Below are positions 1-64,000 of a stretch of 64,000 nt of DNA, piece by piece. The DNA is taken from NCBI RefSeq assembly GCF_000518485.1, contig NZ_JADR01000002.1, forward strand, positions 310,001 through 374,000. The letters are read 5' to 3'. The position numbers and the translations under genes are program-made. The first letter of the stretch is position 1; every line of letters starts with the position of its first letter. The notes under the pieces are model-generated. The model did not search any database and was not told the DNA's origin. It was given only the letters and a program-made list of their open reading frames with translations. Source of the stretch: Olleya marilimosa CAM030. GTDB taxonomy: Bacteria > Bacteroidota > Bacteroidia > Flavobacteriales > Flavobacteriaceae.

Positions 1-2
1 CA

Positions 3-422
3 GAAAAAAGCTCTATTCCAAAACCAATAGGAATTATAAATGATTACGGACAAATTTTCACGGAATTACAACGCACTGAATTATCCAAAATTCTGTATGA
101 TTACGATATTGAAACGTCAAGACAAATTGTGGTCGTTACAGTTGACAGTATAAAACCATATAACGACATCCAAAAATTTGCAACAGATTTAGGACAAACT
201 TGGGGAGTTGGAACAGCCGAAAAAAATAACGGTTTAACAATAGTTGTGTGTAAGCCTTGTAGACAAATCGGAATTGCAACAGGAACTGGAACTGAATTGA
301 TTTTGACTAGTGAAATTTGCAAAAAAATAATTGAAGAAAAAATTATACCTGATTTTAAAAATGGAGAATTTTATAACGGAATTAAAATAGGCGTTATAGA
401 ATTAATAGAAAAGTGGAAATAA
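3..422 (+). CDS. TPM-domain protein, 3' part (5' end outside window)
   Basis: The frame is open from the first bases of the window, so the gene begins upstream and only the C-terminal 139 residues or so are present. The segment starts with an IPKPIGIINDYGQIF stretch followed by a predicted helix and a TVDS strand. This is the layout of the TPM domain (YgcG/Psb32 family), often annotated as a phosphatase-like or photosystem-repair domain. In bacteria, TPM proteins are usually membrane anchored and face the periplasm. No enzymatic role can be assigned from this fragment. A GTG at 129 could start a shorter frame, but the domain clearly extends upstream of it. The family call rests on pattern recognition only. 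Confidence 0.72.
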   Translation, partial: EKSSIPKPIGIINDYGQIFTELQRTELSKILYDYDIETSRQIVVVTVDSIKPYNDIQKFATDLGQTWGVGTAEKNNGLTIVVCKPCRQIGIATGTGTELILTSEICKKIIEEKIIPDFKNGEFYNGIKIGVIELIEKWK

Positions 423-544
423 GTACAATTAGCAACACCATGTATAATTTATTGTTAGTGCTTGCCTATTTACTATAATCCTCAAAGATTTTCTATTCAG
501 TTTGTATTTATTAAATTAGGTCTTTAACCACAAAACAGTCCATC

Positions 545-1096
545 ATGGAAATAGGAACAAAATTAATTAAAATCAATTGGAAATATCGAGTGCTATTTGC
601 AATAGGTACAGGTCTATTATACGCTTTTATACTCTGGCTTTTTGATTATTTTTCCGATGAAAAAATTTACACAACTAACAGCATTATTTTTCAAGGTGTT
701 TTCTTTGGTTTATTTTTTGGTATCGGATTTCCGTATATAAATCAAAAGCTTGCTGGCAAGTTTTCTAATAAAATAGGACATTTAATTAAACCTGATTTAT
801 CACCAGACGAAACTGTTGAAGTAGAAGGTCCTGCTAATTTATTTCGTGGTATGGAAGGTGTAGGCGGAAAAATATTTTTAACTAATAAAAAGTTAATCTT
901 TAAATCGCACAAAATTAATATCCAAACAGGACAAACAGATATTGCCTATGCTGATATTAATCAAATTATAAAACGTAAAACAGCAAAACTAATCGATAAC
1001 GGAATTAGGATAATTACTAAAGACGGTAAGCAATTTGATTTTGTAGTTAATGAACGTGCAGTATGGTTGGACCACATTAACAATCACCTAAAATAA
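545..1096 (+). CDS. GRAM-domain membrane protein
   Basis: A 183-residue protein. Residues about 15-33 and 47-65 are hydrophobic and look like two membrane segments. Residues about 90-183 resemble a GRAM/PH-like domain: an EGPANLF start, a GKIFLTNKKLIFKSH strand pair and a DINQIIKRKT strand. GRAM domains are lipid- or protein-binding modules, so a role at the inner membrane surface is likely but the ligand is unknown. The ATG at 545 begins a compact protein with no better upstream start. It stands alone, about 120 bases after the TPM gene and convergent with the downstream lipoprotein gene. No regulatory signal was recognised. Confidence 0.7.
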   Translation: MEIGTKLIKINWKYRVLFAIGTGLLYAFILWLFDYFSDEKIYTTNSIIFQGVFFGLFFGIGFPYINQKLAGKFSNKIGHLIKPDLSPDETVEVEGPANLFRGMEGVGGKIFLTNKKLIFKSHKINIQTGQTDIAYADINQIIKRKTAKLIDNGIRIITKDGKQFDFVVNERAVWLDHINNHLK

Positions 1097-1120
1097 GATT
1101 TTAAGACATTTTAAATTGCC

Positions 1121-1151
1121 AATAATGTAAATGTGTACAACCTACATTATT
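1121..1151. repeat. Inverted repeat between convergent genes
   Basis: AATAATGTA (1121-1129) and TACATTATT (1143-1151) can form a nine-pair hairpin with a 13-base loop. It lies between the ends of two convergent genes. There is no good T-run on either side, so calling it a bidirectional terminator is only a guess. Confidence 0.35.
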
Positions 1152-1204
1152 AGTGCCTAAAATCACCTTAAAAATTAGTTTAAAACCGTTTTAAACAAAG
1201 TAGA

Positions 1205-2317
1205 TTAATCTACCCATTCTGCAATAAACAAATTAGTATCGCGTCCACCACCATTATTTCGGTTAGACGAAAATGCTAACTTTTTACCATCGTTAGAAAA
1301 CACCGGAAACGCATCAAAAGTTTCACTATGTGTCACACGTTCTAGGTTTTTACCATCAATATCAATTAAGTATAAATTAAACGGAAAACCACGTTCTGCT
1401 TCAAAGTTAGAAGAGAATAATACCTTTTTACCACTTGGGTGAAAAAACGGACTCCAATTGGCGTTTCCTAAATCTGTTAATTGGCGTAAATTACTACCAT
1501 CTGCATTACAAATGTAAAGTTCCATATCTGTTGGTTCTACTAAACCTTCAGCTAATAAATCTTTATAGTCTTTAATTTCTTGTTCTGTTTTTGGTCTAGA
1601 CGATCGGAAAATAATTTTTGTTCCATCAGGAGAGAAAAACGCACCTCCATCATAACCTAATTCATCTGTAATTTGTTTTACATCACTACCATCCAAATTC
1701 ATGGTGTATAACTCTAAATCGCCACTTCTAGTAGATGTAAATACAATTTTATCTCCTTTTGGAGATACCGTTGGCTCAGCATCATAACCAACCTCATTGG
1801 TCAATTGCTTAACAATATTACCTTCTAAATCTGCTACAAAAATGTCAAATGTATCATAAACAGGCCAAATGTATTTTCCGTTTTTACGTAAAGGTGTATC
1901 TGGACAATCTTTGTCTGCTAAATGTGTTGACGCATAAATAATATGTTTATTATCTGGCATAAAGTAAGAGCATGTAGTACGTCCCATTCCTGTACTTACC
2001 ATTGGTGGTGCAATACTATCAAAGGTTTGATTGGCGTCCATTAAAAACATTTGGTCACAACCAACATTCCATTTTTTGTAATTAGATTGAAACACTAATT
2101 TACTATCATCAAAACTCCAATAGGCTTCGGCATTATCTCCTCCAAAAGTCACTTGGCGTAAATTTTTAAAATGAGTTTCTTCTGGATAAATCAAAGGGTT
2201 TTTTACTTCAGTAACTTCAGGTTTTACAGTGGTATTAGTAACGTCAGTTTTAGTCTCATTTTTACAAGAAAAAAGAACAGCAGTAACTAGTAAAATTCCG
2301 AATAAGCGTGTTTTCAT
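1205..2317 (-). CDS. TolB-like (PD40 propeller) lipoprotein
   Basis: A 370-residue exported lipoprotein. The N-terminus is a short signal sequence ending in the lipobox LFSC, with the lipidated Cys at residue 18. The rest is a beta-propeller with several PD40/WD40-like repeats of the form SPDGTKIIFRSSR, SPKGDKIVFTSTR, HPSGKKVLFSSN and SNDGKKLAFSSNR. These are typical of the TolB C-terminal propeller. The N-terminal TolB domain is not evident, so this is not TolB itself. Such proteins are common in Bacteroidota and probably bind proteins or peptides in the periplasm. It is divergent from the M28 peptidase gene with 60 bases between them, so the two may share a control region. Confidence 0.8.
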   Translation of the reverse strand: MKTRLFGILLVTAVLFSCKNETKTDVTNTTVKPEVTEVKNPLIYPEETHFKNLRQVTFGGDNAEAYWSFDDSKLVFQSNYKKWNVGCDQMFLMDANQTFDSIAPPMVSTGMGRTTCSYFMPDNKHIIYASTHLADKDCPDTPLRKNGKYIWPVYDTFDIFVADLEGNIVKQLTNEVGYDAEPTVSPKGDKIVFTSTRSGDLELYTMNLDGSDVKQITDELGYDGGAFFSPDGTKIIFRSSRPKTEQEIKDYKDLLAEGLVEPTDMELYICNADGSNLRQLTDLGNANWSPFFHPSGKKVLFSSNFEAERGFPFNLYLIDIDGKNLERVTHSETFDAFPVFSNDGKKLAFSSNRNNGGGRDTNLFIAEWVD

Positions 2318-2347
2318 AATAGGTTTTATTAAATGGCTTTAATTGCC

Positions 2348-2355
2348 TAATTTTG
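2348..2355 (+). promoter_or_regulatory. Bacteroidota -7 element TAATTTTG
   Basis: An exact match to the Bacteroidota -7 consensus TAnnTTTG, ending 22 bases before the M28 peptidase ATG. No clear -33 TTTG was seen at the expected distance. Confidence 0.6.
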
Positions 2356-2377
2356 AGTAAAATTAATACTTCTTATC

Positions 2378-3604
2378 ATGAAATTAATAAAACTACTTGT
2401 TTTTTTACTTGTTTTTACCTCATGTAAACACGAAATTATTAAAGAAATAACCATTCAAGAGGATGTCCAGTTTTTAGCTGATGATGCTTTGGAAGGTCGT
2501 CAAACAGGTACTATTGGCGAGCAAAAAGCTGCAAAATACATTGCAGAGCGTTTTAAAAATTTAGGCTTAACACCAAAAGGAACCGATGGTTATTTTCAGG
2601 CGTTTTCGTTTAAACCAAAAACAGATCCACATCAAGAAGTAAAGTATAATGTAAAAGATGGTGACAGTACAATTACTGGTACAAACGTGCTTGGTTTTAT
2701 TGATAACAAAGCCCAGAACACTGTAATTATTGGCGCACATTATGACCACTTAGGTTATGGTGCAGAAGGAAGTTTATTTAGAGGCGAAAAAAAAGAAATC
2801 CATAATGGAGCAGATGACAACGCAAGTGGAGTAGCAGTACTACTAAATTTAGCACAAAAGCTAAAGGCTAAAAACAAAAATAATAATTATTTATTTATCA
2901 CATTTTCTGGCGAAGAAATGGGCTTATTAGGCTCTAATTATTACACAAAAAATCCAACAATAGATAACAAAAAAGCCAATTATATGATTAACATGGATAT
3001 GGTTGGTCGTTTAAAAGCAGACAGTACATTGGCAGTTTATGGTGTTGGTACGTCACCAATTTTTAAGCAAACCTTACAAGCGCATAATAACCGTTTTAAG
3101 TTGGTACAAAAAGAGTCTGGAGTTGGACCAAGTGATCATACTAGTTTTTATAATTCTGACATACCTGTATTGCACTTTTTTACAGGTCAGCATGAAGATT
3201 ACCACAAACCATCTGATGATACAGAGCGTTTACATTTTAATGGTATGCAAATCATTTCTAATTACATTTTTGAAATCATTACAGATTTAGATAATAACGG
3301 AAAACTACCTTTTAGAAAAACAAAAAATGAAAGCGAAGAAGTGCCTCGATTTAAAGTAGGACTTGGTGTAATACCAGATTATTTATTTGACGGAAAAGGC
3401 ATGCGTATTGATGGTATTAGCGAAGACAAACCAGCACAAAAAGCAGGCCTACAAAAAGGTGATATAGTTGTTAAACTTGGTGATAGTACTGTTTTTGATA
3501 TGATGAGTTATATGAAAGTTTTAGCAACCTTTAAAGCAGGTGATAAAACTAATGTTACAATAGATAGACAAGGGAAAATGGTTGATGCTGTAATCCAGTT
3601 TTAA
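2378..3604 (+). CDS. M28 family zinc aminopeptidase lipoprotein with PDZ domain
   Basis: A 408-residue lipoprotein: signal sequence, lipobox FTSC (Cys16), then an M28 peptidase domain. The expected di-zinc ligands are visible in order: His and Asp in GAHYDHLG, Asp in NGADDNASG, Glu-Glu in FSGEEMGLLGS, Asp in NMDMVGRL and a late His near HEDYHKPSDD. Residues about 335-408 form a PDZ module (GISEDKPAQKAGLQKGDIVV). The fold and sites point to a periplasmic metallo-aminopeptidase. The PDZ may bind substrate C-termini. Its stop codon overlaps the ATG of the next gene (TAATG), so the two are probably translationally coupled. Confidence 0.88.
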   Translation: MKLIKLLVFLLVFTSCKHEIIKEITIQEDVQFLADDALEGRQTGTIGEQKAAKYIAERFKNLGLTPKGTDGYFQAFSFKPKTDPHQEVKYNVKDGDSTITGTNVLGFIDNKAQNTVIIGAHYDHLGYGAEGSLFRGEKKEIHNGADDNASGVAVLLNLAQKLKAKNKNNNYLFITFSGEEMGLLGSNYYTKNPTIDNKKANYMINMDMVGRLKADSTLAVYGVGTSPIFKQTLQAHNNRFKLVQKESGVGPSDHTSFYNSDIPVLHFFTGQHEDYHKPSDDTERLHFNGMQIISNYIFEIITDLDNNGKLPFRKTKNESEEVPRFKVGLGVIPDYLFDGKGMRIDGISEDKPAQKAGLQKGDIVVKLGDSTVFDMMSYMKVLATFKAGDKTNVTIDRQGKMVDAVIQF

Positions 3605-4002
3605 TGCAATTAACAAACAAGGACATAATAACAAAAATACACTTAATCATATCTGTGTGTATTGTTGTTCCTGTGTCCTTTTTTTATGGTTTTAATCAAA
3701 GCTCTCAGTTCGATATTCATTTAGACACTATTGACGAGCATAATTTTTTCAAAGCCATTATGGGTCTGTATTTAGGGTTTTCTATCCTCTGGATTTTAGG
3801 CGTTTTTAAAGCCAATTATCTTAAAATAGCATTAGTAACCAATATGATATTTATGCTGGGTTTAGGTTTTGGAAGGATGCTAAGTATGATATTAGATGGT
3901 GTGCCAACCTTTGGTTATCAATTCGGGACTTTTGCAGAGTTATTTTTAGGGTTTTATGGATTGTGGGTATTGCTAAGCCATCATACTACCACAAATACCT
4001 AA
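3604..4002 (+). CDS. DUF4345-like four-helix membrane protein
   Basis: A 132-residue integral membrane protein with four hydrophobic segments at about 10-30, 47-65, 74-94 and 103-124. The pattern (KAIMGLYLGFSILWILG followed by GFGRMLSMILDG and a final GFYGLWVLL) fits the DUF4345 family, whose function is unknown. The start ATG shares its first base with the stop codon of the M28 peptidase, which suggests co-expression. The last 30 bases overlap, on the other strand, the end of a small convergent membrane-protein gene. No catalytic residues can be pointed out. Confidence 0.7.
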   Translation: MQLTNKDIITKIHLIISVCIVVPVSFFYGFNQSSQFDIHLDTIDEHNFFKAIMGLYLGFSILWILGVFKANYLKIALVTNMIFMLGLGFGRMLSMILDGVPTFGYQFGTFAELFLGFYGLWVLLSHHTTTNT

Positions 4003-4191
4003 ACTAACTATTACATAAACAGCAGCTAGTATAAATAATACTTTAGCTGCTTTTTTGTTTTTTTTAAGTAAAGCAAAACCAATAATAGCTAATAAAATAG
4101 CTGGTCCAAACATAATAGCAGCAAAAAATAAGACTATTCCGTCGTAATTTCCACCTCCTCCAGTAGCTTCTATTAAAAAAAATGTATTCAT
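3973..4191 (-). CDS. Small membrane protein B (paralogue of the gene upstream)
   Basis: A 72-residue protein with two membrane segments, one at about 18-40 and one at about 48-66, joined by the basic loop KKNKKAAK. It ends in VSLGICGSMMA. The preferred start is the ATG at 4191, because an upstream in-frame TTG at 4203 is poorer and the ATG forms an ATGA overlap with the stop of the preceding gene. The C-terminal half closely matches its upstream neighbour (AAKVLFILAAVYVIVSLGICG versus TAKVIGILTAIYVLISLGYCG), so the pair arose by tandem duplication. Function is unknown. The 3' end overlaps the convergent DUF4345-like gene by 30 bases. Confidence 0.7.
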   Translation of the reverse strand: MNTFFLIEATGGGGNYDGIVLFFAAIMFGPAILLAIIGFALLKKNKKAAKVLFILAAVYVIVSLGICGSMMA

Positions 4192-4382
4192 AAAATTCCG
4201 CAATAGCCTAAGCTAATTAATACATAAATAGCAGTTAAAATACCAATAACTTTAGCTGTTTTTCGCTTTTTGTTTCTTAAAGATAACGCAATAATTGTTG
4301 CAATTATTGGAACACCATAAAAGATAAAAAGCAGCAGTAATATAGTACTTCCGCTAATATTCAAAATCATTACTTGAAGCAT
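4188..4382 (-). CDS. Small membrane protein A (paralogue of the gene downstream)
   Basis: A 64-residue protein with two predicted membrane helices, at about 12-35 and 43-60, separated by a short basic loop RNKKRKTAK. It ends in SLGYCGIL. It is the upstream member of a two-gene unit coupled by a 4-base ATGA overlap. An alternative ATG at 4370 would shorten it by four residues. Similarity to the downstream protein extends from the first helix to the Cys-Gly near the C-terminus. The conserved Cys in both copies is the only notable polar residue near the end of the second helix. I do not recognise the family. Confidence 0.65.
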   Translation of the reverse strand: MLQVMILNISGSTILLLLFIFYGVPIIATIIALSLRNKKRKTAKVIGILTAIYVLISLGYCGIL

Positions 4383-4444
4383 ATTTTATTTTTTATGATT
4401 AAAAATAGTAGTAGTATAACTCTATTTTTATTTGTACTTAGTAA

Positions 4445-5836
4445 TTACATCTGGTTTCTAAGTTGTTCTAAGCGTGCTTTTTTATCATCACGATAAAACA
4501 AATTCATGGTTTCAAAAGGGATAATTTTATTGTCTTTATCTACAATATGCACACACGATTTTTTAATAGCTCTAACATCAAAGTTATAAGCATCAATAAA
4601 CTGCATAACAATCACTCTAAATAAATTATCATACCCTAACTCTGGAGCATCAATATTAGGCAAGCAACACATGATAGATTTTAGGTTTTCTTCTGCTACC
4701 TCAACCGAGTTTCCTGTGCTAAATAACTCTATCATTTTACCTTGCAGTGCTTCATCTTGCTCGTAAATAATAGTGTTTTTGCTATTATCTAATAAATCGT
4801 TTGGATTAATATAACGCGTTAACGGAAACACTTCATCGCCTAGTTTAAGTGCGTAACCCATAACCAGAGCATCAGGATTACAAGGTACAGGAAGTAAATC
4901 GTCCGCATTAAAAATAGTGGTTTGTTCCATTATTTTTCGACGTACCTCAGTAATGGTCATCCGATCCGTTTCTGGATTAAAATTATCTAATCGACCAGCA
5001 ATTTGAGTTGGTTGTAAGGTCACACCTCTAACACATTTTTGTTTTAAAGCGTAGTCAATAATTTTACCAATTTCGCCATCATTTAATCCCTTTTGTAGTG
5101 TGACCACTAAAGTTGTTGATAGGTTTAATTTGTTTAGGTTTTCAATAGCCTGTTTACGGATATCATTTAAATCGGCACCACGAAGCTCGCGCAGCACACT
5201 GTTTTCAAACGAATCAAATTGTAAATAAATTTCAAAGTCAGGAGCGTAGGTTTTTAGTCTTTCCGCGAAAGCAAAATCTTTAGCAATTTTAATCCCATTA
5301 GTATTCAACATTAAATGCCTAATCGGTAACGTTTTAGCATAGTCCATAATTTCCCAAAACTGAGGATGTATTGTTGGCTCTCCACCAGAAATTTGCACTA
5401 CATCAGGTTCCTTTTCGTTTCTAACAATAGTATCCAACATAGCTTTAACCTCTTCTAAAGTACGATGCCTTCCATATGTCGGAGACGATCCTGCATAACA
5501 AGTTGGACACGTTAAATTACAACGATCCGTCACCTCAACAACCGTCAAACAACTGTGCTGCTCGTGGTCTGGACACAAACCACAATCGTAAGGACAACCA
5601 TAATCCGTTTTAGTATTAAAAGTATAAGGTGTTTCGCTAGGCTTATTGTAGTTGCGTATGTTTTTATAATACTCAATATCATCAGCAATTAACACCTTGC
5701 TATTGCCATGTTCCTTGCAACGTTTTAACATGTAAACATTATCATTTTCAAAGACAATTTTAGCATCCACACGTTTTAAACACTCGGGACACAAGCTTAA
5801 TGTAAAGTCGTAATAGGTATAATTTCTAACTGGCAT
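4445..5836 (-). CDS. Radical SAM protein resembling tetraether lipid synthase (Tes, MJ0619/COG1964 type)
   Basis: A 463-residue radical SAM enzyme. The canonical CX3CX2C is C106-C110-C113 (RCNLTCPTC), followed by a SGGEPTIHP SAM-binding segment. In front of it are a rubredoxin-like CPEC (C16, C19, with C40 in KRCKEHG) and a second CX3CX2C-like cluster (C81, C85, C88, plus C96). More Cys lie near the C-terminus (IMCCLP, KKSC). This pattern of extra clusters is that of COG1964 proteins such as archaeal Tes, which couples lipid tails. Older annotations call the family pterin methyltransferases. The Lgt-like gene lies directly upstream in the same orientation, about 140 bases away, which hints at a lipid substrate. 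The reaction in this organism is unknown. Confidence 0.75.
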   Translation of the reverse strand: MPVRNYTYYDFTLSLCPECLKRVDAKIVFENDNVYMLKRCKEHGNSKVLIADDIEYYKNIRNYNKPSETPYTFNTKTDYGCPYDCGLCPDHEQHSCLTVVEVTDRCNLTCPTCYAGSSPTYGRHRTLEEVKAMLDTIVRNEKEPDVVQISGGEPTIHPQFWEIMDYAKTLPIRHLMLNTNGIKIAKDFAFAERLKTYAPDFEIYLQFDSFENSVLRELRGADLNDIRKQAIENLNKLNLSTTLVVTLQKGLNDGEIGKIIDYALKQKCVRGVTLQPTQIAGRLDNFNPETDRMTITEVRRKIMEQTTIFNADDLLPVPCNPDALVMGYALKLGDEVFPLTRYINPNDLLDNSKNTIIYEQDEALQGKMIELFSTGNSVEVAEENLKSIMCCLPNIDAPELGYDNLFRVIVMQFIDAYNFDVRAIKKSCVHIVDKDNKIIPFETMNLFYRDDKKARLEQLRNQM

Positions 5837-5859
5837 TTTCTGTAATTTATGTTATTTGA

Positions 5860-5981
5860 GCGTTACCACAAGGGTCGCGCTATCCACTAAATCTTTTTTA
5901 CTTGTTTTCGATACATTTTGCTCATGCTTCACAAAACACTCAAACTGACGTAAAAAAGGATACCGTTTCTATCGCTAACGC
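5860..5981 (-). repeat. MITE-like intergenic repeat, copy A
   Basis: A 122-base element bounded by perfect 6-base terminal inverted repeats GCGTTA (5860-5865) and TAACGC (5976-5981). Read on the minus strand, it matches 20606-20731 at roughly four of five positions by eye, including CGCGACCCTTGT near one end. Its edge supplies the TAG stop codon of the Lgt-like gene (5975-5977). No transposase is encoded. Confidence 0.8.
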
Positions 5982-6724
5982 TGGTGTTTGCTAAGTAAAA
6001 GACTAGCAATAAACTTGCTGTAATACAACCAACAAATTACACATAATATTTGGATACTACTTAAACCAATAGTATAAAATACATTAGGTTTTAAAAACTC
6101 GATACAAAACCTAAAGCCAAAATAACTGAGCATAAAAATCTTAAACAAATCTCCGTTTTTTAACTGTAATCTATTGTTTACAGTTTTTAAAGCTATAAAT
6201 AAAAAGATTAAAAAAAACAGTTCATATAAAGACGTTGGATGTCGCAGTAAGCCATCACCTAAATCCATTCCAAAAGCAGAAGTAGTGACCTTACCATAAG
6301 TAAACTCGTTAATACCAGATAAAAAACAACCAACACGACCAATAAAAATTCCTAAAATTATAGGGAAGACAAATAAATCTCCAGACGATTGCTTTTCGTT
6401 AATTATTTTCTTAGCCAATTCCACACCAAGTAAACCGCCAAATAAACCACCCATTATGGTTTTTGTGTTTAGTAATGTAATGGCATTTTTTAATGTAAAT
6501 TCAATTAAAGGATTTTCCAAAAATCCAACCAATCTTGAGCCAACTAAAGCACCTAAAGCTGCACCTAAAATAATAGAGAGTCGGTTATTGGTGTTAATAA
6601 TATCTGTATTGCGTCTTCTTAAAAACACATAATATCTATACGCTATAAAAAAGGCGAGATATTCTAATATAAGGTGAATATTTATGTTAACGCCAAAAAG
6701 CTCAGGGTTGAAGGGTAGGTCCAA
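5975..6724 (-). CDS. Lgt-like membrane protein lacking canonical Lgt catalytic residues
   Basis: A 249-residue polytopic membrane protein with about seven hydrophobic segments and the plan of prolipoprotein diacylglyceryl transferase. Retained motifs are HPTSLYE (about 162-168) and the late YFGFRFCIEF with R205 and E209, which match the Arg/Glu pair near the Lgt C-terminus. The Lgt signature GRxGNFxN reads GRVGCFLS (129-136), so Asn is Cys. The HGG of the essential His loop reads MGG (91-93). It is therefore probably a paralogue that acts on diacylglycerol-type lipids without acylating prolipoproteins. The start is TTG at 6724; no ATG or GTG is available before the conserved region. It precedes the Tes-like radical SAM gene. 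Confidence 0.72.
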   Translation of the reverse strand: MDLPFNPELFGVNINIHLILEYLAFFIAYRYYVFLRRRNTDIINTNNRLSIILGAALGALVGSRLVGFLENPLIEFTLKNAITLLNTKTIMGGLFGGLLGVELAKKIINEKQSSGDLFVFPIILGIFIGRVGCFLSGINEFTYGKVTTSAFGMDLGDGLLRHPTSLYELFFLIFLFIALKTVNNRLQLKNGDLFKIFMLSYFGFRFCIEFLKPNVFYTIGLSSIQILCVICWLYYSKFIASLLLSKHQR

Positions 6725-6771
6725 ATAATGATAGATTATTAGTTAAATATACACAATTACCTAAAAAACAC

Positions 6772-6779
6772 TAATTTTG
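6772..6779 (+). promoter_or_regulatory. Bacteroidota -7 element TAATTTTG (dusB)
   Basis: An exact TAnnTTTG, followed by CA. It overlaps a potential TTG start codon at 6777, which argues that translation begins further on, at the GTG at 6795. Confidence 0.7.
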
Positions 6780-6794
6780 CACCAAAATTGTATC

Positions 6795-7790
6795 GTGGTA
6801 AAAATAGGTAATATAGAACTTCCAGACTTCCCGTTGTTGTTAGCACCAATGGAAGATGTGTCAGATCCACCATTTAGAGCGTTGTGTAAAGAGCAAGGAG
6901 CAGATGTGGTGTATACAGAGTTTGTAAGTAGCGAAGGTTTAATACGTAATGCAGCAAAAAGCGTTATGAAATTAGATATTTACGAAAAAGAACGTCCTGT
7001 AGGTATCCAAATCTTTGGAGCTAATTTGGATAGTATGTTACAAACCATTGATATAGTAGCAGAGTCTAAACCAGATATTATTGACATCAATTTTGGTTGT
7101 CCTGTTAAAAAGGTTGTTAGTAAAGGTGCAGGAGCAGGAATCTTAAAAGATGTCTGCTTAATGGAACAACTAACTGCAGAGATGGTTAAACGTACCAATA
7201 TTCCAATTACTGTAAAAACACGTTTAGGTTGGGATCACGATTCTATTAGAATTGTTGAGGTGGCAGAACGACTTCAAGATGTAGGTTGTAAAGCTATTGC
7301 AATACATGGTCGTACCAGAGCACAAATGTATAAAGGTGAAGCAGACTGGAAACCAATTGCACAGGTAAAAAATAATCCACGTATGCATATTCCTGTTTTT
7401 GGAAATGGTGATGTCGATACACCAGAAAAAGCAATGTTAATGCGTGATCAATTTGGTTTAGATGGTTGTATGATTGGTCGTGCAACCATTGGTAATCCTT
7501 GGTTTTTTAAACAAGTAAAACACTTTTTTGAAACAGGAGCGCATTATAGACCAATTACTATGCAGGAGCGTGTGGAAGCAGCTAGAAGACACTTACAAAT
7601 GTCTATAGATTGGAAAGGAGAAATCCTTGGTGTTTTTGAAACAAGACGTCATTATACAAACTACTTTAAAGGTATTCCGCATTTTAAAGAGCATCGTATG
7701 AAAATGGTAACTAGTGATGCATCTAAAGATGTATTTGCTGCTTTTGATGAGGTTTTAGAAAAGTTTGGTGACTTTGAGTTTACTGAGTAG
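6795..7790 (+). CDS. dusB: tRNA-dihydrouridine synthase, DusB type
   Basis: A 331-residue FMN-dependent TIM-barrel enzyme that reduces specific uridines in tRNA D-loops using NADPH. Motifs seen are LLLAPMEDVSDPPFR at the N-terminus, the catalytic Cys in INFGCPVKKVVSKGAGAG, TVKTRLGW, AIHGRTRAQMYKG and the FMN-phosphate loop IGRATIGNPW. I chose the GTG at 6795, giving MVKIGNIELPDF. The frame is open back to a TTG at 6777, but that codon lies in the promoter -7 element. The gene is transcribed alone, divergent from the Lgt-like gene. Confidence 0.93.
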   Translation: MVKIGNIELPDFPLLLAPMEDVSDPPFRALCKEQGADVVYTEFVSSEGLIRNAAKSVMKLDIYEKERPVGIQIFGANLDSMLQTIDIVAESKPDIIDINFGCPVKKVVSKGAGAGILKDVCLMEQLTAEMVKRTNIPITVKTRLGWDHDSIRIVEVAERLQDVGCKAIAIHGRTRAQMYKGEADWKPIAQVKNNPRMHIPVFGNGDVDTPEKAMLMRDQFGLDGCMIGRATIGNPWFFKQVKHFFETGAHYRPITMQERVEAARRHLQMSIDWKGEILGVFETRRHYTNYFKGIPHFKEHRMKMVTSDASKDVFAAFDEVLEKFGDFEFTE

Positions 7791-7837
7791 TGAGCAAAAT
7801 ACTTAGTTAAGCAAAGCGCAACTATATACAACAATAA

Positions 7838-7920
7838 GCGCAAGAAGGATGAAGCAATATGTCTGAGCTCCTCGAAGAGAGCGAGTTGCGCGAGCCTGTT
7901 TGCCTGTTAAGGCAACTTGT
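7838..7920. repeat. Structured intergenic element (probable flavobacterial dispersed repeat)
   Basis: An element between convergent dusB and the permease gene. GCGCAA (7838-7843) can pair with TTGCGC (7886-7891), enclosing a CTCCTC/GAG-rich hairpin. A second hairpin TTGCC-TGTTAA-GGCAA follows at 7900-7915. It is unusually GC-rich for this window. Only one copy is present here, so the repeat status is inferred from resemblance to elements in related genomes. Confidence 0.5.
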
Positions 7921-7929
7921 CCAAATATT

Positions 7930-9135
7930 TTAATTAGTTTTTACTAAATCGCGTGTGATACGTGAGGCTGCTATTTTTGAAGCTATTATCCCTAAAACTG
8001 AAATAGTAAGCATTACTATTACAAAGTTTTTAAAATGAATGGCTACAGGATAAGGTAAGCTTGGTGTAATCATTATTAAGTCAAAGCTAGCTTGTAATTG
8101 TACGATTGCGTAACCTATAACTAATCCTAAAAAACCTCCAATAACAGTCATTAAAACGCCTTGATAAAAAAAGATGTTTCTTATGTCTTTTACTGTTGCT
8201 CCTATATTATATAATGTACTTAGGGTTTTCTTTTTATCCAAAATCATCATGATAATGGAGCCTATAACGTTAAATAATGCAATAATTAATACTAAAGTAA
8301 AGATTAGATAGACTGCTAAATTCTCTGTGTTTAGCATTTTGTATATCGCATCGTTTAATTGATCTTTATTTTTAATAATGACGTTTTGACCGATTATAGT
8401 TTTAATTTTATCTTTAACAGCGTCCTCATCTGCATCTTCTGTTAATTTAAATTCTAAGCTGGTAATTTGATTGGGTTGGTAATTTAATAATTGACGTGCA
8501 GTATCAATAGATGCAAAAATGTACTTATTGTTAAGTTCTTCGTTAATATCATAAATACCTACATTTATGGTGTTTACTTGGTTTAGTGCTTGGTTTTGAG
8601 AGGTGATTTGACCTTTTCCTGGTTTTGGAACAGATAAGGTGACTGTTTTACTGTAATCGTTTACAAATACAGATAATCTATTAGATATTGCCCAACCAAC
8701 AACTATTTGTGGTGTGTCTTGGTACAGCCAATTACCATAAGGTATAACAGAGTCTATAGCTGTTATTTTGTTATAATTGTTGTCTACACCTTTGATGTAA
8801 GCTGGATGGTTATTACCATCTGACGAAGCAATAATACGCTCTTCTATTATTCTAGAAAAGTTGGCAATACCATCTATAGCGTGTAATTGTTTATTCTGAC
8901 TATCGTTTAAAGTAAAAGATTTACCAATAGTAGTTTCAGCTTTCAGATCAGGATCAATAATACTTGAAAATTCTAGCGTAAAATCCCTTAAACCAGCAAA
9001 ACCTGATAATACAATAAACAATGAAGCAGCACCTAAAACAATACCTACAATAGCAATTATTGTAATAAAGTTAATAGCATTATTACTGCTTTTACTGCGT
9101 ATGTAGCGTTTTGCTATGTATAAAGAAAAATTCAA
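7930..9135 (-). CDS. LolC/LolE-like ABC transporter permease (FtsX family)
   Basis: A 401-residue inner-membrane permease. It has one N-terminal helix (about 25-50, IIAIVGIVLGAASLFIVLSG), a large periplasmic MacB-PCD-like domain (about 50-270), and three C-terminal helices in the FtsX domain (about 278-300, 322-345, 365-388). The opening LYIAKRYIRSKSSNNAINFITIIAIVGI is characteristic of LolC/E lipoprotein-releasing permeases. It would extract lipoproteins from the inner membrane together with a LolD-type ATPase, which is not in this stretch. It starts directly after the rbfA stop codon, so the two form one unit, as in many flavobacteria. Confidence 0.85.
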   Translation of the reverse strand: MNFSLYIAKRYIRSKSSNNAINFITIIAIVGIVLGAASLFIVLSGFAGLRDFTLEFSSIIDPDLKAETTIGKSFTLNDSQNKQLHAIDGIANFSRIIEERIIASSDGNNHPAYIKGVDNNYNKITAIDSVIPYGNWLYQDTPQIVVGWAISNRLSVFVNDYSKTVTLSVPKPGKGQITSQNQALNQVNTINVGIYDINEELNNKYIFASIDTARQLLNYQPNQITSLEFKLTEDADEDAVKDKIKTIIGQNVIIKNKDQLNDAIYKMLNTENLAVYLIFTLVLIIALFNVIGSIIMMILDKKKTLSTLYNIGATVKDIRNIFFYQGVLMTVIGGFLGLVIGYAIVQLQASFDLIMITPSLPYPVAIHFKNFVIVMLTISVLGIIASKIAASRITRDLVKTN

Positions 9136-9531
9136 TTAACCTTTACTGCGTTTATCTAATAAATCCGGATTTTGAATTGGATTATCTTCACCCTTAAGTG
9201 ATTTTTCAATTTTATCAATGTGCTCTAAACTGTCATCAACATAAAACTCTAATACAGGCATTCTGCGTAGTTGGTTTTTTGTACGTTGTGCCAATTCATG
9301 TCTAATCATTGGTTTATTAGCTCTAATTCCTTCTAAAAGCTCTTTAGCTTTATTGTTAGGAAATATGCTTAAATATACTTTAGCATCTGTTAAATCGGCA
9401 GTTACTCTAACTTTAGATACAGATATAATTATACCTCTCATTCCACCTTGTGTAGCAGCTCCTTGAAGGATATCTACTAAATCACGTTGTAAAACCGAAG
9501 CTATTTTTTTTTGTCTTTGACTTTCTTCCAT
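9136..9531 (-). CDS. rbfA: 30S ribosome-binding factor RbfA
   Basis: A 131-residue KH-fold protein that binds the maturing 30S subunit and helps 16S rRNA 5'-end processing and cold adaptation. The sequence begins MEESQRQKKIASVLQRDLVDIL and contains VRVTADLTDAKVYLSIFP and the late RRMPVLEFYVDDSLEHIDKIE, all typical of RbfA. The frame is open 57 bases further upstream, but that extension crosses the promoter and is not RbfA-like, so the ATG at 9531 is chosen. The predicted -7 element ends only four bases before this ATG, so the transcript is probably leaderless. The permease gene follows immediately. Confidence 0.93.
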   Translation of the reverse strand: MEESQRQKKIASVLQRDLVDILQGAATQGGMRGIIISVSKVRVTADLTDAKVYLSIFPNNKAKELLEGIRANKPMIRHELAQRTKNQLRRMPVLEFYVDDSLEHIDKIEKSLKGEDNPIQNPDLLDKRSKG

Positions 9532-9535
9532 AGTG

Positions 9536-9543
9536 CAAAAATA
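9536..9543 (-). promoter_or_regulatory. Bacteroidota -7 element TATTTTTG (rbfA)
   Basis: An exact TAnnTTTG on the minus strand, followed by CACT and then the rbfA ATG. The expected transcription start falls at or within the start codon. Confidence 0.7.
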
Positions 9544-9614
9544 GTTGTTATTACAAGAATATATTACTTTTAAGCCATAATTAAGCAAATATTATACCCT
9601 AAAATACATAAAAA

Positions 9615-10016
9615 ATGAAAAAGATAGAACATATTGGTATAGCTGTTAAAAATTTAGAAGAATCTAACGCGCTTTTTGCGAAGCTTTTTGGCAAATCGCA
9701 TTACAAAATAGAAGCTGTAGAGAGTGAAGGTGTAAACACTTCTTTTTTTAAAGTAGGTCCAAACAAGATAGAATTATTGGAAGCAACCAAGCCAGAAAGT
9801 CCAATTGCTAAGTTTTTAGAGAAAAAAGGAGAAGGGATTCATCACATTGCATTTGCAGTTGAGGATATAAAATCAGAAATTTTAAGATTAAAATCTGAAG
9901 GGTTTATAGTCCTTAATGAAACACCTAAAAAAGGGGCAGACAACAAGTTAGTCGCTTTTTTACACCCTAAATCATCAAACGGTGTGTTAATAGAGTTATG
10001 TCAAGACATCAAGTAA
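9615..10016 (+). CDS. mce: Methylmalonyl-CoA epimerase (VOC superfamily)
   Basis: A 133-residue VOC protein that interconverts (R)- and (S)-methylmalonyl-CoA in the propionyl-CoA/succinyl-CoA route. The family opening KIEHIGIAVKNLEESNALF carries the first metal His. Also present are NKIELLEAT, the GIHHIAFAVEDI segment with the second metal His, and the C-terminal NGVLIELCQ with the metal Glu. The length is normal. It stands alone between divergently transcribed rbfA and the tRNA gene. Methylmalonyl-CoA mutase genes are not in the window. Confidence 0.92.
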   Translation: MKKIEHIGIAVKNLEESNALFAKLFGKSHYKIEAVESEGVNTSFFKVGPNKIELLEATKPESPIAKFLEKKGEGIHHIAFAVEDIKSEILRLKSEGFIVLNETPKKGADNKLVAFLHPKSSNGVLIELCQDIK

Positions 10017-10027
10017 TTAAAAAAAGG

Positions 10028-10059
10028 TTTGCAAGATTTTAAAAATAGTAGTAATATTG
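10028..10059 (+). promoter_or_regulatory. Probable tRNA promoter (TTTG-N20-TAATATTG)
   Basis: TTTG at 10028-10031 (-33) and TAATATTG at 10052-10059 (one mismatch to TAnnTTTG) are separated by 20 bases, the expected spacing in Bacteroidota. The tRNA begins 13 bases later. Confidence 0.6.
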
Positions 10060-10072
10060 CAATCCGATTTCG

Positions 10073-10149
10073 GGTCCTATAACTCAGCTGGTTAGAGTAT
10101 CTGACTCATAATCAGAAAGTCCCTGGTTCGAGCCCAGGTGGGACCACCA
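10073..10149 (+). tRNA. tRNA with CAT anticodon (Ile2 favoured over elongator Met)
   Basis: A full cloverleaf can be drawn. The acceptor is GGTCCTA/TGGGACC with one G-U pair, discriminator A, and an encoded CCA at 10147-10149. The D stem is ACTC/GAGT. The anticodon stem is TCTGA/TCAGA with loop CTCATAA, so the anticodon CAT is at 10107-10109. The T arm is CCTGG-TTCGAGC-CCAGG and the variable loop has five bases. CAT is shared by initiator Met, elongator Met and the lysidine-modified tRNA-Ile2. The first pair is G-C, which argues against initiator. Acceptor pairs C4-G69 and C5-G68 are those used by TilS in E. coli tRNA-Ile2, so Ile2 is slightly favoured. Confidence 0.9.
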
Positions 10150-10152
10150 TCA

Positions 10153-10184
10153 AAACCGATTCATTAATTTGAATCGGTTTTTTT
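10153..10184 (+). terminator. Rho-independent terminator after the tRNA
   Basis: AAACCGATTCA and TGAATCGGTTT form a GC-containing stem with a short loop, followed by seven T. It separates the tRNA transcript from the ilv leader. Confidence 0.85.
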
Positions 10185-10234
10185 GTTTAACAAATTAGGA
10201 TAGTAAAAATAAAATTCTAATATTTGACCTTACA

Positions 10235-10309
10235 ATGAGCAAACAAGTCATTATTATCATTTCTATTATTAGCATCGTGATTATTTCACGAAGCCAAGGA
10301 ATGCTATGA
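10235..10309 (+). CDS. ilv operon leader peptide (Ile/Val-rich)
   Basis: A 24-codon reading frame from ATG to TGA, upstream of ilvD. Its middle reads VIIIISIISIVII, with nine Ile and two Val among the 24 residues. That is the hallmark of a branched-chain amino-acid leader peptide. Its stop codon lies 25 bases before a strong terminator hairpin (from 10334), and the sequence just before the stop can pair with the terminator's 5' arm. Ribosome stalling when charged tRNA-Ile or tRNA-Val is scarce would favour read-through into ilvD. An imperfect -7 element (AATATTTG, 10219-10226) lies just upstream. Confidence 0.88.
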   Translation: MSKQVIIIISIISIVIISRSQGML

Positions 10310-10345
10310 TGAATTTAAACATATAATTTATTTAAAGCCTTCCTT
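10296..10345 (+). promoter_or_regulatory. Antiterminator pairing of the ilv attenuator
   Basis: AAGGAATGCT (10296-10305, last codons of the leader peptide) can pair with AGCCTTCCTT (10336-10345). Nine of ten positions pair, with one mismatch at 10302/10339. The second segment is the 5' arm of the terminator, so the two structures are mutually exclusive. A ribosome stalled in the Ile/Val run would leave 10296-10305 free; one at the stop codon would cover it. Confidence 0.75.
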
Positions 10346-10363
10346 TTTCGGAAGGCTTTTTTT
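10334..10363 (+). terminator. ilv attenuator terminator
   Basis: A nine-pair stem AAGCCTTCC (10335-10343) / GGAAGGCTT (10350-10358) with loop TTTTTC, followed by a T-run. It lies between the leader peptide and ilvD. From its end to ilvD there are about 160 AT-rich bases in which I see no further structure. Confidence 0.9.
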
Positions 10364-10524
10364 GTATAAAATATTATAGTATTGAGTATCATATAAATTA
10401 GCAGTTAAACAGTTGATAATCAATATTTTATTAAGTATTTTGCAGTATTGAGTTTAACTTGAAGTAAATAACAGTAATAGTCAAATAAAAGCAAATAAGT
10501 AATTTAGATTTAGTAGACATAAAC

Positions 10525-12204
10525 ATGAAACAACTAAACAAATACAGTAAAACAGTTACACAAGATCCAACACAACCAGCAGCACAAGCCATGTTGCATG
10601 CTATCGGGTTAACCAAAGAAGATTTTTTTAAACCTATTGTAGGTATAGCAAGTACAGGTTACGAAGGTAATCCATGTAATATGCACCTCAATGATTTAGC
10701 AAAATTGGTTAAAGAGGGTACAAAAAATGAAGACGTAGTCGGATTAATTTTTAATACTATTGGCGTAAGTGACGGAATTTCTATGGGAACTCCAGGTATG
10801 CGTTACTCATTACCATCTCGAGATATTATTGCAGATTCTATGGAAACTGTTGTGCAGGCTATGAGTTATGATGGTTTGATTACAGTTGTTGGATGCGACA
10901 AAAATATGCCAGGAGCCTTAATGGCAATGATTAGGTTAAACCGTCCAAGTATTTTAGTGTATGGAGGAACCATTGATTCTGGTTGCCATAACGGAAAAAA
11001 ACTAGACGTGGTTTCTGCTTTTGAAGCTTGGGGAAGTAAAGTTGCTGGAACCATGGAAGAAACCGAATACCAAAACATTGTAGAAAAAGCATGTCCAGGA
11101 GCAGGAGCTTGTGGTGGTATGTATACCGCAAATACTATGGCTTCTGCAATTGAAGCTTTAGGGATGACTTTACCATTTAACTCATCTAATCCAGCATTAA
11201 GTGATGCTAAAAAAGAAGAGTCTGTTAAAGCAGGTGAAGCCATGCGTGTGTTGTTAGAAAACGACATTAAGCCTTCAGATATTATTACGCGTAAATCTCT
11301 AGAAAACGCTGTAAGATTAGTCACTATTTTAGGAGGTTCTACAAATGCAGTACTTCATTTTTTAGCAATTGCAAGAGCAGCAGATATCGATTTCACTTTA
11401 AAAGATTTTCAAGATATAAGCGATAATACACCATTTTTAGCCGACTTAAAACCTAGCGGAAAATATCTAATGGAAGATGTTCACGCTGTTGGCGGAATTC
11501 CTGCTGTTCTAAAATATTTATTGAAAAAAGGATTAATTCATGGCGATTGTTTAACCGTTACAGGAAAAACAATTGCAGAGAATTTATTGGATGTTGCAGA
11601 TTTAACTGAAGGTCAAGATGTAATAAAGCCAATTGAAGAGCCAATAAAAATTTCAGGTCACTTAAGAATGCTTTATGGGAATTTGGCAACCGAAGGAAGT
11701 GTTGCTAAAATTACAGGAAAAGAAGGTTTAAAGTTTATTGGTAAAGCAAAAGTGTTTGAAGGAGAATATGCTGCAAATGATGGCATACGTGATGGATTAG
11801 TAGAAAAAGGAGATGTTGTCGTAATCCGTTATGAAGGTCCAAAAGGCGGACCAGGAATGCCAGAAATGCTAAAGCCAACTGCTGCAATAATGGGAGCAGG
11901 TTTAGGTAAAGATGTGGCATTAATTACAGACGGTCGCTTCTCTGGAGGAACGCATGGTTTTGTAGTTGGGCACATTACTCCAGAAGCTCAAGAAGGTGGT
12001 AATATAGCCTTAGTAAAAGATGGCGATATGATTACCATTGATGCCGAAACAAACTCCATTGTTTTGGAGGTTTCAGAAGAAGAATTGCAAAAAAGAAGAC
12101 AGGACTGGAAAGCACCAGATTTAAAATTTAAACGAGGTGTGTTATACAAATATGCTAAAACCGTATCGTCTGCCTCAAAAGGATGTGTTACTGACGAGTT
12201 TTAA
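10525..12204 (+). CDS. ilvD: Dihydroxy-acid dehydratase
   Basis: A 559-residue Fe-S enzyme that dehydrates 2,3-dihydroxy-isovalerate and 2,3-dihydroxy-3-methylvalerate to the 2-keto acids of valine and isoleucine. The cluster Cys are C51 (GNPCN), C124 (GCDKNMPG) and C196 ([16 protein letters not shown]). The spacing suits a [2Fe-2S] IlvD. The C-terminal half has the family run [18 protein letters not shown] and [11 protein letters not shown]. It is the first structural gene of the ilv operon, downstream of the attenuator. ilvB follows after 30 bases. Length is normal. Confidence 0.97.
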
Positions 12205-12234
12205 ATAAATAATAATTATCCTAAGCAGATTAAT

Positions 12235-13968
12235 ATGGATACAAAAACAATAAAAAAAGAAACAAACACAACGCAAACCACAGAGCGTATTTCTGGTAGC
12301 GAAGCTATAATAAAATGTTTATTAGCCGAAGGAGTTGATATTCTTTATGGATATCCTGGAGGAGCAATAATGCCTGTCTATGACCAGCTTTATAAATACC
12401 AAGACAAAATTCATCATGTGTTAACACGTCATGAGCAAGGTGCAACACATTCTGCTCAAGGTTATGCACGTATTTCGGGTAAAGTTGGTGTTGCAATTGC
12501 AACGTCTGGACCAGGAGCAACTAACTTAATTACAGGTATTGCAGATGCACAAATAGATAGTACACCAATGGTTTGTATTACAGGTCAAGTAGCCTCGCAT
12601 TTACTAGGTAGTGATGCTTTTCAGGAAACAGATATTGTTGGTATTTCTACTCCAGTTACAAAATGGAATTGTCAGGTTACCAAAGCTTCTCAGATTCCTG
12701 AAGCAATAGCTAAAGCATTTTACATTGCTAAAAGTGGTCGTCCAGGACCTGTTTTAGTAGATATTACAAAAGATGCACAGTTTGAAGAATTCGATTTTAA
12801 ATACAAAAAATGTAAAGGCATCAGAAGTTATAATCCGATTCCAAAATTAGATCATAAAGCGCTTGAAGCTGCTGCAAAATTGATAAATAAAGCCAAAAAA
12901 CCAATGATAGTTTGGGGTCAAGGCGTTATTTTGGGAGAAGCAGAAGCACAATTTAAGGCTGTAGTAGAGAAAGCAGGGATTCCGGCTGCATGGACTATTT
13001 TAGGTGCTTCAGCAATGCCAACTTCACATCCTTTAAATATTGGTATGGTTGGTATGCATGGTAATTATGCGCCAAACGTTTTAACCAACCAATGCGATGT
13101 TTTAATTGCAATTGGTATGCGTTTCGACGATCGTGTTACTGGTAATTTAGCAACGTATGCTAAGCAAGCAAAAGTGATTCATTTTGAAATTGATCCAGCC
13201 GAAATTGATAAAAACGTTAAAACAGATGTGGCAGTTTTAGGTGATGCAAAACAAAGTTTAGCTGCCTTACTTCCGCTTTTAGAAGAAAAAACACATCCAG
13301 AATGGCATCAACAGTTTAAAGATTTATATGCTATTGAATATGAAAAAGTAATAAAAAACGACATCCATCCTACAAAGGAAGGTTTAACAATGGGTGAAGT
13401 TTTACAAGAAATTAATAACCAAACTAAAGGTGATGCAGCAATTGTTACAGACGTTGGTCAACACCAAATGATAGCCTGTCGTTATGCCAATTTTAATAAA
13501 ACAAGAAGCAATATCACTTCTGGTGGATTAGGTACCATGGGCTTTGGCTTACCTGCTGCAATTGGAGCAAAAATGGCTGCTCCAGATCGCGAGGTTATTT
13601 CCATTTCAGGAGATGGTGGTTACCAAATGACTATTCAGGAGTTAGGGACTATTTTTCAGCAAAAAACACCAGTTAAAATTGTGGTTTTAAATAACGAGTT
13701 TTTAGGAATGGTTAGACAGTGGCAAGAATTATTTTTTGATAAACGCTATGCTTCAACCGAAATGACAAATCCAGATTTTGTGGCTATTGCTAAAGGCTAT
13801 TCTATTGCAGCACAAAAAGTAACAAAACGCGAAGAACTAAAAGATGCAGTAGCTAAAATGATAAACACAGATGGACCTTATTTTTTAGAAGTTTGTGTTG
13901 AAAAAGAAGGTAAGGTATTTCCAATGATAGAAACAGGAGCATCAGTTTCAGATATAAGATTAGAGTAA
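12235..13968 (+). CDS. ilvB: Acetolactate (acetohydroxyacid) synthase, large subunit
   Basis: A 577-residue ThDP/FAD enzyme that makes 2-acetolactate or 2-aceto-2-hydroxybutyrate from pyruvate. After a Lys/Thr-rich 17-residue tail come GYPGGAIMPVYD, the catalytic Glu in TRHEQGATHSAQGYAR, GPGATN, the FAD-domain IGMRFDDRVTGN and the ThDP/Mg motif SGDGGYQM...NNEFLGMVRQWQ. The regulatory subunit gene ilvN begins one base after its stop. The large subunit determines catalysis; valine sensitivity depends on the small subunit. Confidence 0.97.
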   Translation: MDTKTIKKETNTTQTTERISGSEAIIKCLLAEGVDILYGYPGGAIMPVYDQLYKYQDKIHHVLTRHEQGATHSAQGYARISGKVGVAIATSGPGATNLITGIADAQIDSTPMVCITGQVASHLLGSDAFQETDIVGISTPVTKWNCQVTKASQIPEAIAKAFYIAKSGRPGPVLVDITKDAQFEEFDFKYKKCKGIRSYNPIPKLDHKALEAAAKLINKAKKPMIVWGQGVILGEAEAQFKAVVEKAGIPAAWTILGASAMPTSHPLNIGMVGMHGNYAPNVLTNQCDVLIAIGMRFDDRVTGNLATYAKQAKVIHFEIDPAEIDKNVKTDVAVLGDAKQSLAALLPLLEEKTHPEWHQQFKDLYAIEYEKVIKNDIHPTKEGLTMGEVLQEINNQTKGDAAIVTDVGQHQMIACRYANFNKTRSNITSGGLGTMGFGLPAAIGAKMAAPDREVISISGDGGYQMTIQELGTIFQQKTPVKIVVLNNEFLGMVRQWQELFFDKRYASTEMTNPDFVAIAKGYSIAAQKVTKREELKDAVAKMINTDGPYFLEVCVEKEGKVFPMIETGASVSDIRLE

Positions 13969-13969
13969 T

Positions 13970-14500
13970 ATGAATCAAGAAAACAAACTATACACAGTGA
14001 CCATTTATACGGAAAATAATATCGGATTATTAAATCGTATTTCGGCAATTTTTCAACGTAGACATATTAATGTTGAAAGTATCAATTCTTCCGTTTCAGA
14101 AATTGAAAATGTAACCAAGTGGATTATGGTGGTAAAGCTTTCTGAAGAACAAATTAAAAAAATTATCGGTCAGATTGAAAAGCAAGTAGAAGTTATAAAA
14201 GCCTACTACCATACTGAAGATGAAATCATTTACCAAGAGTCTTGCATCTTTAAAATGAAATCGGATTTATTGTTTGGTGATAGCCAATTTCCGGATATTA
14301 TTAAGGAGAATAACGCCAGAATTGTAATTGTAAACAAGCAATTTTTTGTGATAGAAAAATCTGGTAAAAAGGAAGAAATTGATGATTTGTATAAAGTGCT
14401 TAGCACATACGGAATCATGCAATTTACACGTTCGGGACGTATTGCAATTACTAAAGACGAGATGAAAATATCAACAATGCTAGAAGCATTTCAAAATTAA
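13970..14500 (+). CDS. ilvN: Acetolactate synthase, small (regulatory) subunit
   Basis: A 176-residue regulatory subunit. An N-terminal ACT domain (about 7-82) shows the family pattern TVYTENNIGLLNRISAIFQRRHINVESI with small residues at the valine-binding turn. The C-terminal domain (about 90-170) is the larger form found in two-domain IlvH-type subunits. It stabilises and activates IlvB and normally confers feedback inhibition by branched-chain amino acids. It is packed one base after ilvB and twelve bases before ilvC, which indicates a single transcript. Confidence 0.95.
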   Translation: MNQENKLYTVTIYTENNIGLLNRISAIFQRRHINVESINSSVSEIENVTKWIMVVKLSEEQIKKIIGQIEKQVEVIKAYYHTEDEIIYQESCIFKMKSDLLFGDSQFPDIIKENNARIVIVNKQFFVIEKSGKKEEIDDLYKVLSTYGIMQFTRSGRIAITKDEMKISTMLEAFQN

Positions 14501-14512
14501 AAAACAAAAACA

Positions 14513-16015
14513 ATGTCAAATTATTTTAACACATTACCATTAAGAGCACAATTAGAGCAATTAGGAAAATGTAGATTCATGGATGCTTCAGAGTTTGAAG
14601 ATGGTGTTAATGCATTAAAAGACAAAAAAATTGTAATTATTGGTTGTGGCGCACAAGGTTTAAATCAAGGGTTAAATATGCGTGATTCAGGTTTAGATAT
14701 TTCGTATGCATTAAGGCAGCAAGCTATTGATGAGAAACGTGCGTCTTACAAAAATGCTACCGATAACGAATTTAATGTTGGTACGTATGAAGCGTTAATT
14801 CCTACTGCAGATTTAGTATTAAACTTAACACCAGACAAGCAACACACAAACGTGGTAAAAGCAGTAATGCCTTTAATGAAAAAAGGGGCTACGCTAAGTT
14901 ATTCTCACGGATTTAATATTGTTGAAGAAGGCACTAAAATAAGAGAAGATATAACTGTAATTATGGTTGCTCCAAAATGTCCAGGAACCGAAGTGCGTGA
15001 AGAATATAAACGTGGTTTTGGTGTACCAACATTAATTGCTGTACATCCAGAAAACGATCCAGAAAACAAAGGTTGGGCTCAGGCTAAAGCTTATGCAGCT
15101 GCAACTGGTGGTCATCGTGCAGGTGTTTTAGAATCGTCTTTTGTGGCTGAGGTAAAAAGTGATTTAATGGGTGAGCAAACCATTTTATGTGGTTTGTTAC
15201 AAACAGGAGCAATTTTATCGTTCGATAAAATGGTCGCAGAAGGTATTGAGCCTGGTTATGCTGCAAAATTAATTCAGTTTGGTTGGGAAACCGTTACTGA
15301 AGCTTTAAAACATGGTGGAATTACTAATATGATGGACCGTTTATCCAATCCAGCAAAAATAAAAGCCTATCAATTATCTGAAGAATTAAAAGACATCATG
15401 CGTCCTTTATTCGAGAAGCATATGGACGATATTATTTCGGGTCACTTCTCTAAAACCATGATGGAAGATTGGGCAAATGATGATGTAAATCTTTTAAAAT
15501 GGAGAGCAGAAACTGGTGAAACTGCTTTTGAAAAAACGACGTTAACAACAGAGCATATTTCTGAACAAGAATATTTTGACCATGGAACGTTATTGGTAGC
15601 TTTTGTAAAATCTGGTGTAGAACTAGCATACGAAACTATGGTAAGTGCAGGAATTATTGAAGATTCTGCCTATTACGAGTCGCTTCACGAATTACCATTA
15701 ATAGCAAACACAATTGCCAGAAAAAAATTATTTGAAATGAATAGAGTAATTTCTGATACTGCAGAATATGGTTGCTATTTATTTGATCATGCTTGCAAGC
15801 CATTATTGACAGATTTCATGAAAACAGTGGAAACAGATATTATTGGTAAAGCATTTGCAACTACAAATGGAGTAGATAATGTGGAGTTAATAGCTGTAAA
15901 CGATGCGATTAGAAATCATCCAATCGAAACAGTTGGTAAACGATTAAGAGCAGCAATGACTGCAATGAAAATTATAAAATCTGATGTAAAATCAGAAGAA
16001 TCAGTTTTAGCTTAA
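14513..16015 (+). CDS. ilvC: Ketol-acid reductoisomerase, class II (long form)
   Basis: A 500-residue enzyme that isomerises and reduces acetohydroxy acids to dihydroxy acids with NADPH and Mg2+. The length identifies the class II (E. coli-like) form with a duplicated knotted domain, in contrast to the ~330-residue class I. The nucleotide motif is [19 protein letters not shown], followed by the LRQQ segment expected for NADPH. Metal-site segments include [11 protein letters not shown] and the EEYFDHG-like C-terminal half. It follows ilvN by twelve bases. The next gap, to ilvA, carries a short palindromic repeat arm. Confidence 0.96.
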
Positions 16016-16022
16016 ATCTATT

Positions 16023-16050
16023 GTCATTCCGAATTAATTTCGGGATCTCA
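16023..16050 (+). repeat. Palindromic repeat arm before ilvA
   Basis: GTCATTCCGAATTAATTTCG and the following GGATCTCA form a short palindrome (CCGAATTAATTTCGG). It belongs to the same general type as the elements in the arg operon gaps and ends seven bases before the ilvA start codon. Confidence 0.6.
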
Positions 16051-16056
16051 TAAAAC

Positions 16057-17325
16057 ATGGAAAACACCACCACAACATACAGGCCTACATTAGAAGCTGT
16101 TGAAGCTGCTGCCAAAAAATTAAAAGGCGTTGCTGCTGTGACTCCTTTAATTTCAAACATGAGATATTCAAAGCAATTTGAAGCAAACATCATGTTTAAA
16201 CGCGAAGACTTACAACAAGTACGCTCTTATAAAATTAGAGGAGCTTACAATAAAATGTCATCTTTAAATAAAGCTGAAGCTGAAAAAGGAATTGTATGCG
16301 CAAGTGCAGGAAACCATGCACAAGGCGTGGCGTTATCTTGTAAATTGTTAAAAATAAAAGGGACCATTTTCATGCCTTCTCCAACTCCTAATCAAAAGGT
16401 GGAACAGGTTAAAATGTTTGGAGAAGACTATATAGAAGTGGTGTTGGTAGGCGATACGTTTGATGATGCTTACCATGCAGCGATGGAAGATTGCAAGCGT
16501 TTAAACAAAGCGTTTATTCACCCATTTAACGATAAAAAAGTTATTGAGGGTCAAGCAACAGTAGGTTTAGAGATTATAAATCAAACGGAGTCTCACCCAA
16601 TAGATTACGTTTTTGTACCTATTGGAGGAGGTGGTTTGTCTTCAGGGTTATCATCCGTTTTTAAGTTGTTATCACCACAGACAAAAATTATAGGTGTAGA
16701 GCCAAAAGGCGCACCTTCGATGTTAACTTCAATACGAAATAATAAAAACACGGAGTTAGATGAGATTGATAGTTTTGTAGATGGTGCAGCTGTTAAGCGT
16801 GTTGGTGATTTAAATTTTGCCATTTGTAAAGAGACATTACATCGTGTGGTTACTGTAGATGAAGGTAAAATTTGTCAAACTATTTTAGATTTATATAATA
16901 AAGAAGCAATTGTCGCAGAGCCTGCAGCAGTTTTAAGTTTATCGGCTTTAGATTATTTTAAAGAAGAAATTAAAGGTAAAAATATAGTTTGCGTTATAAG
17001 TGGAAGTAATAATGATATTACGCGTACTCCAGAAATTAAAGAACGCGCATTATTACATGCTAATTTAAAGCACTATTTTATAATTAAATTTCCGCAACGT
17101 GCAGGTGCTTTACGCGAATTTGTAGTGGATATTTTAGGTCCAACAGATGATATTACACACTTTGAATACACCAAAAAAGTAAACCGAGAAAATGATGTTG
17201 CTGTGGTTGGAATTGAGTTAAAATCTCCAAATAATTTAGAGCCTTTAATTACAAAAATGAAGTGTCATAATTTTTATGGAGATTATCTAAATGATAAACC
17301 AGATTTGTTTCAGTTTTTAGTATGA
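16057..17325 (+). CDS. ilvA: Threonine ammonia-lyase (threonine dehydratase), biosynthetic
   Basis: A 422-residue PLP enzyme that makes 2-oxobutanoate from threonine, the entry to isoleucine synthesis. The PLP Lys lies in REDLQQVRSYKIRGAYNKM. The phosphate-binding Gly loop is PIGGGGLSSGL, and ASAGNHAQGVALSC is also present. The C-terminal ~85 residues form one short ACT-like regulatory domain, so the protein is the 420-residue form and not the ~510-residue E. coli form. It closes the ilv operon. No clear terminator follows; the next 100 bases lead to the arginine leader promoter. Confidence 0.95.
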   Translation: MENTTTTYRPTLEAVEAAAKKLKGVAAVTPLISNMRYSKQFEANIMFKREDLQQVRSYKIRGAYNKMSSLNKAEAEKGIVCASAGNHAQGVALSCKLLKIKGTIFMPSPTPNQKVEQVKMFGEDYIEVVLVGDTFDDAYHAAMEDCKRLNKAFIHPFNDKKVIEGQATVGLEIINQTESHPIDYVFVPIGGGGLSSGLSSVFKLLSPQTKIIGVEPKGAPSMLTSIRNNKNTELDEIDSFVDGAAVKRVGDLNFAICKETLHRVVTVDEGKICQTILDLYNKEAIVAEPAAVLSLSALDYFKEEIKGKNIVCVISGSNNDITRTPEIKERALLHANLKHYFIIKFPQRAGALREFVVDILGPTDDITHFEYTKKVNRENDVAVVGIELKSPNNLEPLITKMKCHNFYGDYLNDKPDLFQFLV

Positions 17326-17394
17326 TTTTGATAATTATGAGCTTAAAAACTTTCAAATTCGTAAAAATTCATTAAAAAACACAAAAATTAAATG

Positions 17395-17421
17395 TTTGTA
17401 TTAAATTAAATTATACGTTTG
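17395..17421 (+). promoter_or_regulatory. Promoter of the arginine leader/operon
   Basis: An exact -7 element TACGTTTG at 17414-17421 followed by CATC and then the ATG of the first leader. A TTTG at 17395-17398 may be the -33 element, though the 15-base spacer is short. The transcript is expected to start at or next to the leader ATG. Confidence 0.7.
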
Positions 17422-17425
17422 CATC

Positions 17426-17491
17426 ATGTTTACAACTCTAAATAAAAACGAAAGACCCACAAGTTTGCTATTACGCAGACGACGTCGCTAA
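17426..17491 (+). CDS. Arginine operon leader peptide 1
   Basis: A 21-codon frame (ATG to TAA) just downstream of an exact -7 element and upstream of the arg operon. It ends in LLLRRRRR directly before the stop codon. The five Arg codons are CGC AGA CGA CGT CGC, so several tRNA-Arg species are sampled, and another Arg (AGA) occurs earlier. This is a textbook design for sensing charged tRNA-Arg by ribosome stalling. With only four bases between the -7 element and the ATG, the mRNA is probably leaderless. No strong terminator was found right after it; a T-rich tract (17521-17534) follows a weak CTATTA/TAATAG pairing. Confidence 0.85.
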   Translation: MFTTLNKNERPTSLLLRRRRR

Positions 17492-17540
17492 TACGCATAC
17501 TTCAAGCTTTTAGTTAATAGTTTTTATTTTTTTTCAGACA

Positions 17541-17636
17541 GTGAACAATTCAACACAAATATTTCCTTTTTTAAATACAGTTATTAGAAATAATAACAGG
17601 ATTGTTGTGCGTCCAATTTTACGTCGACGCCCTTAA
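17541..17636 (+). CDS. Possible second Arg-rich leader peptide
   Basis: A 31-codon frame starting at GTG and ending at TAA, 49 bases after leader 1. It contains six Arg codons (AGA, AGG, CGT, CGT, CGA, CGC) in the C-terminal half, ending VRPILRRRP. No ATG is available in frame, so translation is less certain than for leader 1. The stop codon sits in the TTAA loop of a six-pair hairpin ACGCCC/GGGTGT (17627-17642). The enrichment for Arg next to an arginine operon makes chance unlikely, but it could also be an untranslated remnant of an older leader. Confidence 0.5.
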   Translation: MNNSTQIFPFLNTVIRNNNRIVVRPILRRRP

Positions 17637-17711
17637 GGGTGTGCTTCTATTTATAGAACTTAGGTGAGTCCGGTTCTCCATTCAAAACAAAATTCCTGCA
17701 TAGACAGGAAT
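17627..17711 (+). promoter_or_regulatory. Hairpins in the arg operon 5' region
   Basis: Three stem-loops lie between leader 2 and the first arg gene: ACGCCC/GGGTGT (17627-17642), TTCTA/TAGAA (about 17644-17657) and ATTCCTG/CAGGAAT (17692-17711). None has an adjacent T-run, so they are not clear terminators. They may be alternative structures of the leader control region. Confidence 0.45.
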
Positions 17712-17756
17712 CTCAAAATCAAAATATTACTTTTTTAATTATTAAAACCAATTACA

Positions 17757-18383
17757 ATGGAAATTGTTATTGCTAATAAATCGCATAGTGTTTACGCAGA
17801 TATTATTTGCCAAACCATTGCAGATGCTGCTCAAGTTAGAGGTACTGGTATTGCAAAACGTAAACCGGAATATATCATTACTAAAATGGAAAACGGTAAT
17901 GCTGTTATCGCTTTAGAAGGCGATAAGTTTGCAGGATTTTGCTATATCGAACAATGGAGTCATGGTAAATTTGTGGCTAATTCAGGGTTAATTGTACATC
18001 CGGATTTTAGAAATATTGGCTTAGCTAAACAAATCAAACAGAAAATATTCGAGCATTCTAGAACCAAATTTCCGGATGCTAAAGTATTTAGTATCACCAC
18101 AGGTTTAGCAGTTATGAAAATGAATAGCGATTTAGGCTATAAACCAGTGACGTTTTCAGAATTGACCACAGATCAAAGTTTTTGGAATGGTTGTCAAACA
18201 TGTAAAAACTTTGATGTTTTGACCAGAACAGAACAGAAAATGTGTTTATGTACAGGCATGCTGTACGATCCTTCAAAAGAAGTAAAACAAACTCACCAAC
18301 ACAAATACGATAAAAAAGTGTGGACCAGATTAAAGAACATAAAACAGAGCATGTTCCTAAAAAAAGAAAAAAGAGATGAGTAA
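17757..18383 (+). CDS. GNAT N-acyltransferase, first gene of arg operon (candidate glutamate N-succinyl/acetyltransferase)
   Basis: A 208-residue protein with a GNAT fold at about 1-135: GLIVHPDFRNIGLAKQIKQKI is the acyl-CoA pyrophosphate loop (R/Q-x-x-G-x-A variant). After it comes a Cys cluster C146-x2-C149-x13-C163-x-C165 and a basic C-terminal tail; the cluster is unusual for a GNAT and may bind metal. No argA or argJ is present in the operon, so this protein is the natural candidate for the first step, N-acylation of glutamate. It overlaps argG by eight bases. The substrate (acetyl- or succinyl-CoA) is not shown by sequence. Confidence 0.75.
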   Translation: MEIVIANKSHSVYADIICQTIADAAQVRGTGIAKRKPEYIITKMENGNAVIALEGDKFAGFCYIEQWSHGKFVANSGLIVHPDFRNIGLAKQIKQKIFEHSRTKFPDAKVFSITTGLAVMKMNSDLGYKPVTFSELTTDQSFWNGCQTCKNFDVLTRTEQKMCLCTGMLYDPSKEVKQTHQHKYDKKVWTRLKNIKQSMFLKKEKRDE

Positions 18384-19563
18384 AAAATTAGTCATAGCAT
18401 ATAGTGGTGGATTAGACACATCCTATTGCGCAGTAAGTTTAAGTAAAGCAGGATATGATGTGCACGCAGTAAGTGTAAATACTGGTGGTTTTACTGTTGA
18501 AGAAATAAAAACTATTGAAGCGAATGCCTATAAAATGGGAGTATCAACCTATAAAAATATTGACGCAATTGCTTCGTATTACGATAAAGTGATCAAGTAT
18601 TTAATCTTCGGAAATGTGCTGAAAAACAACACCTATCCATTATCAGTAAGTGCTGAACGTATTATACAAGCTATCGAAATTATTGAATATGCTAAAAGTA
18701 TTGATGCCGAATATATCGCACACGGAAGCACAGGAGCAGGAAACGATCAAGTACGTTTTGATATGATTTTTCAAACCTTAGCACCACATATTAAAATTAT
18801 TACACCAATTAGAGACGGAAGTTTAAGCAGACAACAAGAAATTGATTACTTAAAAGCAAACGGTATTGAAGTATCTTGGGAAAAGGCAAAATATTCTGTT
18901 AATAAAGGACTTTGGGGAACTAGTGTTGGTGGAGAAGAAACATTAACATCAGAAAAACCATTACCAGAATCGGCATTTCCATCTCAATTAAAACATGCGG
19001 AAGAAGAGAAAGTTACTTTAACTTTTTTAAAAGGAGAATTGGTTGCTATTAACGGAATTGAAAACGCATCAGAAGTAAATATTGAAGTACTAAACAACCT
19101 TGCGTCTGCCTACGCAATTGGTAGAGATATTCACGTAGGTGATACAATTGTTGGTATAAAAGGTCGTGTTGGTTTTGAAGCTGCAGCAGCTTTAATTACT
19201 ATAAAAGCACACCATTTATTAGAAAAACATACGTTGACCAAATGGCAATTACAACATAAAGAATATTTAGCAAGTTTCTACGGAATGCATCTGCACGAAG
19301 GTCAATATTTAGATCCAGTAATGCGAGATATGGAAGCTTTTTTACAAAGCAGTCAAGACAAAGTCTCAGGAGATGTTTTTGTAACACTAAAACCATATCA
19401 TTTCAATTTAGATGGTATTACATCAAAGCATGATTTAATGAACGCAAAATTTGGAAGTTATGGTGAAGAAAATAAAGGTTGGACTGCAGATGAAGCTAAA
19501 GGGTTTATCAAAATTGTAGGGAATCAGAACAAAATCTATCAACAAGTAAACTCTGGAATTTAG
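18376..19563 (+). CDS. argG: Argininosuccinate synthase
   Basis: A 395-residue enzyme that condenses citrulline and aspartate with ATP. The PP-loop AYSGGLDTSYCAVSL is at the N-terminus, and the family segments AHGSTGAGNDQVRFD and SVNKGLWGTSVGGEE are visible. The start ATG lies inside the last codons of the GNAT gene, so translation is coupled. Length is normal for the family. argG as an early gene of the operon is usual for flavobacteria. A repeat arm lies between it and argC. Confidence 0.96.
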   Translation: MSKKLVIAYSGGLDTSYCAVSLSKAGYDVHAVSVNTGGFTVEEIKTIEANAYKMGVSTYKNIDAIASYYDKVIKYLIFGNVLKNNTYPLSVSAERIIQAIEIIEYAKSIDAEYIAHGSTGAGNDQVRFDMIFQTLAPHIKIITPIRDGSLSRQQEIDYLKANGIEVSWEKAKYSVNKGLWGTSVGGEETLTSEKPLPESAFPSQLKHAEEEKVTLTFLKGELVAINGIENASEVNIEVLNNLASAYAIGRDIHVGDTIVGIKGRVGFEAAAALITIKAHHLLEKHTLTKWQLQHKEYLASFYGMHLHEGQYLDPVMRDMEAFLQSSQDKVSGDVFVTLKPYHFNLDGITSKHDLMNAKFGSYGEENKGWTADEAKGFIKIVGNQNKIYQQVNSGI

Positions 19564-19590
19564 TCTTGCTGAACTTGTTTCAGTATCTCA
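19564..19590 (+). repeat. Palindromic repeat arm between argG and argC
   Basis: A single arm with the core CTGAACTTGTTTCAG, itself a near-palindrome. It matches arms at 22686, 22834, 23853 and 23968. It fills most of the 45-base gap between argG and argC. Confidence 0.7.
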
Positions 19591-19608
19591 AAAAATTAAG
19601 ATTTAAAC

Positions 19609-20592
19609 ATGAAAAAAATAGAAATAGGAATCATTGGAGGCGCAGGTTACACAGCAGGAGAGTTAATTAGATTGTTGTTAAATCATCCAAAAGCAAACAT
19701 CAATTTTATTTACAGTACCTCTAATACTGGAAATAAGATATATAAAGTACATCAAGATTTAATTGGTAGCACAGATTTGGAGTTTACCAATGAAATTAAC
19801 GCAGAAGTGGATATGTTATTCTTGTGTTTAGGTCACGGAAATTCTAAAGCATTTTTAGAAAATAATTCATTTTCTGCAGAAACTAAAATCATCGATTTAA
19901 GTAATGATTTCAGATTAACTAAAGACGCCATTTTTGAAGGAAAAACGTTTGTTTATGGTTTGCCAGAATTAAATAAAGTAGCGATAAAAAAAGCGAATTA
20001 CATTTCAAATCCAGGGTGTTTTGCATCTGCTATTCAGTTGGCATTATTGCCTTTAGCTAAAGCTGAAGTTTTGCAAAATGATGTACACGTTAATGCAGTT
20101 ACAGGAGCAACAGGAGCAGGAACATCATTATCAGCAACTACGCATTTTACGTGGCGAGATAATAACTTTTCGCATTATAAGGCTTTTACACATCAACATT
20201 TGGGTGAGATTAATCAATCGGTGAAACTGTTGCAATCTAACTTCAATTCGGATATTAATTTCGTGCCAAATCGAGGTGATTTTTCTAGAGGGATTTTTGC
20301 AACTATGTACACTAATTTTAAAGGAAGCTTGGAAGACGCAAAAGCATTGTATTCCGATTTTTATAAAGATGCTGCTTTTACTGTAGTTTCGGATGATGAG
20401 ATTCATTTAAAACAAGTGGTAAATACTAACAAATGCATCCTTCATTTACATAAACATGAAGACAAATTATTGGTCACAAGCATCATTGATAATTTACTAA
20501 AAGGCGCTTCGGGACAAGCTGTTCAAAACATGAACTTAATGTTTGGTTTTGATGAAACAGAAGGTTTAAAACTGAAAGCTACTTATTTTTAA
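19609..20592 (+). CDS. argC: N-acetyl/N-succinyl-gamma-glutamyl-phosphate reductase
   Basis: A 327-residue NADPH-dependent reductase of the acylated arginine pathway. Motifs are IGIIGGAGYTAGELIRLLLNHP (nucleotide fold), the catalytic Cys in NPGCFASAIQLALLPL and the HQHLGEINQ region with the catalytic His. Whether the acyl group is acetyl or succinyl cannot be read from this gene; the argF' type downstream points to succinyl. A 126-base MITE-like element separates it from proC. Confidence 0.95.
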   Translation: MKKIEIGIIGGAGYTAGELIRLLLNHPKANINFIYSTSNTGNKIYKVHQDLIGSTDLEFTNEINAEVDMLFLCLGHGNSKAFLENNSFSAETKIIDLSNDFRLTKDAIFEGKTFVYGLPELNKVAIKKANYISNPGCFASAIQLALLPLAKAEVLQNDVHVNAVTGATGAGTSLSATTHFTWRDNNFSHYKAFTHQHLGEINQSVKLLQSNFNSDINFVPNRGDFSRGIFATMYTNFKGSLEDAKALYSDFYKDAAFTVVSDDEIHLKQVVNTNKCILHLHKHEDKLLVTSIIDNLLKGASGQAVQNMNLMFGFDETEGLKLKATYF

Positions 20593-20605
20593 AAGTACTG
20601 CTGCT

Positions 20606-20731
20606 GCGTTAGCGGTTGAAGTGGCATCCTTTTTTGACGTCAGTTCGAGTGAATTTGTGAAGCATGAGCAAATTTGTATCGAGAACAAGGCAAAAAAGAT
20701 ATAACGGAAGACGCGACCCTTGTCGTAACGC
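20606..20731 (+). repeat. MITE-like intergenic repeat, copy B
   Basis: A 126-base element with terminal inverted repeats GCGTTA (20606-20611) and TAACGC (20726-20731). It matches copy A (5860-5981, other strand) over its whole length. It lies within the arg operon, between argC and proC, with no transposase. The frame of proC runs back into it, but that extension is not coding. Confidence 0.8.
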
Positions 20732-20748
20732 CAAAACAATATAAAATT

Positions 20749-21549
20749 ATGAAAATAGCAATTATAGGAACAGGAAACTTAGGAAAGTCCATCGCAAAAG
20801 GATTGATAACCAACAACGCCATTACCAGTTTGTATTTAACCAAACGGAATTTGGAAGACATTCAAGAATTTGATGGTTATAAAAATGTGCATTTAACGAC
20901 GGATAATACCGAAGCTGTAAGGCAATCTGATATCATCATTTTTGCAGTGCAACCAGCGCATTTTGAGCAAATATTGAATGACATTAAGCCGGAATTAACA
21001 GAGAAGCACGTCTTGATTTCGACCATTACTGGTTTTTTAATTCCTAAGATTGAAGCGCAAGTTGGAGCAGATAAATTTATCATTCGTGCGATGCCAAACA
21101 CAGCAATTGCAGTTGGTAAATCCATGACGTGTTTGTGTAGTAATGTGCAAGGAGCAAAACGTATTAAAATCGCTGAGGCTATTTTTAACCGTTTAGGACA
21201 TTCGTTGAGTATTCCGGAGAGCCAAATGCAGGCAGCAACTGTGGTTTGCGCAAGTGGTGTTGCGTTTTGGATGCGTTTAATTAGAGCGACAACACAAGCT
21301 GCTATTCAGTTAGGGTTTGATGCCAAAGAAGCACAAGAATTAGCGATGTATACCAGTGAAGGTGCTGCGAGCTTATTGATTACCAACGGGAATCATCCGG
21401 AAGAGGAAATAGACCGTGTAACGACTCCAAAAGGGTGTACGATTGAAGGTTTGAATGAGATGGAGCACAAAGGATTGAGTTCCTCTTTAATACAAGGTAT
21501 GATTGCCTCGTTTAACAAGATTAGTAACATTAAAGAAGAGCAGATATGA
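20749..21549 (+). CDS. proC: Pyrroline-5-carboxylate reductase
   Basis: A 266-residue enzyme that reduces pyrroline-5-carboxylate to proline. The N-terminal nucleotide loop is IAIIGTGNLGKSIAKGL, and the C-terminal family signature is PKGCTIEGLNEMEHKGLSSSLIQGM. The ATG at 20749 is chosen; a longer frame from 20674 would translate the repeat element. Its place inside an arginine operon links proline and arginine synthesis at the glutamate-semialdehyde/ornithine level. It overlaps argD by four bases (ATGA), which indicates coupled translation. Confidence 0.94.
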   Translation: MKIAIIGTGNLGKSIAKGLITNNAITSLYLTKRNLEDIQEFDGYKNVHLTTDNTEAVRQSDIIIFAVQPAHFEQILNDIKPELTEKHVLISTITGFLIPKIEAQVGADKFIIRAMPNTAIAVGKSMTCLCSNVQGAKRIKIAEAIFNRLGHSLSIPESQMQAATVVCASGVAFWMRLIRATTQAAIQLGFDAKEAQELAMYTSEGAASLLITNGNHPEEEIDRVTTPKGCTIEGLNEMEHKGLSSSLIQGMIASFNKISNIKEEQI

Positions 21550-22673
21550 GTTTATTTAACGTCTATCCATTATTCGATATCACACCAGTAAAAGCTGTAG
21601 ATGTCTTTGTTTTTGATGAAAATAACACCAAATATCTAGATTTATATGGTGGACATGCAGTGATTTCTATTGGGCATTCTCATCCAAAATACGTGGCTGC
21701 CATTTCTGATCAAGTAGCCAAATTAGGATTTTATAGCAACTCGATTCAGAATCCATTACAAGTACAATTAGCGGACAAGTTAGAGCAGTTATCTGGTTGT
21801 AAAAACTACGAGTTGTTTTTATGTAATTCTGGTGCAGAAGCCAATGAAAATGCTTTAAAACTGGCGTCATTCCATAACGGAAAGAAAAAAGTAGTTGCTT
21901 TTAAAAATGGTTTTCATGGTCGTACATCAGCAGCAGTTGCGGCAACAGATAATACGAAGATTATTGCGCCAATTAATGCACAGCAAGAGGTTGAAATTCT
22001 AGAATTAGGAGACTTGGAAGATGCGGAAAAAGCACTAGCTAAAAACGATGTTTGTGCAGTAATTATTGAGTGTATTCAAGGTGTTGGAGGGTTAGACGAA
22101 AGTACTGCAGCGTTTTACGAAGGTGTCGATGCATTATGTAAAAAATACAATACGTGTTTTATTGCAGATGAGGTGCAATCTGGTTTTGGAAGAACTGGCG
22201 ATTTCTTCGCGTTTCAGAAATATAATGTGACTCCAGATATTATTTCGATTGCCAAAGGTATGGGAAATGGGTTTCCGATTGGTGGTATTTTAATTCATCC
22301 AGACATTAAAGCATCTTTTGGTTTGTTAGGAACCACTTTTGGTGGAAATCATTTAGCATGTGTAGCTTCTTTGACGGTTTTAGAAGTTATTGAAGAAGAG
22401 CATTTGATGCAAAATGCTAAAGATATCTCAGCTTATTTTATTGAAAAAGCAAAAGGAATTTCGGCAATAAAAAACATCAAAGGAAGAGGATTAATGCTTG
22501 GTTTGGAATTTGATTTTCCAATAGCTGAACTGCGTAAAAAGCTAATTTTTGAACATAAGATATTTACAGGAAGCGCAAAGAATCCTAATTTATTAAGAAT
22601 TCTTCCGCCTTTAACCATCAAAAAAGAACATATCGATTTGTTTTTTGATGCTTTAAAAAAGGAATTAAAATAG
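21546..22673 (+). CDS. argD: Acetyl/succinylornithine aminotransferase
   Basis: A 375-residue class III PLP aminotransferase. Motifs are GGHAVISIGHSHPKY, LCNSGAEANENALKLA, FHGRTSAAVAAT, ADEVQSGFGRTG and the PLP Lys in SIAKGMGNGFPIGG. It converts N-acylglutamate semialdehyde to N-acylornithine with glutamate as donor. It is coupled to proC by a 4-base overlap. Being about 20 residues shorter than many ArgD proteins is normal for Bacteroidota. A 238-base gap containing two palindromic repeats follows. Confidence 0.93.
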   Translation: MSLFNVYPLFDITPVKAVDVFVFDENNTKYLDLYGGHAVISIGHSHPKYVAAISDQVAKLGFYSNSIQNPLQVQLADKLEQLSGCKNYELFLCNSGAEANENALKLASFHNGKKKVVAFKNGFHGRTSAAVAATDNTKIIAPINAQQEVEILELGDLEDAEKALAKNDVCAVIIECIQGVGGLDESTAAFYEGVDALCKKYNTCFIADEVQSGFGRTGDFFAFQKYNVTPDIISIAKGMGNGFPIGGILIHPDIKASFGLLGTTFGGNHLACVASLTVLEVIEEEHLMQNAKDISAYFIEKAKGISAIKNIKGRGLMLGLEFDFPIAELRKKLIFEHKIFTGSAKNPNLLRILPPLTIKKEHIDLFFDALKKELK

Positions 22674-22685
22674 TAATGCGAGTAA

Positions 22686-22749
22686 CGTCATTCTGAACTA
22701 GTTTAAGAATCACATAATAGTGAGAATCTGAAATAAATTCAGCTTGACG
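22686..22749 (+). repeat. Paired palindromic repeat 1 (argD-argF gap)
   Basis: Two arms in inverted orientation: CGTCATTCTGAACTAGTTTA... and ...AAATTCAGCTTGACG. The arms can pair into a long hairpin, and each contains its own near-palindrome CTGAA-N-TTCAG. Confidence 0.75.
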
Positions 22750-22833
22750 AGAGTTGTGGATACATGAAAATAAGTGTGTGTAATAGCGTTTATATTGAGT
22801 ATTAAATGCTAAGAAATAAGAATTAAATAGCAA

Positions 22834-22894
22834 CGTCATTCTGAACTAGTTTCAGAATCGCATAACAGTGAGAAGCTGAAATGAATTCAGTAAG
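22834..22894 (+). repeat. Paired palindromic repeat 2 (argD-argF gap)
   Basis: Near-copy of repeat 1 with a complete left arm (CGTCATTCTGAACTAGTTTC) and a right arm truncated after ATTCAG. It ends 17 bases before the argF' start codon. Confidence 0.75.
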
Positions 22895-22911
22895 ATTAAA
22901 GTAATAAATAG

Positions 22912-23847
22912 ATGAAAAAGTATACCAAAATAAAAGACATATCAAATCTTCAAGAAACTATAAAGGAAGCCATTTTATTAAAAATGAACCCTTTTGAATT
23001 CGAAGATTTAGGAAAACATAAAACGCTAGTCATGTTATTTTTTAATGCTAGTTTGCGTACACGATTAAGTACCGAAAAAGCTGCAAAAAATTTAGGAATG
23101 GAAGTCATGATTTTAAATGTAAATGATGCTTGGAATTTAGAGTTTGAAGATGGTACAGTCATGAATGCAAACACGTCTGAACATATTAAAGAAGCTGCGC
23201 AAGTGATATCGCAATATGCCGATGTTATCGCTATTAGAGCTTTTCCAAGTTTAACTGATAAGCAAAAAGACGAAAGTGAATTTGTAATGAACAGCTTTGT
23301 GAAATACGCAACTGTGCCAATAGTAAATATGGAGAGTGCAACTGCGCATCCTTTACAAGCATTGGCAGATGCAATTACTATTTCTGAATTTACCAAAAAA
23401 GAAAAACCAAAAGTAGTCTTGTCTTGGGCGCCACACCCAAAAGCATTGCCACAAGCGGTTGCGAATTCGTTTGTAGAAATGATGCAAAACTTGGATGTAG
23501 ATTTAACCATTACGCATCCTGAAGGTTATGAGTTAAGCGAAGCAATCACCAAAAACACACCAATAAATCACAATCAAGAAGCTGCTTTAAAAGATGCCGA
23601 TTTTGTCTATGTGAAAAACTGGAGTAATTATAAAGACTACGGAAAAGTATTAAATCAGGATGAAAATTGGATGATGACTAAAGCAAAGTTAGGCAATGCA
23701 AAATTTATGCATTGTTTACCTGTAAGACGAAATGTGGTTGTGGAAGATGCGGTTTTGGATGGCCAGCAATCAGTGGTTATTCAACAAGCAAATAATAGGA
23801 CTTTTGCTGCGCAAATTGTCTTGAAGCAAATTTTGGGGAAATTGTAA
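22912..23847 (+). CDS. argF': N-succinylornithine (N-acetylornithine) carbamoyltransferase
   Basis: A 311-residue transcarbamylase. The carbamoyl-phosphate loop is ASLRTRLST instead of the STRTR of ordinary OTCase. HPLQALAD and HCLPVRRNVVVEDAVLD are also present. This pattern is that of the Bacteroides fragilis N-succinylornithine transcarbamylase and Xanthomonas N-acetylornithine transcarbamylase. It carbamoylates acylated ornithine, so deacylation comes later, by ArgE. In Bacteroidota the acyl group is known to be succinyl. The loop that sets acyl choice aligns by eye near residues 85-92 (MNANTSEH) and has Ser where I recall Pro or Glu in characterised enzymes. Confidence 0.9.
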   Translation: MKKYTKIKDISNLQETIKEAILLKMNPFEFEDLGKHKTLVMLFFNASLRTRLSTEKAAKNLGMEVMILNVNDAWNLEFEDGTVMNANTSEHIKEAAQVISQYADVIAIRAFPSLTDKQKDESEFVMNSFVKYATVPIVNMESATAHPLQALADAITISEFTKKEKPKVVLSWAPHPKALPQAVANSFVEMMQNLDVDLTITHPEGYELSEAITKNTPINHNQEAALKDADFVYVKNWSNYKDYGKVLNQDENWMMTKAKLGNAKFMHCLPVRRNVVVEDAVLDGQQSVVIQQANNRTFAAQIVLKQILGKL

Positions 23848-23852
23848 TGTTA

Positions 23853-23924
23853 CGTCATGCTGAGTTTATTTCAGTATCACACAATTAGTAAATAATGAGA
23901 AGCTGAAACAAGTTCAGCTTGACG
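23853..23924 (+). repeat. Paired palindromic repeat 3 (argF-argB gap)
   Basis: Complete two-arm copy: CGTCATGCTGAGTTTATTTC... and ...ACAAGTTCAGCTTGACG, separated by about 20 bases. The arms are reverse complements with a few mismatches. Confidence 0.8.
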
Positions 23925-23967
23925 ATTGAGGTTTTAAAGTAAGCAATAAGTTAATGTTAATCCGTCA

Positions 23968-23995
23968 CGTCATACTGAATTCATTTCAGTATCAC
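23968..23995 (+). repeat. Palindromic repeat arm 4 (before argB)
   Basis: A single left arm (CGTCATACTGAATTCATTTC, then AGTATCAC), 18 bases before the argB ATG. Confidence 0.7.
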
Positions 23996-24013
23996 ATCAA
24001 AAGAAGAATAAGC

Positions 24014-24790
24014 ATGAAAACACTAAAAATTATAAAAATTGGAGGAAACATCATCGATGATGATAACGCCTTACAGCAATTCCTAAAAGCATTCGCGACT
24101 ATAGATGCTCCTAAAATCCTAGTGCATGGTGGTGGGAAATTAGCAACCAAATTGGCGCAAAAAATGCAAGTTGAGGTTAAAATGATTGACGGAAGACGAG
24201 TAACCGATCAAGTGACTTTAGATATTATTACTATGGTCTATGCAGGTAAAATAAACAAAAATATAGTCGCGCAATTACAAGCAAATCATTGTAATGCTAT
24301 TGGTTTTTCTGGAGCAGATGGTAATACAATAGTATCTAATAAACGACCTGTAAATGCTATAGATTATGGTTTTGTTGGTGATGTTAAACAGGTCAATACC
24401 GAAACTTTAGAGATTCTTTTAAATAATAATATTACTCCTGTTTTTTGTGCCATTTCTCATGATAAAAACGGACAATTATTAAATACAAATGCAGATACGA
24501 TTGCTTCAGAATTAGCAATAGGCTTTGCGTCAAAATGGAATTCAGAATTATATTATTGTTTTGAAAAAAATGGGGTTTTAGAACATGTAGATGATGACAA
24601 TTCTGTTATTGAAAACATTAACACAGCAACCTATAAAACATTAGTAGATAATAAAGTGATTTTTGAAGGCATGCTTCCTAAATTAAATAACTGTTTTCAT
24701 GCCATAAATCATAACGTACAAAAAGTTTGTATAGGTAAAGCGCAAATGCTTTTTCAAAAAGACAATAAACACACAACCATTACAAAATGA
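24014..24790 (+). CDS. argB: Acetyl/succinylglutamate kinase
   Basis: A 258-residue amino-acid kinase that phosphorylates N-acylglutamate. The opening KIIKIGGNIIDDDNAL and the HGGGKLATKLA loop bind ATP and substrate; late segments LNTNADTIASELA are family-typical. The frame is open from 23954, but that extension would translate the repeat arm, so the ATG at 24014 is chosen. It overlaps argE by four bases (ATGA). The usual Arg-sensitive N-terminal helix seen in hexameric NAGK is not evident, so direct feedback by arginine is doubtful; this is inferred. Confidence 0.92.
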   Translation: MKTLKIIKIGGNIIDDDNALQQFLKAFATIDAPKILVHGGGKLATKLAQKMQVEVKMIDGRRVTDQVTLDIITMVYAGKINKNIVAQLQANHCNAIGFSGADGNTIVSNKRPVNAIDYGFVGDVKQVNTETLEILLNNNITPVFCAISHDKNGQLLNTNADTIASELAIGFASKWNSELYYCFEKNGVLEHVDDDNSVIENINTATYKTLVDNKVIFEGMLPKLNNCFHAINHNVQKVCIGKAQMLFQKDNKHTTITK

Positions 24791-25848
24791 TAGAAAAACT
24801 AACAACCAGGGCAATTGCATTGTTAAAGCAATTGATAGAAACGCAGTCGTTTTCTTCAGAAGAAGGGCCTACTGCTGCGCATATTGAGCAATGGTTTAAG
24901 CAACAAGATATTGCGTTTCATCGTACACAACATAATGTTTGGTCTACTAACAAGCATTTTGATGAAAGTAAACCAACCTTATTATTAAATTCACATCACG
25001 ACACAGTAAAACCAAATAATGGTTACACAAAAGATCCTTTTAAAGCTATTGTTGAAGATGGAAAATTATATGGTTTAGGAAGTAATGATGCAGGTGGTTG
25101 TTTGGTGAGTTTATTAGCAACCTACGCGTATTTTTACAATAGAGAAGATTTAAATTTTAATTTGGTTATTGTCGCTTCCGCTGAAGAAGAAAGCAGTGGA
25201 GAAAATGGATTAAATAGTATGTTACCTGTTATTCCAAAAGTAGACGTCGCTATTGTTGGAGAACCAACTTTAATGAATTTAGCTGTTGCCGAAAAAGGCT
25301 TGGTTGTGTTTGATGCAATCGTAAAAGGAACGCCAAGTCATGCTGCGCATCCAAATCATGATAATGCGATTTATAATACCATTCCAGTTTTAGAATGGTT
25401 TAGAAATTACACGTTCGATAAAAGTTCGGAAGCTTTGGGTGAAGTAAAATTAACCGTTACACAAATCAACGCAGGAAAGCAGCATAATGCAGTGCCAGCT
25501 GATGTAAAGTTAGTGGTAGATGTTAGAGTAAACGATAAATATTCCAATCAAGAAATTGTAGATATTTTACAAAAGGAAGCGCCTTGTGATAGTATTATTC
25601 CAAGAAGTATAAAATTAAATTCATCGTCTATTCCAATCGATCATCCATTGGTAATTGCAGGAATAGAAATTGGTAGAAGCACTTATGGTTCGCCAACATT
25701 ATCAGATCAAGCGGTTTTGAGTTGTCCTTCCTTAAAATTAGGTCCAGGAGATAGCACACGATCGCATTCTGCAGATGAGTTTATTTATTTAAATGAAATT
25801 GAAGAAGGCATTAAAATATATATCGAATTATTAGAAAAAGTATTGTAA
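24787..25848 (+). CDS. argE: Acetyl/succinylcitrulline deacylase (M20 family, ArgE-like)
   Basis: A 353-residue di-metal M20 peptidase-family enzyme. Metal and catalytic segments are NSHHDTVKP, GLGSNDAGG, SAEEESSGENG and the C-terminal GPGDSTRSHSADE. In a pathway with ArgF', it removes the acyl group from N-acylcitrulline to give citrulline for ArgG; in the standard pathway the substrate would be acetylornithine. The context favours acylcitrulline. It is coupled to argB by an ATGA overlap. A 138-base gap containing a large palindrome follows before argH. Confidence 0.88.
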   Translation: MIEKLTTRAIALLKQLIETQSFSSEEGPTAAHIEQWFKQQDIAFHRTQHNVWSTNKHFDESKPTLLLNSHHDTVKPNNGYTKDPFKAIVEDGKLYGLGSNDAGGCLVSLLATYAYFYNREDLNFNLVIVASAEEESSGENGLNSMLPVIPKVDVAIVGEPTLMNLAVAEKGLVVFDAIVKGTPSHAAHPNHDNAIYNTIPVLEWFRNYTFDKSSEALGEVKLTVTQINAGKQHNAVPADVKLVVDVRVNDKYSNQEIVDILQKEAPCDSIIPRSIKLNSSSIPIDHPLVIAGIEIGRSTYGSPTLSDQAVLSCPSLKLGPGDSTRSHSADEFIYLNEIEEGIKIYIELLEKVL

Positions 25849-25854
25849 GATTTT

Positions 25855-25956
25855 CGTCAGTTTGAGTGTTTCGACTGTAAGGAGAAATGTATCGAAAACA
25901 AGAAAATACTTCTCGATATAATTCTGATAAAAAAATCAGAATCACTCGAAGTAACG
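25855..25956. repeat. Long imperfect palindrome (argE-argH gap), copy C
   Basis: CGTCAGTTTGAGTG at the left end is the imperfect inverse of CACTCGAAGTAACG at the right end. Inner segments TGTATCGA and TCGATATA, and TCTGAT/ATCAGA, pair in turn. Its left half matches the central part of the MITE-like copies A and B (CGTCAGTTYGAGTG ... TGTATCGARAACAAG). Confidence 0.75.
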
Positions 25957-25986
25957 AAGAACAAATCAACAGATAAACTAAAGATT

Positions 25987-27261
25987 ATGAAACTCTGGGA
26001 CAAAGGTATTAGTATTGATAAAAAAATAGAACAATTTACAGTTGGAAACGACAGAGAAATAGATCTTCATATTGCTAAGTACGATGTGCAAGCGTCATTA
26101 GCTCATGCTATTATGTTGGAGTCCATTGGAATCATTTCTTCAGAAGAATTGCAACAATTAAAAAATGGTTTAAACGCTATTGCGGAAACTATAAAAAACG
26201 GAACCTTCGTTATTGAAGAATCCTTTGAAGATGTACATTCTAAAATTGAATACGAACTAACAAAAACTTTAGGCGATGTTGGAAAAAAAATTCACACAGC
26301 ACGTTCAAGAAACGATCAAGTTTTAGTTGCTCTTCAGTTATATTATAAAGAAAATTTAAAAGAAATTAACGAAAAAACAAATACGCTTTTTGAAACGCTT
26401 TTAGGCTTAGCCGAAACGCATAAAGAAGTTTTACTTCCAGGTTATACGCATTTACAAGTCGCAATGCCTTCTTCTTTCGGTTTGTGGTTTTCTGCTTATG
26501 CTGAGGTTTTAATAGATGATGTATACTTGCTAAATGCAGCATTAAAAACAGTAGATCAAAATCCGTTAGGTTCTGCTGCAGGTTACGGAAGTTCTTTTCC
26601 TATTGATAGAGAGTTAACAACAAAAGAATTAAACTTTGCGACCTTAAAATATAATGTGGTTGCTGCACAAATGAGTAGAGGGAAAAGCGAGAGAACTATC
26701 GCTTTAGCTTTAGGTAGTGTGTGTAATACATTGGCGCGTTTTGCAATGGATATTTGTGTGTATAATAGTCAGAATTTTGGCTTCATCGCTTTTCCTGATG
26801 AGCTTACTACAGGAAGCAGTATTATGCCACATAAAAAGAATCCAGATGTGTTTGAATTGATTAGAGGGAAAGCAAATAAAATTCAAGCCTTACATCATGA
26901 AATGGTTTTAATAACCAATAATTTACCAAGTGGTTACCATAGAGATTTTCAGTTGTTAAAAGAAAATATTATTGCAGCAATTGAAGATGTAAAGGACTTA
27001 TTAGACATTTTTAATTACGCTATTCAGCAAGTCATTGTAAAAGAAATAGACTTAAACGATGCCAAATACCAATACCTATTTACAGTTGATAATATTAATA
27101 CTTTAGTGGTTGAAGGAATGCCATTTAGAGAAGCCTATCAGAAAATTGGAGGTGAAGTAGAAAACGGAACGTACAAACCAGACACTTCAAAAAAACATAC
27201 TCATATTGGTAGTATTGGTAATTTGTGTTTGGATGGGATTAGAGCGAAGTATCCTAAGTAA
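25987..27261 (+). CDS. argH: Argininosuccinate lyase
   Basis: A 424-residue fumarase-superfamily enzyme that splits argininosuccinate into arginine and fumarate. Motifs are DVHSKIEYELT, KIHTARSRNDQV, PGYTHLQVAMP and the signature GSSIMPHKKNPDVFELIRGK carrying the flexible catalytic loop. It is somewhat shorter than the ~460-residue E. coli form, as usual in Bacteroidota. It is the last gene of the operon and is followed by a strong terminator shared with convergent gltD. Confidence 0.96.
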   Translation: MKLWDKGISIDKKIEQFTVGNDREIDLHIAKYDVQASLAHAIMLESIGIISSEELQQLKNGLNAIAETIKNGTFVIEESFEDVHSKIEYELTKTLGDVGKKIHTARSRNDQVLVALQLYYKENLKEINEKTNTLFETLLGLAETHKEVLLPGYTHLQVAMPSSFGLWFSAYAEVLIDDVYLLNAALKTVDQNPLGSAAGYGSSFPIDRELTTKELNFATLKYNVVAAQMSRGKSERTIALALGSVCNTLARFAMDICVYNSQNFGFIAFPDELTTGSSIMPHKKNPDVFELIRGKANKIQALHHEMVLITNNLPSGYHRDFQLLKENIIAAIEDVKDLLDIFNYAIQQVIVKEIDLNDAKYQYLFTVDNINTLVVEGMPFREAYQKIGGEVENGTYKPDTSKKHTHIGSIGNLCLDGIRAKYPK

Positions 27262-27311
27262 AATGATTATGTCATCTGCGTAGGTTTTGAAAACTTGTAG
27301 CATGAAGCCAT

Positions 27312-27343
27312 AAAAAAAGCACCTTTTTCAAGGTGCTTTTTTT
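27312..27343. terminator. Bidirectional terminator between argH and gltD
   Basis: A stem AAGCACCTT/AAGGTGCTT with loop TTTC, flanked by an A-run on the left and a T-run on the right. It can stop transcription from both the arg operon (+) and the gltBD operon (-). Confidence 0.9.
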
Positions 27344-27376
27344 ATTTAATAAGATACCTGCTTGCACAGTAATTTG

Positions 27377-28843
27377 TTATACTCTAGGCAAATCGCTATC
27401 ATCCTTTAAAGGTAAACAAGACTCACCCATCAAATATGTGTCAATATGATGTGCAGCTTGTCTTCCTTCAGAGATTGCCCAAACAATTAACGATTGTCCA
27501 CGACGCATATCTCCAGCAGCAAAAACACCAGGAACGTTAGTTGCGTAATCTTTGGTTGACGCTTCAATATTGGTTCTAAAATCCATATTTAAACCAAACT
27601 GGTCTGCTAATGTTTTTTCGGCTCCAGTAAATCCTAAAGCCAATAAGGCTAAGTCGCATTTCCATTCTTTTTCAGTGTTTGGAACCTCTTTAAGTTGTGG
27701 TCGTTCTCCTGGTTTGAAAATCCATTCAACTTCCACGGTTTTTAGTCCAATTAAATTTCCGTCCTTGTCTCCTAAAAATTCTTTTGTAGAAATACTAAAA
27801 AAACGTTCTACACCTTCTTGGTGTGATGAGGTTGTTTTTAACTTCATAGGCCAATAAGGCCAAGGTTGATGTGCTGGACGACCTTCGGTTGGTTTGCTTA
27901 AAATTTCAAAATTTGTCACCGAAGTTGCGCCATGACGATTAGAAGTACCAATACAATCGCTTCCTGTGTCTCCACCACCAATTACGATAACGTCTTTTCC
28001 TTTTGCAGAAATAATGTCTTTAAAGTCTACTAAACCATCTACATATTGATTGTTTAGCTTTAAAAAATCCATTGCTTGCGTGACACCTTTTAAGTCGGCT
28101 CCAGGAATTGGAATGCTTCTTCTTACTGTTGCACCACCACATAAAACTACTGCGTCAAAATCGTCTTTAAGTTGATTAGCATCTACATTAACACCAACAT
28201 GTGCATTAGTTTTAAAGGTGATTCCTTCCTCTTCTAAAACAGCAACACGTCTATCAATAACATGTTTTTCCATTTTAAAATCTGGAATTCCGTAACGTAA
28301 TAATCCACCAACTTTTTCATCGCGTTCAAAAACAGTAACGGTATGTCCTGCGCGATTTAATTGTTGTGCAGCAGCTAATCCAGCTGGTCCAGAGCCTATA
28401 ACAGCAACTGTTTTTTTGGTTCTTACTTTTGGTGGTTGTGCTGTAATCCAACCTTCATTAAAGGCAGTTTCTACTATGTTTTTTTCAATATTTTCTATCG
28501 TTACTGGGTCTTCATTAATACCTAAAACACAAGCTTCTTCGCATGGTGCTGGACATAAGCGTCCTGTAAACTCTGGGAAGTTGTTGGTTTTGTGTAAAAT
28601 TTCAGCAGCTTCTTTCCATTTTCCTTTGTAGACTTTATCATTAAAATCTGGAATTAAATTCCCAAGTGGACAACCACTATGGCAAAACGGAATTCCGCAA
28701 TCCATACAACGAGCACCTTGATCTTTTAGGTGATTCTCTGGTAATGTAATCGTAAATTCTTTGTAATTCTCTATGCGTTTTTCTGGCGCTATATAACTTT
28801 CGTTTTCACGCTTAAACTCTAAAAATCCTGTTATCTTTCCCAT
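27377..28843 (-). CDS. gltD: Glutamate synthase (NADPH), small subunit
   Basis: A 488-residue flavoprotein that passes electrons from NADPH through FAD and Fe-S clusters to GltB. N-terminal Cys clusters are ARCMDCGIPFCHSGCPLGN and GRLCPAPCEEACVLG. The FAD motif is GSGPAGLAAAQQLNRAGH and the NADPH motif is VIGGGDTGSDC. The C-terminal AAGDMRRGQSLIVWAISEG is family-typical. It begins three bases after the gltB stop, so the two are co-transcribed. It provides glutamate for the neighbouring ilv, leu and arg pathways. Confidence 0.97.
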   Translation of the reverse strand: MGKITGFLEFKRENESYIAPEKRIENYKEFTITLPENHLKDQGARCMDCGIPFCHSGCPLGNLIPDFNDKVYKGKWKEAAEILHKTNNFPEFTGRLCPAPCEEACVLGINEDPVTIENIEKNIVETAFNEGWITAQPPKVRTKKTVAVIGSGPAGLAAAQQLNRAGHTVTVFERDEKVGGLLRYGIPDFKMEKHVIDRRVAVLEEEGITFKTNAHVGVNVDANQLKDDFDAVVLCGGATVRRSIPIPGADLKGVTQAMDFLKLNNQYVDGLVDFKDIISAKGKDVIVIGGGDTGSDCIGTSNRHGATSVTNFEILSKPTEGRPAHQPWPYWPMKLKTTSSHQEGVERFFSISTKEFLGDKDGNLIGLKTVEVEWIFKPGERPQLKEVPNTEKEWKCDLALLALGFTGAEKTLADQFGLNMDFRTNIEASTKDYATNVPGVFAAGDMRRGQSLIVWAISEGRQAAHHIDTYLMGESCLPLKDDSDLPRV

Positions 28844-28846
28844 AAT

Positions 28847-31800
28847 TTACGCTAATTCTAGTTGTTCTTGTTCTAATCTCACTAAGGCTTGTCTGTACTC
28901 TTCTGGTAACACTTTTTTAAACTTAGAAAGGTAATTGTTCCAGTCCTTTAAAATACGTGCTGCTAATGGGCTTCCTGTTGCTCCAAAATGATTTTCGATT
29001 AATTGTTTTAACTGAAGACGATCTGCTTCGTTATCAATTGGATCGATATTTAAATCCTCAGTATTACAGTGTTGTTTAAACGTTCCTTTTTCATCTAAAA
29101 CATATGCAACTCCTCCACTCATTCCTGCTCCAAAGTTTCGACCTACAGTACCAAGAATAACAGCAACTCCACCAGTCATGTATTCACAACCATGATCTCC
29201 AATACCTTCAACCACTGCTTTTGCACCAGAATTTCTTACACAAAAACGTTCTCCAGCTTTACCATTTATATAAACTTCTCCAGAGGTTGCGCCATACAGT
29301 GTCACGTTTCCTGTGATGATATTATCTTCCGGAACGATGGTACATTTTTCTGGTACTTTAATAATTAATTTCGCTCCAGATAATCCTTTTCCTAGGTAAT
29401 CATTGGTGTTTCCGTGCACTGTAAATCTTAGACCTTTAGTAGCAAAGGCTCCAAAACTTTGTCCTGCAGAACCTGTAAAATCAATATTTATAGTGTCTTC
29501 TGGTAAACCATCTGCTCCGTAAATTTTAGAAATCTCGTTACTTATAACTGCTCCAACTGCTCTATCTATATTTGTGATAGGCATAGCTAAGTTTGTTTTT
29601 TGTCTTCTAAATAAAGCTTGATGTGCTTGTTTTATGATTTTAAAATCTAAGTGCACATTTAAGTTATGGTCTTGACAATACGTGTTGTATAGTTGTACAT
29701 CTTCTGCGACTTCTACTTTGTGTAAAATTGGTGTTAAATCAATTCCTGAAGATTTATAATGGTCTATGGCTTTGTTTCTGTTTAGTTTTTGAGATTGTCC
29801 AACCATTTCATTTATGGTTCTAAATCCTAATTTTGCCATAATCTCACGTAATTCTTGTGCCACAAAATACATGTAGTTAACGACGTGTTCTGGTTTGCCT
29901 TTAAACTTTTTACGTAATTCTGGATTCTGGGTTGCAATACCAACTGGACAGGTGTTTAGGTGACATACACGCATCATAATACAACCAGAAGCGACTAAAG
30001 GCGCTGTTGCAAAACCAAATTCTTCTGCTCCTAATAAACAGGCAATCGCGACATCACGTCCTGTTTTTAACTGACCGTCGCACTCTAAAACCACACGATT
30101 TCTAAGATCGTTCATGACTAAAGTTTGTTGCGCTTCTGCAATACCAAGTTCCCAAGGTAATCCTGTGTGACGTAATGATGTTAAAGGTGACGCTCCTGTA
30201 CCACCATCAAAACCAGAGACTAAAATAACATCTGCTTTAGCTTTAGCAACTCCTGCTGCTACTGTACCAACACCAATTTCTGATACCAATTTTACATTAA
30301 TTCTGGCTTCTCTATTTGCTGATTTTACATCGTAAATTAATTGCGATAAATCTTCAATAGAATAAATATCGTGATGTGGTGGTGGCGAAATTAACCCTAC
30401 ATAAGGTGTCGAGTTTCTTGTTTTTGCAATTTCTGGATTTACTTTAGGTCCAGGTAATTGTCCACCCTCACCAGGTTTTGCGCCTTGTGCTATTTTTATT
30501 TGAATTTCGCTTGCGCTTGTTAAGTAATTTGAAGTTACTCCGAAACGTCCAGAAGCGACTTGCTTGATTGCTGAGTTTTTCCAGTCTCCTTGAGAGCTTT
30601 TGTAAAATCGTTCTTGGTCTTCTCCACCTTCACCAGAATTGGATTTCCCTCCAATTCTATTCATGGCAACTGCTAAATTTTCATGTGCTTCTTTACTAAT
30701 TGAACCATAAGACATGGCTCCAGTTTTAAATCGCTTAACAATTTCTGTCCAAGGTTCTACTTCTTCTAATGGTATTGGGTCAAATTGATCAAATTCAAAC
30801 AGACCTCTTATAGTCATTAAGTTTTTAGATTGATTGTTTACCAGTTCTGAAAACTCTTTGAAAGTAGATGCTTTATTGTTTTTTACCGATTCTTGAAGTT
30901 TAGCAATTGTTAGAGGATTAAACATGTGTTTTTCTTGTCCTCGTCTCCATCTGTAATCTCCACCAACTTCAATTTGTGGTTCTGTGTTTTTATGAAAAGC
31001 TTTTTTGTGACGTTTAACAATTTCTTGTTCAATTTCTCTTAAGCCAATACCTTGAATTCGTGTTGGTGTGTTTGGGAAGTATTTTTCGACTGTCGAGGTT
31101 TTAATTCCGATACATTCAAATAATTGAGAGCCACGATACGAGTTTAAGGTGGAGATTCCGATTTTGTTCATCACCTTTAAAATTCCTTTTCCAATTGCTT
31201 TATTATAGTTTTTAATTGCTGTTAAATATTCTAAATCTGTAAGGTCTTCATTGTTGATTTGTTCTTGAACAATTTCATTTACAATATATGGGTTTACAGC
31301 ACTTGCGCCATAACCAAATAGTAAGGCAAAGTGGTGGACTTCACGAGGTTCTGCAGATTCAATAATTAAACTAATTCTTGAGCGTTTTTTTAATTTGTGT
31401 AAGGCGTGATTAACGTAAGAACAGGCTAAAAGTGCAGGAATTGGAGCGTGGTTCTCGTCTACAAATCTATCGGATAAAATAATGATGTTTGCACCTTTAT
31501 CTATTGCTTTTGATGCTTTGGTTACTAAGTTTTCAAGAGCGACTTCCAATTCATTTAGGCCACGATTTACTTCGTATAACATTGAAATAGATTCGACTTT
31601 AAAATCAGGATTAGTATCATAATCTCTAATTTTATCTAAATCATGTTTTGAAATAACAGGATTCTGGATTTTTAATTTTTTACAATGTTCGGCATTGATA
31701 TTAAAAATATTAACATCGCTTCCAAGCGTTAAACTTATGTCTGTAATTAACTCTTCTCTAATTCCGTCTAAAGGCGGATTGGTAACTTGAGCAAACAATT

Positions 31801-33343
31801 GTTTAAAATAATTGTAAATTAATTGTGGTCTTTCTGATAAAATAGCAATTGGAGTATCGCTTCCCATAGATCCAATAGGCTCTTTTCCTAATTGAGCCAT
31901 AGGTCGAATAATGGTGTTTAAATCTTCTTCGGTATAACCAAAGACAACTTCGCGTTTTTTAAGATCTATTTCATCATACTTAATTGGTCCTTTTTTGGCT
32001 TCAATATCTCTGAGGTGTACTAAATTTTCGTTTAACCATTGTCTGTAAGGATGTTTGGCTGCTATTTCTTCTTTAATTTCTTCATCATTAACAATACGAC
32101 CTTCGCTCATGTTAACTAAAAACATTTTTCCTGGTTCTAAACGACCATGGAATTCTATGTTTTCTGGAGCAATATCTACAACTCCAGTCTCAGAAGACAT
32201 GATAACATTTCCTTGTTTTGTTACGGTATACCTTGAAGGACGTAAACCATTTCGGTCTAAAACTGCTCCAATAAAATTACCATCTGTAAATGGGATTGAA
32301 GCTGGTCCATCCCAAGGCTCCATTAAGCAAGAATTAAATTCGTAAAAAGCACGTTTTGAATCAGACATATTTGGGTTTTTCTCCCAAGCTTCAGGCACCA
32401 ACATCATCATAGCTTCAGGAAGTGAGCGACCAGTCATTAATAACAATTCTACAACCATATCTAGTGTGGCAGAGTCTGATTTTCCTTTTAAAACTGTTGG
32501 GATAATTTTTTTAATATCGTCACAAAATAATGGACTTTCCATAATTTCTTCACGAGAAAACATGCGTGACACATTACCTCTAACAGTGTTTATTTCTCCA
32601 TTATGACAGATATATCTAAATGGTTGGGCTAAATCCCAAGTTGGAAATGTATTGGTAGAAAAACGTTGGTGTACTAATGCTAATCGTGTATCTAACGCTG
32701 AATTAAATAAATCTAAATAATATTCATTAATATGTTCAGGCATTAATAAGCCTTTAAATATTATAATTTTAGTAGATAAACTTGGCAGGTAAAAAAATTG
32801 TGCTTCAGATAATTTAGAATCATAAATAGTATGTTCTGCTATTTTACGTGCAGCATATAATTTGATATTGAATTCTCTTTCGGTTTGGGTATCGCTAGCT
32901 TTTCCTATAAAAATTTGTTTTACAAATGGTTCTGTAACTTTTGCAATTTCGCCTAACACATCACTATTAACTGGCACATCTCTCCAGCCAATTAATTTAA
33001 GGCCTTGATTTTGGATTTCTTTTTCAAAAACATCAATACAATATTGACGTTGGTTTTCTTTTTTAGGAAGAAATACATTACTAACCGCATATTCTCCAGC
33101 TTCTGGTAAATCAAACTCGCAGAAAATTTTGAAAAACTTATGTGGAATATCAATTAAAATACCTGCTCCATCACCTGTAACTCCATCCGAACTTACTGCA
33201 CCACGATGCTCTAATTTTACTAAAATTTCTAGTGCTTTATGTATGATATCGTTAGATCGTTTTCCTGTTAAACTACAGATAAATCCTGCACCACAATTAT
33301 CGTGTTCAAATTCTGGTAAATACAATCCTTGTTTTTTAAGCAT
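28847..33343 (-). CDS. gltB: Glutamate synthase, large subunit
   Basis: A 1498-residue enzyme that makes two glutamates from glutamine and 2-oxoglutarate. It has an N-terminal Ntn glutaminase domain with the expected nucleophile Cys17 in EHDNCGAGF, so a 16-residue propeptide must be removed. A central domain, the FMN-binding synthase barrel and the [3Fe-4S] segment [19 protein letters not shown] follow, then the C-terminal GXGXG beta-helix domain (~1230-1480). Full length, no frameshift. A hairpin AAGGC/GCCTT (33359-33376) lies in its short upstream region. It is divergent from the porin-glnK-amt unit. Confidence 0.97.
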
Positions 33344-33660
33344 AATAAGTCAATTTAAAAGGCTTTTTTGGGCCTTATTTAATACCCAAGATACACGCTA
33401 TCAACTGAATTTGAAAAAAGTAGAAACACTTTTTCGAAATTCTGATTTAGACTATTATTTAATGCGCTATAAATAATTTTTCATCACTTATTCTGATAAA
33501 TTGTTAAAATAAAAAACACAATAAATAGGATTGTTTGTTGCGAAAACGATTGCGTAAAATATAAAAAACTGAATATTATATAAGTAAAACATGTTTTTTG
33601 TAAGAATTACTCATTATCAACAATGTGAGATTATTAAAATATGTACATGTATTTTGTGAT

Positions 33661-33734
33661 ACCCTATAAAAAATAGGGTTAAAAATAAAATTATAATAAA
33701 AATGAGTTTGTAACCCTGTGTTTTTTGGGGGTTA
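33661..33734. repeat. ACCCT/AGGGT inverted repeats upstream of the porin promoter
   Basis: ACCCTAT (33661-33667) pairs with ATAGGGT (33673-33679), and TAACCC (33711-33716) pairs with GGGTTA (33729-33734). AGGGTTA (33675-33681) also complements TAACCCT (33711-33717). The second repeat overlaps the -33 element, so a repressor or activator site is a reasonable guess. Confidence 0.5.
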
Positions 33735-33756
33735 AATTTTTTTTAACATAGATTTG
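33724..33756 (+). promoter_or_regulatory. Promoter of porin-glnK-amt operon
   Basis: TTTG (33724-33727) and an exact TAGATTTG (33749-33756) are separated by 21 bases, matching the Bacteroidota consensus. The porin ATG is 33 bases after the -7 element. Confidence 0.75.
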
Positions 33757-33789
33757 GGATATTAACCAACCAATTTAACACCAATTATT

Positions 33790-34776
33790 ATGAAACAATT
33801 ACTGACCTTGTCGCTTCTTTTGGTTGCAACAACATTGTTTGCTCAAGAGGATGCTAATACACCAGAAAAAAAGTTTGCATTTGAAGGTAGTGTGGATGCG
33901 TATTACAGAACCAATTTAACTGCACCAAATGATGAAAATCAAATTGCACCTGAAACATCTTTTGCTGATACAGGTGGATTTTCTTTAGGAATGGGAAATA
34001 TTATTGCATCCTATGAAAAAGGACGTGTTGGAGCAGTTGCGGATTTAGTCTTTGGGCCAAGAGGTGAAGCTGCAAGTGCAACAGTATTAAATCAGTTGTT
34101 TGCTTTTTATAATATTAGCGAAAACACCAAATTAACCTTAGGAAAGTTTAATACGTTTTTAGGATACGAAGTTATTGCACCAGCTGGAAACTTTAATTAT
34201 AGTACGTCTTATTTGTTTTCTAATGGACCATTCTCTCATACGGGTTTGAAAGCAGACTTTACTTTGTCAGAAGATTTTAGCTTAATGTTAGGAGTGTTTA
34301 ATCAAACGGATGTTACAGAGTTTAATCCAGACGGAAGTTATGCAGTAGGTGCGCAATTAGGATATGATGGGCAGTATTTAAACGTATTATATGATGCTGC
34401 AGGTTTAGGTTTTGAAGTAGACTATACTGGAGGTTTTGATATGTCAGAAGATTTTTTTGTTGGTATTAATGCTGCGTATGCGGATAATGATGGTGAAGGA
34501 TTTTATGGCGTTGATTTGTATCCTCAATATGGTCTTAGTGAAACCTTTACTATAGGATTAAGAGGGGAATATTTTCAAACGCAAAGTGAATTAGTAGATG
34601 ATGATCCAAGTGTTATTGGATTAACACTTACTGGGAGCTTGGTTATTGACGAAGACTTAATTGTTAAACCAGAATTTAGATTTGATAGTAGTTCTGATGA
34701 TGCGTTTATTGATACAGATTTAATGGCTACAAAAACCTTGGGTTCTTTTGTTTTGGCAGCGATATATAAATTTTAA
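33790..34776 (+). CDS. Outer-membrane beta-barrel porin (OmpL-like, bbp2 type)
   Basis: A 328-residue exported protein. The signal peptide MKQLLTLSLLLVATTLFAQ is followed by a barrel made of amphipathic strands ending in the C-terminal aromatic VLAAIYKF. The segment FEGSVDAYYRTNLT plus LTLGKFNTFLGYEVI and NFNYSTSYLFSNGPFSHTG is the pattern of the putative beta-barrel porin-2 (bbp2) family. It is the first gene before glnK and amt, 12 bases upstream of glnK. A natural role is outer-membrane passage of ammonium or small nitrogen compounds; this is inferred from context. Confidence 0.82.
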   Translation: MKQLLTLSLLLVATTLFAQEDANTPEKKFAFEGSVDAYYRTNLTAPNDENQIAPETSFADTGGFSLGMGNIIASYEKGRVGAVADLVFGPRGEAASATVLNQLFAFYNISENTKLTLGKFNTFLGYEVIAPAGNFNYSTSYLFSNGPFSHTGLKADFTLSEDFSLMLGVFNQTDVTEFNPDGSYAVGAQLGYDGQYLNVLYDAAGLGFEVDYTGGFDMSEDFFVGINAAYADNDGEGFYGVDLYPQYGLSETFTIGLRGEYFQTQSELVDDDPSVIGLTLTGSLVIDEDLIVKPEFRFDSSSDDAFIDTDLMATKTLGSFVLAAIYKF

Positions 34777-34788
34777 TACAATCTAATT

Positions 34789-35127
34789 ATGAAAAAAGTA
34801 GAAGCAATAATCAGGAAATCTAAATTTTCTGCAGTTAAAAAAGCATTGCATGAAGTTGGAGTAAATTTTTTCTCCTATTGGGATGTTACTGGTTTAGGTA
34901 ACGAAAAAGAGGGTCATGTTTATAGAGGGGTTTCTTATAGTACAAGTGATATACAAAGACGCTATTTATCAATAGTTGTTAATGATGATTTTGAAGAAGT
35001 AACCATAAAAGCCATTTTAGAATCAGGTTCTACCGGAGAAGTTGGTGATGGTAAAATATTTGTCTCACAAATTGATGAGGTCTATAGAATACGAACAGGA
35101 GCAAAAGGAGGAAATACTTTAAAATAA
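34789..35127 (+). CDS. glnK: P-II nitrogen regulatory protein (GlnK/GlnB family)
   Basis: A 112-residue trimeric signal protein. The N-terminus MKKVEAIIRKSKFSAVKKAL and the C-terminal ISQIDEVYRIRTGAKG (ATP/2-oxoglutarate site) are conserved. The T-loop reads NEKEGHVYRGVSYST, with Tyr50 in the position of the uridylylated Tyr51. It lies six bases before amt, the classic pairing in which GlnK plugs the ammonium channel when nitrogen is plentiful. Linked to amt, so glnK is a better symbol than glnB. Confidence 0.94.
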   Translation: MKKVEAIIRKSKFSAVKKALHEVGVNFFSYWDVTGLGNEKEGHVYRGVSYSTSDIQRRYLSIVVNDDFEEVTIKAILESGSTGEVGDGKIFVSQIDEVYRIRTGAKGGNTLK

Positions 35128-35133
35128 AAAACC

Positions 35134-36366
35134 ATGGAATTACTTACAATTAACAATGTATGGATGATGATCTGTACAGCCTTAGTTTTCTTTATGCATT
35201 TAGGATTTGCATTTTTAGAGATCGGGTTAACACGACAAAAGAACACATTAAACATTTTATTTAAAAACATATTTATTATTACGGTAGGTCTATTACTTTA
35301 CTGTTTAGTAGGATTTAATTTAATGTACCCAGGTGAATTTAATGGGTTTATAGGATTTGCTGGTTTTGGATTAGATGCACCAGTAACAGCAGAAGGTGCT
35401 TTAGATTTGGCATATAATGAAGGGTATACGTATTGGACAGATTTCTTATTTCAAGGGATGTTTGCTGCAACAGCAGCAACTATTGTGTCTGGTGCAGTAG
35501 CAGAACGTATGAAGATTGGACCATTTATGGTTTTTACAATAATATATGTTGGATTAATATATCCAATTGCTGGTTCTTGGAAATGGGGTGGCGGATTTTT
35601 ACAAACACTAGAAACTCCTTTTTATGACTTTGCAGGATCGACATTAGTGCATTCTGTTGGAGGTTGGGCAGCTTTAGTGGCTGTATGCTTATTAGGCTCA
35701 AGAATAGGTAAATTTAAAGATGGTAAAATACAAGCTATTCCTGGACATAATATTCCATTAGCAACTGCAGGAGTTTTAATACTATGGTTAGGATGGTTTG
35801 GTTTTAATGGAGGATCTGTATTATCTGCAGACCCATCGTTAACGTCATTAACTTTAGTAACAACTTGTTTGGCAGCAGCTGCTGGGGGAGTTGTTTCGGC
35901 TTTTGTGTCTTTACTTAAGTTTAAAAACTTGGATTTAACGATGTTTTTAAACGGAATTCTTGGAGGGTTAGTTGGGATTACTGCGGGAGCAGATCAAATG
36001 AGTCCTACTGATGCTATAATTATTGGCGCAGTGGCAGGTGCAATTATTGTTTTTGCGGTGTCTTTAATTGATAGGTTAAAGTTAGATGATCCTGTTGGAG
36101 CTATTGCAGTACATTTAGTATGCGGTATCTGGGGTACTTTAGCTGTTGGTCTTTTTGGAGAATTAGCCAGTGGTGCACAGTTTGTAAGTCAGCTTATAGG
36201 TGTGGTTTCTTATGCTGTTTTGTGTATAGTATCTTCGTTTTTAATTATTTATACATTAAAGAAAACTGTTGGAATTAGAGTTTCTGAAAAAGAGGAATTG
36301 GAAGGACTTGATGCTCATGAGCATGGTATGGATGCGTATCCAGACTTTAGATTAAATGAACATTAA
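35134..36366 (+). CDS. amt: Ammonium transporter
   Basis: A 410-residue Amt/Mep/Rh channel with eleven hydrophobic segments. The twin His of the pore are visible in GSTLVHSVGGWAAL and GAIAVHLVCGIWGTL. The family segments TIVSGAVAERMK, GWFGFNGGS and the cytoplasmic C-terminal tail for GlnK binding are present. The first residues are already helix 1, with no cleavable signal peptide, unlike E. coli AmtB. It ends the porin-glnK-amt unit, followed by a strong terminator. Confidence 0.96.
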   Translation: MELLTINNVWMMICTALVFFMHLGFAFLEIGLTRQKNTLNILFKNIFIITVGLLLYCLVGFNLMYPGEFNGFIGFAGFGLDAPVTAEGALDLAYNEGYTYWTDFLFQGMFAATAATIVSGAVAERMKIGPFMVFTIIYVGLIYPIAGSWKWGGGFLQTLETPFYDFAGSTLVHSVGGWAALVAVCLLGSRIGKFKDGKIQAIPGHNIPLATAGVLILWLGWFGFNGGSVLSADPSLTSLTLVTTCLAAAAGGVVSAFVSLLKFKNLDLTMFLNGILGGLVGITAGADQMSPTDAIIIGAVAGAIIVFAVSLIDRLKLDDPVGAIAVHLVCGIWGTLAVGLFGELASGAQFVSQLIGVVSYAVLCIVSSFLIIYTLKKTVGIRVSEKEELEGLDAHEHGMDAYPDFRLNEH

Positions 36367-36385
36367 GCTTTAGTTAATTTGTTGA

Positions 36386-36422
36386 AAAAACCTGAAGACA
36401 TTTTGTTTTCAGGTTTTTTTTT
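36386..36422 (+). terminator. Terminator of the porin-glnK-amt operon
   Basis: Stem AAAACCTGAA/TTCAGGTTTT followed by a run of T. Confidence 0.88.
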
Positions 36423-36424
36423 AA

Positions 36425-36459
36425 CTAAAAAAGTCCGGTAAAAATTACCGAACTTTTTA
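36425..36459 (-). terminator. Terminator of the leu operon
   Basis: Read on the minus strand, AAAAAGTTCGGTAA and TTACCGGACTTTTT form a stem with one mismatch followed by T. It ends 18 bases beyond the leuB stop codon. Confidence 0.8.
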
Positions 36460-36476
36460 GACTAATAAATAAATTA

Positions 36477-37595
36477 TTATATAATTGTAGATTGTCCTAA
36501 ATGAATATTAGCGAAATTAATATTCGTGTCCTTTGGGTTGCTAATAAAGTCGGCAATAAAGTCTCCAACTTTAGAAGTAGAAACATTATCATAGGTTGTA
36601 TTTAGATCTGGAGTAGTAATATTTAATTTTAAAGATTTTTCTACGCCTTCTTTAATTAATTCTGCTTCCTCATGTAATTCAAAATGTTCAAGTAGCATCG
36701 CAGCACTTAAAATTGAAGCTACAGGATTAGCAATACCTTTGTCTGTTGCTTGTGGATAAGACCCATGTATTGGTTCAAACATCGCATATTTATCTCCAAC
36801 AGATGCAGATGCTAATAGTCCAATTGAACCACCAATGACGCTAGCTTCGTCACTAATAACGTCACCAAATAAATTTTCTGTAAGGATAACATCAAACTGT
36901 TTAGGGTTTAAGATAATTTGCATTGCTGCATTATCAACAAATAAAAAGTCTAATGTTACATCTGGATAATTTTTAGCTAAGTCTGTTACAACCTTTCTCC
37001 ATAAACGTGAGGTTTCTAAAACATTAGCCTTGTCAACTAAAGTGACTTTTCTTTTTCTGCTCTGTGCACTTTTAAAGGCTAAATGTGCAATGCGTTCAAT
37101 TTCATGTTTAGAATATTCACATAAATCTGACGCAGTATTGCCATCTTCGCTTAAATGTTTTTCGCCAAAATAAATACCTCCAGTCAGTTCACGATAAATA
37201 GTTATATCTGTACCTTCTATAATATGTTGTTTTAATGGTGATTTATCCAACAGTGTATCATAGGCCTTAACAGGTCTAATGTTTGCGTAAAGACCAAGTT
37301 CTTTTCTAAGCTTTAATAAGCCTTGTTCTGGACGTATTTTTGCACTTGGATTATTGTCGTATTTAGGGTGTCCAATAGCTCCAAATAAAATAGCGTCACT
37401 TGACTTGCAAAGTTCTAAAGTGGCTTCAGGTAAAGGATTGTTATGTTGGTCTATTGCTGTAGCGCCAACAGGAGCTTCCTTAAATAAAAATGAATGGTTG
37501 AACTCTAAAGCAATTGCTTTTAAAACTTTTATGGCTTGATTTGTTACTTCTGGTCCAACGCCATCACCTGGTAAAACAGCTATGTTTAATTTCAT
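36477..37595 (-). CDS. leuB: 3-isopropylmalate dehydrogenase
   Basis: A 372-residue NAD-dependent beta-decarboxylating dehydrogenase, third step of leucine synthesis. It begins MKLNIAVLPGDGVGPEVTNQ, with the catalytic ELTGGIYFGEK (Tyr), the DKANVLETSRLWR Lys segment and the metal-binding NLFGDVISDEAS. The frame is open eleven codons upstream, but the family start is the ATG at 37595. It ends the leuA-leuC-leuD-leuB unit, ten bases after leuD. Confidence 0.96.
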   Translation of the reverse strand: MKLNIAVLPGDGVGPEVTNQAIKVLKAIALEFNHSFLFKEAPVGATAIDQHNNPLPEATLELCKSSDAILFGAIGHPKYDNNPSAKIRPEQGLLKLRKELGLYANIRPVKAYDTLLDKSPLKQHIIEGTDITIYRELTGGIYFGEKHLSEDGNTASDLCEYSKHEIERIAHLAFKSAQSRKRKVTLVDKANVLETSRLWRKVVTDLAKNYPDVTLDFLFVDNAAMQIILNPKQFDVILTENLFGDVISDEASVIGGSIGLLASASVGDKYAMFEPIHGSYPQATDKGIANPVASILSAAMLLEHFELHEEAELIKEGVEKSLKLNITTPDLNTTYDNVSTSKVGDFIADFISNPKDTNINFANIHLGQSTII

Positions 37596-37605
37596 AGTAT
37601 AAAAT

Positions 37606-38196
37606 TTAATATGTTTTTTTAGCTTCAAAAGCTGTAATAGTTTCTTTTTTGCTTAATAAATAGTCAATATCATCGTAGCCATTTATCATGCATGTTTTTT
37701 TATAGGTATCTATATCAAAAGTTTCTTTAAAGGACGTGTCATTAACAGATATAGTTTGATTTAATAGGTCTACTTTTAATAATGTTTCTGGATGATTAGT
37801 TATTGTGTCTAGTAAAACTCTTAAAAATTCAGCAGAAACTTGAACAGGAAGTAGTCCATTGTTTAAAGCGTTACCTTTAAAAATGTCTGCAAAAAAGCTA
37901 GAAACAATAACCTTGAAACCATAATCGCTTAAAGCCCAAGCTGCGTGCTCCCGACTAGAACCGCAACCAAAATTGTCTCCAGCGACTAAAATACTCCCTG
38001 AATATTTAGAATTATTTAAAGAGAAAGACTTATTTATAGAGTTGTCTTTGTTGAATCTCCAGTCCTTAAATAGGTTGTCTCCAAAACCTTTACGATCTGT
38101 TGCTTTTAAAAATCGAGCAGGAATAATTTGATCGGTATCTATGTTTTCTATTGCTAACGGAATAGCTTGAGATTGTAGTGTTGTAAACTTTTCCAT
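37606..38196 (-). CDS. leuD: 3-isopropylmalate dehydratase, small subunit
   Basis: A 196-residue swivel subunit of isopropylmalate isomerase. It has [14 protein letters not shown], the substrate-binding [14 protein letters not shown] and [20 protein letters not shown], all LeuD hallmarks. Together with LeuC it converts 2- to 3-isopropylmalate. It begins one base after the leuC stop, which indicates translational coupling. Length is normal. Confidence 0.96.
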
Positions 38197-38197
38197 T

Positions 38198-39580
38198 TTA
38201 ATTTAGTTGTTTTGTTATGTCCACAATTTTGCCTTCAATAGCTGTTGCTGCTGCAACTAAAGGACTGGCTAATATTGTTCTAGACCCTTGTCCTTGTCTA
38301 CCTTCAAAATTTCGATTTGAGGTTGAAACACAATATTCGCCTTGCGGAATTTTATCATCGTTCATTGCTAAACATGCTGAACAGCCTGGTTGTCTTAGCT
38401 GGAAACCAGCTGCATCAAATACATCTTTAAGTCCTTCTTTTATAATTTGAGCTTCTACTTGTTTACTACCTGGAACTAACCAAGCGGTAACATTAGCTGC
38501 TTTTTGTTTTCCTTTTATATAATTTGCTGCAACTCTAAAATCTTCAATTCTTGAATTGGTACAACTACCTATAAAGACATAGTTAATAGGTTTATTGATT
38601 AAAGATTCTCCTTTTTTGAAATCCATATATTGCAATGATTTTTCAAAAGAAGCATCGTTTATTGTTGGTATGTTCTCGGTTACCTTAATTCCCATTCCTG
38701 GGTTTGTCCCATAGGTTACCATGGGTTCTATATCTTGTGCGTCAAAAGTATATTCTTTATCAAAAACAGCATCAGCATCGGTTGGAAGTGTTTTCCAATA
38801 CGCTACTTTTTTATCAAAAGCATCTCCTTTTGGCGCAAATTTTTTGTCTTTTACATAGTCAAAAGTGGTTTGGTCCGGAGCAATCATTCCGCCTCGAGCT
38901 CCCATTTCAATACTCATATTGCAGACTGTCATTCTGCCTTCCATGGACATATTTTCAAATACATCTCCAGCATATTCACAGAAATATCCAGTACCTGAGT
39001 TTGTTCCTAATTTTGCAATGATGTATAAAATGACATCTTTTGGTAGTACACCATTTTTGAGTGTTCCGTTAACGGTTACTCTTAAGCTTTTTGGTTTGGT
39101 TAATAATAAACATTGACTAGCAAAAACTTGAGCTACTTGACTGGTTCCAATACCAAAAGCAATAGTACCAAAAGCGCCATGAGTAGAGGTGTGACTGTCA
39201 CCACAAACCATAGTCATTCCTGGTTGTGTGATTCCTAATTCTGGAGCCATGACGTGTACAATTCCATTGTATTTATGCCCTAATTGGTAGAGTGTAATAT
39301 TATTTTTTTTACAGTTTTTGGATAATTGTTCTAATTGATTTCTAGATAAATCATCTTTAACTGGTAAGTGTTGGTTTTGTGTTGGTGTATTGTGGTCTGC
39401 TGTAGCTACGATTTGATTAGGTCTAAAAACAGGAATATTGCGTTCTTCAAGCTCGTTAAAAGCCTGTGGACTTGTTACTTCGTGGATTAGGTGTTTATCA
39501 ATATACAATACTTGTGGACCATTTTTAATGGTTTCTACAACGTGTGCATCCCAAACTTTATCAAATAATGTTTTTCCCAT
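38198..39580 (-). CDS. leuC: 3-isopropylmalate dehydratase, large subunit
   Basis: A 460-residue aconitase-type subunit. The three [4Fe-4S] ligands are in [12 protein letters not shown] and [28 protein letters not shown] and the [17 protein letters not shown] segment are family-typical. It works with LeuD. It starts one base after the leuA stop. Normal length, no damage seen. Confidence 0.97.
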
Positions 39581-39581
39581 A

Positions 39582-40757
39582 TTAAGCAGAAATTATTTGT
39601 TGATACACGTTACTAGTTTCTATAATTTGATGGATGTCTCCATCGTTTATTTCTTTTTTTCTGTCTGCAAAATTTAAAAAATTAGCATACACATCGTCTA
39701 GTTGTAATTTGGTTAATTCATAACCAACATTTTTAGCTCTGTAAGCTAAAGCTGCACGACCACTTCTTGCTGTTAATACAATTGCTGATTCTGTTACACC
39801 AACATCTTTAGGGTTGATAATCTCATAGGTTTCACGATTTTTAATTACACCATCTTGGTGTATTCCAGAGCTATGTGCAAATGCATTTGCGCCAACTATT
39901 GCTTTGTTGGGTTGTGTATAAATTCCCATGCTGTCTGATACTAATTGGCTTAATCCGTAAAGCATTTCGGTTTTTATACTTGTATCTAAGTTTAGATAAG
40001 GGTGTTGTTTTAAAACCATAACTACTTCTTCTAAAGCAGTATTACCAGCTCTTTCTCCAATACCATTAATGGTACATTCTATTTGTCTTGCACCATTTAT
40101 GACGCCTTCAATGGAGTTAGCGGTAGCTAAGCCTAGATCGTTGTGACAATGACAGGACAAAATAGCGTTTTCAATACCTTTTACGTTTTCTTTTAAATAT
40201 TTAATTTTTGCTCCATATTCACTAGGTAGGCAGTAGCCTGTAGTGTCTGGAATATTTAATACTGTTGCGCCAGCTTTAATGGCAGCTTCACAGACTCTTG
40301 CTAGATATTCGTTTTCTGTTCTACCTGCATCTTCTGCATAAAACTCGACATCTTCAACAAACGATTTAGCATATTTTACAGCATCGTAAGCACGTTGTAT
40401 AATATCTTCTCTGTTAGATTTAAATTTGTGAATGATGTGAGAATCCGATGTTCCAATTCCAGTGTGTATTCTTGGGTTTTTAGCATGCTTTAAAGCTTGT
40501 GCAGCTACTTTAATATCGTTTTTAACAGATCGGGTTAATCCGCAAACAGTCGCGTCTTTAACAATTTTTGAGATAGCTTCAACCGATTTAAAATCTCCTG
40601 GACTAGACACAGGGAATCCTGCTTCAATAACATTTACGCCTAAAAGATCTAATTGTTTAGCAATGACTACCTTTTGCTCTGTATTTAATTTGCAACCAGG
40701 TACTTGTTCGCCATCCCTAAGGGTGGTATCAAATATTTGAATTGTGTTTTTTGACAT
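39582..40757 (-). CDS. leuA: 2-isopropylmalate synthase without the C-terminal regulatory domain
   Basis: A 391-residue enzyme that condenses acetyl-CoA with 2-ketoisovalerate. The catalytic TIM barrel is complete: [13 protein letters not shown], the metal His pair in [14 protein letters not shown] and [16 protein letters not shown]. The linker continues to about residue 380 and then stops, so the ~120-residue leucine-binding LeuA dimer domain of the 510-520-residue enzymes is absent. This short form is known in some bacteria and looks intact here, but it predicts loss of classic leucine feedback. It is the first gene of the leu unit; no Leu-rich leader peptide was found in the 145 bases upstream. 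Confidence 0.92.
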
Positions 40758-40905
40758 TTTAAGAGAGAATTATTTTTCATTTGAATTACTAATTTATACT
40801 TTGGTTATCTGTTAAGATCCTCGTCCTAAGATGTGTTACGATGTTCAATAAACAAATAAGGTTGTAAATAATTGATTATCAGTAAAATAAAAAATATATT
40901 AGTTG

Positions 40906-42450
40906 ATGACTAAAGAGCAAAAAGATAATTTATTTTTATTAGTTAAGTCATTAACTAAGTCTGAAAAGCGCCAATTTAAATTGTACGTGGGTAGACTTGG
41001 TGTGAATTCTGATTCAAAATTTTTAAACCTTTTTAATCTATTAGATAAGGCAAGTTTGTATAATGAAAACGCTATTTTAAAAAGCGGAGTGGTAAAAAAA
41101 CAGCAACTTGCTAATGTTAAAGCGCACTTGTATAAACAAATTTTAGTGAGTTTAAAATTAAATCCCTCACATCAAAATATTAGGTCTCAAATAAGAGAGC
41201 AACTAGATTTTGCTTCTATATTATATCATAAAGGGTTATACAGACAAAGCTTGAAGATTTTAGAAAAGGCTAAAGAGGTTGCTATAATCAATGAAGAAAA
41301 AAACTTGGCTTTTGAAATAGTTGAGCTTGAAAAGATTATTGAGACACAGTATATAACACGAAGTATTGGTAGTAGAGCTGATCAATTAACCATTCAGGCA
41401 AAAGAGTTAAGCGAGCTAAATGTTATTACCAGCAAATTATCCAACTTGTCACTGCAACTTTATAGTATTATTTTAAAAACGGGCTACGTTAAAAATGAAG
41501 AAGAAAGTACAGCTGTTACAAAGTATTTTAACGATAGGTTACCAAAAGTTGAGATATCTGGATTGGGTTTTAGAGAAAAACTATGGTATTACAAAGCGCA
41601 TTTATGGTATAGTTTTTTAATGCAAGATTTTTTAAACTGTTATAAGTATGCATTAAAATGGGTAGATTTATTTTATGAAAACCCTAATATGATAAGCTTA
41701 AATCCTGTATTTTTTTTAAAAGGAAATAACTACCTATTAGAAGCTTTATATTTTATAAAAAACAAACCTAAGTTTAAAGCTAAGCTAGCAGATTTTTACT
41801 CTGTGGTAGACCAGGCTAATTTCCCGAAAGACGAAAACGTAGCTTCATTAGTATTTTTATATGGTAATTTTCATAAAATAAATTTACACTTCATTGATGG
41901 TAGTTTTGATGATGGATTAGTTTTGATACCTAAAATTGAAGCAGAGTTAATTCAGTTTGATAATAAGATTGATGCACATCATAAAATGATATTTTATTAC
42001 AAATTTGCAAGTTTGCATTTTGGAGCAGGTAATAATAAGGAGTGCATTAAATACTTAGATAAAATTATTTCTAACAAGTCGCTGTCTATGCGAGAAGATT
42101 TATTATGTTTTTCTAGAGTTTTAAATTTAGTAGCACATTATGAAGCAGGTCTAGATTATCATTTGGAAACCCTACTAAAAAGTACTTACAAGTTTTTAAT
42201 TAAAATGAATGACTTACATAAAGTGCAAAAAGAGATGATAAAATTTATTAGAGGTTTACAGGATATTTATCCTCAAGATATTAAAAAGGAATTTAAAAAA
42301 CTATTAGAAACCTTAAAGCAGTACGAAGACCATCCATTTGAGCGTCGTGCGTTTTTATATTTAGATATTATCTCTTGGTTAGAAAGTAAAATTGAAAACA
42401 AACCAGTTGGTAAAATTGTCAGAGATAAATATTTAAAGTTATATGCTTAG
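40906..42450 (+). CDS. Conserved helical (TPR-like) protein of unknown function
   Basis: A 514-residue, almost entirely helical cytoplasmic protein with no signal peptide or membrane segment. The N-terminal ~75 residues (KEQKDNLFLLVKSLTKSEKRQFKLYVGR) form a conserved-looking module. From about residue 100 onward, repeated helical pairs such as ILYHKGLYRQSLKILEKAKEVA and HLWYSFLMQDFLNCYKYALKW look like degenerate TPR repeats. ATG 40906 is preferred over the TTG one codon upstream. It is transcribed alone, divergent from leuA. I do not recognise a function; a scaffold role is the most that can be suggested. Confidence 0.7.
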   Translation: MTKEQKDNLFLLVKSLTKSEKRQFKLYVGRLGVNSDSKFLNLFNLLDKASLYNENAILKSGVVKKQQLANVKAHLYKQILVSLKLNPSHQNIRSQIREQLDFASILYHKGLYRQSLKILEKAKEVAIINEEKNLAFEIVELEKIIETQYITRSIGSRADQLTIQAKELSELNVITSKLSNLSLQLYSIILKTGYVKNEEESTAVTKYFNDRLPKVEISGLGFREKLWYYKAHLWYSFLMQDFLNCYKYALKWVDLFYENPNMISLNPVFFLKGNNYLLEALYFIKNKPKFKAKLADFYSVVDQANFPKDENVASLVFLYGNFHKINLHFIDGSFDDGLVLIPKIEAELIQFDNKIDAHHKMIFYYKFASLHFGAGNNKECIKYLDKIISNKSLSMREDLLCFSRVLNLVAHYEAGLDYHLETLLKSTYKFLIKMNDLHKVQKEMIKFIRGLQDIYPQDIKKEFKKLLETLKQYEDHPFERRAFLYLDIISWLESKIENKPVGKIVRDKYLKLYA

Positions 42451-42689
42451 TCAGACCATATAAAAAATGATCATCATATAATATTATTAAAATTTAATAG
42501 TTTGTATGTCGTAATGCAAGTGGTTTTAAAAAAACAAATGTTATCAAATAGTCAAATAATTGAAATTTCAACCCTAAAACGGTATTTTACCGAAGAAAAC
42601 AGCACTTAAAAGGTGTTTTTGTTTAAAAAAGAGAATCAAATGTTTTGATAGCATGCTTTTTTTATTACATTTACAATCTCAAATCAGCA

Positions 42690-42899
42690 ATGAAGAAAAA
42701 TAAAACATTAATAGCAACAGTCTTATTTTTAATGATAAGCATAGTTGGTGTAGCTCAGATAGTAACTCCACCACCTCCAGCACAACAAGTACCTCCTGTA
42801 GGGTTGCCAATAGATAGTGATATTATTGTGCTTGTAGTTGTTGGTCTATTGTATGGTGTTTATAAGTTGCTAACTAAACGTAAAGCATCAAACATTTAA
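42690..42899 (+). CDS. Small exported/membrane protein with proline-rich linker
   Basis: A 69-residue protein: a cleavable-looking signal peptide (MKKNKTLIATVLFLMISIVGVAQ), a short TPPPPAQQVPPVGLPID linker, one membrane helix (about 44-60) and a basic tail LLTKRKASNI. This 'signal-PPP-GLPID-helix-basic tail' plan recurs in flavobacterial proteins of unknown function. A longer frame from 42645 exists but would spoil the signal peptide, so ATG 42690 is used. Its last 12 bases overlap the 3' end of convergent ribE. Confidence 0.65.
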   Translation: MKKNKTLIATVLFLMISIVGVAQIVTPPPPAQQVPPVGLPIDSDIIVLVVVGLLYGVYKLLTKRKASNI

Positions 42900-43478
42900 T
42901 TCGTTTAAACGCTTTACATACTTTCCAATAACGTCAAACTCTAAGTTTATTTTAGTTCCAATTTTAAACTGTTTAAAATTAGTGTGTTCATAGGTATACG
43001 GTATGATTGCAACGCTAAAACTGTTTTTTTGAGAATTTACAACTGTTAGACTAACTCCGTTTACAGTTATAGACCCTTTTTCTATAGTTATGTTGTTAAG
43101 TTTTGGGTCATACTCAAAGGTGTATAGCCAGCTACCATTAGTTTCTGTAGCTTCAGTGCATATTGCTGTTTGATCTACGTGACCTTGTACAATGTGACCG
43201 TCTAATCTGTCTCCAAGTTTCATAGCACGCTCAATATTAACTATATCATTAATTTGTAAATCGCCTATATTGGTTTTATCTAAAGTTTCCTTAATAGCAG
43301 TAACTTTGTATTGGTCATCATTTATTTCAACTACAGTTAAGCACACGCCATTATGCGCAACACTTTGATCAATTTTTAATTGATTAGTAATGGTACTTTC
43401 AATAGTAATATCTAAATTATCTTTAACTGTTGTTAACTGCTTAACAGTTCCAAGTGTTTCAATTATTCCGGTAAACAT
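42888..43478 (-). CDS. ribE: Riboflavin synthase alpha chain
   Basis: A 196-residue trimeric enzyme that dismutates 6,7-dimethyl-8-ribityllumazine to riboflavin. It shows the internal duplication of two lumazine-binding barrels: repeat 1 begins MFTGIIETLGTV and contains HNGVCLTVVE; repeat 2 contains GHIVQGHVDQ and ITVNGVSLTVV. Length is normal. It is divergent from pdxA with about 65 bases between. No FMN riboswitch is seen upstream. Confidence 0.96.
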   Translation of the reverse strand: MFTGIIETLGTVKQLTTVKDNLDITIESTITNQLKIDQSVAHNGVCLTVVEINDDQYKVTAIKETLDKTNIGDLQINDIVNIERAMKLGDRLDGHIVQGHVDQTAICTEATETNGSWLYTFEYDPKLNNITIEKGSITVNGVSLTVVNSQKNSFSVAIIPYTYEHTNFKQFKIGTKINLEFDVIGKYVKRLNELNV

Positions 43479-43500
43479 AAACTTAATCGTATTATTTGGT

Positions 43501-43508
43501 TAAATTTG
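43501..43508 (+). promoter_or_regulatory. Bacteroidota -7 element TAAATTTG (pdxA)
   Basis: An exact TAnnTTTG, 36 bases before the pdxA ATG. The -33 element is not clear. Confidence 0.6.
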
Positions 43509-43544
43509 CTTTGGTAAATTTACAAACAATAGTTATTAGTATTA

Positions 43545-44591
43545 ATGAAGAAAGAAGAAAATATTAGACTAGGTATATCAATAGGTGACTTAAATGGTAT
43601 AGGTGCTGAAGTGGTTTTAAGAATTTTTGAAGATAATAGAATGTTGGATTTTTGCACACCTATTATTTTTGCTTCCATTAAAACCATGAGTTTTGTAAAA
43701 AATCATTTTAAGTTAGATATTAACTTAAACGGAATTCATAATATAAATCAAGCAATAGCTGGACGAGTTAATGTTTTAAATTGTTGGAAAGAAAACGTAA
43801 ACATAAATTTTGGACAAGAAGATTTAAAAATAGGTGAATACGCAATAAAATCTTTAGTTCAGGCAACAAAAGCTTTAAAGGAGGACGAAATAGATGTTTT
43901 AGTCACAGCTCCTATAAATAAGCACAACATACAATCAGACACTTTTAAATTTCCTGGTCACACAGATTATCTAAATCAAGAGTTAGAAGGTAATAGTCTT
44001 ATGTTTATGGTAACTCAAGGATTAAGAGTTGGATTATTAACAGACCATGTTCCGGTAAAAGATATTGCAGCCCATATTACTCCAAAACTTATAGAAGAAA
44101 AAATTGCAACAGTATACCAGTCATTAATACAAGACTTTAGAATAAACAAACCAAAAATAGCAGTATTGGGCATTAATCCTCATACTGGAGACAATGGCGT
44201 GATTGGTAATGAAGATGATACTGTTTTAAGACCTACATTGCAAAAAATAAAAGCTTCAGGTAAGCTAGTTTTTGGCCCATATGCAGCAGATAGCTTTTTT
44301 GGATCAGATAATTATAAAAACTTTGACGCTATAATTGCATCCTACCATGACCAAGGTTTAATACCATTTAAAACCCTGTCGTTTGGGCAAGGTGTAAATT
44401 ATACAGCAGGATTAAATCGAGTAAGAACCTCGCCTGATCACGGAACAGCCTATGAAATAGCAGGAAAAGGAACTGCAGATATTAGTTCTTTTAAAGAAGC
44501 TATTTTTACTGGAATACAGATTTTTAACAACAGAAAAGAGTATCAAGAGCTTACCAAAAACCCATTAGGATTTTCTAAACGAAAGATATAA
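43545..44591 (+). CDS. pdxA: 4-hydroxythreonine-4-phosphate dehydrogenase
   Basis: A 348-residue NAD-dependent enzyme of the DXP-dependent vitamin B6 pathway. It starts LGISIGDLNGIGAEVVLRIF, and has VTAPINKHNIQSDTFKFPGHTDYL, with metal/substrate His residues, then HITPKLIEEKI, NPHTGDNG and ASYHDQGLIPFK. It precedes the DUF177-rpmF genes, which have their own promoter just beyond its stop. Normal length. Confidence 0.95.
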   Translation: MKKEENIRLGISIGDLNGIGAEVVLRIFEDNRMLDFCTPIIFASIKTMSFVKNHFKLDINLNGIHNINQAIAGRVNVLNCWKENVNINFGQEDLKIGEYAIKSLVQATKALKEDEIDVLVTAPINKHNIQSDTFKFPGHTDYLNQELEGNSLMFMVTQGLRVGLLTDHVPVKDIAAHITPKLIEEKIATVYQSLIQDFRINKPKIAVLGINPHTGDNGVIGNEDDTVLRPTLQKIKASGKLVFGPYAADSFFGSDNYKNFDAIIASYHDQGLIPFKTLSFGQGVNYTAGLNRVRTSPDHGTAYEIAGKGTADISSFKEAIFTGIQIFNNRKEYQELTKNPLGFSKRKI

Positions 44592-44633
44592 ACAAAAAAA
44601 TGTTTATAAGTCTTTTTAATAAAGAAAATTTTA

Positions 44634-44641
44634 TATATTTG
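44634..44641 (+). promoter_or_regulatory. Bacteroidota -7 element TATATTTG (DUF177-rpmF)
   Basis: An exact TAnnTTTG followed by CA, 22 bases before the ATG at 44664. Confidence 0.65.
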
Positions 44642-44663
44642 CAGGCTCAAAATAGATGTGGTA

Positions 44664-45203
44664 ATGAAGCAATTAAAAGAATTTACAATACCATTTGTAG
44701 GTTTAAAAATAGGAAAACATCATTTTGATTATAGTATAGATCAAACGTTCTTTAATCATTTTGAATATGAAGACTTTAACTCTTGTAATATTAAAGTAGA
44801 TTTAATTTTAGAAAAAAAATCAACTTTATTAGAGTTAAACTTTCAGATTTCAGGAACAGTAAACGTCAATTGTGATGTTACAAACGAACCATTTGACCTA
44901 CCAATAACAACAGATTTTGATTTGGTAGTAAAATTTGGAGACGAGTATAATGATGAGCATATAGACATATTAATCATTCCACATGGAGAGTATGAAATAA
45001 ATGTGCAACAATATATATATGAGTCTGTTGTGTTAGCATTACCAAGTAAACGTATACATCCAGGTGTGGAAGACGGAACATTAGATTCTGATATACTTGA
45101 CAAATTAGATGAACTTAGCCCAAAGCTAAAAGAAAAAAAAGAAGACAAAGAGGAAACAGATCCTCGTTGGAATACATTAAAAAAACTATTAACGGATAAA
45201 TAA
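44664..45203 (+). CDS. DUF177 (YceD) family protein
   Basis: A 179-residue protein of the YceD/DUF177 family, linked almost universally to rpmF and involved in 23S rRNA/large-subunit biogenesis. Visible are FDYSIDQTFF, the central VNCDVTNEPFDLPI (one Cys of the CxxC seen elsewhere), and the C-terminal DPRWNTLKKLLTDK, which is the strongest family mark. The ATG at 44664 is used; an in-frame GTG at 44658 is also possible. rpmF begins nine bases after its stop. Confidence 0.88.
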   Translation: MKQLKEFTIPFVGLKIGKHHFDYSIDQTFFNHFEYEDFNSCNIKVDLILEKKSTLLELNFQISGTVNVNCDVTNEPFDLPITTDFDLVVKFGDEYNDEHIDILIIPHGEYEINVQQYIYESVVLALPSKRIHPGVEDGTLDSDILDKLDELSPKLKEKKEDKEETDPRWNTLKKLLTDK

Positions 45204-45212
45204 TAATATAAA

Positions 45213-45413
45213 ATGGCACATCCTAAGAGAAAAATCTCGAAAACAAGAAGAGATAAGAGAAGAACACATTATAAAGCAGTTGCGCCACAAATTGCAACTT
45301 GCCCAACAACAGGTGAAGCTCATTTATACCACAGAGCGCACTGGAGTGAAGGTAAACTTTACTACAGAGGTCAAGTTTTAATTGACAATTCAGTAGAAGA
45401 AAACGTAGCATAA
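45213..45413 (+). CDS. rpmF: 50S ribosomal protein L32
   Basis: A 66-residue protein beginning [20 protein letters not shown]. Only one Cys is present ([14 protein letters not shown]), so the four-Cys zinc ribbon of the C+ form is missing; this is the zinc-independent C- type. It follows DUF177 directly and ends at a strong terminator, separating it from fabH. Confidence 0.97.
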
Positions 45414-45431
45414 TTACTATGCATGCATATA

Positions 45432-45461
45432 ATAAAACGCTCACTTGTGGGCGTTTTTTTT
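45432..45461 (+). terminator. Terminator after rpmF
   Basis: AAAACGC/GCGTTTT stem with an interrupted upper part, followed by a T-run. Confidence 0.85.
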
Positions 45462-45589
45462 ATGATTTGTTTTTCTTTACGTTAAAAAGCATTTACTTTG
45501 CATAGAATTAGTCTGAAAAAGAGTAATTTTATTATAATTAAGTCAAATCAGGTCATTTTGGACCTTTTTTTGACTAAAATAGCTAAAAT

Positions 45590-46585
45590 ATGAGCAAAAT
45601 CTCTGCTGCAATTACTGCTGTTGGTGCCTATGTACCAGACTACGTTTTGTCTAACAAGGTGCTAGAAACACTTGTTGACACAAATGATGAATGGATAACA
45701 TCAAGAACAGGAATAAAAGAGCGTAGAATACTTAAACTAGAAGGCGAAGGGACATCTTACCTTGCCATTAATGCAGCTAAAGATCTGCTTAAAAAACGTA
45801 ATCTAGACCCTAAAGAAATAGACTTAGTTATTGTCGCAACTGCAACACCAGATTTACCTGTTGCTGCAACAGCGGTATATACAGCAACCCAAATTGGAGC
45901 AACTAATGCATTTGCCTATGATTTGCAAGCAGCTTGTTCAAGTTTTCTTTATGGTTTATCCACAGCAACCAGTTATATAGAGTCTGGACGTTACAAAAAA
46001 ATATTACTTATTGGAGCAGATAAAATGTCGTCTATAATAGATTATACAGATCGTGCTACATGTATAATTTTTGGAGATGGTGCAGGAGCTGTTTTATTAG
46101 AGCCAAATACAGAAGGACTAGGTTTTCAAGATGAATACCTAAGAAGTGATGGTTCTGGTAGAGAATTTTTGAAAATTGAAGCAGGTGGATCAATCTTACC
46201 TCCATCTCATGAAACAGTAGACAATAAACAGCATTTTGTACACCAAGACGGTCGTACAGTATTTAAGTTTGCAGTTTCAAATATGGCAGATGTTTGCGAA
46301 AAAATTATGCAACGCAACAACCTTAGTCACGATGATGTGTCATGGTTAGTGCCACATCAAGCTAATATGCGTATTATTGACGCAACAGCTAACAGAATGA
46401 ATTTACAAGACGATAAAGTCTTAAAAAATATACATAGATACGGTAATACAACATCTGCAACATTACCATTGTTACTAAACGATTTTGAATCTAAACTAAA
46501 AAAAGGAGATAATTTAATATTTGCTGCTTTTGGAGGTGGATTTACTTGGGGTTCTATTTATTTAAAATGGGCTTACAACTCTTAA
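45590..46585 (+). CDS. fabH: 3-oxoacyl-ACP synthase III
   Basis: A 331-residue thiolase-fold enzyme that starts fatty-acid synthesis by condensing acyl-CoA with malonyl-ACP. The catalytic Cys116 is in LQAACSSFLYG, the His in LVPHQANMRI and the Asn in RYGNTTSATLP. SRTGIKERRI near residue 40 binds CoA. A possible -7 element TTACTTTG (45492-45499, one mismatch) lies upstream. It is followed after 32 bases by accB, so initiation and malonyl-CoA supply are co-encoded. Confidence 0.95.
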   Translation: MSKISAAITAVGAYVPDYVLSNKVLETLVDTNDEWITSRTGIKERRILKLEGEGTSYLAINAAKDLLKKRNLDPKEIDLVIVATATPDLPVAATAVYTATQIGATNAFAYDLQAACSSFLYGLSTATSYIESGRYKKILLIGADKMSSIIDYTDRATCIIFGDGAGAVLLEPNTEGLGFQDEYLRSDGSGREFLKIEAGGSILPPSHETVDNKQHFVHQDGRTVFKFAVSNMADVCEKIMQRNNLSHDDVSWLVPHQANMRIIDATANRMNLQDDKVLKNIHRYGNTTSATLPLLLNDFESKLKKGDNLIFAAFGGGFTWGSIYLKWAYNS

Positions 46586-46617
46586 ACTAACTAAATAAAG
46601 ATTAATAACTTATAATT

Positions 46618-47097
46618 ATGGATTTAAAAGACATTCAAAACTTAATTAAATTTGTTGCTAAATCAGGAGCAAGTGAAGTTAAATTAGAAACTGACGATGT
46701 AAAAATCACGATAAAAACGGGATCAGAAACAGAGACTACTTACGTTCAACAAATTCCAATGCAAGCTCAAATGCCAATGCAACAAGCTATGCAACAAGCT
46801 CCTGCAGCACCAGCAGCTACAGAAGCAGCAGCTCCAGCAGCAGATGAAAACTCAAAATATATCACTGTTAAATCTCCAATTATCGGAACATTTTACAGAA
46901 AACCATCTCCAGACAAACCATTATTTGTAGAGGTAGGACAAACTATTGCAGAAGGTGATGTACTATGTATTATCGAAGCAATGAAATTATTTAACGAAAT
47001 AGAATCTGAAGTGTCAGGTAAAATCGTTAAAATATTAGTGGATGACTCTTCTCCAGTAGAGTTTGATCAACCATTATTTTTAGTAGACCCATCTTAA
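46618..47097 (+). CDS. accB: Biotin carboxyl carrier protein of acetyl-CoA carboxylase
   Basis: A 159-residue carrier. N-terminal dimer domain (1-45, DLKDIQNLIKFVAKSGASEV), a flexible Gln/Met/Ala/Pro linker (about 45-78), and the biotinyl domain with the Lys in IIEAMKLFNEIESEVSGKI. Biotin is attached to that Lys by BirA. It lies between fabH and accC. The linker is made of imperfect repeats of QAQMP/QQAM/PAA type. Confidence 0.96.
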   Translation: MDLKDIQNLIKFVAKSGASEVKLETDDVKITIKTGSETETTYVQQIPMQAQMPMQQAMQQAPAAPAATEAAAPAADENSKYITVKSPIIGTFYRKPSPDKPLFVEVGQTIAEGDVLCIIEAMKLFNEIESEVSGKIVKILVDDSSPVEFDQPLFLVDPS

Positions 47098-47182
47098 TTT
47101 TAGATTATTAGTGTTTTTGACTGCTTGTAAAGTAGTTGAAAAATCGAATAATCAAATCGTCTAATTATCTAATTTATACAAG

Positions 47183-48535
47183 ATGTTTAAAAAAGTATTA
47201 ATTGCCAATAGAGGAGAAATAGCATTACGTGTTATCAGAACCTGTAAAGAAATGGGCATAAAGACCGTTGCAGTATACTCTACTGCAGATGCTGAAAGTT
47301 TACACGTCAAATTTGCTGATGAAGCAGTTTGTATTGGACCTCCAGCAAGTAGTGAGTCTTATTTAAAAATGTCAAATATTATTGCTGCAGCAGAAATAAC
47401 AAATGCAGACGCTATCCATCCAGGTTATGGATTTTTATCTGAAAATGCTAAGTTTTCTAAAATCTGTGAAGAACACCAAATAAAATTTATTGGTGCATCT
47501 GAAGAGATGATTAACAGAATGGGAGATAAAGCAAACGCTAAAGCAACTATGATAGCTGCAGGTGTACCTGTAGTACCAGGAAGTGAAGGTGTAATTGCAG
47601 ACTTTAAAGACTGTCTAAAAGTAGCTAAAGAAACAGGATATCCTGTCATGCTTAAAGCTTCTGCAGGTGGTGGTGGTAAAGGTATGCGTGCTGTTTGGAA
47701 AGAAGAAGATTTACAAAACGCTTGGGAGTCTGCTCGTGCAGAATCTAAAGCTGCTTTTGGAAATGATGATATGTACATGGAAAAACTTATCGAAGAGCCA
47801 CGTCACATCGAAATTCAAATTGTAGGAGATAGTACAGGAAAAGCTTGTCATTTATCAGAAAGAGATTGTTCTATCCAACGTCGTCACCAAAAGTTAACAG
47901 AAGAAGTGCCTTCTCCTTTTATGACAACAGCTTTACGTAAAAAAATGGGTGAAGCAGCTGTAAAAGCAGCAGAATATATTAAATACGAAGGTGCAGGAAC
48001 AGTAGAGTTTTTAGTAGATAAGCATAGAAATTTCTACTTCATGGAAATGAATACGCGTATCCAAGTAGAGCACCCAATTACAGAACAAGTTATCGATTTT
48101 GACTTAATCCGTGAGCAAATATTAGTTGCAGCAGGTGTGCCAATTTCTGGAAAAAACTATACTCCAAATCTACACTCGATTGAGTGTCGTATAAATGCGG
48201 AAGATCCTTTTAACGACTTCCGTCCTTCACCAGGAAAAATTACAACATTACATGCTCCAGGTGGTCATGGTGTTAGACTAGACACGCATGTATATGCAGG
48301 TTATAGCATTCCGCCAAATTATGACTCAATGATTGCTAAGTTAATTACAACAGCTCAAACTAGAGAAGAAGCTATCAATAAAATGAAGCGTGCTTTAGAC
48401 GAGTTTGTTATAGAAGGAATTAAAACAACCATTCCTTTTCATAGACAATTAATGGATCATCCAGATTATTTAGCTGGTAATTATACCACTAAATTTATGG
48501 AAGATTTTGTTATAGAAAAACAAATAGAAGAATAA
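47183..48535 (+). CDS. accC: Biotin carboxylase subunit of acetyl-CoA carboxylase
   Basis: A 450-residue ATP-grasp enzyme that carboxylates biotin on AccB. It begins [19 protein letters not shown] and has the Gly-rich loop [32 protein letters not shown], the [19 protein letters not shown] stretch and [16 protein letters not shown]. It follows accB by 85 bases in which no separate signal was seen. A terminator follows closely. Confidence 0.97.
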
Positions 48536-48542
48536 AACTAAG

Positions 48543-48572
48543 GCTCCGAAATTAATTTCGGAGTTTTTTTTT
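48543..48572 (+). terminator. Terminator after accC
   Basis: CTCCGAAATTAATTTCGGAG palindromic stem followed by nine T. Confidence 0.9.
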
Positions 48573-48596
48573 GATGCATATAACAAATAGCTTCAG

Positions 48597-48604
48597 TATA
48601 TTTG
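48597..48604 (+). promoter_or_regulatory. Bacteroidota -7 element TATATTTG
   Basis: An exact TAnnTTTG with a possible -33 TTTG at 48570-48573 (23-base spacer). It lies 18 bases before the lipoprotein ATG and directs the 48.6-52.6 kb genes. Confidence 0.65.
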
Positions 48605-48622
48605 AATACTAAAGTAAGTTTC

Positions 48623-49300
48623 ATGAAAAGTCCTAGTTACCTAAAATACAGTCTTTTGTTATTGGTGTTTTTTTCAATAACATCTTGTTTTGAAATTATT
48701 GAAGAGATTGACCTAAATAGTGATGGTACAGGTACAATGACTTTTACGTTAAACATGAGTAGAAGCAAGTCTAAACTAGCATCAATAATGCTGTTAGACT
48801 CTGTTAATGGTTATAAAATACCTTCAAAAGCAGATATACAAAAAGGACTAAATGATATGGTTTCCGAGCTTAAAAAAGCAGAAGGAATCACTAATGTTGT
48901 TAAATCAGCAGATTACGAAAATTTTGTGTTTTCAGTAAAATGTGATTTCAATAAAATTGAAAATATCAATAAGATTACTAACAAAATAACTAGTCAGCAA
49001 AAAAGTAACTCAGGATCGACCTCGTATTTATTTGATGATAAAAACGGTGTTTTTAAAAGAAAGTATGTCTATTCTTCCCAAATCAAAAAACAGTATAATA
49101 AATTAAAAACCGAGAATAAAAAGATTTTTGATGATGCCTCCTATACAGTAATTTACAGATTTGATAAAGAGGTAAGCACTCAAAACAATAATCAAGCTAA
49201 AGTTTCTAATTCTAAAAAAGCAGTTATGCAACGCGTAAGTGCAATGGATGTGATTAATGGTACAGGAGACTTTACCACTCATATTCAATTAAAAAAATAA
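48623..49300 (+). CDS. Lipoprotein of unknown function
   Basis: A 225-residue lipoprotein. The signal sequence MKSPSYLKYSLLLLVFFSITSC ends in a lipobox (ITSC, Cys22). The first mature residues FEIIEEIDLNSDGTGTMTFTLNMSRSKSKLASIM suggest a beta-rich domain; an acidic DLNSDGTG loop is near its start. No known domain is recognised. The start ATG at 48623 is chosen over an upstream TTG that lies in the -7 element. It is followed after 24 bases by two exported proteins, so the three are likely co-expressed at the cell envelope. Confidence 0.7.
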   Translation: MKSPSYLKYSLLLLVFFSITSCFEIIEEIDLNSDGTGTMTFTLNMSRSKSKLASIMLLDSVNGYKIPSKADIQKGLNDMVSELKKAEGITNVVKSADYENFVFSVKCDFNKIENINKITNKITSQQKSNSGSTSYLFDDKNGVFKRKYVYSSQIKKQYNKLKTENKKIFDDASYTVIYRFDKEVSTQNNNQAKVSNSKKAVMQRVSAMDVINGTGDFTTHIQLKK

Positions 49301-49324
49301 TCCTTAAACTAACACAACCAACCA

Positions 49325-51214
49325 ATGAAAAAATTATCATGTGTAATCATGCTATGTGCATCTGTATTTTCTTTTGCACAAAATTCAACATCAAAAATCC
49401 CAAGTGATGCAGCTGTTGTAGCCACAATAAAAGGAAATAATTTGTTACAATTAATGTCAATAGATGAGTTAAATAACTCGTTTATGGGAACTGAGATTTT
49501 AAAAGAATTATCTAGAAAACAGACTAAATACAACTCGTTGGAAGATTTTGGTTTTGACTTAAATGGCGCTGCTCATTATTTTTTCCAAGCTAATGATAGT
49601 ATTAATTACAACGCATTTATCGTTCCTTTAAAAAATGTAACTGCTTTTGAAAGCTTTTTAACCACCCAAAGCAAAAAAGAAATTGCAAACGTTAACGGAA
49701 TCAGGTCTTTTAAAGATCATAATCAAGGCGGAATTGTTTGGGATAGCTCAACTTTGATAATGGTTGTTGGAAGTACTAACGATGCGTATTTTCAAAACCC
49801 AGAGGTCATGGAGCGTTACGGACTAACACAGGATGATTATTATGGATACGTAATAGATGATGCTGTTGTTGAAAGTGCAGAGGATTACGATGATGAAGTT
49901 ATAGAGGCTGAAGAAGCTTATGAGGAAGAAATAGAAGAAACGGTTATCGAGTCTACAGAAAGTGAAGAGGTCTATGAGGACGAGTATATGGAAGAGGAAG
50001 CTACTGAAGTTGTAGAGTATGATTACAATAATGATGCGTCTAACTACCAAATTAAAAGCGCCATAAATAAAAATTGGGCTTTATTAAAGGCAGAGCAGCT
50101 TTTAAAGCAACAACCAAATCGTTCTATCTTAAAAAACAAATCATACTTAAGTAGCCTAGACAGTAAAGCAGAAGCTACATTATGGGTCAATGACTTTGGG
50201 CAATTATATGCTAATATGTTAGGGTCTATGTACTACAATCAATTAGTTGGTTTTGATTTATCAAGCATGTATGCTAATAATGGTTTAACAGCTAAATTGT
50301 TTTTAGAAAACGACAAAATGGTACTAAATACAAAGTACACTATGTCTGATCAAATGGCAGATAGTTATAAAAAAATGACCTCTAGAAAACTTAATAAAAA
50401 GTTTTTAGATTATGTAAATGAAGACAGAATGATTGGTTTTATGAGCTACTCTATAGACACAGAAGCCATGTTAGAAGAGTATCCTAAATTAATGAAGTCT
50501 ATGTATAGCAACATGCCATATTACGGAGAAGAAGCTAGTTTGGGTATAGATTTATTTTCTTTATTATTAGATGAGGAAGCTGTTGGAGAAGTAATTAATG
50601 GAGATTTACTGTTTTTATTATCAGGTATCTCTCAGCAAGAAGTAACTTATACTACATACCAATATAATGACGATTATGAGTATGTTGAAGTTGAAAAAAC
50701 AAAAACTGAAACAGTTCCTGATTTTTTATTAATGGCATCTACGGATGAGCCTAGCATGCTTAATAAATTAATCCAATATACTGTAAATAAAGAAATGGTA
50801 ACTTTTAACAATGGTTATTACACATTTGAAATTCCAAGAAGCCCACTGGCTATTCACTTTGTAATTAAAGACGGAATTGCTTTTTTAGGTACATCTGAAG
50901 CAGAAATGAATAAAATCGTCTCAGGTACATTTGATGCTAAAGTAACATCTAAAACTAAAAAAATGATGTTAGACAATTCTTATTCAGTATTTGTTAGTGC
51001 TAAACAATTAGCACAACAATTACCAATAGAAGAGATGGGAATTGACAGAAGTGGTAAGCTAGAATGGTTTTTAAACACAACAGAGGATGCATATATTACA
51101 GCATCAAAAATTAAAGGAAATGCAGTTAATAGCGAAATGGTTGTTGGTGTGCCTCCAACCGAAGAAAATGCTTTAAAATACATCTTTAATATCATCGAAA
51201 AATTTGCAAAATAA
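49325..51214 (+). CDS. Large exported protein with acidic insert (unknown function)
   Basis: A 629-residue protein with a signal peptide (MKKLSCVIMLCASVFSFAQ). The mature part opens IPSDAAVVATIKGNNLLQLMSIDELN, reminiscent of DUF4836-type proteins of Bacteroidota. Residues about 178-238 form a Glu/Asp/Tyr-rich low-complexity insert (runs such as EEAYEEEIEETVIES). Around residues 440-460 is QYNDDYEYVEVEKTKTETVP, which is matched by the next protein. No lipobox is seen, so it is probably periplasmic. Function unknown. Confidence 0.65.
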   Translation: MKKLSCVIMLCASVFSFAQNSTSKIPSDAAVVATIKGNNLLQLMSIDELNNSFMGTEILKELSRKQTKYNSLEDFGFDLNGAAHYFFQANDSINYNAFIVPLKNVTAFESFLTTQSKKEIANVNGIRSFKDHNQGGIVWDSSTLIMVVGSTNDAYFQNPEVMERYGLTQDDYYGYVIDDAVVESAEDYDDEVIEAEEAYEEEIEETVIESTESEEVYEDEYMEEEATEVVEYDYNNDASNYQIKSAINKNWALLKAEQLLKQQPNRSILKNKSYLSSLDSKAEATLWVNDFGQLYANMLGSMYYNQLVGFDLSSMYANNGLTAKLFLENDKMVLNTKYTMSDQMADSYKKMTSRKLNKKFLDYVNEDRMIGFMSYSIDTEAMLEEYPKLMKSMYSNMPYYGEEASLGIDLFSLLLDEEAVGEVINGDLLFLLSGISQQEVTYTTYQYNDDYEYVEVEKTKTETVPDFLLMASTDEPSMLNKLIQYTVNKEMVTFNNGYYTFEIPRSPLAIHFVIKDGIAFLGTSEAEMNKIVSGTFDAKVTSKTKKMMLDNSYSVFVSAKQLAQQLPIEEMGIDRSGKLEWFLNTTEDAYITASKIKGNAVNSEMVVGVPPTEENALKYIFNIIEKFAK

Positions 51215-51220
51215 TTATTA

Positions 51221-52579
51221 ATGAAAATTAAGAAAATATTAAAAAAAGCAGCCATTATTATTAGTGTGCTGCTTTTAGCTTTTAAAGGCTTTTTAATGTA
51301 CCGTAATTACACGTCTTACCAAGATGTAATACATTATAAGGCCAATCAAATAGTAAAGGTAAATATTGACGGTATCGCTCAATCACTAGTGTTTAATGCA
51401 ATTGCAAATCCTTCATTTTATTTAAAATCAAAAAGGGAGAATGACTCTATTATTGATGACGATAACAAACAAAAAAAAGGATTCAATATTCCTGCTAACA
51501 TCTTTTTATACACTATTAAAGGACAACCTATAACCACAGTATTTACATCCTTTAAAATTTCAGAACAAAACACCTTTAAAGACTACCTTAAAGCTAATTA
51601 TAAAACTGAAGATTTTAAAGACACCCAAAACTTTACTGTTGCAACAGTATTAAATAATAGTGTGGTTATAGCATTTAACAAAACACAAGCAGTTATTGCA
51701 TACAATCCAAGTAAGGACGATGTAAATCAAGTGTTTGAAGACATATTGGTAAATCATAAAACATTAGAAAAGTCAGATGTAAAATGGGAGAAATTACAAG
51801 ATGCAGATGGACATTTTAATTACCTCACAAAAACAGATCATTTGGCTATTAATTTTCAATCTGGAAAAGCTATAATACAAGGTGATTTTGTATTGCCAGT
51901 ATTTTTGGACACGCCAAAAGTTTATAAAAGCACAAATTTTTCTAAAGATGCTAGTGTAACTTTTAATCTTAATCTACTTTCAACATTAAAGTATGTAAAC
52001 TTTAAACACAAAAATCAAAGTGTAGACATAGACAGTTTAGATACATATTATAAAGGTCATATGGCTCTAGAAATTGCTAAAGCAACAACACAATTAGACT
52101 CGGTAATAACTTATGAGTATAATGACGATTTTGAAAAAGTAGAAACCCTGACAACGGTAACAAAACAAGTACCAGAAATTAATTTGCAATTAACCTCTGA
52201 CGCTTCAAAACTTTATAAATATTTAGAAAAAATAGCGATAGTAAAAGATGGTAAATTAAGTAAAGATATATTTCCTTTGTATCAAGTTAAAATAGATTCT
52301 ACTAATGCTAAAAGTTTGCAAGCAAGTACCAATTTATCCAATACAGTAAAATCAATATTAAACGAAACTTCAGAAGTTTTTGCTTTAAACGTTAATTTTG
52401 AAAAATTGCAAAAGCAGAATCATTTTCCAATGATACATGATTATTTAGAAAAGCTAATAACCTTAAAAATTATTGGAAATAATTCTCAAAACGAAGCAAT
52501 AGCAGTAAATGGACAAATGATTTTAAAAAATCAAGATATTAATGCCTTAGCTCAGTTTTTTATTAATCAAAAAGAATAA
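51221..52579 (+). CDS. Membrane-anchored protein related to its upstream neighbour
   Basis: A 452-residue protein with one N-terminal membrane anchor (about 8-26, flanked by KIKKILKK). It begins six bases after the neighbouring stop codon. The mature part starts IVKVNIDGIAQSLVFNAI, comparable to VVATIKGNNLLQLMSI of the neighbour. Residues about 300-320 (YEYNDDFEKVETLTTVTKQVPE) match the neighbour's conserved stretch. The pair therefore look like diverged tandem paralogues, one soluble and one anchored. Function unknown. Confidence 0.62.
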   Translation: MKIKKILKKAAIIISVLLLAFKGFLMYRNYTSYQDVIHYKANQIVKVNIDGIAQSLVFNAIANPSFYLKSKRENDSIIDDDNKQKKGFNIPANIFLYTIKGQPITTVFTSFKISEQNTFKDYLKANYKTEDFKDTQNFTVATVLNNSVVIAFNKTQAVIAYNPSKDDVNQVFEDILVNHKTLEKSDVKWEKLQDADGHFNYLTKTDHLAINFQSGKAIIQGDFVLPVFLDTPKVYKSTNFSKDASVTFNLNLLSTLKYVNFKHKNQSVDIDSLDTYYKGHMALEIAKATTQLDSVITYEYNDDFEKVETLTTVTKQVPEINLQLTSDASKLYKYLEKIAIVKDGKLSKDIFPLYQVKIDSTNAKSLQASTNLSNTVKSILNETSEVFALNVNFEKLQKQNHFPMIHDYLEKLITLKIIGNNSQNEAIAVNGQMILKNQDINALAQFFINQKE

Positions 52580-52601
52580 ACAAATTTAGTATCTTACTAA
52601 G

Positions 52602-53714
52602 ATGACATTAAGCTATTGGGAAATAAAATCATGGTTAACCAACGTGGATTATACTATTGTTGGTAGCGGAATTGTAGGTTTAAATTGTGCTTTGCAATTA
52701 AAAAAACGTTTCCCCAAAGCCAATATTTTAATATTAGAAAAAGGCACTTTACCTCAAGGAGCAAGTACTAAAAATGCAGGTTTTGCTTGTTTTGGTAGTT
52801 TGTCAGAAATTGTAGCCGATCTTAAAACACATACAGAACAAGAGGTTTTAGATTTGGTGCAAAAACGTGTCAAAGGATTACAAAAATTAAGAGATAATCT
52901 TGGAGATAAAACCATAGATTATCAACAATTAGGAGGTTATGAGTTGTTTAATACTAACAGTGATTTATTTGAAACCTGTTTACATCAAAAAACGTTAGTT
53001 AATAATTTATTAAAACCTGTTTTTGAAGACAACGTATTTAGCCTTAAAGAAAATAGATTTGGCTTCAAAAACATCAAGAATCAATACTGTTTTAATCAAT
53101 TTGAAGGACAAATAGACACAGGTCGCATGATGGAGGCATTACTAAAAAAAGCACTCTTAAAAGGCATTAAAATACTTAATAATGTTTCGGTGTCTAGTTT
53201 TTCAGAAGATGCCAATGCTGTTAAAGTGGAGACCAATCAATTTAGTTTTTCTACTTCAAAATTATTAATAGCAACAAATGGCTTCGCTTCGGTTTTGAAT
53301 ATTCCAAAAGTTAAACCAGCAAGAGCACAAGTGTTAATTACAAAACCAATAAAAAATCTTCATATAAAAGGCACGTTTCATTTGGATGAAGGGTATTATT
53401 ATTTCCGAAACATCGATAACAGAATACTATTTGGAGGTGGACGTAACCTAGATTTTAAAGGCGAAGAAACTACTGAATTAAGTCAAACAGATTTAATTCA
53501 GAATAAACTAGAAGCGTTATTAAAAACTACAATTTTACCAAATACACCTTTTCAGATAGAGCATCGCTGGAGCGGAATTATGGGAGTAGGAACTCAAAAA
53601 AAACCAATTGTAAAACAGCTTAGTAATAATGTGTTTTGTGGTGTGCGATTAGGCGGAATGGGAGTTGCAATTGGAAGTTTAATAGGAGAAGAATTAGCAA
53701 ACCTAATAGCGTAA
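52602..53714 (+). CDS. FAD-dependent amino-acid-oxidase-like oxidoreductase
   Basis: A 370-residue DAO-family flavoprotein. The N-terminal FAD motif is YTIVGSGIVGLNCALQLKKRFP followed by the ILILEKG acidic end, then GASTKNAGFACFGS. The C-terminal segment HRWSGIMGVGTQKKPIV and VRLGGMGVAIGSLIGEEL closes the FAD site. The substrate is unknown; amines or amino acids are usual for this family. It ends one base before mtgA, so these unlike functions are transcribed together. Confidence 0.82.
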   Translation: MTLSYWEIKSWLTNVDYTIVGSGIVGLNCALQLKKRFPKANILILEKGTLPQGASTKNAGFACFGSLSEIVADLKTHTEQEVLDLVQKRVKGLQKLRDNLGDKTIDYQQLGGYELFNTNSDLFETCLHQKTLVNNLLKPVFEDNVFSLKENRFGFKNIKNQYCFNQFEGQIDTGRMMEALLKKALLKGIKILNNVSVSSFSEDANAVKVETNQFSFSTSKLLIATNGFASVLNIPKVKPARAQVLITKPIKNLHIKGTFHLDEGYYYFRNIDNRILFGGGRNLDFKGEETTELSQTDLIQNKLEALLKTTILPNTPFQIEHRWSGIMGVGTQKKPIVKQLSNNVFCGVRLGGMGVAIGSLIGEELANLIA

Positions 53715-53715
53715 T

Positions 53716-54402
53716 ATGTTTAAAAAAATATTCAAATTTTTAGCTAAATGTTTACTTTGGTTTATTATTTCAACCGTTGGTGTGGTGGTTTTATACAAGT
53801 GGATGCCTGTACCAATAACACCATTAATGGTCATTAGATATTTTGAAAAGGACAGTCCAAAACTTTTAAAACACGATTGGGAACCAATAGAAAACATCTC
53901 TAAAAATTTACAACTAGCAGTGATTTGTAGCGAAGATCAAATTTTTTTAAGTCACAATGGATTTGATTTAAAAGCAATTGAAAAAGCTTACGAAAACAAT
54001 AAAAAAGGAAAACGTATTAAAGGAGGTAGTACCATAAGCCAACAAACAGCAAAAAATGTGTTTTTGTGGCCACAACGTAGTTGGTTACGCAAGGGGTTAG
54101 AAACATATTTTACATTTTTAATAGAGTTGGTTTGGTCCAAGGAGCGTATCATGGAGGTCTATACAAATAGTATAGAAATGGGTAATGGTGTTTATGGTGC
54201 TGAAGCTGCAGCTCAATATTGGTTTAAAAAACCAGCATCTAAATTATCAAAATTGGAAGCGTCTGCAATAGCAGCAATTTTGCCAAACCCAAGAAAATAT
54301 AAGGCTAATCCTGTTACTAATTACATAGCCTCTAGAAAAAATTGGATAATAAAACAGATGAATTTTTATGGTCCTTTAAATTATAAAACAGAGGATGAAT
54401 AG
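53716..54402 (+). CDS. mtgA: Monofunctional peptidoglycan glycosyltransferase
   Basis: A 228-residue GT51 enzyme that polymerises lipid II. One N-terminal membrane anchor (about 12-30) is followed by the catalytic Glu in CSEDQIFLSHNGFD, KRIKGGSTISQQTAKNVFLW, RKGLETYFTFLIELVWSKERIMEVYTNSIEMG and GAEAAAQYWFKKPASKLS. There is no transpeptidase domain. It overlaps the next gene by eight bases. Confidence 0.94.
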   Translation: MFKKIFKFLAKCLLWFIISTVGVVVLYKWMPVPITPLMVIRYFEKDSPKLLKHDWEPIENISKNLQLAVICSEDQIFLSHNGFDLKAIEKAYENNKKGKRIKGGSTISQQTAKNVFLWPQRSWLRKGLETYFTFLIELVWSKERIMEVYTNSIEMGNGVYGAEAAAQYWFKKPASKLSKLEASAIAAILPNPRKYKANPVTNYIASRKNWIIKQMNFYGPLNYKTEDE

Positions 54403-54856
54403 CACTGAAAAAGTTAAACTAGCATTACATAATGGTTGTGTTTTGTTTACACAAAATAGACTAGATACCATTAATAAAACCATTTTGGAACTGCAAGAAT
54501 CCTTAACCTCTGAGACTAAAAGTAGCGCTGGAGATAAGCATGAAACTGGACGAGCTATGGTGCAATTAGAACGCGAAAAAGCAGGACATCAATTAGCCGA
54601 AATACAAAAGGTCAATCAGCTATTAGCAAAAATAAGTACAGAAAAGACCTCTAAAGTTATTGGCTTAGGTAGTGTTGTTTATACTACAAAATCTAATTAT
54701 TACATTGCTATTAGTGCTGGAGAACTAGAGGTTGGTACTCAAAAATTTTATGCAATTGCAGCCAATACGCCTATTGCACAATTGCTTTTAGGTAAAACAA
54801 TTGGCGATGATATTGTTTTTAGAGCACAAAATTTTTCAATAACAGATGTTAACTAA
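54395..54856 (+). CDS. GreA/GreB C-terminal-domain-like protein
   Basis: A 153-residue protein. Residues 1-85 form two long helices (LDTINKTILELQESL and the REKAGHQLAEIQKVNQLLAKI segment), like the Gre coiled coil. Residues 88-150 (IGLGSVVYTTKSNYYIAISAGELEVG, SPLGKALLGK-like NTPIAQLLLGKTIGDDIVF) resemble the FKBP-like Gre C-terminal domain that binds RNA polymerase. Flavobacterial relatives are sometimes labelled 3-oxoacyl-ACP synthase, which is not supported here. It may act on RNA polymerase, but this is inferred. It overlaps mtgA by eight bases. Confidence 0.6.
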   Translation: MNSTEKVKLALHNGCVLFTQNRLDTINKTILELQESLTSETKSSAGDKHETGRAMVQLEREKAGHQLAEIQKVNQLLAKISTEKTSKVIGLGSVVYTTKSNYYIAISAGELEVGTQKFYAIAANTPIAQLLLGKTIGDDIVFRAQNFSITDVN

Positions 54857-55046
54857 CGTCTAAGTCAACAATTTTCGAGGTGTCTTTAGTGAAATTGAAT
54901 TAGAAAAAAGTTGAATATAATTCCCTTAAATTTAGAATAAGGAACTAGTATTAAAAACAACATTGGTGTGCCTAAATTACAGCATAATAGAGTCTTGTTA
55001 GCTATCTCTATTTCGTTGACACATCATGGTGCTTTTAGCGGTTATG

Positions 55047-55958
55047 CTATTTTGTGATTTCTAAATACTGAGTAGTATTTTTTTCTAAGTTTGTTTTACT
55101 TTCAAAAAATACAATGTCATCACCTAATAAGGCTTCAATTAAGTAATAGTGTCCTTTAAAATAAGAGTGCAACACTGTAGCTTTAAGCTCAGAATTGGTT
55201 ACCATTTTTAATTGATGCGCGTATATTATTGCATCGTTAATTATATTAAACTCGCCAAAAAACGAAGCTATTAATGGTGCTTCTGGATTTTTGAATAAAT
55301 TTTCTGGGCTATCATTAACAACAATTTTGTTGTCGTACAAAACAATCATTCTGTCTGCAAAACCTAAAACATCTTCTCTGTCGTGGGTTGCAACAATACA
55401 AGTTATGTTTTTATCTTTTAAATATCTAAACACATTACGTCTAAGTGATTGTTTTTGGAAGTTATCAATATGACTAAAAGGCTCGTCTAATAAAATAATT
55501 TCTGGCTGTTTTGCCAATGCACGTGCTAATGCGACGCGCTGTTTTTGACCACCGCTTAAGGTTTTTACTTTGGTTTTAGCAAGCTCTGTAAGTTCTACAA
55601 CTTCTAGTAACTCTGCAGTGCGTTCTTTTTTTTCTTCTGGAAAAAAGTTAGACAGGTGTTTACCAATGTTTTCTTCAACGGTTATATAAGGCATTAAGTC
55701 AAATTCTTGAGAGACATATTTCATGAATTCATAACCGACAACCAAATTATATTTAGGACCTAAAATCTCTTGGTCTTTCCAGAAAATTTGACCTTCATTT
55801 AAGTCAAATTCGCCAAAAATAAGATTTAAAAGAGTGCTTTTTCCAGAACCGCTTTCGCCAATAATAGCAACGTGTTCACCTTGATTAGCAATTAAAGAGA
55901 TGTCTTTTAAAACAGGTGTTTTATTATACGAAAAAGAAAGATTTTTTACTGCTAGCAT
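55047..55958 (-). CDS. ABC transporter ATP-binding protein
   Basis: A 303-residue ATPase. Walker A is GESGSGKSTLL, the signature is TLSGGQKQRVALARALA, Walker B is EIILLDEPF, and the switch His is in CIVATHDREDVLG. After about residue 235 there is a 65-residue extension that could be a small regulatory or TOBE-like domain. No permease gene is adjacent, so the partner and substrate are unknown. It is transcribed alone from a promoter seven bases before its ATG. Confidence 0.85.
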   Translation of the reverse strand: MLAVKNLSFSYNKTPVLKDISLIANQGEHVAIIGESGSGKSTLLNLIFGEFDLNEGQIFWKDQEILGPKYNLVVGYEFMKYVSQEFDLMPYITVEENIGKHLSNFFPEEKKERTAELLEVVELTELAKTKVKTLSGGQKQRVALARALAKQPEIILLDEPFSHIDNFQKQSLRRNVFRYLKDKNITCIVATHDREDVLGFADRMIVLYDNKIVVNDSPENLFKNPEAPLIASFFGEFNIINDAIIYAHQLKMVTNSELKATVLHSYFKGHYYLIEALLGDDIVFFESKTNLEKNTTQYLEITK

Positions 55959-55965
55959 AGTCGTG

Positions 55966-55973
55966 CAAAAATA
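55966..55973 (-). promoter_or_regulatory. Bacteroidota -7 element TATTTTTG (ABC ATPase)
   Basis: An exact TAnnTTTG followed by CACGACT and the ATG, so the transcript has a very short or absent leader. Confidence 0.65.
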
Positions 55974-55976
55974 GTA

Positions 55977-56007
55977 TAAAAAAACCGCTCCAAATGGAAC
56001 GGTTTTG
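55977..56007 (-). terminator. Terminator of the RND efflux operon
   Basis: On the minus strand, AAAACCGTTCC and GGAGCGGTTTT form a stem with loop ATTT and one wobble, followed by T. It lies just beyond the TolC-like stop. Confidence 0.87.
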
Positions 56008-56024
56008 AAATTTATTATTGTTTT

Positions 56025-57464
56025 TTAATTCCACCCACCACCTAAAGCTTGATATAGTTTTACATTAGCTAATAATTGGTCTCGTTTAGTTTCTATAATT
56101 TCAATTTTAGAATCTAATGCTTCTCTTTGTGTAAGGAGTACTTCTGTATATTCTGCTCTTGCAGATTTAAAAAGTCTAATAGAAAGCTCTATAGCTTCCG
56201 TAAGTGCCTCCACTTGTTGTGTTTTTAAAAGGTAACTTTTGTTTAAATTCTCTACATTAGATAATTGATTTTCTACTTCTATAAACGCATTTAAAATCGT
56301 TTTTTCGTATTCATAAATAATCTGAAGTTGTTTGTTACTGGCAGTTTTATATTCTGCTTTAATTGCATTTCGGTTAATTAATGGAGCGATTATATCTCCA
56401 ATTAAAGAATACGCTAAAGATTCTGGTGTGCTAGTTAAAAATTTAGGTTTAAAAGCTTCTAATCCAACACCAGCTTTAATACCAATGGAAGGATAGAAAT
56501 TTGCCTTAGCTATATTTACGTTTAACTTTGAGGCAGATAACTCTAGTTCAGCTTGTCTAATATCTGGTCGATTGGCTAATAGTTGTGAGGGTACACCAGA
56601 GTGCATAACGTCTACTTCTTTAGTTATAAAATCATCAGAATGTCTGATTACTGTTTGTGGGTATCTTCCAACTAAAAAATTAATCAAATTTTCTGTTTCT
56701 ACTATTTTTTGCTGAATTTGATATTTATTACTTTTATTTTTAAAAACCTCAGCCTCAAAGCGTCTAACAGCTAGCTGTGTTGCTCTAGCAGCTTCTTTTT
56801 GAAGCTTTACCATTTTTAAAGCACTTTGTTGTAAGTCTAAGTTCTGTTTAACTATAGTAAGTTGGTTATCCAAAGCAATAAGCTCATAATAGGCACTTGC
56901 TATTTCTGAAACTAATTGCGTAACCATAAAGTTTTTACCTTGGATAGTTGCTAAATATTCTAAAACTGCTGATTTTTTACCATTTCTAAGTTTTTTCCAA
57001 ATATCCAATTCCCAAGAGGCAGAAAGTCCTGCCGAAAAGTTGGTTAATGGTTCCGGAAACTCTTCATGTTCACGTATGTCTAAGTGTTGCTCTACAGCAC
57101 CATTTCTGGTGAATTCACCAACTTTATCAACTTCCGCACCAGCGTAGATACCTACATAAGGCAAATAGTCTCCTTTTTTAGCTTTTATTTCGTTTTCAGC
57201 CATATTAATTTGCTGTAGCATCATATTTAATTCTTGATTATTAGCTAATGCCAAGTCTATCAAGTTTGTTAAATTTTGGTCGGAAAAAAAGTCTTTCCAC
57301 TTTACAACTGCTGTGTTTAGTGTATCATTACTATTGTTACTGTAAGTCTCAGAAATGGTTTTATTTTCTTCTCTTATCGCTATTTGTGTTGGCACACATG
57401 ATTGTAATAATAGTACAATCATGATGCTAACAACAAAAAGATGTTTTATGGTTTTATTATTCAT
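56025..57464 (-). CDS. TolC-like outer-membrane channel (NodT/OprM family lipoprotein)
   Basis: A 479-residue outer-membrane factor. A lipobox LQSC (Cys23) is followed by two repeats of the OEP family: helical hairpins around NQELNMMLQQINMAENEI and RPDIRQAELELSASKLNVNIAKANFYPSIGI, with strands between. It would form the exit duct of the RND pump encoded just upstream. It overlaps the pump gene by eight bases. C-terminal YQALGGGWN is typical of NodT-type lipoproteins. Confidence 0.9.
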   Translation of the reverse strand: MNNKTIKHLFVVSIMIVLLLQSCVPTQIAIREENKTISETYSNNSNDTLNTAVVKWKDFFSDQNLTNLIDLALANNQELNMMLQQINMAENEIKAKKGDYLPYVGIYAGAEVDKVGEFTRNGAVEQHLDIREHEEFPEPLTNFSAGLSASWELDIWKKLRNGKKSAVLEYLATIQGKNFMVTQLVSEIASAYYELIALDNQLTIVKQNLDLQQSALKMVKLQKEAARATQLAVRRFEAEVFKNKSNKYQIQQKIVETENLINFLVGRYPQTVIRHSDDFITKEVDVMHSGVPSQLLANRPDIRQAELELSASKLNVNIAKANFYPSIGIKAGVGLEAFKPKFLTSTPESLAYSLIGDIIAPLINRNAIKAEYKTASNKQLQIIYEYEKTILNAFIEVENQLSNVENLNKSYLLKTQQVEALTEAIELSIRLFKSARAEYTEVLLTQREALDSKIEIIETKRDQLLANVKLYQALGGGWN

Positions 57465-60400
57465 CTTTATTTTTTTTGCTTAGTTTTTTAAATAGATTTT
57501 TTAGTTTAACAATCTGCTCAGTATTCTTTTTAGTTTGTTGTCCAGCAGATTCACTATTTCTAATAAATTCTTCAGATAAAGGCTCAAGCGACTCATCTTT
57601 TATTAGACTTTTTCCTTCAGCCATTTTGGCGAAAATGTAATATAATCCTGGAATAATTAATACTCCGCCAATAGTCCCTATTAACATACCTCCTAATGAT
57701 GAACTTCCTATGGTTTTATTAGCAATTGCTCCTGCACCTGTTGCTATTATTAAGGGAATTAATCCTGCAATAAAAGCAAAGGACGTCATTAAAATAGGTC
57801 TAAATCTAGCTTTGGAACCCTCAATTGCTGCTTCTAGAATTGTAGCGCCTTGTCTTTGTTTTTGCACTGCAAACTCCACAATTAATACTGCGTTTTTACC
57901 AAGTAGTCCTACCAACATGATTACTCCAATTTGTGCATAAACATCATTAGCTAATCCCATTGCTTTTAATAGGACAAATGATCCAAAAACACCCACAGGA
58001 AGTGATAAAATAACCACTAATGGTAATAAAAAACTTTCGTATTGTGCAGCTAACACAAAGTAGACAAATACTAAAACTATAATAAATATATAAGTCGATT
58101 CATTACCTCTACTGGCTTCATCATAGGATAAGCCTTCCCAAGCGATGTCATATCCATTGGGTAGCTCTTTTTTAGCTACTTCGTTTATCGCGTTTATGGC
58201 GTCACCACTTGTATATCCTGAAGCAGGTAACCCTCTTATTGACGCAGAATTGTAAAGGTTATATCGTGTAATTTCATTTGGTCCTAATTTTTTTTCAATA
58301 GACATAAAAGCGGAGTATGGTACCATATCTCCTTCTTCGTTTTTAACATAAAGCTTTTCTAGATCAGATGGTAGTCTTCTATATTCTGGTGCTGCTTGTG
58401 TGTATACTTTAAAGAATCTACCAAATCGAATAAAACCTTGCTCGTAAGTACTACCAATTAAAATATTTAAATTTTCCATTGCTTTACTAATAGTTACTCC
58501 TTTTTGCATAGCAATTTTGTTGTTTATTTTTAACTCATATTGAGGGTAGTTTGCAGAAAAGAAGGTAAATAATCCAGTTAGCTCTTTACGTTTGGACAAT
58601 GCAGCTATAAAGTCGTTATTAATCTTTTCAAAATGTTGATAATCTGTAGAGTTGGTTTTGTCTAGTAAGCGCATTGCAAATCCACCAGAAGATCCAAAAC
58701 CAGGTACTGCAGGAGGCTCAAAATACTCGATAACAGCTCCTAAATCTTTGGTTTCTTCTTCAAGTTCTTCCATTATCTCATGCACAGAGAGGTGACGATC
58801 TGACCAAGGTTTTAAATTAATTAAACACGTACCAGCATTAGAGCCTCGACCTTCTGTCATAATCTCATAACCAGAAAGTGATGACACAGATTCTACACCT
58901 TCGGTTTCTTCACAAATTTTTTGAAGTTTTTTAGCAACTTCATTTGTACGTTCTAAAGTTGCTCCAGGAGGCGTTTGGATAATGGCATAAATCATTCCCT
59001 GATCCTCGTTAGGTATAAAACCAGCAGGTAATACTTTATTAGTAAAATATATTCCTGCACAAAATGCTGCTAATATCCCAAAGGTTATAATACGTCGCGC
59101 TACTATTTTGTTTAGTACTGCTACGTATTTTCCTGTAAGTTTTTCAAAACCATTATTAAACCAAAGTATAAATTTATCTACAATAGATTTTTTAGTTTTC
59201 CCATGGTTATTTTTAAGTAGCATTGCACATAAAACTGGTGTTAATGTTAATGCTACAATTGCTGAAATTACAATTGAACCAGCCATAGTAATCGAAAATT
59301 GACGATAAAATACACCAACAGGACCTGTCATAAATGAAATAGGTATAAAAACCGAAACCATTACTAAGGTTATGGCTACAATTGCTCCTCCAATTTCGCC
59401 TAATACTTCATAAGATGCTTTGTATGGTGTGAGTTGGTCTTCTTCCATTTTAACATGGACTGCTTCCACAACAACAATAGCATTGTCTACTACAATACCA
59501 ATTGCTAATACTAATGCAAAAAGAGTAATTAAGTTAATTGACAACCCAAATAATTGCATTACAAAAAAGGCACCAATTAAGGATACAGGTACTGCAATGA
59601 TTGGTATTAGTGTAGAGCGCCAATCTCCTAAAAATAAAAAGACAACAATGGCTACTAAAATAAAGGCATCTCTAAGGGTATGTAAAACCTGCTCTATAGA
59701 CGCGTCTAAAAAGTTAGACACATCATAACTAATTTGGAAATTTACATCAGGTGGTAAATCTACTTCTAGCTCTGCTAATTTGGCTTTTACCTCTTTAATA
59801 ACATCACTACCATTACTACCAAACGTTTGTTTTAGGACTATTGAGGCGGATGGTTTACCATCTAAATTAGAATAAATGTCAAAAAACTCACTACCTAAAT
59901 TCACATCAGCAATATCTTTAAGTTGAATGGTTTCACCTTCTTTATTTGCTCGAACAATGATATTTTTATATTGATCAGGTTCGTTATATCTATTTTGATA
60001 GGTTAGTACATATTCTAAAGATTGTGCAGTTTTACCAGAGCTTCTACCTAAACGACCAGGTCTAGCTAAAATGCTTTGCTCTTCCATTGCTTCTAAAACT
60101 TCTTCTGCAGAAATATTATAGGCACGCATACGATCTGGTTTTAACCAAACACGCATTGCGTATTTTCTGCTTCCTAAAATTTGTGCACTTGCAATCCCTT
60201 TAATGCGCTGTATTTCTGGGATTATTTTGGTATATGCATAGTTGTATAAAAACTTTTCGTCGTTGTGCTTATCTGTACTAGATAGGTTAACGTACATTAA
60301 CATACTAGGTTGTACAGGTGTTATAATTACACCTTCACGTTGCACTAACTCTGGTAATAATGGCATGACCTGATCCACACGTGTTTTAACCCTAACAACA

Positions 60401-60708
60401 GCTTCGTTAGGATCTGTTCCTGGTTCAAAAATCACACGTACTGTAGCTTCACCAGCACTTGTTGCATCTGATGCTATATAACGCATGTCTTGCACACCAT
60501 TTATGGCTGTTTCTAGCGGAATTAAGGTAGAGTTTACTAATACCTCTGAACTAGAACCAGGATAGGCTATAAAAATATTTACTGTTGTTGGTGCTATTTG
60601 AGGGAATTGAGATATAGGGAGTTGCTTGATAGCTAATCCACCTATAAATAAGATGATAACCGAAATGACAATAGCCAAAACGGGTCTTTTTATAAATTGT
60701 TTAAACAT
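57457..60708 (-). CDS. RND multidrug efflux pump, HAE1 family
   Basis: A 1083-residue inner-membrane antiporter. It starts MFKQFIKRPVLAIVISVII and shows twelve membrane segments with two large periplasmic loops. The proton-relay motif is visible in ALVLAIGIVVDNAIVVVEAV (two Asp/Asn positions of TM4), and the HAE1 pattern GFIPNEDQGMIYAIIQTPPGATLERT is present. The C-terminus has an extra charged tail of about 50 residues. The substrate is likely drugs, detergents or bile-like compounds; specificity cannot be read. Confidence 0.93.
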   Translation of the reverse strand: MFKQFIKRPVLAIVISVIILFIGGLAIKQLPISQFPQIAPTTVNIFIAYPGSSSEVLVNSTLIPLETAINGVQDMRYIASDATSAGEATVRVIFEPGTDPNEAVVRVKTRVDQVMPLLPELVQREGVIITPVQPSMLMYVNLSSTDKHNDEKFLYNYAYTKIIPEIQRIKGIASAQILGSRKYAMRVWLKPDRMRAYNISAEEVLEAMEEQSILARPGRLGRSSGKTAQSLEYVLTYQNRYNEPDQYKNIIVRANKEGETIQLKDIADVNLGSEFFDIYSNLDGKPSASIVLKQTFGSNGSDVIKEVKAKLAELEVDLPPDVNFQISYDVSNFLDASIEQVLHTLRDAFILVAIVVFLFLGDWRSTLIPIIAVPVSLIGAFFVMQLFGLSINLITLFALVLAIGIVVDNAIVVVEAVHVKMEEDQLTPYKASYEVLGEIGGAIVAITLVMVSVFIPISFMTGPVGVFYRQFSITMAGSIVISAIVALTLTPVLCAMLLKNNHGKTKKSIVDKFILWFNNGFEKLTGKYVAVLNKIVARRIITFGILAAFCAGIYFTNKVLPAGFIPNEDQGMIYAIIQTPPGATLERTNEVAKKLQKICEETEGVESVSSLSGYEIMTEGRGSNAGTCLINLKPWSDRHLSVHEIMEELEEETKDLGAVIEYFEPPAVPGFGSSGGFAMRLLDKTNSTDYQHFEKINNDFIAALSKRKELTGLFTFFSANYPQYELKINNKIAMQKGVTISKAMENLNILIGSTYEQGFIRFGRFFKVYTQAAPEYRRLPSDLEKLYVKNEEGDMVPYSAFMSIEKKLGPNEITRYNLYNSASIRGLPASGYTSGDAINAINEVAKKELPNGYDIAWEGLSYDEASRGNESTYIFIIVLVFVYFVLAAQYESFLLPLVVILSLPVGVFGSFVLLKAMGLANDVYAQIGVIMLVGLLGKNAVLIVEFAVQKQRQGATILEAAIEGSKARFRPILMTSFAFIAGLIPLIIATGAGAIANKTIGSSSLGGMLIGTIGGVLIIPGLYYIFAKMAEGKSLIKDESLEPLSEEFIRNSESAGQQTKKNTEQIVKLKNLFKKLSKKNKDE

Positions 60709-60733
60709 GTCTTTTGAAGATTAAATTCTAAAA

Positions 60734-61816
60734 TTATTCAGCGTATAAGTCTAACTCAGACATTACTTTGGTTGGCTCTAAAAACTTGGTTTCTATTTTT
60801 TGATTGTTTTTTACCATTTTTATACCTTCTAATAAAATAGTGTCGTTTTGAGAAAGCCCTTTGCTTATTATAAATAGATGTGGTAGCTCTGCTCCAATTG
60901 TAATTTCTTTTTGTTTTACTACATTATTTTTATCTATTACAAAAACATAGGTTTTATCTAACACTTCAAAAGTGGCTTTTTGTGGTATAATTATGACATC
61001 TTTAAAAGGGATAGACATTAATACACTACCAGTTTCGCCATGTCTTAAAATACCATCAGGATTAGGAAACGTGGCTCTAAAAGCAATATTTCCGGTTTCG
61101 CTATTAAACTCTCCTTCTATAGTTTCAACAATGCCTTTTTGGTTAAATTGTTTGTTATTAGCCATTAGTAAGCCAACTTCTTTTTTAACGTCTTTGTCTG
61201 TGCTTGTTATATAATCTAGGTATTCTGCTTCTGGTACGTTAAAATACACCCACATTTTACTATTGTCAGACAATGTGGTTAGTAACTCTCCTTCGTCCAA
61301 AAGACTTCCTTCTCTTGCTTCTAAATGGTCCATGATACCATCAAAAGGTGCGGTTATTTTAGTAAAACCTAAATGAGTTTGTGCTAAAGCAACTTCAGCA
61401 TTTGCTTTATCTAAATTGGCATTTGCCATAGCTAATTCATTTTGAGAAACGACATTGCCTTCTGCTAATAGTTTAGTGTTTTGTAATTCAATTTGTGCAG
61501 CATTAGATTCGGCTTTAGCCTTTTGTAATTCAGCTTGATAAATATTTGGCATTATCTGGAACATAGGTTGTCCCTTTTTAACGTGTTGACCTTCGTCTAC
61601 AAATATACTTTTGAGATAACCTTTCTCTAAAGCTCTTAATTCTATATGTCTTATGGAGTGAATTTGACTAACATAGTCCTTAATTATAGTGGTGTCTTTT
61701 TTGATAGGATTTGTAACAAGAAAAGCAACATGTTCTTTCTTTTCTTCTTTTTTAGTTTCGCAACTTGTATGAAATAGACATGCGAATAAACCCATGAAAA
61801 TGAAGATTTTTTTCAT
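60734..61816 (-). CDS. RND periplasmic adaptor lipoprotein
   Basis: A 360-residue membrane-fusion protein. A lipobox HTSC (Cys19) anchors it to the inner membrane. Lipoyl-like halves (LRALEKGYLKSIFVDEGQHVKKGQ and ITAPFDGIMDHLEAREGSLLDEGELL) flank a short coiled-coil hairpin (about 95-150). A beta-barrel and a membrane-proximal domain follow. It links the RND pump to the TolC-like channel. It is the first core gene of the efflux unit, 26 bases before the pump. A TetR- or AraC-type regulator gene is not adjacent. Confidence 0.92.
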   Translation of the reverse strand: MKKIFIFMGLFACLFHTSCETKKEEKKEHVAFLVTNPIKKDTTIIKDYVSQIHSIRHIELRALEKGYLKSIFVDEGQHVKKGQPMFQIMPNIYQAELQKAKAESNAAQIELQNTKLLAEGNVVSQNELAMANANLDKANAEVALAQTHLGFTKITAPFDGIMDHLEAREGSLLDEGELLTTLSDNSKMWVYFNVPEAEYLDYITSTDKDVKKEVGLLMANNKQFNQKGIVETIEGEFNSETGNIAFRATFPNPDGILRHGETGSVLMSIPFKDVIIIPQKATFEVLDKTYVFVIDKNNVVKQKEITIGAELPHLFIISKGLSQNDTILLEGIKMVKNNQKIETKFLEPTKVMSELDLYAE

Positions 61817-61870
61817 AATTTTTTATTTAAAATAAATTGGTAAAATAAAATAAGATTGTAGCAAGTCATT

Positions 61871-61947
61871 GCCAATAAGGCATATGATTGGCTGTTTGTG
61901 TTATGTTAAAATGTTTTGTAAGTAATAAACCAATTGCAAATTGGTTT
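61871..61947. repeat. Inverted repeats between the small secreted protein and the adaptor
   Basis: GCCAAT-N10-ATTGGC (61871-61892) and AAACCAATT-GCA-AATTGGTTT (61927-61947). The first could be an operator for the efflux genes. The second is a nine-pair hairpin and may be a weak terminator or processing site, but a good T-run is missing. Confidence 0.45.
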
Positions 61948-61963
61948 TAAAAAAGAGAGAAAA

Positions 61964-62386
61964 TCAGATTATAAAAACCTCTAATCTAATGTGAAGTTTT
62001 GTCGAAGGTTGACAAAAAGTTTGTTTGTAATGGTTAGCCTCTGCTTGAAGTTGAGAGGATAAATCGCTTAATAATTGAGCGTTTAAAAATGCAGCTATAT
62101 AACTACCAAAAGAATTTATAGTGGTATTTGTTACCGATTCTTCATTTTCTGCTTCTTCACTTTCTGTATAATCAAAAATTAATTGGTTGTCTTGATTATT
62201 GAAAATTGAAAAGTGAGCGGATTGACTTGAAATGTCATCTATTGAAACTGGGTTTGTTGTTTCAGATTTAGATGTACTAATTAAAGTGAAATTATTATCT
62301 AATGTACTATTTGCAAATACGTTTATTACTCCTGAGAATAACAAGAGTATTATTAGCGTCAAATATTTAGAGATAATTTGTTTCAT
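61964..62386 (-). CDS. Small secreted protein of unknown function upstream of efflux genes
   Basis: A 140-residue protein with a signal peptide ending near VFANS (about residue 27). The middle is Ser/Thr/Glu-rich and probably disordered (FDYTESEEAENEESVTNTT). The C-terminal 55 residues look ordered, with FGSYIAAFLNAQLLSDLSSQ and the end FCQPSTKLHIRLEVFII, in which a single Cys sits before a hydrophobic tail. I do not recognise the family. An exact -7 element lies ten bases upstream, and the efflux adaptor follows about 150 bases downstream, so it could be the first gene of that unit. Confidence 0.6.
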   Translation of the reverse strand: MKQIISKYLTLIILLLFSGVINVFANSTLDNNFTLISTSKSETTNPVSIDDISSQSAHFSIFNNQDNQLIFDYTESEEAENEESVTNTTINSFGSYIAAFLNAQLLSDLSSQLQAEANHYKQTFCQPSTKLHIRLEVFII

Positions 62387-62396
62387 TTTATGGATG

Positions 62397-62404
62397 CAAA
62401 ATTA
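62397..62404 (-). promoter_or_regulatory. Bacteroidota -7 element TAATTTTG
   Basis: An exact TAnnTTTG on the minus strand followed by CA, ten bases before the ATG of the small secreted protein. It is the only exact match on this side and may drive the efflux genes too. Confidence 0.65.
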
Positions 62405-62476
62405 TATCAATTGACTAATATCACCAAAATAAAGATTGTTTTTTATGTGTTATTTAAGACTAGAAATATAATATAC

Positions 62477-62512
62477 AAAAAACCTGTAGGATATTGTACC
62501 TACAGGTTTTTA
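62477..62512 (-). terminator. Terminator after the prolyl oligopeptidase gene
   Basis: AAAACCTGTAGG and CCTACAGGTTTT form a perfect twelve-pair stem with a short loop, followed on the minus strand by T. Confidence 0.92.
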
Positions 62513-62532
62513 ATACGTTGTATGTGTTTGTT

Positions 62533-64000
62533 TTAATCTTTAAAGTTTTCGATTTCTGTTGGTAATACTTCAAAACCCATATTGTATAGTGTAAATCCAT
62601 AAATATCAGCATATTGCTCTATGGTTTTACTAACGGGAGTTCCTGCTCCATGTCCTGCATCAGTTTCTATTCTGATTAAAACAGGATTGTTTCCGGTTTG
62701 TTTAGCTTGTAATTCTGCAGCAAATTTAAAACTGTGTGCAGGTACAACTCTGTCGTCATGGTCACCTGTTGTAACCATCGTAGCTGGATATTGTATGCCT
62801 TCTTTTACATTATGTACAGGAGAGTAGCCTAGTAAATAATCAAACATTTCTTTATTATCTTCTGCAGTACCATAGTCATATGCCCAACCTGCTCCAGCTG
62901 TAAACGTGTGGTAACGTAACATGTCTAAAACACCAACCGCAGGTAAAGCTACCTTCATTAAATCTGGACGTTGGGTCATTGTTGCTCCAACTAGAAGACC
63001 TCCATTAGAGCCACCTCTAATAGCTAAAAAGTCTGATGAGGTGTATTTTTGATTAATAAGGTACTCTGCAGCAGCAATAAAATCGTCAAACACATTTTGT
63101 TTTTTAAGTTGTGTTCCTGCATCGTGCCATGCTTTTCCGTATTCACCTCCACCACGAAGATTAGGTACAGCATATATACCACCTTGTTCCATCCATACAG
63201 CATTAGCAATGCTAAAACTAGGTGTTAAACTTACATTAAAACCACCATAACCATATAGGATTGTTGGGTTTTTACCATCAAGCGTTAATCCTTTTTTATG
63301 TGTAATAATCATTGGTACTTTTGTACCATCTTTTGAGTTATAAAAGACTTGTTTGCTTTCGTAATTTTCAGGATTAAAATCAATATTAGGTTTACGGAAT
63401 AGCTCTGAAGTACCGTTTTCAATATCATATTTATAGATACTACCAGGAGTTACATAGTTTGTAAATGAATAGTATAATTCTTTTTCTTCCTTTTTAGCAC
63501 CAAATCCACTAGCACTTCCTACACCAGGAAGTTTTACTTCTCTTACTAATTTACCATCGTAGTCGTACTGCATTACTTTAGATACTGCATCTACCATATA
63601 TTCAGTAAAAAAGTATCCACCAGCTGTTGAAGGACTTAATACATTTTTAGTTTCAGGTATAAAATCCACCCAGTTTTCTGGTGTCGGATTTGAAGCATCA
63701 ACAGTAACTATTTTTTTGTTTGGAGCGTTTAGATTTGTAACTAAAAATAATTTTGATCCTTGGTTTTCTATTAAATAAGTGTCACTATCTGTATTACCAA
63801 TGATTTCTACTAATTTAGAGTTTGGTTGTGTTAAATCTTTAATATATAATTTGTTTCCAGAGGTTGAAACACGAGGTGATATTAATAGGTAACGATCGTC
63901 CTCTGTTACGCTTCCGTAGATATATCTGTGTTTTTGCGAAGGTGTACCTCCAAAAATTAATTGATCCTCTTTTTGAGATGTTCCTAATTTATGGTAGTAT
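62533..64000 (-). CDS. Prolyl oligopeptidase (S9A), 3' part (5' end outside window)
   Basis: About 489 residues are present and the frame stays open to the window edge, so the N-terminus lies beyond. The visible part starts in the beta-propeller ([17 protein letters not shown], typical of S9A) and includes the whole alpha/beta-hydrolase domain. The catalytic triad is Ser in [11 protein letters not shown], Asp in [10 protein letters not shown] and His in DAGHGAG. An in-frame GTG at 63669 lies inside the propeller and is not the start. It cleaves Pro-containing oligopeptides, probably in the periplasm. It is monocistronic at the 3' end. Confidence 0.94.

Follow-up and report, generated by a model that had tools for sequence, protein, structure and literature searches.

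The classical leader-peptide attenuators are those of the his, trp, leu, ilv and thr operons of enteric bacteria. In model bacteria the ArgR repressor controls arginine synthesis, which to our knowledge is seldom cited as a case of attenuation. The Bacteroidota make little use of Shine-Dalgarno initiation. In mycobacteria, leaderless short ORFs encoding polycysteine attenuate the operon downstream of them, as stated in the title of Canestrari et al., 2020 (cited in PMC13236596). The passage on Staphylococcus aureus rbfL in PMC13009471 describes an arginine-sensing leader peptide encoded by a short upstream frame, and for Flavobacterium psychrophilum the corresponding passage of PMC9723704 speaks of strong clues of leader-peptide attenuation before amino-acid biosynthesis operons. 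No arginine leader in Bacteroidota is named in the excerpts of the open-licence literature covered by the search (for one query, the best 20 of 72 records), nor in the relevant passages of PMC9723704, PMC7366714, PMC13009471, PMC4997734, PMC8632094 and PMC13236596.

The locus described here lies before an arginine operon in the window -- the whole 64,000-nucleotide stretch of Olleya marilimosa CAM030 DNA that was analysed -- and all of its features are on the + strand. On the sequence evidence set out below, it is probably a tandem leader-peptide attenuator for arginine, one in which two serial short frames would sense arginine through their Arg codons.

The arginine operon and the first leader frame

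Related loci were gathered by a search with the gene 1 protein, which matched in 32 of the 60 genomes searched (own genome included) and gave 30 loci, and from named records, of which the best 80 of 201 relatives were kept, so that the sample leans to close relatives; an RNA model added 18 further loci. The final set consists of 118 distinct regions with at least 388 nt upstream of gene 1 (one locus, L027, was left out as too short), and the locus counts given here reflect shared ancestry and hence are not counts of independent events. Among those best 80 of 201 records, the closest named loci by gene 1 protein belong to Lacinutrix, Oceanihabitans, Olleya and Psychroserpens, all of which we take to be Flavobacteriaceae.

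Gene 1 of the operon (17757-18383) encodes a GNAT-like N-acetyltransferase according to its single NCBIfam match, a weak one (E 5e-5) that lies under the cut-off of that model. It is followed, at 18376-27261, by argG, argC, proC, argD, the gene for acetylornithine carbamoyltransferase, argB, the gene for an ArgE/DapE-family deacylase and argH, all named from their best matches, though those of argG, argD and the deacylase are under the curated cut-offs. These downstream genes match the arginine biosynthesis set, in agreement with an earlier, sequence-only reading that had placed both short frames upstream of an arg operon. The layout given in that reading -- a promoter box, a 21-codon frame ending RRRRR, a 49-base spacer, a GTG-started 31-codon frame and a hairpin -- was confirmed when the sequence was read again.

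A promoter of the Bacteroidota sigma-A type is predicted at 17395-17421, with TTTG as the -33-like element and an exact TACGTTTG as the -7 element at 17414-17421; CATC follows, and then the ATG of ORF1 at 17426. The exact arrangement TAnnTTTG-N3-8-ATG occurs at 14 sites in the window, and only at 17426 does it open a frame with an Arg run. A looser -7-like box, defined as TAnnT[TA][TA][GA], stands before 25 of the 752 other ATGs in the upstream regions compared; the final four bases of the loose box are TTTG in 36 cases, TTTA in 35 and TTAG in 21.

ORF1 (17426-17491) encodes the predicted leaderless leader peptide MFTTLNKNERPTSLLLRRRRR, with 21 codons and the 3' end CGC AGA CGA CGT CGC TAA. 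Its start is predicted to be leaderless from the spacing of the box, the end of TACGTTTG being 4 nt from the ATG; the same gap of 4 nt is found in 74 of the 92 loci with a boxed ORF1, where the start sites are likewise predicted rather than mapped, and to that extent the leaderless arrangement suggested from the single sequence is upheld by comparison. An ORF1-type frame is present in 97 of the 118 loci when an Arg criterion is used (two of these, in L129 and L131, are unboxed Arg-containing frames) and a -7-like box in 92. Picked by box and position with no Arg criterion, ORF1 is found in 78 of the 101 loci with ORF2, and 76 of those 78 frames have 15-28 codons and at least two Arg among the final nine, 72 of them having at least three. 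Conservation of the Arg runs in close relatives, on which the sequence-only reading had staked itself, is thus what was found.

In the ORF1 frames picked in this way Arg accounts for 23.1% of the codons, against 3.0% in the genes of the window. The window has 1429 nested D-TG-started frames with lengths of 15-35 codons; Arg is missing from the final 8 codons in 990 of them, while two frames have four there and one has five. It had been proposed that mixed codons would sense several tRNA-Arg species at once; the codons are indeed mixed, but they are chiefly CGN (322 of 419 Arg codons in 83 ORF1s), so that the proposal holds only in part; CGC makes up 48% of the Arg codons in ORF1 as against 7.7% in the window genes, an enrichment that is compatible with Arg codons doubling as the arms of GC-rich hairpins. 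Of the single-base codon changes in the ORF1 frame, 63 of 154 are synonymous; for the two other frames the figures are 43 of 183 and 29 of 167 (P 5e-4 and 2e-6; 17 minus-strand loci are left out of these counts, as they are from the tally of 88 ORF2 starts given below). With this excess and its recurrence in relatives, ORF1 looks like a coding frame. Its N-terminus varies widely among the loci.

Predicted folds and the second leader frame

The region between the two frames is predicted to form a long-range stem, S0, both arms of which were delimited from the fold and from a test of cognate against non-cognate arms. The 5' arm (17439-17457) lies in A-rich codons of ORF1, and the 3' arm (17507-17530) runs into the U-tract TTTTTATTTTTTTT (17521-17534), which ends 6 nt before the ORF2 start. 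Within S0 the predicted fold has an inner hairpin, the H1/H2 region (17461-17502), that holds the Arg codons and the stop of ORF1; in the folded representatives, too, S0 encloses hairpins with the Arg codons and stop, and in many relatives H1/H2 is predicted as two separate hairpins. Over 82 loci, the pairing joins about nucleotides 12-33 of ORF1 with the 30 bases preceding the ORF2 start (medians). When arms were swapped among 51 representatives, the cognate pairs averaged -11.1 kcal/mol and the non-cognate ones -7.0 (z -12.0), and none of 20,000 permutations was as low as the cognate energy; three control pairings put through the same swap test gave z values of 0.19, 1.38 and 0.50. (The representatives for the arm-swap and stem tests were drawn at three thresholds.) The segment from ORF1 to ORF2 folds with a mean z of -2.9 (97% of values below -1, n=37), against -0.7 for the comparison segment, the 120 nt upstream of the promoter.

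S0 was missed by the terminator scan because that scan allows only loops of 3-8. On the + strand the scan found P1 only (described below), terminator-like with 6 pairs and a broken U tail, and no canonical intrinsic terminator before gene 1 in the leader of the window. The earlier statement that there is no canonical terminator stands for short hairpins, with the correction that the folding predicts S0, a long-range, branched stem resembling a terminator, between the frames. S0 has a strong U-tract but a loop that is long and branched.

ORF2 (17541-17636) begins 49 nt after ORF1 with a GTG and encodes the putative second leader peptide, MNNSTQIFPFLNTVIRNNNRIVVRPILRRRP, with 31 codons, six of them for Arg; it ends RPILRRRP, and its TAA is within the loop of P1. 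With the start taken as the D-TG codon closest to 31 codons, the tally of starts is TTG 37, GTG 30 and ATG 21 of 88, and the distance from the start to the anchor, the CGC of P1, is 30 codons in 52 of the 88. When the anchor codon is excluded, Arg occupies 293 of 2526 ORF2 codons (11.6%, the window genes again being at 3.0%) and CGC makes up 26% of the Arg codons. At -6, outside both P0 and P1, Arg is found in 69 of 112 loci, encoded by CGA in 11, CGC in 30 and CGT in 28. The excess of synonymous changes is weak in ORF2 (P 0.087 against one of the other frames, 7e-5 against the second). Nine loci (L017, L018, L019, L021, L098, L128, L129, L131 and L134) have no boxed ORF1; in these, ORF2 opens with an ATG shortly past a -7-like box, as in MKGQRHISNTLSNLAPVRPFSRRRRP. 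The element common to nearly all loci is ORF2 with its hairpins, and not ORF1.

The hairpin P0 (17580-17597, GTTATT-AGAAAT-AATAAC) lies inside ORF2 and was recognized by its steady position, near -48 from the anchor, and by compensating changes; its sequence varies, and no more than 25-50% of the representatives have a best stem that scores beyond the 95th percentile of shuffles. P1 (17627-17642, ACGCCC-TTAA-GGGTGT) has the last Arg-Pro codons as its 5' arm and the stop within its loop. Its consensus, CGCCC-N4-GGGYG, is nearly invariant, with two-sided change at one pair and the outer pair broken in 23 of 83 loci, and covariation says little about P1 because it hardly varies. The tail that follows is poor for a terminator, with a median of 7 U in 12 nt and a median longest run of 3.

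P2 (17655-17677, AGAAC-UUA-GG-UGAGU-CC-GGUUCU) is a previously undescribed hairpin with a near-invariant ten-base core, AGGUGNGUCC, at 17662-17671. A regular expression for the core, which matches 1.8% of shuffled stretches, finds it in 113 of the 118 upstream regions, the strict helix test giving 104 loci. Positions 2, 5 and 7 of the core are G and position 10 is C in all 113, while the inner pair has changed on both sides, from G-C to A-U, in four. The five regions without the core (L025, L026, L028, L029 and L030) are from genomes outside the Flavobacteriaceae. P1 and P2 together have 35 double-change cells, where shuffles have 9.1 and none of 500 is as high; the RNAalifold consensus by itself has 5 pairs only, and folding of the segment from ORF2 to P2 is slightly beyond that of shuffles (mean z -1.2). 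Covariation over the whole leader brings out S0, P0 and P2, and no convincing alternative helix pairing P1 or P2 with other parts. Of the predicted helices, S0 and P2 are shown to covary; for the folds that lie over control codons, the support is strong for S0 and weaker for P0 and P1. Rfam 15 gives three matches below the gathering score, none of them over 17395-17756.

As a genome-wide motif P2 was rejected. The exact AGGTGNGTCC has 9 matches in the genome compared with 1 for the reversed control; among the six inspected, only the arg site and one other (in L116) fold as P2, and the latter, which by eye is antisense inside a NifU-like gene, was taken as chance. The matches left unjudged are those on the reverse strand of L113 and L118, plus one without a locus. 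Downstream of P2, an exact TAnnTTTG is found before gene 1 in none of 104 loci, and an exact downstream promoter past the ORF2 start in 4 of 101. An inverted repeat, ATTCCTG...CAGGAAT, lies between P2 and gene 1 in the window (17688-17715), and in several folded loci the start codon of gene 1 can fall in a small CAATT...AATTG hairpin (17740-17775 in the window).

Proposed mechanism and alternative readings

In the proposed attenuator, transcription would start at or next to the ATG of ORF1, and ribosomes would load straight onto the 5' end of the message. When Arg-tRNA is short, a ribosome would pause at the Arg codons that close ORF1. H1/H2 holds these codons, and its folding would join the arms of S0 ahead of the U-tract; the paused ribosome would keep H1/H2 open, S0 would stay unclosed and RNA polymerase would continue. 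With ample arginine the ribosome would depart and S0 would close, and either transcription would end or the ORF2 start would be masked. (For the sign of the response, the usual logic of biosynthetic operons is assumed.) Between the end of the S0 5' arm and the first clustered Arg codon there is a median gap of 12 nt, so that the arm would lie largely out of reach of a paused ribosome, and the step must then act by blocking H1/H2, which would make it weaker than that of textbook attenuators. ORF2 would repeat the test, its final Arg codons forming the 5' arm of P1, which a paused ribosome would keep open. P2 may act as the output, or it may be where a putative partner binds, and its near-constant place is compatible with a role near the start of gene 1.

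The same sensing by Arg codons could also have a translational output, in which S0 would hide the U-rich start region of ORF2 while P1 and P2 set the translation of gene 1, with no termination of transcription -- a possibility to be taken seriously, though on the whole an unlikely one. It is favoured by the short distance from the end of the S0 3' arm to the ORF2 start, a median of 5 nt, by the lack of a canonical terminator in the leader of the window, and by the position of the P2 core, which begins at a median of -66 from the gene 1 ATG (quartiles -68 to -64, 113 loci; in the window it is farther away, at -95). What speaks for a transcriptional output is the composition of the segment before ORF2: over 82 loci its best 10-nt window has a median of 9 U, a richness in U equal to that of terminator tails, whereas the 34 nt before gene 1 have a median of 7 on the same measure.

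P2 might also be a new regulatory RNA with an input of its own, consisting of a bulged stem, two inner pairs and a UGNGU loop. Its ligand or protein partner would possibly be arginine or, on the model of lambda N, which binds boxB, the Arg-rich leader peptide; this is put forward as a rather doubtful suggestion. If it were true, the locus would combine two serial sensors of tRNA charging with a further arginine input separate from both, and this in an order in which a search of 60 genomes turned up no ArgR.

It is improbable that the frames encode arrest peptides in the style of TnaC or SpeFL, which would sense free arginine or ornithine and not the charging of tRNA. The hallmark of TnaC-type peptides is a conserved Pro-stop together with a fixed sensor residue. 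TnaC ends RP-stop, as ORF2 does; in 87 of 112 loci the codon that follows the Pro is a stop (never TGA), and Asn is common at -11 (65 of 112) and at -12 (55 of 112). Against this, that codon is not a stop in the other 25 of the 112, the peptide continuing past Pro as PLG in 21 of them; the pair of Asn falls within P0, and outside the Arg/Pro end the peptides diverge, with no fixed residue found there in these loci. The nine single-leader loci, with their boxed ORF2, likewise have little in common beyond that end.

Still another reading has the folds P0-P1-P2 regulating alone, as a riboswitch or a protein-binding RNA, with ORF2 kept open through other constraints. The near-invariance of the P2 core and the co-change of its inner pair would suit it, but the frame test makes it very improbable: when anchored on the CGC of P1, and not on any open frame, the 26 codons before the anchor contain no stop in the ORF2 frame at 111 of 112 loci, while the two other frames are equally open at only 8 and 10 of them. 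ORF2 accordingly looks to be coding, and the doubling of the leader that the sequence-only reading had offered as possible is supported. The promoter-like box directly before ORF2 in the nine loci without a boxed ORF1, and the lack of an Rfam match over the leader, also argue against regulation by these folds alone.

Distribution and comparison with described systems

The RNA model built on P1 and P2 has matches in 18 of 395 genomes of the phylum. Sixteen are in the family (own genome included), and all 16 are situated upstream of the same gene 1; the two outside it (E 3e-4 and 8e-4 over the 395 genomes) are at the level of chance and were rejected. At least 20 family genomes among those listed are without a match, 19 of them in the genus g48, which we infer to be Flavobacterium; a further 357 genomes of the phylum sample gave no match either. 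In six g48 genomes and one g58 genome the 450 nt before the acetyltransferase-argG pair contain no P2 core (0 of 7), and no Arg run was found before the pair; the best short frames there have one Arg in the final nine codons in the g48 genomes and three in the g58 genome. The absence of the leader from these seven genomes, which belong to two further genera of the family, counts against the proposed attenuator. It is also what could be said for the short frames being chance, or remnants of a functional small protein unrelated to arginine control, but this is scarcely credible given the Arg content of both frames relative to the window genes, the frame and arm-swap tests, and the placement of all 16 family matches before one gene.

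Several other short frames deserve mention. In a second family (L143 and L144), Arg-rich frames ending RRRRPVRR and YRRRPVRV stand before the same operon, without P2; in L025, from a further family and also without P2, a leaderless-looking frame, MKQVNIYTPSERPVLTIGIGRFSPLDRFRREPNRQ, begins about -194 from gene 1. Five g48 genomes (L138, L139, L140, L141 and L142), which are without the Arg leader, have a recurring frame of 26-28 codons, such as MNKISLHITSLSRTNSPVTSPEVRILSL, about -323 from the acetyltransferase. In the window itself, ilvD is preceded by an Ile/Val-rich leader, MSKQVIIIISIISIVIISRSQGML (10235-10309 and about 10335-10364), after which a GCCTTCC/GGAAGGC hairpin and a T-run can be made out by eye; it looks like a classical attenuator. 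In the same genome, hisG is preceded by a His leader, MNFIQLHHHHFHTCTQAS, and then by a terminator-like hairpin and T-run (L119, about 1162-1218, by eye), and this looks like an ordinary attenuator.

A search for the ArgR C-domain was negative in all 60 genomes of the order, own genome included, and positive in 8 of 14 control genomes, a Bacteroides among them, while most of the sampled arg loci of the family carry the predicted leaderless leader-peptide system. If the proposed attenuator is real, it would be a new arginine sensor and a natural case of two leader peptides in series, as well as a test case of attenuation on leaderless messages.

Of the systems already described, the leaders of F. 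psychrophilum are from the same family, and arginine is not named in the passage that reports them (PMC9723704); in the genus inferred to be Flavobacterium the arg leader is absent from the six genomes checked. The carA gene of Pseudomonas aeruginosa resembles the present case in that a leader peptide precedes a gene whose product contributes to arginine synthesis, but there the attenuation described is under pyrimidine control, and the passage does not mention a tandem or leaderless layout (PMC4997734). S. aureus rbfL resembles it in what is sensed: Arg codons in a short upstream frame respond to arginine limitation. According to the passage, however, it has two Arg codons and is non-biosynthetic, and ribosomes that pause there shield the region where a biofilm regulator starts and repress that regulator (PMC13009471). 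The polycysteine ORFs, as far as their title tells, share the short frame with its run of a single amino acid and have the leaderless start that is predicted for the arg leader; they differ in the amino acid, cysteine, and in belonging to mycobacteria.

What the locus shares with the classical attenuators is a short frame that carries a run of end-product codons before the matching operon and has hairpins interleaved with it; here the frame stands before its cognate operon, the run consists of Arg codons, and the predicted folds lie over these control codons. The his and ilv leaders of the same genome each have, by eye, a canonical terminator, and the arg leader does not. It further departs from the classical attenuators in the amino acid concerned, arginine, in its two serial frames, in its predicted leaderless start and in the additional hairpin P2.
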